40,878 nucleotides of DNA, from IMG/VR virus record IMGVR_UViG_3300042938_001120, positions 1 through 40,878 of that record. One strand, 5' to 3'. Numbering within the stretch: position 1 is the stretch's first letter; each line of letters opens with the position of its first letter. Position numbers and translations under genes: made by a program. Positions 1 through 40,878 of this stretch are shown one piece after another. The DNA comes from a virus. The notes beneath the pieces are model-generated. The model was not told where the DNA came from. It ran no database searches and saw only the letters and a list, made by a program, of their open reading frames with translations.

Positions 1-407
1 TCCAGACAATCGCCCAGCTCAGAGGGCGAGCGCAGAAACGCAGGAAACACGATGCGATACTTCCAAAACCCATCCTGCGGGCGGGCGCTGTGGCTCGTGT
101 GCGCCACGAACCGCAAGCCCATGTCCTTGAGACGCTCCGCCATGATGGGCAAAGGAGGTGCGCCTGACGACACTTCCCCCGTAACCGCATCGAACGTGCT
201 GTCCGCGTCCAGTATCAGCAGCTCAGCTTCCAGCAGGTTTTCGTCGCTGCGTTTGTTGGCCTTCAGCTTCCCGCCCCGGATGTAGTAGCTGCCATCTTTG
301 TTCCCGACCCTGGGCGACATCAGCCGCGAGCAGAACCCATCCCACGTATATGCTTTGACGTGCATCTCCGTGTCAGTCGCGCCCCCTGTCGCGTAGGCCA
401 GCAGCAT
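1..407 (-). CDS. Primase-helicase, N-terminal fragment cut by window edge
   Basis: N-terminal ~135 residues of the primase-helicase that is complete at 37290-39500; the rest runs off the left edge. The ATG at 407 is preferred over one at 446 because GGAGGAAGC sits just upstream of it. The protein keeps the acidic LDADSTFD segment and the HTSHS segment of the other copy, with few amino-acid changes (for example FDA versus FDP). It is downstream of the SSB-like gene and a terminator, as in the other copy. If the genome is circular, this is the same gene as the one at the far end, from a variant. Confidence 0.85.
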   Translation of the reverse strand, partial: MLLAYATGGATDTEMHVKAYTWDGFCSRLMSPRVGNKDGSYYIRGGKLKANKRSDENLLEAELLILDADSTFDAVTGEVSSGAPPLPIMAERLKDMGLRFVAHTSHSARPQDGFWKYRIVFPAFLRSPSELGDCL

Positions 408-488
408 CGTTGCTTCCTCCGTCTCATGCGTCGTTGTCAGCGTCATCGCGTGCCCACCCTCAAAAAGTGTCCCTACCCTTAAGCAAAA

Positions 489-510
489 CCCCCGCTTTTG
501 AGGGCGGGGG
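489..510 (-). terminator. Intrinsic terminator after the SSB-like gene
   Basis: On the minus strand a 7-bp GC stem (CCCCCGC/GCGGGGG) with an 8-nt loop is followed by TTTTGCTT. It lies just past the SSB-like stop codon and before the primase-helicase start, and it is conserved at 39582-39603. It could reduce primase-helicase expression relative to SSB. Confidence 0.75.
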
Positions 511-526
511 CTGTAGGCTTTGAGGA

Positions 527-1165
527 TCAGAATTCCTCGATATCTTCCGCCACAGCTTTAGGCGCGGGCATAACCTTTTTCGGCGCTGGAGCTACAGGCG
601 TAGGAGCTGCCTGCGCTGCTTCCCCTGCAAACGCCGCTGGAGGATCAATCCAGCCAGAAATGTTCCAGCGCGGGACGCGGAAACGCAACTCACCTTGATC
701 CTTCGTCTGCATTTTCACTACGTCAGTGCCTGTCACTTCCACAACAGCCATCTTTTCGGGATGGCTACCAACAGCAGCCATGTACTGATCGTGCAAAGCA
801 TCGAATGCGCGAAGGACATTTTTAGATGTGTGAGAAAACTCGCGAAGTCCATGATCCTTCATGAAAATGCGCGCACGAATACCCTGCTTGTGGTCATCCG
901 TAGGACGTGCCGGGATCTTCTCGCCAATGTGCACCATCGTGAAATCGACTGCGCCTGGCTTAAAGGAAATCCATCCAATTTGCAGGTTTTCCATGTCGAT
1001 GACGAACTTAAAAGGCTTCTCAATTTCGACTTCGTTCTTTTCCCATGTTCCATCGCTCTGAGGCTCGCGATTGATAGCGATAAAATCTCCCGCCTTCGCA
1101 TCGAACTTAATGACTGGGAGAAAGTTTCCGCCCTTTTTATCTTCCAGAGAAAAACCAATAGCCAT
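527..1165 (-). CDS. SSB-like single-stranded DNA-binding protein (copy 1)
   Basis: 212 residues from the ATG at 1165. An ATG two codons upstream is also possible, but the AAGGAAAT ribosome site is better spaced for 1165 and the second copy begins MAIGF at the equivalent place. The body is a predicted beta-rich fold, followed by an Ala/Pro linker and an acidic tail ending DIEEF. An acidic C-terminus with terminal phenylalanine is the hallmark of SSB and T7 gp2.5-type proteins, where the tail recruits replication partners. Position between a resolvase and a primase-helicase fits. The family is inferred from tail and context, not from a diagnostic OB-fold motif. The homologue at 39612-40241 is clearly diverged, with the ends best conserved. 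Confidence 0.7.
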   Translation of the reverse strand: MAIGFSLEDKKGGNFLPVIKFDAKAGDFIAINREPQSDGTWEKNEVEIEKPFKFVIDMENLQIGWISFKPGAVDFTMVHIGEKIPARPTDDHKQGIRARIFMKDHGLREFSHTSKNVLRAFDALHDQYMAAVGSHPEKMAVVEVTGTDVVKMQTKDQGELRFRVPRWNISGWIDPPAAFAGEAAQAAPTPVAPAPKKVMPAPKAVAEDIEEF

Positions 1166-1213
1166 TTTCATATTTCCTTTTTGCTTTTTCCGTTGATCCC
1201 CAACGGCAGGGTA

Positions 1214-1639
1214 TTAGATGTGCGACCAGTTTTTGCCGCGCAAAATAAATTGAACCATTCGCCTATCTACATCGAACTCTTTTGCTAATTTACGTTTTGA
1301 TACTGTCGGCATAGTTCTCATTAGCAAAACCTGTTCAGGGGTTAGCTTCTTTGCTGCCCTGCCCTTGTGCGTTTTATCAGCCACGTTGTCCGCATTAGTG
1401 CCAAGCGAAAGGTGGTCTGGATTGACGCAAAGCCTAACGTCGCATTTGTGCATGATGTGCAGGTCGTCGGTGATTTCGCCGCAAAACATACGATAAGACT
1501 GGCGCGGTGCTGTATCGACTTTGCCGCCACGCCAGAACATGCCGTAACCACTGCTCGCGACTCCGCCAACCCAAAGCCAACAGCCGCTGTTTGGTTCAGG
1601 CGAAACTTTATCCATAAATCTTTGATGTTCGCTTTTCAT
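1214..1639 (-). CDS. Free-standing HNH homing endonuclease
   Basis: 141 residues. The HNH core is visible as H64, then LCVNPDHLSLGT (N73, H76) and a following NADNV segment, the pattern of phage HNH_3-type endonucleases. The C-terminal ~40 residues (KLTPEQVLLMR... KLAKEFDVDRRMVQFIL) look like a helix-turn-helix for target binding. The gene sits between the resolvase and the SSB-like gene and is absent from the same place in the second copy of the locus, so it behaves as an insertion. AAAGGGGTC precedes the ATG. No intron or intein signature is seen around it. Confidence 0.85.
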   Translation of the reverse strand: MKSEHQRFMDKVSPEPNSGCWLWVGGVASSGYGMFWRGGKVDTAPRQSYRMFCGEITDDLHIMHKCDVRLCVNPDHLSLGTNADNVADKTHKGRAAKKLTPEQVLLMRTMPTVSKRKLAKEFDVDRRMVQFILRGKNWSHI

Positions 1640-1657
1640 ATCTGACCCCTTTGACGT

Positions 1658-1684
1658 GCCACTGTGTCCCCGTGGCCGGGATTA
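1658..1684 (-). promoter_or_regulatory. Conserved 27-nt leader element (copy 1)
   Basis: A 27-nt sequence differing at one base from 40264-40290. On the minus strand it starts with the upstream gene's TAA stop and contains GCCAC and GTGGC arms around a 9-nt loop; the variable base is in the loop. Here it leads into the HNH gene, in the other copy into the SSB-like gene. Its survival across a reshuffled junction suggests a translated-leader or recombination role. Confidence 0.45.
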
Positions 1685-2146
1685 CTTCAACGCTCCGTAA
1701 TAGGCGATCAGAGCCGCTTCAGCCCTGCCATCGTGTTTCTTCAGTGCGAACTGGTCCGCGTATTTCGGGAACAGCTCCGCAGCACGCTGACGGCTTCCAT
1801 CCTTGCCTTCACGAACCTGCATCGCCTTGCGCCATGCCTGCGGCGTGACGTAGCTGGTCGGGATATTCAGACCGCCCAACACGCCCTCCACGATGCCGAA
1901 TGCGCGACCAAACGCGAACATGCTGGTCACCCCTTGCCCTGGCATAGCATTGACCCGCTCCACCACCGCGCGCCTTGCCTCGATGCCGCGACACAGCATC
2001 GCCAGCATCGCAGGGCTTACTTCCTTCTTCGTCTTGCCATTGCGCTCCACCGTTGCAGTCGGCATGTCGAAGATCGTTAGCTCGCCCTTCTCAAAGTCGA
2101 AGAAAGCAATAGCGCCATTCTGTCCGCAATCTATGCCGAGGATCAT
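1682..2146 (-). CDS. RuvC-like Holliday junction resolvase
   Basis: 154 residues, the usual size for RuvC-type resolvases. The RNase H-like fold signature is present: GIDCG with D6, an acidic E63 in VVERV, and the C-terminal KHDGRAEAALIAY with D139 and E143. It resolves branched DNA during phage recombination and concatemer processing. It overlaps the methyltransferase gene by four bases (ATGA-type), so the two are translationally coupled. A partial second copy of its 3' end lies at 40748-40878, and its last ~68 bases there are identical to this gene. Confidence 0.88.
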   Translation of the reverse strand: MILGIDCGQNGAIAFFDFEKGELTIFDMPTATVERNGKTKKEVSPAMLAMLCRGIEARRAVVERVNAMPGQGVTSMFAFGRAFGIVEGVLGGLNIPTSYVTPQAWRKAMQVREGKDGSRQRAAELFPKYADQFALKKHDGRAEAALIAYYGALK

Positions 2147-3204
2147 GGGCGTGACTCCATAAATGCTGCGATCACTTCTGCCGCGACTTGCGGGACGATG
2201 GCATTGCCGTAGGCGCGCAGGCGTCCCACTCGGGCGGGAACCCCATGAGCCAGCAAACGAACTCCGGGTTTAACGCGCCTCGCTTTTCCGTCTGCTCCTG
2301 CAATCCAGTCACATTCTCCCCAAGCCCCAGCGCGTCGGTTGCTTCCGTCGTGAGAGATTGATGCGAGCCCTTCGCATCCCCCATCCTGCGCTGGTAGCCA
2401 AGCCGCGCTTCGTGCGCCATCGGCGTCGGCCAGAGGGCTGTTCGCATCGCCACCTCGCCCAGATACAAGGGGACTGTGTTCTGCCCAGCGTTGCGCTTCC
2501 TGAACTCCGCGCACTTCGCCATCGTTTCGTCGCTGCGCACCCGATCCACCGCGCACGGCGTTGGCCACATCGCCGCCGCCTCCAAGCAAGCCATCTGCCC
2601 CAAGGTCAGGCCAAACCCGTTCCCGTTGCCGTGCCGCTCCTTGCACTCCTGCCTGCGCTCCATCAAGCGCACCGGATCTTTCGCCTCGAAGCCCGATGCG
2701 CTCGCAGTCGGCCACAAACCACAAGCGATCTCTTCGATGGGGCGCATCGACGGCACAAGCCGGGACAACGGTCGCCCCGCAGGCGTAGCCGACACCTTCC
2801 AGGTCAGCACACACTCCGTCGAGCCAATCTTTTCCAACCGCTGCCGCAACCTGTTCTCCCATGAGGACAGGGGGCCGACAGGCGCTGATAAGCTCAAAGA
2901 AGACGGGCCAGAGGTGGCGCTCGTCTTCCTGCGCTTTGCCTTTTCCGGCAACGGAGAAGGGCTGGCAGGGGGCGCTGCCTGTCCACAAGGGTCGCTCGTC
3001 GGGCCAGCCAGCGAGACGGGCGGCGTAGGCCCAGCCGCCGATCCCAGCGAAGAAATGGCATTGGCTGAAACCTCTAAGGTCGTCAGGTTGAACATCGACA
3101 ATTGAGCGGGTATCGACTTCGCCATGAGCAATGAGCCCCTTACCTATCAGATTACGCAACCATTGCGCCGCATATGGCTCTATTTCGTTGTAGTAGGCAG
3201 TCAT
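2143..3204 (-). CDS. C5 cytosine DNA methyltransferase (Dcm type)
   Basis: 353 residues with ordered C5-methyltransferase motifs: FAGIGG (52-57, SAM binding), PCQPFS with nucleophile C80, GEQV near 117 in place of the usual ENV, RRDRLWFVA (157-165), and YGNAIVPQVAAEV near the C-terminus. The region between motifs VIII and X is the target recognition domain and is Gly/Ala/Asp rich. It probably methylates phage DNA against host restriction; no partner nuclease is visible. Start ATG overlaps the XRE gene stop (ATGA). An open 317-codon frame overlaps it on the same strand. Confidence 0.92.
   Translation of the reverse strand: MTAYYNEIEPYAAQWLRNLIGKGLIAHGEVDTRSIVDVQPDDLRGFSQCHFFAGIGGWAYAARLAGWPDERPLWTGSAPCQPFSVAGKGKAQEDERHLWPVFFELISACRPPVLMGEQVAAAVGKDWLDGVCADLEGVGYACGATVVPACAVDAPHRRDRLWFVADCERIGLRGERSGALDGAQAGVQGAARQRERVWPDLGADGLLGGGGDVANAVRGGSGAQRRNDGEVRGVQEAQRWAEHSPLVSGRGGDANSPLADADGARSAAWLPAQDGGCEGLASISHDGSNRRAGAWGECDWIAGADGKARRVKPGVRLLAHGVPARVGRLRAYGNAIVPQVAAEVIAAFMESRP
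2172..3125 (-). other. Long same-strand overlapping ORF inside the methyltransferase gene
   Basis: An ATG-started frame of 317 codons lies almost wholly within the methyltransferase gene, in another frame on the same strand. It carries recurring WPT motifs (GLWPTAS, MWPTPCAVD, LWPTPMAHE) and ends NPEFVCWLMGFPPEW ... MPSSRKSRQK. I recall phage database proteins with GLWPTP repeats and an LMGFP ending, some annotated beside such methyltransferases. The WPTP motifs here are the shadow of ANA/ADA-type codons in the methyltransferase frame, so conservation may be secondhand. Ribosome site is weak (AAGGGG about 11 bases upstream). Confidence 0.35.
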
Positions 3205-3410
3205 CTCTCCACCTTCACCGTCAGCTTCAACTCTTTTGCAAGAGCCAGCATCGTGTCAGTCGTCATATTCCCGCCCCTGTTGCGAATCGCGAACAACGTG
3301 CTGGCGGAAATGCCGCAACGCTTTTGCAATGCGCGATTGGAAAACCCTGCGGCCTTAGTTGCTTTTTCGATCTCAGCCAGAAGCTGACGGCTCGTCTTGA
3401 TGTGCGTCAT
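3201..3410 (-). CDS. XRE/Cro-type helix-turn-helix regulator
   Basis: 69 residues from the ATG at 3410, chosen because GAGGAGGTTGTT precedes it; a start at 3440 would lack a good site. The sequence AGFSNRALQKRCGISASTLFAIRNRGGNMTTDTM reads as the five-helix XRE DNA-binding domain with little else. It is likely a Cro- or repressor-type switch protein, or a regulator of the methyltransferase it overlaps by four bases (a controller-protein arrangement is possible). I cannot assign an operator. Confidence 0.8.
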   Translation of the reverse strand: MTHIKTSRQLLAEIEKATKAAGFSNRALQKRCGISASTLFAIRNRGGNMTTDTMLALAKELKLTVKVER

Positions 3411-3469
3411 AACAACCTCCTCGTCACAACATCTCAACACCCATGCGAGCCGTCAACTTTAGTTTCTAG

Positions 3470-4273
3470 CTATCCAGAGAAAGGTTGATGCACAGCCCAA
3501 TTGGGCAGCGTCAACTCAACTAGATCCGGCGAATACGTCGCCTGCACCAGCTCCGGTTGCTGCGCTAACTTGAACCCTTTCGCGGCCTTAGCCATAAACG
3601 CGCGTCCTGACTGCAAGCCCGCCGCGTCGATGACGTAGACGCCAGTCGCGAAAGGCGGCTCGCTCTCCACAGCGATGAAGCAGAACCGATCCAGCGGCTT
3701 GCCGTTTATCGCTTCATAGCCCGCCGCGTAGTGCGCTGCTTGCAGATGATACTGAAACGCACCGATCTGTCGCGCGAACCCTTCCGCGCTTGCATCCTGG
3801 CAGGTCTTCAGATCGAAGATCACGTTGCCTACGAGATAGTCCACGCGCGCTTTGCACGGCAAATCGTACTGCTCCCACAGCATCGTGATTTCCGCATCGC
3901 CCCCCTTCATGTATTCAGCCACGAGAGGATGAGCAAGCGCGCTGTCGGCAATCGCGCGAGCCTTCTCATACTGATACTCGTCCAGGATGATCTTGCCTTC
4001 GTTATCCGCCTCGAAAGATGCGGCAGCTTCCTTGCCGAACTTGGTCCGCTTATCCACCTTCGGCATGATCGCGAAGTCTTTCTCGAAGTCGTCCGGCTCG
4101 AAGACGAGCGTGTGGCACAGCGTCCCTAGTCGCATGGCTGCTGTTGGCTCGCGAGGGTTTGCCAAGCTCGCAAGATAATGCGCAGGCGACTTCAACAACG
4201 TCTTGGCTGTCGACGCGCTCAGCGCCTTGATCTTGTGGTAGTCACTTGCTGGCAGGCTTTTTATCATTTCCAT
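3470..4273 (-). CDS. PD-(D/E)XK exonuclease, YqaJ/RecE (exo VIII) type
   Basis: 267 residues. The opening SASTAKTLLKSPAHYLA and the RLGTLCHTLVFEPDDF segment match phage RecE-type exonucleases (PDDEXK_1, DUF3799). The catalytic core is visible as acidic residues near 120-128, D145 in RVDYL and D154-L-K156 in FDLKT, followed by QIGAFQYHLQAAHYAAGY, the conserved Q-H-Y motif. It would degrade one strand of duplex DNA for single-strand-annealing recombination. No annealase (RecT, Erf or Beta) is recognised nearby; the SSB-like protein may be the partner. Ribosome site AAGGAAAAG. Confidence 0.85.
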   Translation of the reverse strand: MEMIKSLPASDYHKIKALSASTAKTLLKSPAHYLASLANPREPTAAMRLGTLCHTLVFEPDDFEKDFAIMPKVDKRTKFGKEAAASFEADNEGKIILDEYQYEKARAIADSALAHPLVAEYMKGGDAEITMLWEQYDLPCKARVDYLVGNVIFDLKTCQDASAEGFARQIGAFQYHLQAAHYAAGYEAINGKPLDRFCFIAVESEPPFATGVYVIDAAGLQSGRAFMAKAAKGFKLAQQPELVQATYSPDLVELTLPNWAVHQPFSG

Positions 4274-4415
4274 TTGTCTTTTCCTTTTTCAAATCCGGGC
4301 GCCATTCGCCACACCAATAGTCCCTTGCTACGCGCGTTTGCTGAGGGAAGCGGCAGCATGAAAGAGACCCGCCTTCCTTGACCGGCGCGTACTTACAACT
4401 CATGCAACTATCCAT
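4242..4415 (-). CDS. Small cysteine-rich phage protein, putative zinc knuckle
   Basis: 57 residues from ATG at 4415, preceded by CGGAGGATCGA, a strong ribosome site. Cysteines fall as CMSCKYAPV, SCCRFP and DYWCGEW, a pattern I know from small phage proteins that probably bind zinc. It overlaps the DnaA-like gene stop by 8 bases and the exonuclease start by 32 bases in different frames, consistent with tight operon packing. Function unknown. The strong site and family-like cysteine spacing are the reasons to call it. Confidence 0.7.
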   Translation of the reverse strand: MDSCMSCKYAPVKEGGSLSCCRFPQQTRVARDYWCGEWRPDLKKEKTNGNDKKPASK

Positions 4416-4773
4416 TCGATCCTCCGTTTTCCGCTTCGTATTTCTTCAGCGCGTGCATCACCGTCGTGTGATCCTTGTTCATAAAGCGACCAACACCAGC
4501 CTTCGACATCTTGCCCCGGCTGTAGATCAGGTACATCGCCTTGCGCCGTGCATGGACGATTTCCGAACGTCTTGAGTGTCCCATCAGATCAGCGACGGTG
4601 CATCCATATTCATTTGCGCAATCCCTTAGTATCTCGCGCCGTGGATCTTTCTCCACAGAAGCTACAGGTATGCTCTGCGCCTGCGCCTCCTGCACGATTG
4701 CAGCCCTTGGTGCGCCGTTGATGAGGCGAGACCGCACCGCTTTGTAATGCTCCATTTGCTCCTGATAATTCAT
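4408..4773 (-). CDS. DnaA domain-IV-like DNA-binding protein
   Basis: 121 residues. The second half matches the DNA-binding domain of DnaA: RRSEIVHARRKAMYLIY (68-84), then RFMNKDHTTVMHALKKYE (97-114), where DHTTVMHA is the DnaA-box recognition signature. There is no AAA+ ATPase domain, so it cannot act as a full initiator. It may bind DnaA boxes on phage or host DNA to titrate host DnaA or mark the phage origin. The N-terminal ~45 residues are unassigned. ATG follows a weak GAGAG site after a GC hairpin. Confidence 0.8.
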   Translation of the reverse strand: MNYQEQMEHYKAVRSRLINGAPRAAIVQEAQAQSIPVASVEKDPRREILRDCANEYGCTVADLMGHSRRSEIVHARRKAMYLIYSRGKMSKAGVGRFMNKDHTTVMHALKKYEAENGGSNG

Positions 4774-4795
4774 GGCTCTCTCACTTGAGGAAAGA

Positions 4796-4826
4796 CCCCC
4801 TGACGGGCTTCCGACACGCCAGGGGG
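4796..4826 (-). other. GC hairpin in the gap before the DnaA-like gene
   Basis: CCCCCTG and CAGGGGG arms (7 bp, extended by two inner pairs across one mismatch) enclose an 11-17 nt loop. On the transcribed strand it is followed by TCTTTCC, a poor U-tract, so it may be an attenuator or RNA-stabilising hairpin. The remainder of 4774-4922 shows no gene. Confidence 0.4.
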
Positions 4827-4922
4827 CAAGTCAAGGGACGTACAGAGTTGAATCTGGGTGCGCACACCTGTCATCTTCTCCAGCGCCGGGATATCCCGAC
4901 GCCTCCGGCTCCCGCCGAAGCT

Positions 4923-5360
4923 CTACCGTGCAGAACGCTGCACGTATTTCTGTTTGTACCGTTCGGCGCGGGGCTTAAGCCGCACCTTCCAGCCGTGAAA
5001 TCCACTGACATGGCATGACGCCATCTGCGTTGGCGTGCGCACGCCAGAAGCGATGCAGAGCCGCATGTGCGTGACGCCAGCCGCGATCCCGTAGCCGCAC
5101 TCGTGCAGCCGTGCAGGATTGTAACCCATGCCGCGCGCTGTTGCGGGCATGACCTGAAACACCCCTCTCGCCCTTCCATGCCGCGTCTTGGGGCCTGTCG
5201 CGTTGCACTTGAAGCCGCTCTCAAGCTTCGCAATCCGCAAGGCTGTCGGCGTCCATTGCGCGCCGATCTGCCGCGTCGTCTCGGTCGCGATCATCTGCTG
5301 AACAGAGGCCGCAGCGGGTGAGGTGGACAACATGGCGGCGAGGGCGAGGATGCGGGTCAT
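4923..5360 (-). CDS. Secreted lytic transglycosylase (SLT family)
   Basis: 145 residues. Residues 1-18 (MTRILALAAMLSTSPAAA) look like a signal peptide. The SLT core follows: IAKLESGF with catalytic E47, then ARGVFQVMPATARGMG, then AAGVTHMRLCIA and the C-terminal WKVRLKPRAERY. Transglycosylases cut the MurNAc-GlcNAc bond of peptidoglycan in the periplasm. It lies in the early operon, far from the lysis cassette, so it may serve entry or wall remodelling rather than final lysis. Several cysteines could form disulfides. It overlaps its upstream neighbour by ATGA. Confidence 0.82.
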   Translation of the reverse strand: MTRILALAAMLSTSPAAASVQQMIATETTRQIGAQWTPTALRIAKLESGFKCNATGPKTRHGRARGVFQVMPATARGMGYNPARLHECGYGIAAGVTHMRLCIASGVRTPTQMASCHVSGFHGWKVRLKPRAERYKQKYVQRSAR

Positions 5361-5662
5361 GCTGGGGCCTTGTGCTTGGAGAGGATGGCGCGGAGTTCGT
5401 CACAGTGCGCCTCTATGTCGTCGCAAGCTGCTTGATAGCCCGCCCCACGCTGTCCCATGTCTTTTCCATGCGCTATTTCGTGATCAATAGATGAGTGCAA
5501 CGCGCGGCAAACCTTCGCCGCCGCCTCCCACACCTTTGCTGCCTCGTCTGCACGGATGGCGGATTCGACGGAGGCCCATATTTTGCGTTCGCTGACTGAA
5601 ATCTCGCACCAGAGCCAACTTGGCCGCGATTTCTCAAACGCCATCTGCCCCGGCTCTTTCAT
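5357..5662 (-). CDS. Hypothetical early protein, 101 aa
   Basis: 101 residues, acidic and helical, with Cys/His scattered in CRALHSSIDHEIAHGKDM and DIEAHCDELRAILSKH. No family recognised. It is locked between neighbours by ATGA overlaps on both sides, which supports a real translated gene. A role in takeover or regulation is only a guess from position. Confidence 0.65.
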   Translation of the reverse strand: MKEPGQMAFEKSRPSWLWCEISVSERKIWASVESAIRADEAAKVWEAAAKVCRALHSSIDHEIAHGKDMGQRGAGYQAACDDIEAHCDELRAILSKHKAPA

Positions 5663-6132
5663 TTCTTCTGCTCCGGTGCGGCTTTGGCCTGCATAGCCTT
5701 GTTGTCGCGAATGAGATCATCCACGCACAACAGCAGTTCGCGCTTGGGGTCGTCTGCCTCAATTGCCGTGCGCAGAAATTCAAGCCCGCCAATCGTTAGG
5801 TCTGTCTGGCGATGGTACTCTGGCGCATTTGCGATTAACCGGGCGTTGGCGTCTCGTATGTCGCACTGCTTTTGCGGGCCGCTCACAACACAGATTGCTT
5901 TCTCTGGCGATGTAGCTTGGCTCCAGACGGATCGTGAGCCTGAATAATATCTCCACGGCGACGGCGTAAACTTCGGCTGCTCTCTCATTTCATTCTGTGT
6001 CACAAAATCGCCCGTATGCGGGAGGGCTTCGAGATAGGCGATTAAAAACTCATGCAAGCAGTCTTTTTCATCGCCTGCATCAAGATATGTTTGCGTAGCT
6101 ATCTGGAACGCCTTCTCATCAATCTGTGTCAT
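5659..6132 (-). CDS. Hypothetical early protein, 157 aa
   Basis: 157 residues from ATG at 6132, chosen over 6192 because GAAAGGATA precedes it. The middle, FTPSPWRYYSGSRSVWS ... IRDANARLIANAPEY, resembles a common phage family in which an FTPxPW segment is followed by ANARLIAxAPE; function of that family is unknown to me. Helical ends. It overlaps the next gene by ATGA. Confidence 0.7.
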   Translation of the reverse strand: MTQIDEKAFQIATQTYLDAGDEKDCLHEFLIAYLEALPHTGDFVTQNEMREQPKFTPSPWRYYSGSRSVWSQATSPEKAICVVSGPQKQCDIRDANARLIANAPEYHRQTDLTIGGLEFLRTAIEADDPKRELLLCVDDLIRDNKAMQAKAAPEQKK

Positions 6133-6136
6133 CGTG

Positions 6137-6349
6137 CTATCCTTTCGGCAGTGCAGCGCGGGCAATTGATTGCAAAAGCTTAAAGTCTCCATCTCCGTAC
6201 GTTATCAGTCGCAGCGCCTCCCGCAGCCTCTCGATCTCGGCGGCGGCTTCGCTGCGGTCTTCCTCGTACATTTCTATAACACTAGCTGCGTTATTGAGTT
6301 TCCACATGCAACTGTGTGGTATCCGCAGTCTCTCAACAATGTCAGACAT
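6137..6349 (-). CDS. Small coiled-coil phage protein, tandem paralogue A
   Basis: 70 residues opening MSDIVERLR and containing EAAAEIERLREALRLI, a short coiled coil. Both segments recur in the adjacent upstream gene (6342-6569), and both proteins end in ALPKG or ELPKG, so the pair arose by duplication. This type of small protein is frequent in phage early regions; function unknown. Confidence 0.68.
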   Translation of the reverse strand: MSDIVERLRIPHSCMWKLNNAASVIEMYEEDRSEAAAEIERLREALRLITYGDGDFKLLQSIARAALPKG

Positions 6350-6569
6350 CGTTCTCTCCTTTCGGCAGTTCTGCGCGGGCGGCGATTAAAATTCGCCGCA
6401 CTGTTGCATTCGCGTACGGTGTTTCTTGTTTAGTTATTGACACCAACGCCGCCCGCAGCCGCTCGATCTCGTCGGCGGCTTCTTTCAAATCTTGATCTGC
6501 GCCAAAACAATCGCGGCCTGTTTGCATATCTCTGGCCCAAGCCCGCAGTCTCTCAACAATGTCACTCAC
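6342..6569 (-). CDS. Small coiled-coil phage protein, tandem paralogue B
   Basis: 75 residues from a GTG at 6569. I prefer this GTG to the ATG at 6581 because GGAGGCGA lies just before it and because it makes the protein begin MSDIVERLR exactly like its paralogue. Residues LKEAADEIERLRAALVSI form the coiled coil. It overlaps the genes on both sides by 8 bases. Confidence 0.68.
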   Translation of the reverse strand: MSDIVERLRAWARDMQTGRDCFGADQDLKEAADEIERLRAALVSITKQETPYANATVRRILIAARAELPKGENDV

Positions 6570-6819
6570 GCTCGCCTCCATTCAAAGAACCATACTTCGC
6601 TTCGATCTCCTCAAGCGTCAGAATGTTGACTGGCGCGAGCGAGATTGGCGGCGGGTAGAGGTTGTACTGGTGCACTATCGGTTTGCGTTTGCGCTCCACG
6701 ACATTGAACGCAGGCGCAGGCGCTTTGTATTCCTCTCGCCGTCTTGCGCGCAGTCTTGCTTTGTATTCGCGCTTACATTTGCGGCGCTCGTCGAGGTCAA
6801 CGTGGGGCATCTGCTTCAT
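6562..6819 (-). CDS. Hypothetical basic protein, 85 aa
   Basis: 85 residues. The N-terminal half is highly basic (ERRKCKREYKARLRARRREEYK), suggesting nucleic-acid contact, and the C-terminal part is Pro/Leu rich ending in an acidic helix (LTLEEIEAKYGSL). No family recognised. It overlaps neighbours on both ends. The start lacks a strong ribosome site, so it may rely on coupling. Confidence 0.55.
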   Translation of the reverse strand: MKQMPHVDLDERRKCKREYKARLRARRREEYKAPAPAFNVVERKRKPIVHQYNLYPPPISLAPVNILTLEEIEAKYGSLNGGERE

Positions 6820-7126
6820 CCCGGCTTAGTTTAACAATCATCTCCTGCACCGTCGCGCGATCTTTGTCTGCGCCAGATAGCATTAATGCAAATGCGCGAT
6901 AGTTGATGCCGTCGATGTGGCTGTCATAATGATCCGGGCATGTTGCGCGACGAGCGTCTTTGACTGACTCCAGCACGATGGCGACATCGTAGGCGCTAAC
7001 ATTTTTATCGAGCTTCAACGTAGCCAGCTTTGCTGCACGCTCGAAGTTGGCTTCAATACCGCCGTAGTTCACGCCGCGTTCTGCAATCAAAGCTGCTGCT
7101 GCGTCCAGGATGTCTTTCGGGTTCAT
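6797..7126 (-). CDS. DUF6378-like phage protein
   Basis: 109 residues from ATG at 7126, with GAGGAGAGAACC upstream. The pattern ILDAAAALIAERGVNYGG ... NFERAAKLATL ... VAIVLESVKDARRATCPDH ... DSHIDGINYRAFA matches the small all-helical DUF6378 family, where NF, K-xxR and DxxGY positions are conserved. Function unknown; such proteins occur in phage nucleotide or early-gene regions. Confidence 0.75.
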   Translation of the reverse strand: MNPKDILDAAAALIAERGVNYGGIEANFERAAKLATLKLDKNVSAYDVAIVLESVKDARRATCPDHYDSHIDGINYRAFALMLSGADKDRATVQEMIVKLSRDEADAPR

Positions 7127-7136
7127 GGTTCTCTCC

Positions 7137-7895
7137 TCACTTAGGCCGAAACAAAAAGTCATAGTAATTGTTTGCGTCAACAATCTGGACGATCTCTTCT
7201 ATCGTCAGCTTCCTCTTGTCGTCGCAGAAGTCGAAAGCTTCGTAGCCGATCAGCTTCATGTGATTAGCCAATGTGGCGACAGAAACTTCAGATACGCCTG
7301 AGAGGCAGTCCTTATTGATCTCCATCACGATGTCAGGCTTGTGCTTGATGAGGATGGCTTTCATGCCATGCAGAGCAAGCATCTCCGCACCCTCGATGTC
7401 CATCTTAACAAGGTCGATGTGTGGAAGATCAGACAGAACATCATCCAGCTTGACGCATGGAACGACGTTCTTTCCTTCGCCCTTTCGTGATAAATTTCGA
7501 ATCGTGGAGCCGCCGAGGTTGTCTCCAAACTCAGTCAGCATCTCGATTAAGCCGTTCTCTTCCGACACCGCGTAAGGCAGCACATCTATGATGTCATCGA
7601 AGCCTGACTCGACCACAGAAGACATGAGGTACGGCACAACGAGCGGGTTGGCCTCAATCGCAATCACGCGACCAGAACCAACATCCCTCATCTTGGTCGC
7701 GACGGACAGGGAGAAGTAGCCGACATTCGCGCCTATATCGAGAAACGTAAGGTCTCGATACACATACTCATGCAGCAGCTTCTCGACATGCGGCTCCCAT
7801 CGCCCTGTGTGGAGGATCGCGCTGGATACGCCATGATCTTCAAGGCATACCCAGATGTAGGAGCCAAAGTGCGTCTTTGTCTTAACCCACTTCAT
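7137..7895 (-). CDS. FkbM-family SAM methyltransferase
   Basis: 252 residues. SAM-binding motif I is FLDIGANVGYFSL (51-63, D53), the acidic end of beta-2 is VIAIEANP, and the FkbM signature is VKLDDVL followed by VDLVKMDIEGAE-type text (here IDLVKMDIEGAEM). FkbM enzymes O-methylate sugars or similar small hydroxyls. In an early phage operon it may modify host surface glycan or a phage sugar. It could also be DNA-base related, but nothing supports that directly. Its ATG overlaps the upstream stop by one base (TGATG). Confidence 0.85.
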   Translation of the reverse strand: MKWVKTKTHFGSYIWVCLEDHGVSSAILHTGRWEPHVEKLLHEYVYRDLTFLDIGANVGYFSLSVATKMRDVGSGRVIAIEANPLVVPYLMSSVVESGFDDIIDVLPYAVSEENGLIEMLTEFGDNLGGSTIRNLSRKGEGKNVVPCVKLDDVLSDLPHIDLVKMDIEGAEMLALHGMKAILIKHKPDIVMEINKDCLSGVSEVSVATLANHMKLIGYEAFDFCDDKRKLTIEEIVQIVDANNYYDFLFRPK

Positions 7896-8170
7896 CAGGC
7901 GATACCTTCACGGCGCATAGCAGCTTGACCCAGCGGAGTATCGCTCAGCATCCCTAGCGCAGACATGTACGTCTGGACGAGCTGATCCTCCATCTCCACT
8001 TCTTCGCGGTTCTTCTTGCGAATGGCGATCACCTTCTTGAGGATCTTCGGATCGAAGCCGTTGCTCTTGGCTTCTGCGTAAATCTCTTTGATGTCGCTCG
8101 CGAGCAGAGCCCTGTCGTCTTCCAGCTTCTCGATGCGATCAACGATGGATTGAAGTTGGTTGTTAATCAT
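7895..8170 (-). CDS. GapR/DUF2312-like nucleoid protein
   Basis: 91 residues from ATG at 8170, preceded by GGGAGAG. The segments LQSIVDRIEKLEDDRALLA, DIKEIYAEAKSNGFDPK, ILKKVIAIRKKN and EEVEMEDQLVQTYMSALGM match the three-helix DUF2312 family whose characterised member is Caulobacter GapR, a protein that encircles over-twisted DNA. The family is typical of alphaproteobacteria and their phages. It could help relieve or mark supercoiling during phage replication. The length matches the family. Confidence 0.85.
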   Translation of the reverse strand: MINNQLQSIVDRIEKLEDDRALLASDIKEIYAEAKSNGFDPKILKKVIAIRKKNREEVEMEDQLVQTYMSALGMLSDTPLGQAAMRREGIA

Positions 8171-8171
8171 C

Positions 8172-8426
8172 TCACTCTCCCAGGTCAGCGGTGATGAAAT
8201 TGGCGTGCCGCGCAATGTCGCGCCACACTTCGATGTTGTGGGCTTCTGTTGTTCCAGCCCGCGAGATCAGAGAAAGGATTTGGTCAATCGCTTCCCTTTG
8301 ATGGGGGTTCATTGACTCCCGGTCGCTCAAGCAGCGGAAATCTAGCTTCAGCATCTGAGATAGATTGGATGACTTCACAAAGTCCTCCATCGGTTTGTTC
8401 GTTTTGTTTATGCTCACAACCGTCAT
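8172..8426 (-). CDS. Hypothetical early protein, 84 aa
   Basis: 84 residues with a very strong AAGGAGGAAGCG site before the ATG at 8426. The middle (ESMNPHQREAIDQILSLISRA) looks helical and the rest is unassigned. It ends one base upstream of the GapR-like start region, so the two are co-translated. No family recognised. Confidence 0.65.
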   Translation of the reverse strand: MTVVSINKTNKPMEDFVKSSNLSQMLKLDFRCLSDRESMNPHQREAIDQILSLISRAGTTEAHNIEVWRDIARHANFITADLGE

Positions 8427-8436
8427 CGCTTCCTCC

Positions 8437-8631
8437 TTAGTGCAAGATTTCCATCAGCCTGCTCTTCGCACGCTGTAGCGAGCGCGCATACTCAATCTGC
8501 CCATGCACAGAAACAAGCCGCCAAAGCCGCTGGCTGTCAGCATATCTGACAACCTTGGAAATGTAGCCCACTTCCCGCTCGCGATAACGCAGCGTGTAAG
8601 TGCCGTCGTCGTTCTTCGTCAGATCAATCAT
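8437..8631 (-). CDS. Hypothetical first gene of the early operon, 64 aa
   Basis: 64 residues from ATG at 8631, chosen because GAGGAGGACCGC directly precedes it; the longer frame from 8691 would start inside the promoter. Sequence: a beta-rich N-terminus (DDGTYTLRYREREVGYISKV) and a basic helix (QRAKSRLMEIL). No family recognised. It is the first gene after the leftward promoter at 8663-8691. Confidence 0.65.
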   Translation of the reverse strand: MIDLTKNDDGTYTLRYREREVGYISKVVRYADSQRLWRLVSVHGQIEYARSLQRAKSRLMEILH

Positions 8632-8650
8632 GCGGTCCTCCTCGACCGGG

Positions 8651-8679
8651 TTGACGCTCGTACCATAAGTGCATATTTT
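8651..8679 (+). promoter_or_regulatory. Putative rightward (integrase) promoter
   Basis: TTGACG, 17-base spacer, TATTTT. The predicted start would be about 12-15 bases before the integrase ATG at 8700, giving almost no leader. It overlaps the leftward promoter on the other strand, so polymerase cannot occupy both at once. Confidence 0.45.
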
Positions 8680-8691
8680 AATTGTCGTCAA
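8663..8691 (-). promoter_or_regulatory. Putative leftward early promoter
   Basis: Read on the minus strand: TTGACG (8691-8686), 17-base spacer, TTATGG (8668-8663). It lies ~30 bases upstream of the first early gene and its strong ribosome site. A perfect -35 to -10 spacing and its location at the only divergent point of this side support it; the -10 is imperfect. Confidence 0.5.
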
Positions 8692-8699
8692 GTCTCCAA

Positions 8700-9608
8700 A
8701 TGAGTGAGCAGCTTCAAATGTTGAAAATTAAATTCGCAGAATGGATCGAAGAGCGCCGTGGTCTTGGCCTCATCGCGGAGACAACGGCTAGGAATTACAA
8801 GGAGTTTTGCGCCGATCTTCTCGTCTGTCATGGGGATCGCGACCTGAGCGGCCTGACGCCGCAGATTGTTACGGCATGGTACATCAAAAGGCTGAAAACC
8901 TGCTCAGCATCGACCGTCAGGGTGGCGCACCAGATACTCTGCGGCTTCTTCTCGTGGTGCGTCGAGCAGGGGGCCTTAGCCGCTTCTCCGATGCTTAAGG
9001 TAACGCCGCCCAGGAAGGACAAGACTGAGCGTAAGGCGTTGACGGAGGAGGAAATTCGCCGCCTTCTCGATCATGTCGCGGATCAGCCGCTTGTAGGGCT
9101 GGCAGTCAGGATTGCCCTAGCCACAGGATTGCGCCGGGGTGAGATCGCTGCGCTGACTTGGGGTGACCTAGACTTATCCACAGGTAAACTTTTCGTGACC
9201 AAGGCAATTGTCAGGGTTGGAGGGTGCGAACGCGTCACAAAACCCAAAACTGCGTCTGCTGTGCGTGTGGTGTCGCTGCCTGCTAGTCTTTTGGGGGAGC
9301 TTCGTGCAATATCGCGAGGCCCGACTGAGCCGATCCTCCTCTCCGCTCAGGGCGGGCGTCCGTCTCTGGCGCACCTGTCACGCTCCGTGGGTGCTGCGAT
9401 GACGGCAGTCGGGCTGGGTGATGGGTATTGCTTACACTCAGCCCGACATTCCCATGCCACAGCTTTGCTTCGCAAGAAAATGCCGGTGAAGGCAGTGTCG
9501 CAGCGCCTGGGGCACTCAGATGTGACCACGACGCTGCGCACCTATGCCCACGTCTTCGAGACAGATGACGAGGATCTGGCTGAAGCGATGGAGGGGTTAT
9601 TGGCCTAG
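8700..9608 (+). CDS. int: Tyrosine recombinase / phage integrase
   Basis: 302 residues from ATG at 8700; an in-frame TTG at 8682 lies inside the promoter region and is unlikely. The N-terminal ~100 residues are the SAM-like core-binding domain (FAEWIEERRGLGLIAETTARNY). The catalytic domain shows R145 in ATGLRRGE, a beta-hairpin lysine in GKLFVTK, H246-x-x-R249 in HSARHSH, H272 in LGHSDVTTTLRTY and nucleophile Y282. It integrates and excises the prophage. No weak-site ribosome motif is clear upstream. The last 12 bases overlap the convergent end of the late operon. attP is expected nearby but I cannot identify it. Confidence 0.93.
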   Translation: MSEQLQMLKIKFAEWIEERRGLGLIAETTARNYKEFCADLLVCHGDRDLSGLTPQIVTAWYIKRLKTCSASTVRVAHQILCGFFSWCVEQGALAASPMLKVTPPRKDKTERKALTEEEIRRLLDHVADQPLVGLAVRIALATGLRRGEIAALTWGDLDLSTGKLFVTKAIVRVGGCERVTKPKTASAVRVVSLPASLLGELRAISRGPTEPILLSAQGGRPSLAHLSRSVGAAMTAVGLGDGYCLHSARHSHATALLRKKMPVKAVSQRLGHSDVTTTLRTYAHVFETDDEDLAEAMEGLLA

Positions 9609-11429
9609 AAGGCCAGCCTCTCGTGCAGAATACAAACCGCCCTGCGCCGCCGGTGAAATAGTCGTAAAGACCGGAGGTCGGCTACCTGCAAGAGCCTGGT
9701 TCCTGAGCCAAGCCTGAGTTGCAGGGTTAAGCAGCGCAGTGGATGACAGGAAACCAAATGGGGCAGCGATTGCGCTTTTCATGACCTCTCCAGCCATCTG
9801 GCCAGGCGATAGCATAGCTCTTGCTGCTGCACGAGCTTCTGTCCCTGACTGAGGCAGTCGAGGATAAAACGTGGCCCCTATGCGGGCCAGTTCGTTCATA
9901 TCCCCGTATCCTTGGCGATAAAGTGCGGGAGCTTCTGCTTCTACTGCTTGGCGGAACCTTGGGCCGCTGATCTCTCCCGAAGCGCCTCCTGCTCCTCCAG
10001 CAGCCCGCTCTATTGTTTTTGCCAAAGCGTAATCGCGACGAGCTTGCGTCAAGTCCTCGCGCTTAGTCTTACTCGTAGCTCTCTCAAAGGCGTTATCGAG
10101 CGCATTTCGCACGCCACGCAAAGCCTCTCCATAATCCCGATCAGCGGCTACAGAGCTTTTGCTGTAACGCTTTGCCTGATCGTTGATTTGTCTGCGTATT
10201 TCTTGATACTGAGCGCCGCTCATCGCACCGCCAGTCGAAGCAATCTCGGTGACCCAGTTAGCGAATGCTTCCTTCTGAACAGCTTGGGGAGTTTTATAAT
10301 AATCGCGGGCTACCTTAGTGAGATCATCCGCAAACTCAGGCGTGTTGACGGGTATCACAGGGGTTGTTTCAGCCAGCTCTCGAATACGCCCGCCAGCCAC
10401 GTCTCGGGCTTGCCGCAGCGCCTCTGGGGTCGCTAAATCTCCGGGCACATTAGCCTGACGCATCACCGCTGACTGGAAAGCTCTTTCTTGCTGCGGCTGC
10501 GCAGCGCGCATCCTAACCGCGCCTGGAAGCTCGCTTGCAACATTTTCCATATATTGAAGGCGAGGTATGCCAAGCGATTGCCCAGCGGTAGGCTGCAACC
10601 CATATTTCTCCCCAGCTACGGTCAGCAGTCGTTGCTGCTCTGGATTTATATTCGATGTGAATGGAGTCACAGCGCGTGTCGCGCCAGAAGCCGCAACGGT
10701 AGGAAGTGCGCCGAATATGAGGCCAGCCGCTATATTCTGACCGGGTGTTCCACCTCGCTCGGCGGATAGCTGTGCCGCAGCGCCGCCAGTTCCTGCGCCC
10801 ACAGTCGTTAGAACGGGAGAGGCGGAAGCAGATCTGGCGTATTGGCCAGCGGCTTGTGTTGCCGCCTGCTGGAGCGTCTGCGCAGCAGTAGCAGGAGCAA
10901 CCGCAGGTGCGACAGCAGGTATCAGCCCGCGAGCTGTAGAGGCGATAGCCCCGCCAGTCGCTGCGCCCAGCGCGCTTTCGACACCTTGTGTTAAGATGCG
11001 CTCGCCGGGTGTGCGAGGAGCCTCTATCGGCAGATTGCTGGCAAGCTGCTGACCTGCCTGACCAAGTGCTTGCAAGTTTCTAAATGCTGGTGTGTATGGG
11101 ACAGGCTCCGCGCCTAGAGCTGGAGCCGCCACATTATACCCTCGCTTCGCTAAATTAACGAGAGAATCGTATGCGTCAGCAGCTAGGGCTGGCAAACCGA
11201 AAACAGCAGTCGGTGCGCCAGAGACGAGAGCGCGTCCGCCAACCGCCGCCATTCTCCCCAGATCAGTTGGGGCCTCTTGCGGTCGCATAAACTCGTAATC
11301 GCGGCCTAAAGCGGCCTCAAGCTCAGGATCAGTCTGCGCTGGAGTTTGCGGCTTAACGCCAGATGACATTGCCTTAGCGTCGCGCTCAATTTTGCTGAGG
11401 AAGTCGTCGTCTCCTGCGCGCTCAGCCAT
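9597..11429 (-). CDS. Large putative ejection / internal virion protein
   Basis: 610 residues from ATG at 11429 (GGAGA site upstream); a GTG at 11444 is also possible. Composition is Ala/Gly/Gln rich with long hydrophobic-small stretches (ALGAATGGAIASTARGLIPAVAPAV) and helical C-terminal segments (YQEIRRQINDQAKRYSKSS, RGVRNALDNAFERATSK). It is the last and longest gene of a block of such proteins downstream of tail genes, the position of T7 gp14-16 or P22 gp7/gp16/gp20 ejection proteins. No transglycosylase motif is seen here. Role assigned by position and composition only. Confidence 0.6.
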   Translation of the reverse strand: MAERAGDDDFLSKIERDAKAMSSGVKPQTPAQTDPELEAALGRDYEFMRPQEAPTDLGRMAAVGGRALVSGAPTAVFGLPALAADAYDSLVNLAKRGYNVAAPALGAEPVPYTPAFRNLQALGQAGQQLASNLPIEAPRTPGERILTQGVESALGAATGGAIASTARGLIPAVAPAVAPATAAQTLQQAATQAAGQYARSASASPVLTTVGAGTGGAAAQLSAERGGTPGQNIAAGLIFGALPTVAASGATRAVTPFTSNINPEQQRLLTVAGEKYGLQPTAGQSLGIPRLQYMENVASELPGAVRMRAAQPQQERAFQSAVMRQANVPGDLATPEALRQARDVAGGRIRELAETTPVIPVNTPEFADDLTKVARDYYKTPQAVQKEAFANWVTEIASTGGAMSGAQYQEIRRQINDQAKRYSKSSVAADRDYGEALRGVRNALDNAFERATSKTKREDLTQARRDYALAKTIERAAGGAGGASGEISGPRFRQAVEAEAPALYRQGYGDMNELARIGATFYPRLPQSGTEARAAARAMLSPGQMAGEVMKSAIAAPFGFLSSTALLNPATQAWLRNQALAGSRPPVFTTISPAAQGGLYSAREAGLLGQ

Positions 11430-11430
11430 A

Positions 11431-12807
11431 TCAGTTGTCTCCACGCTTAATGAGGAACTCGCGCTTTTGCGGAGAATAATACATGGTTCCCTTTTTAAGG
11501 GCTCTGTACTGCTCGGCGTTTTCTACGCTTTGAACTGGCGGCGGCACGTTCTGAGCGGCGAAATCATCAAACCCACCCAAGCTGCCCTTGTTGTCTCGAT
11601 AATATTTATCCATTGCCCGCGCATACGCCCGTTCGTAGTCAATATTCTGCTTCAAGTAACTAGTAATAAGAATGTTGCCGTTCCTGGTTTTTGATAGCTG
11701 AGGAGCAGCAGATTGGAAGAGCTGATCTTCGTAGTTCGACGTTGAACCAGATCCCTCAACCCTCATGCGAGGGACAATAAAGTTTGTGACTGAGTTGAAG
11801 AGTTCTTCGCCTGCAAGCTTATCTGCTTCCTGCTGAGGAAGTATTCCAAGTCCAGACATTAATTTTCTAATGCCAAGCGTGGCATTTGTGATGACTCCAG
11901 TATCAAGGTTTCCTTCAACCAACTGCCTTTGAGCAATTTCCAGAGGCGCAGCAATAGTTGACATGGAGCGGACAGATTTCTGTGTGTCCTGAATGCGCTT
12001 GGTGTCAATTTCACCAGCGCCTTTTTCGCCCATATTAATATTTACGCCACCCTGCGAGTATGGCTTGAACTCTCCAGTCACAACATTGCGCTGGCCGACA
12101 ATGGGCTTGTTATCAGCCCCCATGACAGTAGTTGGCTCAAATTGAGCGCCCTGCCGCTGGGTTTTACTCTTGATAAATTCATCCCGTAGGCTTTTGTCTA
12201 CAATAATCATTTCACGAGCCGCAGCCATTTCTGGCTTGCCATATACAGGGTCTTGCTCAAGCAGGGCGCGGATGGTCGGTGTAGCCTCTTCCCCAGCCTT
12301 AATTTGCCGCAGTTGAGCCTCGGAAAGCTGCTGCTGAACCGGATCACGAGTGCCGATGCTTTGCATGATTTTCATGATGTTGGTCGGCGTATTAGCTCGC
12401 ACGAAATCAGCATCCCTGCCAATCAGTTTTCCAACACCTTCAGGATCTGTCTTAATCCTCTCGCCAAGAGACGCAAGACCGCGAGCTTCTTCCATAGCCC
12501 CACGCTGCTGCGCCGTCATCAGGCGAGCCTGCGAGGACTTGAAGATGTCGGTCTGCATTCCGCCCAGGGCAGGGCCGATACCAGCGAGCAATTTAGCTCG
12601 CTCAGATCCCGTCATCGGCTGGCCCGCAGCAAGCAGCAATGACGACACGTTCGCGAGAGTGTTGATCCCCGCCTGACGTACATCTTGCTCAGGAACACCA
12701 AACTGCGCGTTGATCGCGTTAGGGTCCGCGTACCGTCCACGGTTCAGGAAGAAGTCTCCAGCTCCGCTCACTGCGTTGCTGATACCGTCAAGGATGCCGT
12801 CAGCCAT
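11431..12807 (-). CDS. Putative ejection / internal virion protein
   Basis: 458 residues, start at ATG 12807 with GGAGAGTAGAG upstream. The N-terminus (GILDGISNAVSGAGDFFLNRGRY) is small-residue rich; the centre is helical and Gln/Arg/Glu rich; the C-terminus NAEQYRALKKGTMYYSPQKREFLIK resembles the short beta-hairpin module (YxxLxxGxxYxxPxG) often seen at the ends of phage virion proteins. Its stop abuts the start of the next ejection protein. A pilot or scaffold role inside the capsid is inferred from neighbours. Confidence 0.6.
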   Translation of the reverse strand: MADGILDGISNAVSGAGDFFLNRGRYADPNAINAQFGVPEQDVRQAGINTLANVSSLLLAAGQPMTGSERAKLLAGIGPALGGMQTDIFKSSQARLMTAQQRGAMEEARGLASLGERIKTDPEGVGKLIGRDADFVRANTPTNIMKIMQSIGTRDPVQQQLSEAQLRQIKAGEEATPTIRALLEQDPVYGKPEMAAAREMIIVDKSLRDEFIKSKTQRQGAQFEPTTVMGADNKPIVGQRNVVTGEFKPYSQGGVNINMGEKGAGEIDTKRIQDTQKSVRSMSTIAAPLEIAQRQLVEGNLDTGVITNATLGIRKLMSGLGILPQQEADKLAGEELFNSVTNFIVPRMRVEGSGSTSNYEDQLFQSAAPQLSKTRNGNILITSYLKQNIDYERAYARAMDKYYRDNKGSLGGFDDFAAQNVPPPVQSVENAEQYRALKKGTMYYSPQKREFLIKRGDN

Positions 12808-12818
12808 CTCTACTCTCC

Positions 12819-13574
12819 TTAGCCCAGAAGCCCTGCGATACGCAGAGCATCTTCAGGCAGACCCATGAGGGCGCGATCAGCGCGAACAAAGTCCGCAGGG
12901 TTATCCGGGTTTCCAAAATTGATCTGCTGGGGCGTTGTAGCGCCCTGCGGCATCACCGGCATCGAGTTTGACTGATAGTTAGGTCCGCCAAGAAGCCGCT
13001 GCATGAAGCTCTCGCGCACAGACGGAGCCGCAGACCCCAGTTGCATAGGTGCGCCAGCAGGAGCCATAGGCATAGAAGGACGGCGCGGCGGAAGCGGGAC
13101 ATTCGGCGGCATGTCGTAACCAGCCAAAGTGCTATCCATTGCCCTCATAGGTATGGGACGAGCGCCAACATCTTCGCCAAATAGGGTGCTATCCATTTGC
13201 CTGACTGGCATAGGAGGCGTGTAATAACCCGCCAAAGTGCTGTCCATCGCCCTCATAGGCATGGGACGAGCACCAACATCTTCACCGAACAGGGTGCTAT
13301 CCATTTGCCTAACTGGCATAGGAGGCTGCGGGACAAAAGGTGCACGCGGCTCCGCAACTGGCGGAACAGAGTAATCAGGCGGCATAAATCCGGGCATCGT
13401 ACTCATTCTCTGCTGAGCAAGCAGCATATTACGCATACCCATATTGCCCAACCGCCCATCAGGGCTAAATGGACTTCTTGTAGGTTGTAGGTTAGCCCGA
13501 CTTCCTAGCGTATAGTCGGGAGAACCTTCAGGCATTCCACGCTGCGCCATAAACTGATCCCAAACCGTCGCCAT
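12819..13574 (-). CDS. Pro/Met-rich virion protein with 36-residue tandem repeats
   Basis: 251 residues of low complexity (Pro, Met, Arg, Gly). A 36-residue unit is repeated twice in tandem and contains PPMPVRQMDSTLFGEDVG and ARPMPMRAMDSTLAGY; each unit itself holds two MRxMDSTL or RQMDSTL half-repeats. The repeat number could vary between strains. N-terminus opens TVWDQFMAQRG. It sits between a virion lysozyme and an ejection protein and is probably a disordered internal or tail-tip protein. No family recognised. Confidence 0.6.
   Translation of the reverse strand: MATVWDQFMAQRGMPEGSPDYTLGSRANLQPTRSPFSPDGRLGNMGMRNMLLAQQRMSTMPGFMPPDYSVPPVAEPRAPFVPQPPMPVRQMDSTLFGEDVGARPMPMRAMDSTLAGYYTPPMPVRQMDSTLFGEDVGARPIPMRAMDSTLAGYDMPPNVPLPPRRPSMPMAPAGAPMQLGSAAPSVRESFMQRLLGGPNYQSNSMPVMPQGATTPQQINFGNPDNPADFVRADRALMGLPEDALRIAGLLG
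13123..13325. repeat. 108-bp tandem repeat within a virion gene
   Basis: Two units with a 108-base period (units begin at 13123 and 13231), differing mainly at third codon positions, which shows the duplication is not brand new and is under coding selection. The second unit is cut short by about 13 bases. Confidence 0.85.
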
Positions 13575-14446
13575 CAGAGTAATCCTCTTCCAAACTGTAT
13601 CGGAACCACACGCCCTCGCACAATCGAAGGCTGAAGCAAGGACATCGGCTGATCCTCACGCGCTTTCTGTGCAGCGCCATAAGCCGACAGCGCAGAGAAC
13701 GCGCGCATCGCGTCGTTCGCCTGAGAAAGATCAGTCTGCATCTGCCGCTGCTGCGCAATCTGCGCCTGAGCCTGATCCGGCGCAAGAGGCTGCGGAGCTT
13801 CAACCATGCCCGGCGCAAGGAAGTTGCCGAACCTACGCGCCGCCGTACCAAAGTCGTTTGCATACACAGGAGCTTGCGGTTGAGCGGCTCGCGTCTGTGC
13901 AGGCGTAGAAGCTGGAGCAACTGGAGATCCAACTTGAGCCATGTCCGCTGCGTTCGCGGTCATATCAGCGGGTATCTGCCCCAGATAGGAACGCCTTGTA
14001 TTATGATGGGCTGCATAACGAGGATCATCATACCGCCACCTGATATAGTTGCGGCCCAGAACTTCAGCCGCGCTCTCAGGGTCAATGTTTGGGTTCGCTA
14101 GAAACGCCTGTCGCGTGCGGGCGTACTCAGGAGATGTCTCCATCTCGCGTCGAACAAACTGGGCCTGGGCCAACAGCGTCTCGGGGCCAGGCATAACCTG
14201 TCCCTGTTCGTTTATCCGCCCTGCTTGACGCAGATAATCAAGAACCTGCTCACGTCGCGGGCCTTGGAAGCTCATAAGACCAAAGTTGGTCGCCCGATTC
14301 GCTGGGTCAGAATGCGTGCCATAGATGTAGCGAGACTGAAACGCATTTTCGCGCCCCGTCTCCGCTGTGAGCGCGCGAGCCTGTGGATCAGAAAACCCAG
14401 CGCCAACAAAAGCGCGGTAAACATCAGCTATCGGGACGTTCGCCAC
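13574..14446 (-). CDS. Virion-associated lysozyme-like protein
   Basis: 290 residues from a GTG at 14446 (TGGAG 8 bases upstream). Residues 1-150 form a lysozyme or glucosaminidase-like domain: ARALTAETGREN with candidate acid E29, THSDPANRATNFGLMSFQGPRREQVL, and FVRREMETSPEYART, as in phage tail lysozymes that check for a periplasmic wall. The C-terminal half is Ala/Pro/Gln rich and likely a virion anchor. It would open peptidoglycan during DNA entry. Start overlaps the PP-loop gene by 23 bases. Confidence 0.7.
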   Translation of the reverse strand: MANVPIADVYRAFVGAGFSDPQARALTAETGRENAFQSRYIYGTHSDPANRATNFGLMSFQGPRREQVLDYLRQAGRINEQGQVMPGPETLLAQAQFVRREMETSPEYARTRQAFLANPNIDPESAAEVLGRNYIRWRYDDPRYAAHHNTRRSYLGQIPADMTANAADMAQVGSPVAPASTPAQTRAAQPQAPVYANDFGTAARRFGNFLAPGMVEAPQPLAPDQAQAQIAQQRQMQTDLSQANDAMRAFSALSAYGAAQKAREDQPMSLLQPSIVRGRVVPIQFGRGLL

Positions 14447-15125
14447 CAGACCAACTCCACTGTGCGCGCACGGCTTGATCTATAATACCAAGACGACGCT
14501 TAATCTCAAATCTCTTATCTTCAGGAAGGTTCTCGATGCGCCGCTGATTGTCGGACAGATAGGCTGTGCAATCCCAGCAGTCGCGCCCCGTCTTCTCGCC
14601 AGCCCTGTAGCCAGGAGCCAGCTCAGCCCCGACATCCTTCAGGTAGGAAAACACATCTTCCGTGGACCAGTCGTAGATCGGCATCAGGTAGGTGATGCCG
14701 TACACCGTGTCGCCGTCCTTGGCCGTGGATTTATGCTCGTCAGCTCCGCGCTGGCCCTTGATCGCTTTCGTAGCGCCGCAGTCCAAAATCGCCTTGTGCA
14801 ACGGGAACCAAATGTTCTCCGCGCAGCAGTTCAGATAGGGCTGCATCAAAGGGGCATCGCCATAAAGCGACACGCCCAGAGCCGTGTTCCTGATCGGCAG
14901 AACATCGACCGGCCACCCATGCTGGGCGACATTCGCAGGCTGATCCGACTTCACCTCGATGAAGTGCGGAAGACGCTTCTTCCAGCCCTCCATATACTCG
15001 ACCATCTCAGGGTATACCGCTCCGGTGTTTACCCAGATGACGGGCAAACGATCCCAGATGTCGCGATATAGGTAAAGACAGGCCAAACTGTCCTTACCAC
15101 CCGAAAACAGAAGAGCCGTGTTCAT
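14424..15125 (-). CDS. PAPS-reductase / PP-loop ATPase family protein
   Basis: 233 residues. The PP-loop SGGKDS (8-13) is intact, followed by VIWVNTGAVYPE and IKGQRGADEHKS, which match the adenosine-phosphosulfate reductase family fold. A C-terminal CWDC pair and an internal NCCAEN are present but the classical CysH ECGLH tail is not, so sulfate reduction is not assured. Related PP-loop proteins make thiolated DNA or RNA bases (DndC-like, TtuA-like). It is embedded among ejection-protein genes and coupled to one by TAATG, which is unusual for a metabolic gene. Confidence 0.82.
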   Translation of the reverse strand: MNTALLFSGGKDSLACLYLYRDIWDRLPVIWVNTGAVYPEMVEYMEGWKKRLPHFIEVKSDQPANVAQHGWPVDVLPIRNTALGVSLYGDAPLMQPYLNCCAENIWFPLHKAILDCGATKAIKGQRGADEHKSTAKDGDTVYGITYLMPIYDWSTEDVFSYLKDVGAELAPGYRAGEKTGRDCWDCTAYLSDNQRRIENLPEDKRFEIKRRLGIIDQAVRAQWSWSGGERPDS

Positions 15126-16063
15126 TAGAACGAGCCAATCGCAGCAAGTCCCGCAAGGAAGCTACCAGCCCCACCAAGACCAGAAGCCAAGCTACTTCCC
15201 GACTCGCCGCCCGTCTTGGTCTGTGTCTGCGTGTTGCCATAAGGCGTAGCGCCGACAGCCGCAAGACGCAGGTTAAGCTGCTGCGTCGGGAAGTCGCGCT
15301 GCTCAACAAAGCGCGCGTAGGCTTCTTCCAACTGCCTCTGCTGTTGCTGTTGCTGTTGCTCGCCCACAGCTCCGACTGCGCCCACGTCTGTGAGGCCAAG
15401 CGACTGCCGCTGCTGGGCCAGATTGCCGAGAACGCCAGCTCCCTGAAGCCCAAGTCCCGCGCCTGCAAGGCCCGCCTGCTGGTTCGCAAGAGATGCCTGC
15501 ATCTGGCGAGCCTGATCCGCCTGCTGAAGAGCGGCAGCCTGCTGGAAGCCCTGCATACGAAGCTGGGCAGACAAATCACCAATTCCGCGAGCGCCTTCAG
15601 CCGCAGCAACGCCTTCGGCAATCCCCTGACGAGATCCGCCGAAAGCACGCGACTGGATCGCTTGCCCCGAAATCTGGTTCATCTGCTGTTGCAAGGCGCG
15701 TTCAGCGTTGCTAGTGGCGCGCTGCTCAACTTCAGAAATGTACGGGTTCATGTATTCTTGGATGTTGCCCTGAAGAAAACTTGGGGCAGACACCATCTGA
15801 GGATCGTAGTAAGCGCCACGAGCGGCAGCTCCCATACCCGCCGTCAAAGCTGGCTGGTAGGAGCCGACATTCTGCTGCGCCATCTGAAACGCCTGCTGCT
15901 GCTCAGGGCTGAACCCAGCCACAACAGAGCCGCCGTAAGGCTGATACGGGCGCTGCGCTATCTCATCTGCAATCGAGAGGTTCTTCTGAGCCGCCTCAGT
16001 AATGAACGGAGGAAGCTCCGTCTTATTAACGACGGTCTGCGATGAAGGGGCGCTTTTTCCCAT
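15125..16063 (-). CDS. Putative ejection protein, Ala/Gln-rich
   Basis: 312 residues. The N-terminus (TELPPFITEAAQKNLSIADEIAQRPYQPYGG) and the centre (NAERALQQQMNQISGQAIQSRAFGGSRQG) match a phage family encoded next to podovirus tail-tube genes. A poly-Gln stretch (eight Q near residue 239) and a Gly/Ala/Ser C-terminus (GLGGAGSFLAGLAAIGSF) that could cross a membrane follow. Probable internal virion protein that forms part of the DNA ejection channel; position and composition are the evidence. Confidence 0.62.
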   Translation of the reverse strand: MGKSAPSSQTVVNKTELPPFITEAAQKNLSIADEIAQRPYQPYGGSVVAGFSPEQQQAFQMAQQNVGSYQPALTAGMGAAARGAYYDPQMVSAPSFLQGNIQEYMNPYISEVEQRATSNAERALQQQMNQISGQAIQSRAFGGSRQGIAEGVAAAEGARGIGDLSAQLRMQGFQQAAALQQADQARQMQASLANQQAGLAGAGLGLQGAGVLGNLAQQRQSLGLTDVGAVGAVGEQQQQQQQRQLEEAYARFVEQRDFPTQQLNLRLAAVGATPYGNTQTQTKTGGESGSSLASGLGGAGSFLAGLAAIGSF

Positions 16064-16064
16064 C

Positions 16065-16397
16065 TTAACTCTCCAAAGGCAGGGCGTATGTCACGCCAAC
16101 CTGCGACCAGCCATGCTCAGGCAGAACCTTCTTCCACCCAAATCTGCCCGACATTACCATAAAAGAGCATCCGTGTTGACGGCCAAAATCCGCGATACGT
16201 GGCTGCATCGCCATCACCTCGTCCAGATCGCCAAAGGCCAGAAACACGTTTAATTCCTTCTTACGCGGGTGCTGCACAATCTGTGTTACGACGCCTGCGT
16301 TCTCAGACCAGAAGCCCTGCATCCTACCGGCCTGAAGAGCCTCGACCACATCAGAGACAGTGTGCGTGTCTCCAGCAAGCCGCAGGGCTTTTCCCAT
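16065..16397 (-). CDS. Small conserved phage protein, possibly GNAT-like
   Basis: 110 residues from ATG at 16397 (a TTG at 16427 is the longer alternative). The order VTQIVQHPRKKELNVFLAFGD, DLDEVMAMQPRIADFGRQHGC and SGRFGWKKVLPEHGW resembles a small phage family with an acetyltransferase-like fold located in podovirus structural regions, comparable in place to T7 gp13. Enzymatic activity is not shown. It precedes an ejection protein by two bases. Confidence 0.55.
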   Translation of the reverse strand: MGKALRLAGDTHTVSDVVEALQAGRMQGFWSENAGVVTQIVQHPRKKELNVFLAFGDLDEVMAMQPRIADFGRQHGCSFMVMSGRFGWKKVLPEHGWSQVGVTYALPLES

Positions 16398-16398
16398 T

Positions 16399-16629
16399 TT
16401 AGTACGGAGGCGATCCTGATTGTCCAAGCGGCACCGATGTTGTTACGACGTTCCCAGCATTGTTTACACCTAGTTTCCAAACGCTACCATCCGGGGCTTG
16501 CAGCAGGATGCCGTCCACAGCTTCCAGGCGAGATACTGTGAAAGTGGACATCTGCTCCACAGACGCAAAAGCGCGGGTTAAATACCCTGCATCGTATTGC
16601 GCAGGAGGCGGTGGAATAAGAAGCCTCAT
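16399..16629 (-). CDS. Small tail-associated protein, 76 aa
   Basis: 76 residues opening MRLLIPPPPAQYDAGYLTRAF and ending SVWKLGVNNAGNVVTTSVPLG, a pattern I know from many podovirus genomes directly after the tail nozzle gene. It overlaps that gene by ATGA. The C-terminal half reads as a beta-hairpin typical of virion decorations. Function undetermined. Confidence 0.68.
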   Translation of the reverse strand: MRLLIPPPPAQYDAGYLTRAFASVEQMSTFTVSRLEAVDGILLQAPDGSVWKLGVNNAGNVVTTSVPLGQSGSPPY

Positions 16630-18581
16630 CGACCGCCTCGCGCTGTAAAGTCAATCCGCATCTCACCGATGCTCCACGGTTGGTCCTGCGTTGCAGCGAC
16701 CTTTATCCGATAGTCGCGCCCCGTCACACGGACATCTGTGTATCCATCAGACCGAGGCGAGTAAGGACCGGAGGTTGTTTCTGCGCCTTCAGGCGTGAAG
16801 GAGGAGAAGAACGTCAACTGCGTGCTGCCGTAACCATATCCACTGTCTGTCATGGCCTGGCGCACAAACGAGATCAGACCGCCATTCTGGAGATTGATCG
16901 AGCTTGTCTCAGCGTACCGTGCAGTCTGGATTGGCACACCAGCCGCCGTCCACCCCGCTTCCTGATGGTAGAGATCGTTGTTCTCGTCCGCAGCAAGAGG
17001 ATACGCCAAAACGCCAGCGCCATACGCCGCTGTCCGCGTCATCTCGCCAATCGACCACCAGCCCTCTGCATAGTTGTAGACGACGTATCGGTCAGGAACA
17101 GATGATCCTGTAGATGGATACCAGAACCATGCTTCAGGGAAGATGTTGTTCTCTGAGCCATGCGTGTAGCGTCTACCGTAATCTGGGTCGATGTCCTCAA
17201 AAACATAAGACCCGACATCACAGGCCAGCGGCTTAACAACGCCGCCGTCATAGACCCAGAAGCTCTCTGCCCCCATCCAAATGCAGCGTCCTGCATAGGT
17301 GACGAAAGCCTTGGGGGCGAGTAGGCCGCAACCAAAGCCGATGCGATCAATGCCATATACATAGGGGAGCCCGATGTAGCGCATTAGCCACGCTTCATCC
17401 TGCGTCCAGATCAGCGTTCCCTCGCGAACTGGCGCGCACATGACGAGCTGGCTAGATGTATCAAGATCAAGGAAGCCAGCCGTGTCCGTAACGCTGGAGA
17501 AGTTCCAGTCAGAGTAATTTTCGCGCGATGACCAAGCGACACGGCGATTGTTGCCGCCAGCTCCGATCAGGACCGCATGACGCTCCGGGGTCACGATCAC
17601 AGCACGGTTGTTGACAGGGCATGGAGGATCAATCGCAGCCGTCCCGCCTGTTCCCGTTGTGTCGGCTCCAGAGTCGCTAACCGTGAACGTGTCTGCTGTA
17701 GGAACCGTCGCAATCGTGAACGTGTCGTTGAACGAGGCAACAGTGTTGCCAGTTACAATAACTGTATCGCCAACGCCAAAGCCGTGGTTGTTCGCTGTCG
17801 TAAACGTGATGATGTTCGTAAGCCGCGTTGCCGTCGAGATAGGTTCTATGCCAGCAGGACGGGCTATTGTTTCACCCTCCTCATAGTGAAGAAGCCGCCC
17901 ATCGCTGGACGCAACAGCCAGAATGTCGCCACCCCAGTTATCGAAGGTCCACGAGAACGAGGGGATGAACGCAGCAGATGCAGGACGAATGTCGGCAGGA
18001 TTGAGCGTTGCTGTTCCGCCAGAAGACGAGGCGTTCGCTGCCGTCTGCGCATAGGTGAACGTGGTATTACCGGTGCGCGTAATCGTGAACGTACCGTTGA
18101 AGGAAGATGTGGTAACGCCTGCGATCACAACCGATGTTCCGGTTTGGAACTGATGCGTTGTCGAAGTCGTTATTGTAACTACGTTGGTTGCACGGACAGC
18201 CGTTGAGATCGTGTAAACAGGATCATCCAGCCCATAGTACAGATCGCCGTAATCGCTGGCCCCGTAAGCGCCGGACAGGCCAGTTGACTCTCCGACAAAG
18301 CCAGACGGCGTAATGTCGCTGTAAGTTGCGCCCTCCAGAACAGAAATCCCGCCACTCAGGCCAACCGCAGCCAGGGGGATGTTCGTGGGCGTCGTCCATG
18401 TAAAAAGACCGCGCACGGTGCTGGAGAAAGGCGAAGACGTAATGCGCTCCCAACCACCAACAGGCAGCAACTTACCCGACTGCCAGCGGATCAGGTTGGC
18501 GTCAAACCAGCGCCCCTTGATCTGGAGCGGAGTAGCCGTCCTAACGACGCCTGGCGGTATGTTGAGAGGAGCAAGCGGCAT
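16626..18581 (-). CDS. Tail hub/nozzle protein with two inserted repeat modules
   Basis: 651 residues. The core reads as a beta-propeller-like nozzle: GKWFDANLIRW-type start (here GRWFDANLIRWQSGKL), NRRVAWSSRENYSDW, EGTLIWTQDEAWLMRY, FGCGLLAPKAFV, NNIFPEAWFWYPS and YNYAEGWWSIGEM, similar to P22 gp10-like DNA-stabilisation proteins. Two ~68-residue Thr/Ser-rich modules are inserted near 126-193 and 247-315; both read VVTITT/IITFTT, then GTSVVIAG/GDTVIVTG, then SFNGTFTI/SFNDTFTI. These are repeats of an Ig- or FCCH-like domain. The protein closes the portal and binds the fibres. Confidence 0.75.
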   Translation of the reverse strand: MPLAPLNIPPGVVRTATPLQIKGRWFDANLIRWQSGKLLPVGGWERITSSPFSSTVRGLFTWTTPTNIPLAAVGLSGGISVLEGATYSDITPSGFVGESTGLSGAYGASDYGDLYYGLDDPVYTISTAVRATNVVTITTSTTHQFQTGTSVVIAGVTTSSFNGTFTITRTGNTTFTYAQTAANASSSGGTATLNPADIRPASAAFIPSFSWTFDNWGGDILAVASSDGRLLHYEEGETIARPAGIEPISTATRLTNIITFTTANNHGFGVGDTVIVTGNTVASFNDTFTIATVPTADTFTVSDSGADTTGTGGTAAIDPPCPVNNRAVIVTPERHAVLIGAGGNNRRVAWSSRENYSDWNFSSVTDTAGFLDLDTSSQLVMCAPVREGTLIWTQDEAWLMRYIGLPYVYGIDRIGFGCGLLAPKAFVTYAGRCIWMGAESFWVYDGGVVKPLACDVGSYVFEDIDPDYGRRYTHGSENNIFPEAWFWYPSTGSSVPDRYVVYNYAEGWWSIGEMTRTAAYGAGVLAYPLAADENNDLYHQEAGWTAAGVPIQTARYAETSSINLQNGGLISFVRQAMTDSGYGYGSTQLTFFSSFTPEGAETTSGPYSPRSDGYTDVRVTGRDYRIKVAATQDQPWSIGEMRIDFTARGGR

Positions 18582-18793
18582 CAGTGCTTCCCAAAGAAGT
18601 GATTTAGCGCCCAGCTCAGGCCACCGCCCAAGAGAGCCGCAATACCGATCATAACACGAGATCCTCCCTTGACCGCATTGAAGTCGTCGCGAATCTCCCT
18701 GACATCCAACTTCAGCTCTTTCACTTCGCGGTTCAGGGTCTCAACATGCGTGAGCAAGGAACCAATCTCTCGATGTATATCAGTGTCGCTCAT
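18581..18793 (-). CDS. Small C-tail-anchored membrane protein, holin candidate
   Basis: 70 residues. The N-terminal ~42 are a charged coiled coil (IGSLLTHVETLNREVKELKLDVREIRDD) and residues ~46-65 (RVMIGIAALLGGGLSWALNHF) a single membrane segment, the layout of XhlA/DUF1515-like holin accessories. It overlaps the o-spanin end and the nozzle start (TGATG), closing the lysis cassette. Holin, antiholin or holin partner are all possible. Confidence 0.65.
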   Translation of the reverse strand: MSDTDIHREIGSLLTHVETLNREVKELKLDVREIRDDFNAVKGGSRVMIGIAALLGGGLSWALNHFFGKH

Positions 18794-19001
18794 TCCCGCA
18801 CCACGCCTTCTGCCGCACGTTGTTGAGTTTTACCTCTTCTATGGTCTGCGGCGTATCTTTCGCAGACCACGAGATTGACCGCCAGACAAGACACTCAGTC
18901 CCGCCTGTGGCCGTCGTTTTGGAGCAGCTCGCCACGAGCAATCCGCTCGCGAGCACGAACGTCAGCTTCGATAGTGTCCTGTAACCGGCGAAGCTCTTCA
19001 T
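18780..19001 (-). CDS. Rz1-like outer-membrane spanin lipoprotein
   Basis: 73 residues from ATG at 19001, preceded by TGGAGGAAC. The N-terminus KLTFVLASGLLVAS-C ends in a lipobox with C26 as the lipidated residue. The tail CLVWRSISWSAKDTPQTIEEV resembles phage o-spanins (…IxWSxxDTxxTIxxV). Its first 107 bases lie inside the i-spanin gene in a different frame, the classic nested Rz/Rz1 arrangement, and it continues past the i-spanin stop. It would join the inner spanin across the periplasm to fuse membranes. Confidence 0.8.
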   Translation of the reverse strand: MKSFAGYRTLSKLTFVLASGLLVASCSKTTATGGTECLVWRSISWSAKDTPQTIEEVKLNNVRQKAWCGNERH

Positions 19002-19116
19002 CGCGCTGTTCCTCCAGAAGCTCAGACGCGCCCTTGCGTTCGGCAAGCCAGATGACGCCAGCAAATACGCCAATGATGGAGATAATAGCCCCTCCAATGG
19101 CGAGAGCCTGGATCAT
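18895..19116 (-). CDS. Rz-like inner-membrane spanin
   Basis: 73 residues: a membrane segment at ~4-25 (ALAIGGAIISIIGVFAGVIWL) followed by a charged coiled coil (SELLEEQRDEELRRLQDTIEADVRARERI), the layout of i-spanins. Start overlaps the upstream holin-like gene by ATGA; the o-spanin gene starts within it. Together they form the final lysis step of Gram-negative hosts. Confidence 0.75.
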   Translation of the reverse strand: MIQALAIGGAIISIIGVFAGVIWLAERKGASELLEEQRDEELRRLQDTIEADVRARERIARGELLQNDGHRRD

Positions 19117-19283
19117 TTCGCTACCTTCTTGGCTGCGTAGATCGTCCAGCCGGTCGTCCCAATGGTCAGAATCGCGCCGCTGATCGCAGCCCAGTTCTCC
19201 TCGCCGACGTAGCGCGTGGCGACGACCGCACCAATGACCTGCAACGCAGTGCGGAACAGGCGTTCGAACATGTCTTGGTCCAT
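19113..19283 (-). CDS. Holin-like small membrane protein
   Basis: 56 residues, ATG at 19283 with AAGGAGAGCATC just upstream. Two weakly hydrophobic segments, LFRTALQVIGAVVATRY and WAAISGAILTIGTTGWTIYAA, are joined by a polar GEEN and followed by a basic tail KKVAK: a class II holin topology. It lies between the endolysin-linked lipoprotein and the i-spanin with tight overlaps. It would make the membrane lesion that releases or activates the endolysin. Confidence 0.68.
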   Translation of the reverse strand: MDQDMFERLFRTALQVIGAVVATRYVGEENWAAISGAILTIGTTGWTIYAAKKVAK

Positions 19284-19293
19284 GATGCTCTCC

Positions 19294-19371
19294 TTACCAG
19301 TATCGGGGCAGTTCGCGGATCGCGCCGCAGCCGGCGAGCGCCAGCGGCAGCAGCAGGATGATTAGCTTCAC
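19294..19371 (-). CDS. Tiny putative lipoprotein in the lysis cassette
   Basis: 25 residues from a GTG that overlaps the endolysin stop (GTGA). The sequence MKLIILLLPLALAG-C carries a signal peptide and lipobox, leaving an 11-residue mature tail GAIRELPRYW after the cysteine. Such a short lipoprotein inside a lysis cassette is unusual; it may be a vestigial o-spanin, a regulator or a pseudogene. The lipobox and coupling argue for translation. Confidence 0.5.
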   Translation of the reverse strand: MKLIILLLPLALAGCGAIRELPRYW

Positions 19372-19739
19372 GGGTACGCCTTCCTGTCAAGTTCGAAGTG
19401 CGGTCCGTCTTTGAAGCTGCGGAAATCACCACCCCAGATAATCGGGACGCCAAGCTCCTTTGCCGCAGCCTTCATCTCTTCTGCGATGCGTGCGTAAAGA
19501 GTCCAATCCCAGCGGACTTTGCCATCCACCAACGCTGCGACATCAACCGCATGGCCCGTCAGGTGACGGCTGTTCATGGTCTGCGATGCGCCCGCAGCAA
19601 CGAGCTGCTTCTGGCGCGCGACCGTGCGCAAACCCTCCGTAACGATAAACGGAACCTTCTGCTCGGCGCGACGGACAACCTTCACCAGATCGCGATGCAC
19701 GCCTTGCAGATTGCGCTCAGAACGAAGGTTGAGGGTCAT
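19368..19739 (-). CDS. Endolysin, peptidase M15 (L-Ala-D-Glu type)
   Basis: 123 residues, the size of a minimal M15C endopeptidase. Zinc ligands read from SRHLTGHAVDVAA (H59, D66) and GPHFELD (H114). The opening RSERNLQGVHRDLVKVVRRA and VPFIVTEGLRTVARQKQLVAAG match T5 endolysin-like proteins. It cuts the peptide stem of peptidoglycan. No signal peptide is seen, so it needs the holin. It is followed by the lysis genes above. Confidence 0.88.
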   Translation of the reverse strand: MTLNLRSERNLQGVHRDLVKVVRRAEQKVPFIVTEGLRTVARQKQLVAAGASQTMNSRHLTGHAVDVAALVDGKVRWDWTLYARIAEEMKAAAKELGVPIIWGGDFRSFKDGPHFELDRKAYP

Positions 19740-19742
19740 CGC

Positions 19743-20630
19743 CTAGCTCTTCATGATATACGCGAGAGCGTAGTAAGGAGGAAGGTTGGCGTCCGTGGCG
19801 CTGCTGCCTTCAGTGGAGTTTGAAGTCGCAACAGTGACACCGGTCGTTTCTGTTGAGATAAAAGTTGAACCAGTTTTATTTGTATTACCTGTCGCAGAAG
19901 CGCCCGCCGCCCCTAGAGCGCTCGCTGCTACGGTAATATTGTATCCACCAGACGGAACGACGAGGGCGTGATTATGCCCAGGATCTGTAACCGTCGATGT
20001 GGCCGTGTGAGTATGGCTGACGAGGGTCGCATTGGCGCTACCGCCAGTAGCCGCTACCGCGTAAGTGCTGCCAGCTCCGACAACGAACCTGTCACGAAGG
20101 TTAGGCGTTCCGCTTGTTCCGTCGCAAAGCAACCACCCAGCAGGTATCGAGGCAATAGACCCCGACCACATGATAATTCCGCCGGTAGGGATAATACCAC
20201 CGCCTGTAAATCCGCCAGAAGCCGTGATCGCGCCAGAAGCAGCAACAGTCGTGAAAGCGCCAGCAGCAGGCGTCGTTCCACCGATTGGAGCGTTGTTAAT
20301 CGTGCCGCCAGCAATGGTCGCTGTGTTGATCGCAGGCGATGTCAGCGTCTTGTTCGTCAGCGTCTGCGTGCCGGTCGTCGTCGCAACCGTTGCGCCGCCA
20401 GCAGTAGCCGCCGCAGGCAACGTCGCCGTACCGGTAACATTTAACGTTCCGGCAACCGCCAGCGTCTTCCCGCTGCCTACGTTCAGGCCAACTGACGTTC
20501 CCGATCCACCAGCCGCGAAGAGAGCGTCAATGTCGTCCAGATCGCCGTTGAGCTTCGTTCCCCATGTATCCTTGGAAGCACCGACTTCCGGCTTCGTCAG
20601 GTTCAGGTTCGATGTAAAACTGTCAGCCAT
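19743..20630 (-). CDS. Tail fibre with phage tail-collar domain
   Basis: 295 residues, start ATG 20630 after GAGGAGGCCTTACT. The N-terminus ([28 protein letters not shown]) is the usual fibre base; a Thr/Ala/Gly repeat region follows ([19 protein letters not shown] is the common fibre motif); then the collar domain [20 protein letters not shown] ... [11 protein letters not shown], and a tip with SHTH and GHNH histidine pairs for metal-stabilised trimers. The end [13 protein letters not shown] is typical. It probably binds host receptors. Confidence 0.85.
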
Positions 20631-21246
20631 AGTAAGGCCTCCTCGTCCTTGCGACCAACGGCGAGCCGCTATGAAGCGCCCGCTGCGAGTCCTGAGTTAG
20701 CGCCTCAACACGCTGGGAATAGAACTGACCAAAAACACCGATCCGCTGGTCATCGACCAGGAACGGAGCAGCGTGAACAAGCGCGCCGTAAAGATACACA
20801 TCTGGCGCTTTCGTCAGCAACCAGTTTGTCGTTACAGCATCGCTTAACGAAGGGATTTTGGCGTAATAAATCAGGTCAATATCTTGGTTCTGCGCAGGAG
20901 CAGGAACCAGTCGAATGTTGCCATCCACAATCGTGTAGAAGTTCGGTTTCGTGTAAAACATCTCAGTCGTTACGATGTCGGCATCGTCGAGCGTGATGTA
21001 TCGCAAAGGCGACTTTCCACCGTCTATTTTCAGATTGATCGCTTCAAGCCAATCAGCAGGCACAGGGATGTCGCTCAAAGTGGACGTAAGCGTGTCCTCA
21101 ACGATCATCTCACGGCAACGAAGACGGGTGCTAAGATCAGCTTCTACGAACTGAATGAACGTCTGGATCTGTGACGTAAGATCCTGCCGGTTCAGGTAGT
21201 CAGCTACCGCTGACTGCAACGTCGCGTAATTCGTGATGAGTGCCAT
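20623..21246 (-). CDS. Head-tail adaptor protein
   Basis: 207 residues from ATG at 21246; the longer frame to 21300 would overlap the preceding gene. Helical N-terminus ([34 protein letters not shown]), a beta region ([16 protein letters not shown]), and the [19 protein letters not shown] segment that typifies phage adaptor (P22 gp4-like) families. It docks under the portal and seats the nozzle. TGATG coupling to the upstream gene. Confidence 0.75.
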
Positions 21247-21578
21247 CAGCTCGTCATCCAGTGTGTGCGAAACGGCCTCGCCTCGTCCGTCTGAAGCCAA
21301 CGACGCAGAGCAGCCTTATCGCCTAAAATCCCACGCTTACGCAGATCAAGATACACCATCATAGGCAGGGACGCCACCTTAACGCCAAGGCCATCCGGCG
21401 TCTTATCGAGGCGCGAAACCTCGTTCTTGATAGTTTGGTTGTACTCCCCAAGCCCCTGCACATCTACCGTCTGCTCGAAGATGAGCTTCTGATCCGTGGT
21501 TACGTGCATTTTCTCAACAGTACCCGTCAACTCGTCGTAATCCAGAACAAACGAGCCAGGACGATATTCTTCAGCCAT
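21246..21578 (-). CDS. Hypothetical head-completion-region protein, 110 aa
   Basis: 110 residues from ATG at 21578 (GGGGAG upstream). A beta-rich N-terminus (YRPGSFVLDYDELTGTVEKMHVTTDQKLIFEQTVDV) and a helical C-terminus (MMVYLDLRKRGILGDKAALRRWL). Sits between capsid and adaptor in the place of small head-completion proteins, but no family is certain. A strong hairpin separates it from the capsid gene. Confidence 0.62.
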   Translation of the reverse strand: MAEEYRPGSFVLDYDELTGTVEKMHVTTDQKLIFEQTVDVQGLGEYNQTIKNEVSRLDKTPDGLGVKVASLPMMVYLDLRKRGILGDKAALRRWLQTDEARPFRTHWMTS

Positions 21579-21597
21579 TCTACTCCCCATAGTGAAA

Positions 21598-21617
21598 GGG
21601 GCGGGTTTCCCCGCCCC
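21598..21617 (-). terminator. GC hairpin after the capsid gene
   Basis: A perfect 8-bp stem GGGGCGGG/CCCGCCCC with a GAAA tetraloop, followed on the transcribed strand by TTTC, lies 8 bases past the capsid stop. The short U-tract suggests partial termination or protection of the highly expressed capsid mRNA. Confidence 0.6.
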
Positions 21618-21624
21618 TCCTGAC

Positions 21625-22542
21625 TTACGCTGAGATCAGGTTGGCGATCACAGCGTGTGCTTTCTCGGACTTCACCCTCAAGCCGTATTCGACCACCATC
21701 TCCTTCTTGTCCGAGTCGCCGGTCTTGGCGATATCGAACGTGCGGAAGGGGCGGAGGTAGGACACACAGGCGTACTCAGGGTCGAGCACGAAGGCGAAGT
21801 TGCCGGGCTGGAAGCGGTTCGGAACAATGGAGACTTCACCGAAGTCGCCAAGGTAGATGTCCGCCGTCGCGATGATCTTCATCGGCTGGGCCTTGGTGTA
21901 GTTAATGCGCTGCTCAGCAAGACCGGCGAAGGCAGAAGCCACCGTCTTGTTGTAGGCATTCACCATGAGGATCTTGGGCTCGCCACCCTGCTCCCAGACT
22001 TCCTGAATAGCGGTCTTGAGCATCGTCTCGGTGAAGGCAACGTCAGTCGCCGTCGAGAGGTTTGTCCAAGCCGTGTCAGGATAGCCGTTGCCGCTCGCGC
22101 CCGACATCGCAGAAACGGTTGCGCCGTTCGCCTGCGAGTTCGTGATGAGCCACGTCGGAAGACCAGCGGTCTTACGAGCTGTAGACGTGCCAGAGCCAGC
22201 GTCGCCAGCTTGGTTCGACGTGAGGATCGCCTCCATATCGCGCTTCAGCTCTTTCGCCTTCTTTGCCGTCTGGTAGGCCATGACGGTGCGCATACCGGCG
22301 TTGTTCGTCGAGTCAGCGGTGCCAGAGACCGAGATCACCTTCGTGGAGATCTGGGTGTAGTTAGCCACGCGAACAGTCGGATCAAAGTCGGCGTTACCTG
22401 CGTCAGCGCCTTCAATCGCCGCGTTGGCGGTGTTGGCGTTAGCAAGCGCGTCCGTCTGCCACTCGAAGTACGTGTTGGACGCGGTGTCGCGGCCAATGTT
22501 GGACATAAATGGCGTGTCAACTGGACTAATATCGTAGATCAC
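21625..22542 (-). CDS. Major capsid protein, exon 2 (residues 23-327)
   Basis: The bulk of a DUF5309/SU10-type major capsid protein. The exon begins VIYDISPVDTPFMSNIGRD and continues with TYFEWQTDALA, TKVISVSGTADS, YQTAKKAKELKRDMEAIL, PKILMVNAYNKT and a C-terminal EMVVEYGLRVKSEKAHAVI, all typical of the family. The exon has no usable start codon of its own at the family N-terminus. Reading back gives 68 intron-encoded residues (MKMYGLGN... RYVN) that do not look like capsid. Joined to exon 1 at 23544-23609 it gives 327 residues, the usual length, with the junction DLAN-VIYDISP restoring the conserved N-terminus. Confidence 0.9.
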   Translation of the reverse strand: MIYDISPVDTPFMSNIGRDTASNTYFEWQTDALANANTANAAIEGADAGNADFDPTVRVANYTQISTKVISVSGTADSTNNAGMRTVMAYQTAKKAKELKRDMEAILTSNQAGDAGSGTSTARKTAGLPTWLITNSQANGATVSAMSGASGNGYPDTAWTNLSTATDVAFTETMLKTAIQEVWEQGGEPKILMVNAYNKTVASAFAGLAEQRINYTKAQPMKIIATADIYLGDFGEVSIVPNRFQPGNFAFVLDPEYACVSYLRPFRTFDIAKTGDSDKKEMVVEYGLRVKSEKAHAVIANLISA

Positions 22543-23543
22543 CGTTTTGTTAACGTAACGCATTTTATTCGTTACATCTCGCCGTTTCCGACGAGCCCAG
22601 ACTATATCATCCCTTTTAATCGGGCCGGGCGCTCGTGGGCGGATTATTCTTTCGTCACCGCCTAGTCGTTGAACCTTCATCCACCCTGGGGCTGACGCCT
22701 TACGTTGGATGCTTGGCTGCTGATTGCCCAATCCATACATTTTCAAGCCCTCACGTTTGCCGTTACCGGCTGCGTTGTGGCTGTATGGCTCTCAGGGGTT
22801 TCCAGCAATTCACCCGGTTTTCCATGATGTGACTTCCAGTGGCACTGACCACAGAGAGACACGCCATTTGAAACTTCATAGCGAAGTTCAGGCGCTTTTG
22901 AGAACGGGGCTACATGGTGCGCGTGAAGCAGTGTTTTTGCGCCGCAGCACTGGCAAATCCTGCCCTGCTCGACGCCACACTCGATACACTTAAATCCGTC
23001 CCGAGTGAGAACGGAAATTTTCCATGCAGAATACTGCCTGTTCGAACGAGCCAACTTGTCGCGAGCGGATATTCCGCCCCTCCAGTTGCTCGCCAACTCA
23101 CCGGTACGCTTTGTGAGAGCGTCGGCTATCTTGGCGTTGTGCTCTGGTGTCCGAACATGCCGCTTGAGGCGCTCAGAGCGAGACGGCCCTTCAACCCCAA
23201 GCTGCTTCAACCGAGTAAAAACAACGGTTTCACTTACACCATATTTCTCAGCAACTTTGGACATGCTCATTTCCGAAATGGCGCGCTCTAATTCCTCTTT
23301 CGGAGGGTCAAAGCTCTTTTTCGGACCACGAACATGATCTCCACGCTGTATGCCGTAAGTCCTCATGCGGTAATAAACAGCACCAGATGTCACCCCGTAC
23401 ATAGAGGCGATAGCCGTTCCTGGATATTGCTGCACAAGCTGTTGCATTTTATCTCGGTCTACCCGTTTCCAGTCTTCCATAATCCCCACCAGGCCGTTCA
23501 CAACAAGCGAACTATGACCTAACTGAGAACAGCTAAGTTGTCA
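22543..23543 (-). ncRNA. Group I intron in the major capsid gene
   Basis: 1001 nt, phase 0. Exon 1 ends in U and the intron ends in G, as required. P1: exon GCGAAU pairs with IGS GUUCGC (23512-23507), with a U·G wobble at the splice site. P10: the 3' exon GUGAUC pairs with GGUCAU (23519-23514), one base before the IGS. The P1 loop holds a 7-bp hairpin UUAGCUG/CAGUUAG. Core: GUUCAACGACUA (22674-22663) and GAUAUAGUC (22608-22600) form P7 by GACUA/UAGUC. Two 3' hairpins follow: CUCGUC/GGCGAG (P9) and GUAACG/CGUUAC. An HNH gene lies upstream of the core. Confidence 0.9.
22743..23480 (-). CDS. Intron-encoded HNH homing endonuclease
   Basis: 245 residues from ATG at 23480, preceded by GGTGGGG; a GTG at 23501 is the longer alternative. 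Two N-terminal helix-turn-helix-like repeats (PGTAIASMYGVTSGAVYYRMR and KVAEKYGVSETVVFTRLK) and a NUMOD-like basic region (RTPEHNAKIADALTKRTGE) precede a zinc-ribbon HNH domain with C-x2-C pairs (CIEC, CQCC, CGQC) and LHAHHVAPFSKAPELRYEVSNG. It would cut intronless capsid genes and so spread the intron. The ORF stops just before the intron catalytic core. The first helix-turn-helix repeats probably read the insertion site. Confidence 0.85.
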   Translation of the reverse strand: MEDWKRVDRDKMQQLVQQYPGTAIASMYGVTSGAVYYRMRTYGIQRGDHVRGPKKSFDPPKEELERAISEMSMSKVAEKYGVSETVVFTRLKQLGVEGPSRSERLKRHVRTPEHNAKIADALTKRTGELASNWRGGISARDKLARSNRQYSAWKISVLTRDGFKCIECGVEQGRICQCCGAKTLLHAHHVAPFSKAPELRYEVSNGVSLCGQCHWKSHHGKPGELLETPESHTATTQPVTANVRA

Positions 23544-23609
23544 ATTCGCGAGGTCTTCGCGGATAGCGTTGACCGAATCGTAGGTCGTAACTTTGGATAC
23601 AGATGCCAT
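23544..23609 (-). CDS. Major capsid protein, exon 1 (residues 1-22)
   Basis: 22 codons, MASVSKVTTYDSVNAIREDLAN, are too short for standard ORF calling. ATG at 23609 is preceded by AAGAGGTAACTACC. The sequence VTTYDSVNAIREDL is the usual N-terminus of DUF5309 capsid proteins. The reading frame hits TGA immediately after the predicted 5' splice site, so only spliced mRNA makes capsid. It lies six bases downstream of the scaffold stop codon. Confidence 0.88.
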
Positions 23610-23614
23610 GGTAG

Positions 23615-24640
23615 TTACCTCTTGGAGTCGAGCATCATAAAGATTGCAGCCGCATCTTCGACGCGGCCAGATGATTTGAGACGCTGGTTTGCCTTGAGGA
23701 CATCAGTTTGCTTGCGAGGCGAAGAGTTCAACGTACCTGGTCTCATGGGCTTCGGAGCAGCAGCCTTCTGGGGCTGTGGCCGATTGGCCTGAAGAGAATC
23801 CCAACGTCGCGCTTTTTCAAGAACAAGGATGGCTCGGGGGTCGAGAGCAGCGTTTAATTCATCCTCCGAATAACCGACCTTCTGGCCGTATTCGCGGAGC
23901 TTTCCACGCGCCTCAGTCCACTTCGCTTGATCCTTCCATTCAGGCATTTTCTCGAAGATGTATTTCGCGCCATCCTCTACCAGTTGCTGCCTTTGCTGCA
24001 TTTCCCGGTGAGACATTTCCTGGGTAAGACGGGCCTGCTCCTGCTGGACGGCAGAAACATTGGCCTTGTAGTCTCGCCATTGCTTCTCAATAATCGGAAA
24101 ATTGATGGGGTCGTCCTGATGAAGCCTCTCCCAGTCAGGCTCTTGCGGAAGATAACGCTGCATCTCCTGCGCAAGCATGTTGATTGAGTTTTCATACTGT
24201 GACCGCATCGCAGCAATATGCTGTTCCTGGGCCTGTATGGTCTTGCTTCGTTCCGCAACCTCCTGCGTCTTTCGGGTGTAATCGGACTGCCTCTGATACC
24301 CCGCCAGAGCCTCCTGAAGCGTAACCTTCTGTTCCTTGCCATCGACAACGACGGTGTAGAGAGAGTTATCTTCGTCTTGCTCGTCCTGAGCGTCGTCTTC
24401 AGTCTCGGCCTCTTCCGCCTCACCTTCAGGGGCTGAATCATCCTCAGATGACGCCTGCTCAACCTCATCGGGCGCGTCGTTGGCGGCTTCCGCCGTCGCC
24501 TCAGTCTCTTCGACTTCGGCAGAGCCAGCACCTTGCTTCTTCCCATCCGGTTGCGGCGAACCGTCCATCAGGAGAGAAATGCGTGATGCAGCTTCTGCAA
24601 GGCCGAGTTCGCTAGGCTGCGATTGCTCAGCTTGTGACAT
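23615..24640 (-). CDS. Capsid scaffold protein
   Basis: 341 residues, start ATG 24640 after CTGAGGAGTAATAAT. Residues ~25-92 are a long acidic, disordered stretch rich in Glu, Asp and Ala; the middle is a long coiled coil (RSKTIQAQEQHIAAMRSQYEN, VSAVQQEQARLTQEMSHREMQQ); the C-terminus is basic and small (PKPMRPGTLNSSPRKQTDVLKANQRLK), likely the capsid-binding helix-turn-helix. Order portal, scaffold, capsid is standard. It guides procapsid assembly and then leaves the shell. Confidence 0.85.
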   Translation of the reverse strand: MSQAEQSQPSELGLAEAASRISLLMDGSPQPDGKKQGAGSAEVEETEATAEAANDAPDEVEQASSEDDSAPEGEAEEAETEDDAQDEQDEDNSLYTVVVDGKEQKVTLQEALAGYQRQSDYTRKTQEVAERSKTIQAQEQHIAAMRSQYENSINMLAQEMQRYLPQEPDWERLHQDDPINFPIIEKQWRDYKANVSAVQQEQARLTQEMSHREMQQRQQLVEDGAKYIFEKMPEWKDQAKWTEARGKLREYGQKVGYSEDELNAALDPRAILVLEKARRWDSLQANRPQPQKAAAPKPMRPGTLNSSPRKQTDVLKANQRLKSSGRVEDAAAIFMMLDSKR

Positions 24641-24655
24641 ATTATTACTCCTCAG

Positions 24656-24931
24656 TTACGCTTTTCTCAAGCGTTTGTTAAAATGCAGAATATCCGGCTC
24701 AGACGCTAATGCCGTTAGCTCAGATTTCACTGCACCTATGGCGCGCACCATATAATACGCCTCCATCCTTTTTTGCTCATTCTCAGGAGCAGAACCTTTC
24801 CAATCTTCGACGAAGCGATCCTCCAGTCGGCGGAACACTTCCTCAACAGCATGGTCGCCATTGATGAGCTTTGCCGCGCGCCAGAGTTCTTCTTTCTCGA
24901 TCACGACGACATACTCCTGACAAACCGCCAT
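24656..24931 (-). CDS. Small head-region protein, 91 aa
   Basis: 91 residues, helical, ATG-started at 24931 within the methyltransferase gene's 3' end (overlap 31 bases, other frame). Segments VVVIEKEELWRAAKLINGDHAVEEV, DRFVEDWKGS and MEAYYMVRAIGAVKSELTAL recur in podovirus genomes between portal and scaffold. Role unknown. Confidence 0.6.
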   Translation of the reverse strand: MAVCQEYVVVIEKEELWRAAKLINGDHAVEEVFRRLEDRFVEDWKGSAPENEQKRMEAYYMVRAIGAVKSELTALASEPDILHFNKRLRKA

Positions 24932-25563
24932 ACGGCTGGCCGCAATCCTGCAAAAACCTCTGTCACCGCCGGAACCTTTTCAGCAATTGTTCCGCGATCA
25001 ATCGGCTCAAGATACACATCAAGCTCTAGGCCAAAGGACTTAGCGCAGCTTTCAACAAACTTCCTGGGGTAGAGCATGTAAGACATATCGTGCAACTTGG
25101 AGAAATTATCATCATCCGGTGTCATGTCGTAGATGAAGACAATACCCCCAGGTTTCACAACGCGCGCCATCTCACCGATAACAGTTTGTGCGCCGCGATC
25201 TGCGTGTCCCATTGAGAAAAAGCAGATCGCCATATCAAAACTGTCGTCCTTGATAGGCATGTCCTGCATATCCCCCAGTATCCGCTCACACCACTCAGGG
25301 GTCATGTCGAGCTGGTACTTGTTGATGTTCAGGCAGGAGAAATGAAGGCTCGGCATGAACTGCTTCCAAGCAGCAGCCGTAGAGCCAATACCTGATCCGA
25401 CATCAAGCACCTTCATTCCTGGGTCTAGCTCTGCCCATCGAAACAAACGAAAGGCATGAGAAAGCTCGTCGTGACCAAAGCGATGAGCATGGAGGAAATA
25501 GACCCCCTGACCGATCATATAATCGGTCCCCTGCTCAATGTTCTTGTGGTCAAAAGACCTCAC
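24901..25563 (-). CDS. Class I SAM-dependent methyltransferase
   Basis: 220 residues from a GTG that overlaps the portal stop (GTGA). Motif I is VLDVGSGIGS (52-61), motif II region CLNINKYQLDM, then DMQDMPIKDDSFDMAICFFSMGHA and RVVKPGGIVFIYDMT, a UbiE/Methyltransf_11 enzyme. Substrate unknown; the C-terminal part lacks a familiar substrate domain. It sits between portal and scaffold, an odd place for a metabolic enzyme, and may act with the nearby glycosyltransferase on a sugar, lipid or natural-product-like target. Confidence 0.82.
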   Translation of the reverse strand: MRSFDHKNIEQGTDYMIGQGVYFLHAHRFGHDELSHAFRLFRWAELDPGMKVLDVGSGIGSTAAAWKQFMPSLHFSCLNINKYQLDMTPEWCERILGDMQDMPIKDDSFDMAICFFSMGHADRGAQTVIGEMARVVKPGGIVFIYDMTPDDDNFSKLHDMSYMLYPRKFVESCAKSFGLELDVYLEPIDRGTIAEKVPAVTEVFAGLRPAVWRFVRSMSS

Positions 25564-27848
25564 TGCATACCCCCAAAGTCAGTCGGTGCTGGACCCTGAG
25601 CGGTTTTGAACATCTGCTGAATCTCGGTGCGCTGACGCTCGACCTCGCCCTTGATGAGCGCCATGTCGATCTGACTGCCGTATTTCGCGTCAATCTCAGC
25701 AGCGCGCAGCATCGCGTCCACATACAGCTTGTCACGCTCGAAGTCGGCGGATGCAGCAGCCTTCTGACGTTCCAGCTCCTGCTTCGCCGCGCTGATAACG
25801 ATGTCAGCCTTGATCTTTTCCGCCTCAACCTGAGCCAGCAATGTCGCAGGATCGGTTTGCGGCTGCTTGCTTTGAGCTTGCTGCTCCATGAACGCAGCGA
25901 CCTCTTCCTGAGACACTTCTTTGAAGAACTTGGACGGATCCATGTAGCCCGACAGCTTCGTGATCTCAGACAGTGTGTCGCGGTACTGCTCCAGCGACAC
26001 GAGCGGATTGTAAGGACCAAAGTTGGAGATAATCTCCTTTTGCTGAGCCAGAATGCCCTGCAAGAAGATCATGCGCTGCTCGTCTGAGCCACGGCCCAGA
26101 GCAATGTTCACCACCATATCCATTGAGGCGTCCCAGCCTCGCGGATCAATCGGGATAAACTTGTTGCGCAGTCGGATGATCTTCGGCTTGTCCTGATGCT
26201 GGATGACCATCTGCAAGATGCCCTTGAAGCACCGCTTGATCCCATCCGCAAACAGGCGAGCGATCATCTCAATTCGCTCTTGGGACGACGAAAGCTGCGC
26301 CTGGACAGCGGCGCGCGTCGTGGATTGAAGAGCCTCTGCATCGAGGCCCTGAGACGCGCGGGAGATGCCGGTGCGCTGCGTCTTGATCTCATCAAGATAC
26401 GCCATCACGCCAAGAGCCTGCTGACCCACAAACGGCTCAGTCAGGGCTTGCACCATGCCTGGCGCACGCGCGCGAATGATCGCCCCGGTCTCGACGTTTA
26501 GAACGTCGTCCATGTTAACCTGCCCCTCAACCACAACGGTGCGGGGGTGGATCGACTGCGCCAGGCTGTCGAGCGTGTTACGCATGATCGACGACTTGAT
26601 AAGCTGCAAATCCATCGTTTGATCTGCAATCGACTGACCAAAGATCGTGTGCGGCGTCGGATCTGGCTCCAGCAGCGCAAACGGGATGTTGTCGACAACC
26701 TCTTCATAGAGAATGTAAGCCCCGTTGCCGACAGTGCAGACCTTGTGCAGCTCCGCAATACCGTCGCCGTCCTTGTCGATCTTGATGTAACTCTCGACGT
26801 AGAAAACCTTGTCCGTCGTCTCGTCCGTCGTATTGGTGATACCAAAGAAAGACTGATCTGCCGGATTTCTGGTAATCACTTCGCCGTTCATTTCGAAGCC
26901 ACCAGTTCCGGCGTTCATCTCGATGATGTCGCGCGGGTAACCCATAGCCACAAGCTCTGAGATCGTCGCCAGCTTGCGGCGCGCAACATAGATCGCCTCG
27001 TCAATCGAGGTCGCTTCATTGTCGATCAGGAACTGCTCAGGCGGCACCGATTCGACAATGTAACGTGGCGTGCGACGAATGCGGCGGAGCTTCATTTCGA
27101 CCAGCGTATTGCCGGTCATCATGTCGGTCTCTTCCTCGTATTTGTCGATCTCCACTTCGCTGTCCTGCGAAATAAAGATCGCCTCTTCGCGAGACAGACC
27201 AGAATACGAGTAGTGCTCGACCTTTTCTTCGTCGATCTTGTACCAAGTCAGGATGCCGGTCTTCAGCAGAAGGCCGTCCTTGATCGCATCATGCAAAATG
27301 CGGAACCCAGGGTTTTCCTGATAAAAAACGTGGTTGATGAGATCAGTCGCCTGCTCAGCAGCGTCAACGTCTTCCTGTGCTTTAGGCACAAACTCAAGGA
27401 TTTTGTCGCCACCCGTAAAAATACGCAGAAGAGACGGAACCATCGCGAGGATGGTGTCGCGGACTTCGGTCAGCACAACCTGAGAGCGACCGTCTTCCTC
27501 GTTGCCGAATGGCTCAGCCAGATAATACCCCATCGCGCGCTCGCGCTGCGGAGCAAGGTAGCTGTCGATGTAGGTCTGGGAGTCGTCTATCGCCTGCTTG
27601 ACGATATAACGAAACTGCTCGTCGTCCATTGGGTCGAGTTCTTCCGAATCGCCCTCGTCGCCGTTGTACAAGTCGCTGACTTCATCGTCGCGCTCATACT
27701 CGTATTCGCTTTTGCCGTCCTCGGCCCTCATTGTTTCCTTGGAACGAGCGTTGGAACCCAAGGCAAAGCCCGTCTTGGGGTCGTAGCCAAGATTTGTTGC
27801 TCCCCCAGCACCCTGCGGGATCAAGTCCGGGTCATAGCCTTGGGCCAT
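25560..27848 (-). CDS. Portal protein, large podovirus (P22/SU10-like)
   Basis: 762 residues, start ATG 27848 after GAGGAAGTAATT. Characteristic segments: REEDGRSQVVLTEVRDTILAM-type (here DGRSQVVLTEVRDTILAMVP), INHVFYQENPGFRILHDAIKDGLLLKTGI, VPPEQFLIDNEATSIDEAIYVARRK, a fold core QSTTRAAVQAQLSSSQERIEMIARLFADGIKR, and a long acidic/coiled C-terminus with Gln-rich helix (VAAFMEQQAQSKQPQ). Size and segments match P22-like portals. It forms the dodecameric DNA gateway of the capsid. Confidence 0.9.
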   Translation of the reverse strand: MAQGYDPDLIPQGAGGATNLGYDPKTGFALGSNARSKETMRAEDGKSEYEYERDDEVSDLYNGDEGDSEELDPMDDEQFRYIVKQAIDDSQTYIDSYLAPQRERAMGYYLAEPFGNEEDGRSQVVLTEVRDTILAMVPSLLRIFTGGDKILEFVPKAQEDVDAAEQATDLINHVFYQENPGFRILHDAIKDGLLLKTGILTWYKIDEEKVEHYSYSGLSREEAIFISQDSEVEIDKYEEETDMMTGNTLVEMKLRRIRRTPRYIVESVPPEQFLIDNEATSIDEAIYVARRKLATISELVAMGYPRDIIEMNAGTGGFEMNGEVITRNPADQSFFGITNTTDETTDKVFYVESYIKIDKDGDGIAELHKVCTVGNGAYILYEEVVDNIPFALLEPDPTPHTIFGQSIADQTMDLQLIKSSIMRNTLDSLAQSIHPRTVVVEGQVNMDDVLNVETGAIIRARAPGMVQALTEPFVGQQALGVMAYLDEIKTQRTGISRASQGLDAEALQSTTRAAVQAQLSSSQERIEMIARLFADGIKRCFKGILQMVIQHQDKPKIIRLRNKFIPIDPRGWDASMDMVVNIALGRGSDEQRMIFLQGILAQQKEIISNFGPYNPLVSLEQYRDTLSEITKLSGYMDPSKFFKEVSQEEVAAFMEQQAQSKQPQTDPATLLAQVEAEKIKADIVISAAKQELERQKAAASADFERDKLYVDAMLRAAEIDAKYGSQIDMALIKGEVERQRTEIQQMFKTAQGPAPTDFGGMQ

Positions 27849-27850
27849 AA

Positions 27851-28015
27851 TTACTTCCTCTTCTTCTTCGCCATGCCAGCTTCGGACATGGCGATAGCGA
27901 CTGCCTGATCGCGTGACTTTACCACAGGACCGCCTTTGCCACTATGTAGCTTCCCGGCCTTGTATTCCTTCATGACTTTACCGACTTTCTTCGGCCCCAT
28001 CATCTTCCCTGGCAT
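27851..28015 (-). CDS. DUF6496-like basic small protein
   Basis: 54 residues from ATG at 28015 with CAGGAGAAGGAAG upstream. KVGKVMKEYKAGKLHSGKGG ... VKSRDQAVAIAMSEAG is the DUF6496 pattern. Strongly basic with a KKKRK end, so DNA binding or packaging into the capsid is likely but unproven. Overlaps the 3' end of the glycosyltransferase gene in another frame. Confidence 0.72.
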   Translation of the reverse strand: MPGKMMGPKKVGKVMKEYKAGKLHSGKGGPVVKSRDQAVAIAMSEAGMAKKKRK

Positions 28016-28646
28016 CTTCCTTCTCCTGGCACGCAGCCACATGATCGTGGCTGAACTCAAAAGATCCAATATGGCGCACGAGCTTGCTGGCATCGTGATC
28101 GACGTGAACCTTAACCCCATGCGCCTTGGCAAGCTGGCAGAAGTAAATGTCCTCGCCAATGAACGCTTGAGATGACTTGGCGTAGACAACCTGAAACCAA
28201 GGCTGCGGAAGCCTGCGGAAAACCTCCGTCTTCACCAGCATTGCGCCCATTCCTACCGCGTCTACTGGCTCAAGACCGTCTCGGTCATGGGATGTGATGA
28301 ACTCCTGCATCGAAAAGTCGGACCACGCGACCGTCTTGGCTGGCAGTCGGCGTGTCGAGTAATTGCAGGCCACAACGTCCTTGTCATGCGCCATAAGACG
28401 CTGCGCAAGATCGCGCGGAAACCGCATATCGCTGTCTAGGAACAGCGCATAGTCAGCGTTATGGCGCAGAGCCATCATTGCCAGCTTCTGCCGTTGATCT
28501 GCAATCAAAGTACCATTGACCATGTGGATGTTCATGGCTGATCCAGCAGGAGCATTGGCGTACCAATACGTAGACAATAGGCACAGGTCATACGCAAACG
28601 CGGAATGGACCGTTTCTCGTGCCGGTATGCAAATAGACAGGTTCAA
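27978..28646 (-). CDS. GT-A family glycosyltransferase
   Basis: 222 residues. The fold opens MNLSICIPARETVHSAFAYDL; the nucleotide-sugar motif ALFLDSDMRFP has the D71-S-D73 metal site; later VGMGAMLVKTEVFRRL and IGEDIYFCQLAKAHG match family-2-like acceptor motifs. It would transfer a sugar from an activated donor, possibly onto virion proteins or the host surface. Coupled by ATGA to the GH130-like gene, suggesting a joint sugar pathway. Confidence 0.82.
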   Translation of the reverse strand: MNLSICIPARETVHSAFAYDLCLLSTYWYANAPAGSAMNIHMVNGTLIADQRQKLAMMALRHNADYALFLDSDMRFPRDLAQRLMAHDKDVVACNYSTRRLPAKTVAWSDFSMQEFITSHDRDGLEPVDAVGMGAMLVKTEVFRRLPQPWFQVVYAKSSQAFIGEDIYFCQLAKAHGVKVHVDHDASKLVRHIGSFEFSHDHVAACQEKEDAREDDGAEESR

Positions 28647-29530
28647 AATAGCCTCCTCACGCTATCTTTTGGCATCTTCAGGATCACTGCTTTTTGATCC
28701 ATCAGTCCATAGCTGAAAAGGACATGTTCACCGTCAAATGCAAGCCCGGAACAAAATTCGATGCGCTCGTCCTCAAACGAAAAACGCTGCCCGAATCGGC
28801 TTGGCTGCATGTTCGCATCGAACTTGATGAGATGATGCCGATAGAAATGCAGCCGCTTCTTGTGGTCTATCGTTTTGCGATGCACAACGGCTAGGTAGCC
28901 ATCTTCATACGGCATAACGCAGGATGATCCCGACAGATCTTCAGGCCAGTTTTCGGTGGTGTTTGGCGTGTCGATCTTTGTCAGTTTGCCGTTGGTCAGC
29001 TTGTACAGTTCGTATGGCGCAGTCTTGTAGACGAAATATAGGTCATTGCCTTTGACGAGCGGCATCCAGTTCTTCTCAACGGGCGCGTTCTTTGGCGAGT
29101 CGATGAAGATCGGATTGCGCAGAACGCCATCTTTAAGCACGCACAAGACAATGATGTTTTTGGGCGTTGGGGTGTAGTTCAGCGCGGACGCCATCACCCA
29201 TGTTGCGCCCTGATACTCGAACAGCCGCAGATCTTCCAAACCATCAAGCGCCCTGGGATCAGCGCGTATATGCCGATCCTCAATAAACCAGTACTTGTAG
29301 ACGGACAGATCGGATGTGAGCTGCGCCAGGTAGTTCTGGCTGTCAGGCGTAGCAGAAGGCGCGGAACCAATCGTGAAGTGATACCCGCGCTTCAGATCGT
29401 AATTGCAGCCCCTGACCGTCGCAAGATACTCGTCGCCATGCTTGATGATCGACGGATTGCAGGGACGATATTGCGTCAGCGGGGGAATCTCCACCCGCGT
29501 AAACGCAATATCAAGCTGCGTCAGGATCAT
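28643..29530 (-). CDS. GH130-like beta-propeller protein
   Basis: 295 residues. Repeated propeller blades are visible: RPCNPSIIKHGDEYLATVRG, DLRLFEYQGATWVMASA, EKNWMPLVKGNDLYFVYK, GSSCVMPYEDGYLAVVHRK and EFCSGLAFDGEHVLFSYGL. The order and the GLEDLR, NWMP, GSS and HRK motifs match GH130-type mannoside phosphorylases and hydrolases. It could trim mannose-type glycans or merely bind them. It is coupled to the glycosyltransferase and lies in the virion operon between fibre and portal. Confidence 0.65.
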   Translation of the reverse strand: MILTQLDIAFTRVEIPPLTQYRPCNPSIIKHGDEYLATVRGCNYDLKRGYHFTIGSAPSATPDSQNYLAQLTSDLSVYKYWFIEDRHIRADPRALDGLEDLRLFEYQGATWVMASALNYTPTPKNIIVLCVLKDGVLRNPIFIDSPKNAPVEKNWMPLVKGNDLYFVYKTAPYELYKLTNGKLTKIDTPNTTENWPEDLSGSSCVMPYEDGYLAVVHRKTIDHKKRLHFYRHHLIKFDANMQPSRFGQRFSFEDERIEFCSGLAFDGEHVLFSYGLMDQKAVILKMPKDSVRRLF

Positions 29531-29536
29531 ACAGGA

Positions 29537-29932
29537 TTAACCGCCCGGAACCGGAGCAGGAGGCGCAATCGGCGTGATCGGCGGCACGGCAGCAGCGGCA
29601 GCGGCAGCGGCCTGAGACTGGTCCCACGCGAACGCCTGATTGAGGATGTCGTTCATGACGGCTTCAGCGTAGGCCGTCAGGGCCTCCTCCGGGGTCGCCG
29701 GGCGGCTGACCCACGCCTGCTGCTCGATGTATTCGGGCGGGTCGAGCGGGTCGGGCTGGTCAGGTGAGTAGGCCGGGTTCGGAACCTTCTGCACGACGTT
29801 CTCGGTCACCGTGCCGTAGGGCGTTGCGGCCATGAGATACGTGACGACGCGCTCGCTGTCCGCGTCGGACAGCTCCATCTCAACGTCGAGCGTGAGGTTC
29901 GGGCTTTTGACGCCGTAGTCGATGATAGCCAT
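29537..29932 (-). CDS. Hypothetical virion-region protein, 131 aa
   Basis: 131 residues with a beta-type N-terminus (LTLDVEMELSDADSERVVTYLMA), a Pro/Asp-rich middle and an Ala8 run before VPPITPIAPPAPVPGG. Start overlaps the upstream stop by one base (TAATG). The tail looks like a disordered spacer. No family recognised. Confidence 0.6.
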   Translation of the reverse strand: MAIIDYGVKSPNLTLDVEMELSDADSERVVTYLMAATPYGTVTENVVQKVPNPAYSPDQPDPLDPPEYIEQQAWVSRPATPEEALTAYAEAVMNDILNQAFAWDQSQAAAAAAAAVPPITPIAPPAPVPGG

Positions 29933-30105
29933 TATTCAGTCTCCACTGTTGGTTGCGGCGCGTTGGCCTGCGCCACGGCCTTTTCCAGTTTGTCGATGAT
30001 CGGCAGCGCCGCGCGTGCGCCTTGGATGCCGGACGCCTTCACCGCTACGTCGAGTAGGGCAGAAAGCGAGTTTAGGTCTTCTTGCGTGAATGTGATGGTG
30101 AGCAT
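29932..30105 (-). CDS. Small phage protein after the tail fibre, 57 aa
   Basis: 57 residues, MLTITFTQEDLNSLSALLDV ... LPIIDKLEKAV, two helices. This compact two-helix pattern is common in genomes directly after fibre genes and its function is unknown. ATG at 30105 follows GGGGCGAAC. Ends in a TAATG overlap with its neighbour. Confidence 0.65.
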   Translation of the reverse strand: MLTITFTQEDLNSLSALLDVAVKASGIQGARAALPIIDKLEKAVAQANAPQPTVETE

Positions 30106-30115
30106 GGTTCGCCCC

Positions 30116-31618
30116 TTACCAAGCCGGGATGTATCGGGTCGTGCCGTTATCGTCGATGGGTATCCATTTTGTCGGATTACCTACAGCGGGCGCGTTTGAG
30201 AGCGTTCCGGCGGATGCGCCAGCGCCGTTATCAAACGCTGCTCCTGCTATCTTCATAAGCTGGCGGTTGCCGAGAATGGCCTTGTAGATCGTGCCTGTGG
30301 TGGTCTCATAAACGCGGAACTCTTGCGCCGCCGTCCCATTGCGCAGCGCGAGCGTGTTGGCGGCGTCGCGGCGCAAAATAAGGTCTGCCGTTGCACTTGG
30401 ATCAGTGGTGCTTGAAGATGTCCACCGAAGCGCCGCGTCAACGGTAAGAGCAAAATAATTGACGCCAACTCCGGCAACCGGCAGGCCAGAAATGCCGAGC
30501 TTTAGAGCAAAGCCGCTAGAATAAACAACATCACCGCCAATTGTGATGTTCCTGCTGGTGTCAATCGTCAGCGCCGTCGCCAACGCATTCTGCGCCGTGC
30601 CGCTCGACCCAGCAGGCGCAACCTGAAACACGATGGAGCCGCCAGCGCCCGTGCCCGTGCCCTGAGAGCCCGTAATTAGTAAATCCGCGCCGGGGCGATT
30701 AGTAACGCCCGTGACGCTCTGAACGCTTAATGCTTGCGTAATGGCGTTGCGGTTTCCGGTCTGCGTGCCGGACTGCGAGCCGGACGTGTTGACCGCCGTG
30801 CCAGCAATCGCGTTTGCAAGGCTCGTTGCGATGCGGAACGTGTTGGTGTCCACAGCAATGACGTAATACGTCGTGCTCGCCGTAATGCCAGTTGGCAGGG
30901 CACCCGTGGTCGTGAAGAACACTGGCGTTCCGGTTGAAAGAGCGTGGCTGCTCCATGTCACAACGCCGGGTGTGGCGATGGTGATTGTTACTGTGGCGGT
31001 GTTAGAACCCGTGTCCGCTGCGCCCAAACGCAGGTTAGCGACTCCACGGCGGGTGAGGAAGAGGTCGGGCGTCCCATTGAATGTCGTGGTTGAAGACCAG
31101 ACAAACGAAGCATCGGATGATAGTGTGAAATGCTTCTGACCAGCGTTGTTATTTAATCCTGCATAGGTGCTGGAGTTCGACACAAACGCGAGCGATGACA
31201 ATCCAGAGGCCGCGATACCAATATTTGATGCGCCGGGTCCAGCAAAATAAATTCCACTGCTCGTGGGTAAGAATGTGCGCCCATCTTTCCTGACTTGAAA
31301 GATACCTGCGCTTCCAACCTGCAAATCCATCAGCAGCGAGGCCGATGCGCTATTTGCATCCGATGTTCCCGCAGCATTGAACCGCATACCCGTGAACGTG
31401 ACGGCAGCGTTGTTCCAAGTCTGGGCAAAATCAAAGACCGGAGCACTCGCCGTAATCGTCGTGCCGGAAAGGGTCGTCGAGCCGAGTAGTGTCGTCGCTA
31501 CGGCCTGCGTGCTATAGACGCTTGGGGATGCAGACGCCTGGCTATCAGCGCCAAAAAGAAAGCCCGTCGCGGGCAAGGATGTGTCAGGCGTTTCTGTCTT
31601 CAGATCAATGTCGGCCAT
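30116..31618 (-). CDS. Tail fibre / structural protein with one inserted Ig-like module
   Basis: 500 residues. N-terminus LKTETPDTSLPATGFLFGADSQ is a fibre base that attaches to the tail; the shaft is Thr/Ser/Ala beta-repeat; around residues 200-285 a module (VTWSSHALSTGTPVFFTTTGALP ... TTYYVIAVDTNTFRIAT) resembles the modules in the nozzle protein; the end GNPTKWIPIDDNGTTRYIPAW is a widespread phage fibre tip. Likely receptor-binding or virion-decoration fibre. Confidence 0.75.
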   Translation of the reverse strand: MADIDLKTETPDTSLPATGFLFGADSQASASPSVYSTQAVATTLLGSTTLSGTTITASAPVFDFAQTWNNAAVTFTGMRFNAAGTSDANSASASLLMDLQVGSAGIFQVRKDGRTFLPTSSGIYFAGPGASNIGIAASGLSSLAFVSNSSTYAGLNNNAGQKHFTLSSDASFVWSSTTTFNGTPDLFLTRRGVANLRLGAADTGSNTATVTITIATPGVVTWSSHALSTGTPVFFTTTGALPTGITASTTYYVIAVDTNTFRIATSLANAIAGTAVNTSGSQSGTQTGNRNAITQALSVQSVTGVTNRPGADLLITGSQGTGTGAGGSIVFQVAPAGSSGTAQNALATALTIDTSRNITIGGDVVYSSGFALKLGISGLPVAGVGVNYFALTVDAALRWTSSSTTDPSATADLILRRDAANTLALRNGTAAQEFRVYETTTGTIYKAILGNRQLMKIAGAAFDNGAGASAGTLSNAPAVGNPTKWIPIDDNGTTRYIPAW

Positions 31619-31621
31619 GTC

Positions 31622-31744
31622 TTAACCCCAAACGAGATAGTTGCCAGCGCCCCAGACAAGGTAATTGCCAGCGCCCCACAGCAGATTGTTCCCAGCCGGG
31701 GATGGGTCGCCGCTAGGAACAAGGGAACGAAACCCCAGCAGCAT
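31622..31744 (-). CDS. Short repeat protein, WGAGNYLV motifs
   Basis: 40 residues: MLLGFRSLVPSGDPSPAGNN then three near-identical LLWGAGN/YLVWGAGN/YLVWG units ending the protein. ATG overlaps the upstream stop (TGATG), so translation is coupled. The aromatic-Gly repeats resemble short phage structural peptides. Function unknown. Confidence 0.5.
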   Translation of the reverse strand: MLLGFRSLVPSGDPSPAGNNLLWGAGNYLVWGAGNYLVWG

Positions 31745-31983
31745 CAGCGCAATCCAACAAGGTTGGTAGCCGTCGTTGCAGCCATGACCTTCGATGTCCT
31801 GACCCAAATGTACTGACCAGCAGGGACAGCCGTAAACGTCACCGTCTGCCCATCCTCTGTCGTCACAACGACGTTACCGGTCGTTCCAACGTAGATGTAG
31901 GAAAACGTGTTCGATGCTGTGTCGGACTTCGTAATCGCTTCAGCATACGTCGGAATAGCTGCCTGAACACCAGGACCGGACAT
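31744..31983 (-). CDS. Spike-base-like small virion protein
   Basis: 79 residues. The pattern AITKSDTASNTFSYIYVGTTGNVVVTTEDGQTVTFTAVPAGQYIWVRTSKVMATTATNLVGL matches the RCAP_rcc01079-type spike base protein of Rhodobacter gene transfer agent and related phage proteins, a small beta barrel. It could cap a fibre or spike. The match is by motif memory and needs a profile search. Confidence 0.55.
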   Translation of the reverse strand: MSGPGVQAAIPTYAEAITKSDTASNTFSYIYVGTTGNVVVTTEDGQTVTFTAVPAGQYIWVRTSKVMAATTATNLVGLR

Positions 31984-32044
31984 GGCTTAACTCCCAAGAA
32001 ATACCGCAAGCAATCTAGCACAGCCGCCCTAAAGAGACAAAAGC

Positions 32045-32197
32045 CTACTTCTTGGCTGCTGCACGCATGTTATCAACGAGATTCGGGTAGGGTCGCCCCG
32101 CCTTCTTCGCCATCGCTTTTGCGCTGGCCTTCTGACCGGACGACAGCTTCTTGTCCGTCTTCGTCGGGTCCTTCGTCTTCCAAACAGGCTTCTTCAT
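32045..32197 (-). CDS. Basic 50-aa conserved phage protein
   Basis: 50 residues, MKKPVWKTKDPTKTDKKLSSG ... AKAMAKKAGRPYPNLVDNM. This exact layout (KPVWxxKDPTK followed by GRPYPNLVDNMRA) is common in phage terminase-portal intervals. ATG overlaps the upstream stop (ATGA). Too short for routine calling; likely real. Confidence 0.72.
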   Translation of the reverse strand: MKKPVWKTKDPTKTDKKLSSGQKASAKAMAKKAGRPYPNLVDNMRAAAKK

Positions 32198-32502
32198 TTA
32201 GGCTTCCCCTTATTTCGCGCGGAGATGGCTTTTGCCTTGGCCTTTGCATCCGCCTTAGAACTGGCTCCCCACGCCTGCAACGATAAAAGAAGACGTGTCG
32301 GCTGTCCTTTTTCATCCCGCTCAGGCCCCGGCATCCCGCCCATCCTGGCCAGAAAGGACGCTCTGCGTGGATTGTCGCCAGCCTTCACAGGAGGCTTCAG
32401 CGTCCCGCCCGTCTCCGCTTTATAGGATGCACGGCCCTTAGCGTTCAGCCCGCCCTTGGGGTTCTTGCCTGCGGCTCTGGTCCAAGCTGGGGATTTCATC
32501 AC
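32194..32502 (-). CDS. DUF6321-like basic protein
   Basis: 102 residues matching the DUF6321 pattern: AWTRAAGKNPKGGLNAKGRASY, LKPPVKAGDNPRRASFLARMGG, MPGPERDEKGQPTRLLLSL and a C-terminal KADAKAKAKAISARNKGK. Highly basic. It precedes another basic small gene, so both may package with DNA. Role unproven. Confidence 0.75.
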   Translation of the reverse strand: MMKSPAWTRAAGKNPKGGLNAKGRASYKAETGGTLKPPVKAGDNPRRASFLARMGGMPGPERDEKGQPTRLLLSLQAWGASSKADAKAKAKAISARNKGKPK

Positions 32503-32508
32503 AAACTC

Positions 32509-33126
32509 CTAGAAGCGTCTGCGATAACGCGCATAAACGGCAGCATCTCGTGTGTCTGGAGTATATTGACCCGTCAGACCAAAATCACCGCCCAAAAGAC
32601 CGGGTATATTGACGCCACCCTGATACTGCGTCGGCCCAACATCAGGACGTACCATTCCTGCACTAAAGTTCATGCCATTGTACGGAACGGCAATGTTGAA
32701 GTTGTTCATCCCAGGCCCCCTCTGTGGCATGCCACGCTCATAATTGAGAGCGACATCTCCCAGTTTTAGACCACCACCAAATGTTTGCGACATGCCGCCT
32801 GGGGTATATGCCTGACCATAACGCGCGCTTAAAGGACCGGCCTCAAAAGCTACGTTAGGGCTAAAAGCATATTCTGGAGAACCAGTAGCTCGGTCAATGT
32901 ACGCTCCACCACCACCAAAGCTCAATGTACCGTAGTCAGTCGGCAACCTTGCTGCGCCACCACCAACCAAAGCCTGGCGATCACCAGACGTGAAACCACG
33001 AATATCTCCGGCAACTGGGCCAGCCTTAAACTCGCCGCCGCTTGCCTCCGGTGCGCCTTCAGAAAGGAGACCCATGCGCATAAGAGCCATCATCTGCTCA
33101 GGCGATAAATTAGAAAGTTCCGCCAT
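32509..33126 (-). CDS. Gly-rich beta-strand protein, unknown
   Basis: 205 residues from ATG at 33126, overlapping the terminase stop; a GTG at 33129 is the alternative. After a helical start (SPEQMMALMRMGLL) the protein alternates short beta strands with Gly-rich turns (GTLSFGGGGAYIDRATG, GGGLKLGDVALNYERG, FNIAVPYNGMNFSAGMV) and ends VYARYRRRF. The pattern resembles beta-barrel or porin-like proteins with a terminal Phe, without a signal peptide. No family recognised. Confidence 0.55.
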   Translation of the reverse strand: MAELSNLSPEQMMALMRMGLLSEGAPEASGGEFKAGPVAGDIRGFTSGDRQALVGGGAARLPTDYGTLSFGGGGAYIDRATGSPEYAFSPNVAFEAGPLSARYGQAYTPGGMSQTFGGGLKLGDVALNYERGMPQRGPGMNNFNIAVPYNGMNFSAGMVRPDVGPTQYQGGVNIPGLLGGDFGLTGQYTPDTRDAAVYARYRRRF

Positions 33127-34517
33127 CACACAATACCCCGTATGCTACGAGACAAAGGCTTACCCGGCCTCCACGCCAAAGCCCGTCCACCTACCATAGC
33201 AGCATTGCCAGCGAAGGTTAAGCAAAGCGCGTCAGCCAAATCTGGCGAACGCATACGCCTCTTGCGCATCGAATCCTTCGACTCAACCAACAGCTTCCCG
33301 TTGCTCATAAACGTATACCTGGGCGCAACTAGCTCATGACGTAGCTGGTCGTCCTTCGGCAGCTTCGCCGCTCTCGTCGCAAGCCAGTCCTTCACCGCCA
33401 TCCACAGCTCGTCCCGCAAACGATGCGCATTCGGGTTCATCGCTGTGCTTTCGGAAACGTTCACGTCCCGAACGTTGTACCCCTGCTCGCGCAAACGATC
33501 TGCAACGCCGCCCCCAAGGCCAATCGTGTCAACGCAGATCTCCTCCGGGCTATCCATCTTCGACTCGTTCACGATCACGCCAACAGTCTGCATCAGGTCC
33601 AGACCGCCCCAGGACTTGATCTCAATCACAACGTTCCCACGCCGCTTGCACAGCGCAGTCCGATCAGTCCCATAACGCGCAACGTCAACGCCATACACCA
33701 TCGGCTCGCTCGGACTCACCGTGATGTCCCGCACCATCGCGCTATCAACTAAATCCGCCGGGATCAGGGTGTCGTCATCTCCCAGCGCAAACTCGCCAAG
33801 AACACGTATCCTGAAGGCGTTGCTGTCGCGCCCATACGTCGCCTCGATCTGCCGAACGAAGTCCTCTGCAACCAGAGGATTGTCCACGCAACTCACATGC
33901 ATCCGATTCCAGTCAGACGCCAGATCATGATGCGTCTTATAGAAAAGCCCGCTGTTTCGCGTCGGGTTGGAAATCAGGATCGTCGTCGCTGAATGGCCCG
34001 ACATCGAGCCCGCCGCAGCCTCAAACACCGACTCAGGAACCGCGCTCGCCTCGTCAACCACCAGCAAAACGTGCTCGCTATGCACGCCCGCCAACGCCTC
34101 CGGCCTCTCGCTGCTGCTCGTTCTCGCGCTAATGAAGCTGCTCTCAGGCGCGGCCTTGAACGTGATCTTGTCGCTGTAAACCTCAAAGCTCTCCTTCAAA
34201 ACAGGAGGAAGCTTGTTCAGCCACGACTTCAGCTCCGCAAACAAAGCGTCAAAAAGCTGGCTCGCAGTCGGTGCAGTTACGATAGATTTCTGTGGATAAC
34301 GGCAGCTCATGTGCCAAATCAAGGCCCAGGAGCAGGCCGTGGACTTCCCGACACCGTGTCCGGCTCGCACGCTGATTCGCCGTTCCGACCGCGCGATCTT
34401 CTTCAGGAACTCCTCCTGCCACGGCTGCGGCTGCGCTCCTAGGACGTTCGTCACGAAGCCAACAGGGTCGTCGCCGTACAGCTCTATGAACTCAATGAAT
34501 GTATTTTTTTGGGTCAT
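33126..34517 (-). CDS. Terminase large subunit
   Basis: 463 residues. ATPase domain: Walker A GHGVGKST (53-60), Walker B LLVVDEAS (D155 E156), and the ISNPTRNSG coupling motif. Nuclease domain: YGVDVARYG (D278), EICVDTIGLGGG (D330) and SPDLADALCL (D426/D429). It translocates DNA and cuts concatemers. ATG at 34517 has no strong ribosome site and follows a C-rich leader, unusual for this gene. Coupled at the 3' end with a small structural gene. Confidence 0.92.
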   Translation of the reverse strand: MTQKNTFIEFIELYGDDPVGFVTNVLGAQPQPWQEEFLKKIARSERRISVRAGHGVGKSTACSWALIWHMSCRYPQKSIVTAPTASQLFDALFAELKSWLNKLPPVLKESFEVYSDKITFKAAPESSFISARTSSSERPEALAGVHSEHVLLVVDEASAVPESVFEAAAGSMSGHSATTILISNPTRNSGLFYKTHHDLASDWNRMHVSCVDNPLVAEDFVRQIEATYGRDSNAFRIRVLGEFALGDDDTLIPADLVDSAMVRDITVSPSEPMVYGVDVARYGTDRTALCKRRGNVVIEIKSWGGLDLMQTVGVIVNESKMDSPEEICVDTIGLGGGVADRLREQGYNVRDVNVSESTAMNPNAHRLRDELWMAVKDWLATRAAKLPKDDQLRHELVAPRYTFMSNGKLLVESKDSMRKRRMRSPDLADALCLTFAGNAAMVGGRALAWRPGKPLSRSIRGIV

Positions 34518-34539
34518 AGGGGCCTGCAGCTTTCGCCCT

Positions 34540-34569
34540 GGGGTGGGGGAGGGGGGTCGTCGGGTTAGG
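34540..34569 (+). other. G-run cluster with G-quadruplex potential
   Basis: Runs of 4, 5, 6, 3 and 3 Gs separated by 1-5 bases on the plus strand, in the 47-base gap between terminase genes and the 3' end of the small subunit gene. The transcribed strand carries the G-runs, so the mRNA is C-rich. The cluster meets the usual four-run G-quadruplex pattern. Confidence 0.5.
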
Positions 34570-35122
34570 GCGTATCGTCCTGGGGGGCTGTCGGATTTTG
34601 GTGTGTATCGGGTGTGGGGGGTGCATATGCAGCCGCCCCCCGGTCGTCGGGGGGCCGGGGGGGCTCTGCGTCTCCCATGCTTACGCTATAGTCGTCTGCG
34701 CTTAAGGCCAAGGTGCTATCACCATGCGACCCTATTCTATCTAGTGTGATATCAGGATTTGCTGATACAGATAATGGAGTAATATCAATGGCTTGCGATT
34801 GCTGCTGGCGCTTACGCTCCGATAGCAGCTGCAATGCTTCGAGGTGGAGGACGCTTGTTGAGGTCACATCTACGCTTAAGGTCTGGCGAACCTTGCCCAA
34901 ATTCCTATCCAGAACCTCTTTCGCCGCGCCCAAGGCCGCTGATGGATTAGGATCATCTAATAAACGCTCGAGGGTTTTGATTGCTTTCGGCGTGAGCGAT
35001 TGCAAGTCCCGCAGCATTTTCGCTTGTCGCGGCGCAACGCCGGAGCGGTTGAGCGAGCGTTGGCCCGGCAAGAGCCTGCCCCGATCATCTCGCAACGGCT
35101 TCTCTTGCACCAAATCGCTCAC
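34565..35122 (-). CDS. Small terminase subunit-like protein
   Basis: 185 residues from a GTG at 35122 (GAGG 6 bases upstream). The N-terminus has LPGQRSLNRSG and a helical block LRDLQSLTPKAIKTLERLLDDPNPSAALGAAKEVLDRNLGK typical of small-terminase-like phage proteins adjacent to the large subunit; the C-terminal ~60 residues are Pro/Asp/Ser-rich, disordered and encoded by a G-rich plus-strand tract. It would recognise pac or cos. Family assigned by context and the Pro-rich layout. Confidence 0.6.
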   Translation of the reverse strand: MSDLVQEKPLRDDRGRLLPGQRSLNRSGVAPRQAKMLRDLQSLTPKAIKTLERLLDDPNPSAALGAAKEVLDRNLGKVRQTLSVDVTSTSVLHLEALQLLSERKRQQQSQAIDITPLSVSANPDITLDRIGSHGDSTLALSADDYSVSMGDAEPPRPPDDRGAAAYAPPTPDTHQNPTAPQDDTP

Positions 35123-35367
35123 TAAAAACCTCGCTCATATGTTAGTGAATACTCACACGTTTCGGTCCCGTAACGATTAGCCTCAATCCAGCTAAGCGCA
35201 AGGCCACAATATCAATAAACCTAAATCCAGTTAATCCAATTTCCACCTATCAATCACTGCTAAAATACAGGCCCCGCCTATCAACATTTTCATTGCAACA
35301 TAGGGCGCAAAGCCCTACACTTCCAACCAGTCGCCCACACACGGGCGCAACATGAAAGGCTAAAACA
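35123..35367. promoter_or_regulatory. Divergent intergenic region before terminase
   Basis: 245 bases without a gene, AT-rich beside its neighbours. On the minus strand it shows TTGATAGGYGG twice (about 30 bases apart). Plus-strand TAAAAT at 35261-35266 is a candidate -10. Two small hairpins, TAGGGC/GCCCTA at 35301-35317 and CGCCC/GGGCG just after, precede the rightward gene. GTGA/TCAC arms flank the small-terminase start. A late promoter and a packaging site are expected here; none is proven. Confidence 0.4.
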
Positions 35368-35751
35368 ATGGCACGCAACAGCAACAACATTGCGCAGATA
35401 CTTACCACAGGCATTGCCTATGAAGACGCAAAGGCCTTGCGCCGCATTTCAATGACGCTTCGCCGCTGGTTCGAACACGAATGCAACGGCGCTATTCAAC
35501 GCGACGGCGAACGCGGAGACGGCGCTCCGTTCTGGCACTCCACATTTGACGGTCGCAAGATATGCCGCGCACCTGACCGGGAACGCGGCGCGCTTAAGCG
35601 TATGAACGCCATTATGGCGCGCTATCCCGATCTAAAGACATACGTACAAGGCGACCCTCGCGGTTGCGCCTTGCATATCATACGCACCGGCGACGTTCCG
35701 GAAGGCAAAGACGTTGACGCTTATTATTCACGCGGACTTCCTGTTTACTAA
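35368..35751 (+). CDS. Conserved phage protein, 127 aa
   Basis: 127 residues. The sequence ALRRISMTLRRWFEHECNG, GDGAPFWHSTFDGRKICRAPDRERGALKRMNAIMARYPDL, YVQGDPRGCALHII and DAYYSRGLPVY recur almost unchanged in phages of many proteobacteria, with unknown function. Preceded by GAAAGGCTAAAACA. The strict conservation and lone rightward orientation suggest a regulatory or takeover protein expressed apart from the late operon. Confidence 0.75.
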   Translation: MARNSNNIAQILTTGIAYEDAKALRRISMTLRRWFEHECNGAIQRDGERGDGAPFWHSTFDGRKICRAPDRERGALKRMNAIMARYPDLKTYVQGDPRGCALHIIRTGDVPEGKDVDAYYSRGLPVY

Positions 35752-35806
35752 CTAGAAAACTCAACTAACCCCCAGCGCAAGCGCGCAAATTCAGAAAGGC
35801 CAGAAC

Positions 35807-36052
35807 ATGATGATAAGCCAGCCGCACAATCCTATGACTGAATTAAATACAGAGGGATTTACGCCCAAGGAATTATCGCGCCTCAACTCTCTTTACGTTG
35901 ATATATGGAACGATAAATTCAGCGCGTTTGATTTGGATCACGCTGAGATTTGGGAAATATCAACGGCGCTATGGGACGCGATAGGCAACAGCTATCCGTC
36001 GACCGGAATAGCATATGAGCGCGCCGAACGGATAGCGGGACAATATGCCTAA
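35807..36052 (+). CDS. Hypothetical rightward protein, 81 aa
   Basis: 81 residues, acidic and helical (SRLNSLYVDIWNDKFSAFDLDHAEIWEISTALWDAIG). ATG at 35807 after GAAAGGCCAGAAC, a leader shared with its neighbours. Ends four bases into the convergent minus-strand gene. No family recognised. Confidence 0.62.
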   Translation: MMISQPHNPMTELNTEGFTPKELSRLNSLYVDIWNDKFSAFDLDHAEIWEISTALWDAIGNSYPSTGIAYERAERIAGQYA

Positions 36053-36615
36053 AACGGTAAAGCATCCCCACCGGGCGACAACGTTGCCCGGACCACCTCC
36101 GCGCCCGGAAAAGCTTGCTTAACCCCGTCAATCTTTGACTTGAGCGCCTCATACGCGATCAACAACTCTTGAACGCTAACCACGTTCTCGGGCGTTCTCG
36201 AAAGCTTTGCCGCCTTGTGAACGTCCGCCCTATCCCACGCCACAACATAGGCGCGTCCATTATGCTGCACCGCAACCGTTCGCAATGGCAACGCTTCGCA
36301 ACCGGATTCAGTCGCCGCAGCGTCCAGCGCTTGCCAGCCCCGAATCATGACCGCCGCCCGTTTCGCGACTTCATCCCCATCGTTTGCCCGAATAGCATCG
36401 TTAAGCTTGTCCTTAGCAGAACCAAACCGCGCCGCAATCTCAGGCGACACCAAACGCGTAAGCCTACCTACGCCCCACTTGCCTTCCATCTCAACGGCAA
36501 TCCTATCCAAAGGCCTGAGAGCCTCCGTAACAGCCTCGGACTGCTCAATCCATACCAACGTAGCGGGCGAACCCTTTGCCTGCCTTCCTGATCCATCTGT
36601 GGGCTTCCTAGACAT
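36049..36615 (-). CDS. Hypothetical leftward protein, 188 aa
   Basis: 188 residues from ATG at 36615 with GGTAGGAGGAATAGGAT upstream, a strong site. Segments AVTEALRPLDRIAVEMEGKWG, LVSPEIAARFGSAKDKLNDAI, AAVMIRGWQALDAAATESG and VQHNGRAYVVAWDRADV look like a helical domain followed by a beta domain. It is the only leftward gene in this small region. Not recognised. Confidence 0.68.
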   Translation of the reverse strand: MSRKPTDGSGRQAKGSPATLVWIEQSEAVTEALRPLDRIAVEMEGKWGVGRLTRLVSPEIAARFGSAKDKLNDAIRANDGDEVAKRAAVMIRGWQALDAAATESGCEALPLRTVAVQHNGRAYVVAWDRADVHKAAKLSRTPENVVSVQELLIAYEALKSKIDGVKQAFPGAEVVRATLSPGGDALPF

Positions 36616-36653
36616 ATCCTATTCCTCCTACCTAAACCTGAAAGGCCTAAACC

Positions 36654-36746
36654 ATGTTTGACGTTGCCCGCGCCGTTTTCGATCTTATCGCCGCCGTCGC
36701 CTTTGTGACGTTCTGCATCTTGCTCGCTTTCGCCGTGGGAGCTTAA
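36654..36746 (+). CDS. Tiny single-span membrane peptide, 30 aa
   Basis: 30 residues, MFDVARAVFDLIAAVAFVT ... AFAVGA, almost one hydrophobic helix. Preceded by GAAAGGCCTAAACC and followed three bases later by the regulator start, so likely translated in the same message. May be a small membrane toxin, holin-like or signalling peptide. Confidence 0.5.
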   Translation: MFDVARAVFDLIAAVAFVTFCILLAFAVGA

Positions 36747-36749
36747 GCC

Positions 36750-37031
36750 ATGCTGTTCCCTTCCCACTGGCCTAAAACCCCGCGCCAGATTCGCGCCGGG
36801 TTATCGGCCCGCAACCTATCCCAGCAAGCCCTAGCCCGATTGTCCGGCGTGAACCCTAGAACCGTTCGCCACTGGTGCGACGCGAGGCTTGGCGATGAGC
36901 GACGGCTTGCCCCTGGCTCAATCGCCGTGATCGGGATCACGCTCGATCAATTCGACGCCTCGCAAAAATCCGGCGGCTTAGATGATCCTGCATCTTGCTC
37001 CCCTCCTCCGCTTCCTCCCCCCGACCAGTAG
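36750..37031 (+). CDS. XRE-type helix-turn-helix regulator, rightward
   Basis: 93 residues. PRQIRAGLSARNLSQQALARLSGVNPRTVRHWCDARLGDERRLAPGSI is a helix-turn-helix of the XRE class; the C-terminus is Pro-rich and disordered (SPPPLPPPDQ). It is the last rightward gene before a G/C palindrome and the repeat block. It could control replication or lysogeny. Confidence 0.78.
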   Translation: MLFPSHWPKTPRQIRAGLSARNLSQQALARLSGVNPRTVRHWCDARLGDERRLAPGSIAVIGITLDQFDASQKSGGLDDPASCSPPPLPPPDQ

Positions 37032-37090
37032 TTCAGTTTTCGCCCGCTTCCCTTTTTCCTGAATCATTCGCCACATCGGACGACGGAAAT

Positions 37091-37111
37091 CCCCCCCCTT
37101 AAGGGGGGGGG
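37091..37111 (+). terminator. C8/G8 palindrome, bidirectional terminator candidate
   Basis: A perfect palindrome of eight Cs, TTAA and eight Gs, followed by GAATTTTT on the plus strand and by GATTTCC on the minus strand. It stops rightward transcription after the XRE gene and shields the repeat block. The homopolymer runs are prone to sequencing error. Confidence 0.6.
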
Positions 37112-37117
37112 AATTTT

Positions 37118-37263
37118 TCCGTCGCACCGCCTTTGTGGTTTCCGTCGTTTCCGTTGCCTTTCCGTCGCGTTTCCGTCGTTTTTTCCGTCGCTTTTCCGTC
37201 GCGACGGATTGCGTTCCGTCGCTTTCCGTCGTTTTTTCCGTCGCTTTCCGTCGCTTTCCGTCG
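37118..37263. repeat. Iteron-like TCCGTCG repeats next to the primase-helicase
   Basis: Eleven exact TCCGTCG copies and one TCCGTTG variant in 146 bases, at irregular 6-23 base spacing that becomes 10-12 bases near the right end. Two inverted CGACGGA copies lie at 37081-37087 and 37202-37208. The block has no convincing gene and abuts the primase-helicase stop. A direct-repeat array beside a replication initiator gene is a typical origin layout. Confidence 0.7.
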
Positions 37264-37289
37264 CTTAAAAAGGGGGCAAGCTGCAGCAT

Positions 37290-39500
37290 TTACTCGCCCA
37301 CGATCCAGTACCACTCGCCCCAATTACCGGTCAGCTTTTTGTCCTTAAGACCCTTTTTGGCGTCGAACCAAGCATCTCGTTCATTTTTGCCAGCCTCCGC
37401 CGTCGTTTCGCTTTTCCAGTAATTACGCCACAGACTTTCTTTCACGCATTTGACGCCAGTCGGGATGTGCTCCCCCGCCGTGCTAGGTAGCTCCCCGGCG
37501 TCGTTGAGCGCCTTTTTAAGCGCCTTGAACGCTTGCCCCTGGTAACCATCCGGCGAGTTATCTACCGACTTTCTGGCGACCGCTTGGCCCAGCGCGTTGC
37601 CGTCGATAGGCTCCAGGGCGAGCGATGTGGCGTCAGGGTCTAGCGGATTGAGAGCGACAAGATGCAGCCGGAACCCGAACCGCAACCCGTCCTCGCCGTC
37701 CTTTTGTTTGGTTATTGTTAAGCTTCCCACTCTGTCCGGGCTTGTTTCTGCGCTCACCTTTTCGCAATGCAGTTCCGTATCGACCGCACCGAGCAGGGCT
37801 GACGATCCCCGCATAGTCGGGTTCTGGCTGTTCTTGGCGCTGTGGTGGATGATGACGACGGTACAGTTAAATTCCGCTTGGATCGCCCCCAGGATCGCAA
37901 TACACGCGCCCACATCCTTCGCACTGTTCTCATCCCCGATGAAGATGCGGGCGAACGTGTCAAGGAAGATCGCGACCGGCTCTAGCGCCTTCTCCCTGAT
38001 CGCAGAAAAAAGAGCTTCCATGTCCTCCAGCGACGTTGACAGATTGAGCTGCGCCTTGACGAAGTGGACGGGCAGGTTGTCGTCAAACCCTTGATGCTGC
38101 TTGAGCGCGTCAGTCCGCCTTTTCATGCCCGCGCCGCCTTCCGCAGCCACGTAGATGACGCTCCCCTGCGTCACCGGCTTGCCGAACGTCTCCCGCCCGC
38201 TGGCGATCCCTGCCGCAAGGTAGAGAGCGGCGAAAGACTTCCCACTCCCAGGCTTGCCGTAAATCGCTGCGAAGGATGATGCAGGCAGAATGTCCTTGAC
38301 CAGCCACTTGACCGGAACATCCTGCAAATCCCGCCACGGGATCAGGTTCACCCTCTTGCGTTGCTTATCTGCGGGCTTGGTTTGTTCACTTGTCAGGAAA
38401 GCTGAGACCTGTACGCTGGCAGGTTCGGCTTGGCTGGCTTGGCTGACGCTGTTCATAGGCCGCGTCTCGCCTGCCACTTGGCGCGAGGCTATTTGCTCCA
38501 CGATTGACGGCTCAGGCGCACGCTGCGGAAGCAAAGCCCTAGCCGCTGCCCTCCGATCCCCTCCAAACCGCAGGACCGTCGCCAGCTCGAAGGGGTCGCT
38601 AACCTTCTGCGATAGCGGATCTGCGCTGCCGTGGTGACTGTACGTGCACCAATGGCCTTGTGAGCCACGAAACACCACAACGCCGCAGGTTCCCGATTCG
38701 CTCCCCGGCCTCATATACCGGTAGCATTGCTGCCGCCTATCGAAATACCCAAACCGATAGCCTGCGCCTTCCAAAACATCCCGAACCCAGTCGAGGCTGG
38801 CAGCATCGTTGAAAGCTCCGAACGCAGACGCTTCGCTGTGGCCCACAGATGGCTCAGGATTGGCGTGCCGGGTCTTAGCGGCATGTATCTGCGCCTCCGC
38901 CTTGCGCCTGCCCTCCGCCCAGTCCAGAGCGGCGCTAACATCGAAAGGCAAACCGTCGCTCGCGATTGCAACGAAATGCGCCTTGTCCTCTTCGCTGCGA
39001 ACACGCGGCAGGAACCAAGGCTGCGACCATCGCCGCGCTTCCACTACGTCAGCCAGGAAGATGCCGGAACCGTGAAGCTGGGCGATGATGTAGTCCAGAC
39101 AATCGCCCAGCTCAGAGGGCGAGCGCAGAAACGCAGGAAACACGATGCGATACTTCCAAAACCCATCCTGCGGGCGTGCGCTGTGGCTCGTGTGCGCCAC
39201 GAACCGCAAGCCCATGTCCTTGAGACGCTCCGCCATGATGGGCAACGGAGGTGCGCCTGACGACACTTCCCCCGTAACCGGATCAAATGTCGAATCAGCG
39301 TCCAGTATCAGCAGCTCAGCTTCCAGCAGGTTTTCGTCGCTGCGTTTGTTGGCCTTCAGCTTCCCGCCCCGGATGTAGTAGCTGCCATCTTTGTTCCCGA
39401 CCCTGGGCGACATCAGCCGCGAGCAGAACCCATCCCACGTATATGCTTTGACGTGCATCTCCGTGTCCGTCGCGCCCCCCACAGCGTAGGCCAGCAGCAT
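37290..39500 (-). CDS. Primase-helicase (RepA-like AAA/RecA ATPase fused to primase-like domain)
   Basis: 736 residues from ATG at 39500, chosen because GGAGGAAGC precedes it (39539 is an upstream in-frame ATG). N-terminal ~200 residues: AELLILDADSTFD with paired acidic residues, then FVAHTSHSARP and WKYRIVFPAFL, as in archaeal-type primase-polymerase domains. The C-terminal domain is a RepA/KaiC-like helicase: Walker A GKPGSGKS near 414-421, Walker B AIFLDTFAR, and VVIIHHSAKNSQNPTMRGSSALLGAVD. It probably drives phage origin unwinding and priming. It ends beside the iteron-like array. Confidence 0.88.
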   Translation of the reverse strand: MLLAYAVGGATDTEMHVKAYTWDGFCSRLMSPRVGNKDGSYYIRGGKLKANKRSDENLLEAELLILDADSTFDPVTGEVSSGAPPLPIMAERLKDMGLRFVAHTSHSARPQDGFWKYRIVFPAFLRSPSELGDCLDYIIAQLHGSGIFLADVVEARRWSQPWFLPRVRSEEDKAHFVAIASDGLPFDVSAALDWAEGRRKAEAQIHAAKTRHANPEPSVGHSEASAFGAFNDAASLDWVRDVLEGAGYRFGYFDRRQQCYRYMRPGSESGTCGVVVFRGSQGHWCTYSHHGSADPLSQKVSDPFELATVLRFGGDRRAAARALLPQRAPEPSIVEQIASRQVAGETRPMNSVSQASQAEPASVQVSAFLTSEQTKPADKQRKRVNLIPWRDLQDVPVKWLVKDILPASSFAAIYGKPGSGKSFAALYLAAGIASGRETFGKPVTQGSVIYVAAEGGAGMKRRTDALKQHQGFDDNLPVHFVKAQLNLSTSLEDMEALFSAIREKALEPVAIFLDTFARIFIGDENSAKDVGACIAILGAIQAEFNCTVVIIHHSAKNSQNPTMRGSSALLGAVDTELHCEKVSAETSPDRVGSLTITKQKDGEDGLRFGFRLHLVALNPLDPDATSLALEPIDGNALGQAVARKSVDNSPDGYQGQAFKALKKALNDAGELPSTAGEHIPTGVKCVKESLWRNYWKSETTAEAGKNERDAWFDAKKGLKDKKLTGNWGEWYWIVGE

Positions 39501-39581
39501 CGTGGCTTCCTCCGTCTCATGCGTCGTTGTCAGCGTCATCGCGTGCCCACCCTCAAAAAGTGTCCCTACCCTTAAGAAAAA

Positions 39582-39603
39582 CCCCCGCTTTTGAGGGCGG
39601 GGG
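39582..39603 (-). terminator. Intrinsic terminator (second copy)
   Basis: Same 7-bp CCCCCGC/GCGGGGG stem as 489-510, followed on the minus strand by a better U-tract, TTTTTCTT. Located between the SSB-like gene and the primase-helicase. Confidence 0.78.
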
Positions 39604-39611
39604 CTTAAATC

Positions 39612-40241
39612 TTAGAACTCTTCGTCGTCCGCTGGCTTTGCTTTTGGCATCGCCTTGGGAGCTGGTTTCTCCGGCTCTGGGGCGGAAGATGCAGCGCCAG
39701 CACCCTCGAACATCGTAGGATCAACCCAGCCCGCGATGCTCCACTTGGGAACCTTAAAGCGCAACTCGCCCTGTTCCTTCGTTTGCATCTTAACTGTTTC
39801 CGTTCCGGTTACATTGACGATAGGAAACTGACCGGGATGGGCGGAAGCCGCAGACACAAACTGATCGTGCAAAGCATCGAACGCCCGCAAAACGTTCTTC
39901 GATGTGTTGGCGAACTCCCGTAGGCCGTGCTCCTTCAGGAAGATCTTGATTCGGACACCCTGCTTGTGGTCCGGTGTTGGGCGCGCAGGCATGGGGTTCC
40001 CAATCTGCGCCATCGTGAAGTCCACTGCGCCAGGCTTGAAGCTAATCCAACCCACTTCCATGTTCGCAAAATCAGCGACGAACTTGAATGGCGTCGGCAG
40101 CTCCAGCTCTGTCTTTTCCCACGATCCGTCGCTTTGCGGTTCGCGATTGACCGCCAGCCAATCCCCAGCCTTCGCATCGAACTTGATGACGGGGAGAAAG
40201 TTGCCGCCCTTTTTCTCTTCCAACGAAAAACCAATTGCCAT
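39612..40241 (-). CDS. SSB-like single-stranded DNA-binding protein (copy 2)
   Basis: 209 residues from ATG at 40241 with AAGGTGGATC upstream; the longer upstream frame (to 40457) runs through the neighbouring gene and is rejected. It is a homologue of the copy at 527-1165. Both share MAIGFSLE, KFDAKAG, INREPQSDG or VNREPQSDG, DHKQG and KNVLRAFDALHDQ, but core residues differ at many places and the linker is different (GAGAASSAPEPEKPAPKA). The acidic end is DDEEF, again with terminal Phe. Confidence 0.7.
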   Translation of the reverse strand: MAIGFSLEEKKGGNFLPVIKFDAKAGDWLAVNREPQSDGSWEKTELELPTPFKFVADFANMEVGWISFKPGAVDFTMAQIGNPMPARPTPDHKQGVRIKIFLKEHGLREFANTSKNVLRAFDALHDQFVSAASAHPGQFPIVNVTGTETVKMQTKEQGELRFKVPKWSIAGWVDPTMFEGAGAASSAPEPEKPAPKAMPKAKPADDEEF

Positions 40242-40263
40242 TTTGATCCACCTTACTTTGATT

Positions 40264-40290
40264 GCCACTGTATCCCCGTGGCCGGGATTA
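40264..40290 (-). promoter_or_regulatory. Conserved 27-nt leader element (copy 2)
   Basis: 26 of 27 bases match 1658-1684. Starts with the TAA of the unknown 139-codon gene and holds the same GCCAC/GTGGC arms. It leads into the SSB-like gene. Confidence 0.45.
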
Positions 40291-40707
40291 GGATTCCGAC
40301 TTAGCAGCTTTCGCCGCTTGATCTGCAAGGGTATCGCGCGATGAGTTTTCTTGAGCGCGCTTGAGATGCTCTCGATTAGCGTGCTCTTCTCTCTCAGCTC
40401 TTTCCACGAAAAGCTGCTGCTCCAGCTCAATCTCAAGCTGATTTGTTCTCGCAGCAAACCTTACTTGTCTCAGATAATATCTGTACAGCTTCCTGCGTTC
40501 CTGAAGAATGTTTGTTGCGCTGCAAACGAGACTGGCTGAAAGATCGGCCAATATGTTGAGCGATGTAAGCACGTCTGTCTTTTTTAGAATGATTTTCAAT
40601 CTTGGTTTTAGATTTTCTTGTTCTTGCTCGCTCAGTGTCACAACGGCGAGTTGCCGAACGATGTTTCTGCTTGTTGCCCTTTTGTGTCTTATGAGTTGAC
40701 CCATCAT
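40288..40707 (-). CDS. Hypothetical coiled-coil protein, 139 aa
   Basis: 139 residues, ATG at 40707 after AAGAGGAGATA. Basic N-terminus, then helices (LQERRKLYRYYLRQVRFAAR) and a long charged coiled coil (LEIELEQQLFVERAEREEHAN) ending ADQAAKAAKSES. Not recognised. It occupies the interval between resolvase and SSB-like genes in this version of the locus only, where the other version has an HNH gene, so it may be an accessory insert. Confidence 0.65.
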   Translation of the reverse strand: MMGQLIRHKRATSRNIVRQLAVVTLSEQEQENLKPRLKIILKKTDVLTSLNILADLSASLVCSATNILQERRKLYRYYLRQVRFAARTNQLEIELEQQLFVERAEREEHANREHLKRAQENSSRDTLADQAAKAAKSES

Positions 40708-40747
40708 TATCTCCTCTTAACAATTGCCACGCTGCTTCGTGGACTTG

Positions 40748-40878
40748 CTACTTCAACGCGCCATAGTACGCGATCAATGCGGCCTCTGCTCGCCCATCGT
40801 GTTTCTTCAGTGCGAACTGGTCCGCGTATTTCGGGAACAGCTCCGCAGCACGCTGACGGCTTCCATCCTTGCCTTCAC
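40748..40878 (-). CDS. RuvC-like resolvase, C-terminal fragment at window edge
   Basis: The last ~43 codons of a resolvase gene, with the final residues GALK and a TAG stop (the first copy uses TAA). Codons from ~40811 on are identical to 1745-1812. The rest lies beyond the window. It supports that the window end wraps onto the same locus as its start. Confidence 0.85.
   Translation of the reverse strand, partial: EGKDGSRQRAAELFPKYADQFALKKHDGRAEAALIAYYGALK

Follow-up and report, generated by a model that had tools for sequence, protein, structure and literature searches.

A group I intron carrying an HNH endonuclease gene interrupts the major capsid gene of an uncultured bacterial virus

We find that the major capsid gene of an uncultured bacterial virus is interrupted by a group I intron that carries a gene for an HNH endonuclease. 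The sequence analysed is a metagenomic virus record from IMG/VR (IMGVR_UViG_3300042938_001120, 40,878 bases, classed as linear), hereafter referred to over its full length as the window. The capsid gene is of the SU10 type (DUF5309), lies on the minus strand and consists of exon 1, the intron and exon 2 (Table 1). Our reading, to which we assign a probability of about 0.96, is that a mobile group I intron with an IA-like layout interrupts the capsid gene of a tailed phage, would splice itself out to give an mRNA for a 327-amino acid capsid protein, and would home by means of its HNH enzyme; splicing in vivo, the cleavage specificity of the enzyme and homing itself are predictions that we draw from the sequence.

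Table 1. Features of the interrupted capsid gene and its intron (positions in the window).
Feature	Position	Strand	Basis
Exon 1, major capsid gene, 22 codons (66 nt), MASVSKVTTYDSVNAIREDLAN	23544..23609	-	Joined frame; in one piece with exon 2 in L001 and other intronless relatives
Group I intron, 1001 nt	22543..23543	-	RF00028, 69.3 bits at 22889-22578; limits fixed to the base by the empty site of L001
Exon 2, major capsid gene, 305 codons plus stop	21625..22542	-	SU10_MCP 7.4e-93; phrog_1328 major head protein 7.3e-97 (exon 2 alone)
Head scaffolding protein gene, immediately preceding exon 1	23615..24640	-	phrog_3927 7e-64
Intron-encoded HNH endonuclease, 245 aa from ATG 23480, N-terminal helix-turn-helix region	22743..23480	-	Pfam, phrog_8446
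P1 internal guide GUUCGC; partner is the exon 1 end GCGAAU, 23549-23544; U.G at the splice site	23507..23512	-	Sequence
Putative P10 guide GGUCAU; partner is the exon 2 start GUGAUC, 22542-22537	23514..23519	-	Sequence only; invariant among holders
P3 5' strand; partner 22631-22625	22811..22817	-	Changes on both sides in 3/6 pairs; all cells paired
P4 5' strand; partner 22723-22718	22802..22807	-	Changes on both sides in 3/6 pairs
P5 and P5a 5' strands; partners 22729-22727 and 22739-22733	22782..22797	-	P5a: changes on both sides in 5/7 pairs
P6a/P6b hairpin	22678..22711	-	Changes on both sides in 8/9 pairs
P7 5' strand GACUA; partner UAGUC, 22604-22600; guanosine-binding helix	22663..22667	-	Invariant in 10 introns
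P7.1 hairpin GGCGG...CCGCC	22638..22662	-	Changes on both sides in 2/5 pairs
P8 hairpin	22611..22624	-	CCC/GGG, CGC/GCG and CAC/GUG among relatives
P9 hairpin CUCGUCG-GAAA-CGGCGAG	22578..22595	-	Changes on both sides in 5/7 pairs
P9.2 hairpin GUAACG...CGUUAC	22555..22575	-	Changes on both sides in 5/6 pairs

The limits of the intron can be placed to the base. Exon 1 opens with an ATG at 23609 and ends in GCGAAT, which is followed immediately and in frame by a TGA (23543-23541). The reading frame is picked up again 1001 nt further on, at 22542 (GTGATCTACGA; the longer stretch reads GTGATCTACGAT), directly after the last intron base, a G at 22543. Joining 23544 to 22542 yields an open reading frame (ORF) of 327 codons for amino acids, and a shift of exon 2 by a single base in either direction breaks the frame. 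The exon and intron coordinates, the 22-codon exon 1, the TGA and the length of 1001 nt had all been put forward in an initial annotation of this DNA and are borne out here. That annotation also suggested looking for intronless relatives, and one of them, L001 (94% identity in the exon 2 protein), has the exact empty site, in which GCGAAT runs directly into GTGATCTACGAC. The junction is uninterrupted in 79 of the best 80 capsid relatives in IMG/VR (L001 included), which are a sample rather than a measure of frequency and do not include the identical L081. Among these relatives (L001-L080), 40 distinct intronless junctions were seen, the last exon 1 codon being AAC in 28 and AAT in 12. The intron-bearing alleles end exon 1 with T in every case; a synonymous C at this position would leave the splice site without its U.G pair.

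Exon 1 is an integral part of the capsid protein. Exon 2 taken together with its intron-derived extension matches the Pfam family PF17236 (SU10_MCP) with 7.4e-93 and 311.7 bits from profile position 17, while the spliced protein reaches 322.6 bits over residues 9-324 (profile 8-291), that is, over nearly the whole protein with exon 1 included. Adding exon 1 thus moves the start of the match from profile position 17 to 8 and gains 11 bits. Comparison by phmmer, made with solved proteins only, aligns the spliced protein with the SU10/DUF5309 capsids 7z45 and 9ny2 (PDB) from residue 7-8 to near its end, and the alignment to 9ny2 is gap-free across the exon junction. Both the Pfam gain and the gap-free alignment place exon 1 within the DUF5309 protein, as had been proposed. 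Within the record we found no second capsid gene that might make the interrupted one dispensable. The only capsid gene of the record is therefore the interrupted one, and it must be expressed.

The intron RNA has a complete group I core. A covariance-model search against all Rfam families (4 kb searched) returned the group I family RF00028 with an E-value of 1e-16 and a score well above the gathering score of 50, as the initial annotation had anticipated, and in the Rfam scan the capsid-gene intron is the sole group I intron of the record. The proposed P1, P7 and P9 and the further 3' hairpin, here P9.2, are all present. For evaluation of the fold, a structure comprising P3, P4, P5, P5a, P6a, P6b, P7, P7.1, P8, P9 and P9.2 was drawn up on the window sequence and scored on 10 distinct intron cores, of which about 120 nt are comparable. 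Over 57 base pairs, 99.5% of the cells are paired, and 32 of the 57 pairs show compensatory changes on both sides. The covariation score was reached by none of 500 shuffles, and pairing falls to 32-41% when the partners are slid against each other. RNAalifold independently predicts the same helices except for the pseudoknotted P7. The P1 guide tracks its exon from intron to intron (GAAU/GUUC and GGAU/GUCC, with GCCU/GGGC at a second insertion site described below). The hairpin P7.1 lies between P7 and the 3' strand of P3, which we take to indicate an IA-like layout.

The possibility that the intron is dead, with the capsid made from a start inside it (TTG 22746 or ATG 22740) as a protein of 371-373 aa that lacks exon 1, was weighed and appears very unlikely. 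In the window and in its relatives L082 and L083, the frame of exon 2 does extend upstream for 83 codons free of stops, and a Shine-Dalgarno-like GAGG lies ahead of ATG 22740; the mechanical ORF list accordingly gives a 373-aa ORF starting at TTG 22746, the very error that had been predicted for gene callers. Against a start within the intron, however, in the more distant introns at the same site stops lying within 1-21 codons from exon 2 shut the upstream frame, exon 1 has been retained and forms part of the capsid fold, and where the 3' half of the intron has changed between L082 and the window, it has done so by compensatory base pairs (P9.2), as in an RNA under selection. Gene callers misreport the N-terminus of such genes, here by 68 intron-coded residues and the loss of exon 1.

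The intron-encoded protein is an HNH endonuclease, with matches to Pfam HNH (30.8 bits, cut-off 21.4), HTH_50 (28.1 bits) and the HNH endonuclease family phrog_8446 (8.3e-24); among solved structures it has no sequence relative. Because L083 has a 1-nt indel ahead of the ATG at 23480, this codon is a better candidate start than the GTG at 23501. The gene had been described as lying upstream of the ribozyme core. It is indeed encoded within the intron, but its codons pass through the 5' strands of P3, P4, P5 and P5a and its stop codon (22743) falls within the P5 loop, so that the description as simply upstream needs correcting. Nuclease genes that overlap core elements are known from Bastillevirinae phages (PMC11878797). 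Between the window and L083 the dN/dS of the HNH gene is about 0.12; the enzyme is therefore maintained by purifying selection.

Introns at this site are not confined to the window. Scanning for a pattern made of the 3' strand of P7 and the start of exon 2, with filtering for capsid homology and then for a displaced exon 1, identified 22 further contigs with a group I intron between the same two capsid codons. L224 and L239, in which no exon 1 was recognised, were excluded from this count. L122, L195, L228, L236, L238, L252 and L256, together with the group L204-L219 except L209 and L213, were rejected, since in them ATAGTC occurs by chance within or ahead of a capsid gene that is uninterrupted. 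The same-site introns represent 11 distinct sequences with lengths of 294, 321, 351, 814, 948, 952, 1001 or 1002 nt, and all seven representatives tested exceed the Rfam threshold. The forms of 294-351 nt are without a long ORF, and those of 814-952 nt encode HNH proteins that have the helix-turn-helix region and the HNH domain in common with that of the window. Outside the window's own group, the capsids are 42-57% identical to that of the window (the 57% figure extends over 136 aa only). Related introns thus occupy an identical spot in distantly related viruses, and their insertion seems to favour one conserved codon of the capsid gene. Two side observations concern these contigs. In the ORF-less same-site intron at L112:339-689, P4-P6 resembles the second-site intron of L002 and P7.1 resembles L155, as if the core were a mosaic; and the viral contig L144 matches the Rfam Betaproteobacteria-1 RNA at 3540-3658 (95.8 bits, threshold 49.4).

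The same collection bears on whether the element is a ribozyme and whether it is real. Inteins and translational bypass elements can also carry HNH-type genes, and the HNH gene would by itself fit either of them. In all 11 same-site introns, however, exon 1 runs in frame into a TGA or TAA as the first intron codon, and this rules out an intein; a length of 1001 nt far exceeds known bypass gaps; and the element has a complete, covarying group I core, so that we regard an intein or bypass element as exceedingly improbable. An assembly artefact that joined an intron and capsid halves from different molecules is, in our estimation, just as remote. The record does come from a metagenome, and the 80% similarity of its two ends hints at strain mixing elsewhere in it; yet the same intron sits at the same base in L081 (identical), L082 and L083, which come from other records (100, 94.5 and 85.2% identity over the intron, respectively), and related introns fill the site in 19 further contigs. 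The similarity of the ends involves positions 1-1171 and 39094-40247 (80% identity over about 1.2 kb) as well as 1683-1812 and 40749-40878 (130 nt at 91%), and extends over the beginning of a helicase-like gene and over a paralogous gene next to it. Either the duplication is genuine, or two strains of one permuted genome were joined where they overlap.

A group I intron would act here as follows. The intron RNA would fold into its catalytic core with the guide paired to the end of exon 1 (P1), and guanosine-aided self-excision would join the exons into the mRNA of the 327-aa capsid protein. A T before the intron and a G at its end are found in all 11 same-site introns and in the second-site intron. 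The stop at the first intron codon would end translation of exon 1 and probably keep ribosomes off the core; an in-frame stop with the upstream exon is recognised in many such introns and thought to aid folding by halting the ribosome (PMC3984707). The HNH endonuclease would presumably cut the intronless capsid gene of co-infecting relatives around REDLxN-xIYDISP (the hyphen marking the junction), and the intron would be copied into the resulting break.

Comparison with the nearest relatives documents movement of the intron. Between the window and L082, dS is 0.10 in the HNH gene, compared with 0.73 in the scaffold gene and 0.57 in exon 2; likewise, the intron is 94.5% identical, compared with 82% for the scaffold gene and exon 1. 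Movement or recombination of the intron between these genomes is thus more recent than their separation. L083 presents the reverse picture: its core is 97% and its nearby exons are 96-97% identical to those of the window, but dS in the HNH gene is 0.87, and the endonuclease part therefore has a history of its own. With presence and absence at one site, transfer between genomes and selection on the HNH domain, the intron is, by all these sequence signs, mobile. Free-standing HNH_3 genes directly follow the capsid gene at L082:5929-6396 and L083:2762-3235, two different ones, with none at this place in the window; endonuclease genes seem to have a hot spot around the capsid gene. Another free-standing gene of the same Pfam type is located on the minus strand of the window at 1214-1639, near the record end.

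A different group I intron, of 933 nt, was found 21 nt downstream (DISP-VDTPF) in L002 and L213. It scores 48.9 bits against RF00028 (E-value 1e-10), just below the gathering score of 50, encodes another type of HNH protein (275 aa) and has a guide that fits its own exon. The capsid of this gene is 100% identical to that of the window over residues 1-29 and 95% identical over residues 30-327, so that two different introns hold neighbouring sites in closely related genes. In L002 (1117-2010), no stop closes the exon 2 frame anywhere in the second-site intron; these 310 codons overlap the HNH gene, which is read in a different frame, and gene callers would give a capsid fusion of 596 aa.

Searches were extended to bacteria and isolated phages. 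In a collection of 84,980 bacterial genomes, a pattern of P7 plus an IYDI(S/T)P-like motif occurred in 50 stretches, none of which encodes a capsid relative, and no prophage copy was found in this way. Among 50,697 phage records, blastn with three intron queries gave, at the sensitivity used, no capsid-gene intron of this kind among the matches listed; related cores in isolated phages were matched only over short stretches in other genes, for example in the polymerase-gene region of Phikzvirus PA7 (about 148 nt, 72%).

HNH-bearing group I introns are a common finding in essential genes of phages, and phage capsid genes with introns have been described before. The mycobacteriophage LittleE has an intron with a homing endonuclease gene in its major capsid gene, the splicing of which was shown by RT-PCR and protein sequencing (PMC3706429). 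It resembles the window in having intronless relatives, a U at the end of exon 1 and a G at the end of the intron, but differs in its HK97-like capsid, its 819-bp intron, its LAGLIDADG-like gene on the opposite strand and its unproven intron class (PMC3706429), whereas the window has an SU10-type capsid, a clear group I core and a sense-strand HNH gene. The same paper cites a group I intron in a capsid subunit gene of the lactococcal phage Tuc2009; going by that citation, host and gene differ from those of the window, and the likeness is one drawn from its description. In Phi-PA3, the HNH endonuclease gp210 is encoded by a group I intron of the RNA polymerase beta subunit gene and suppresses a co-infecting phage (PMC11620839); like that of the window, this intron interrupts an essential phage gene at a motif of high conservation, though the gene is a different one. 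Bastillevirinae phages have several HNH-bearing group I introns, including, besides the overlap of gene and core mentioned above, two different introns in one gene (PMC11878797); a capsid-gene intron is not reported there (the term is absent from the paper). In the literature searched, no paper was found that combines DUF5309 with introns. Given the capsid-gene introns on record, the intron of the window belongs to a known kind and is not a new kind of element.

The part worth following is the single insertion site common to divergent capsids (42-57% identical), together with the second intron 21 nt away. We tentatively raise the possibility, which we hold to be somewhat less probable than even, that mobile group I introns have homed repeatedly, in several phage lineages, to the REDLx(N/D)-xIYDISP junction of SU10-type capsid genes, that a further site lies 21 nt downstream of it, and that the HNH enzymes may serve as weapons against co-infecting intronless phages, whose capsid gene they would cut. 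Empty, ORF-less and HNH-bearing alleles at two sites form a natural series in which the target choice of homing endonucleases and competition between phages can be probed. For the virus itself, the major capsid protein is normally among the most abundantly made phage proteins, and its supply would therefore depend on efficient RNA splicing.
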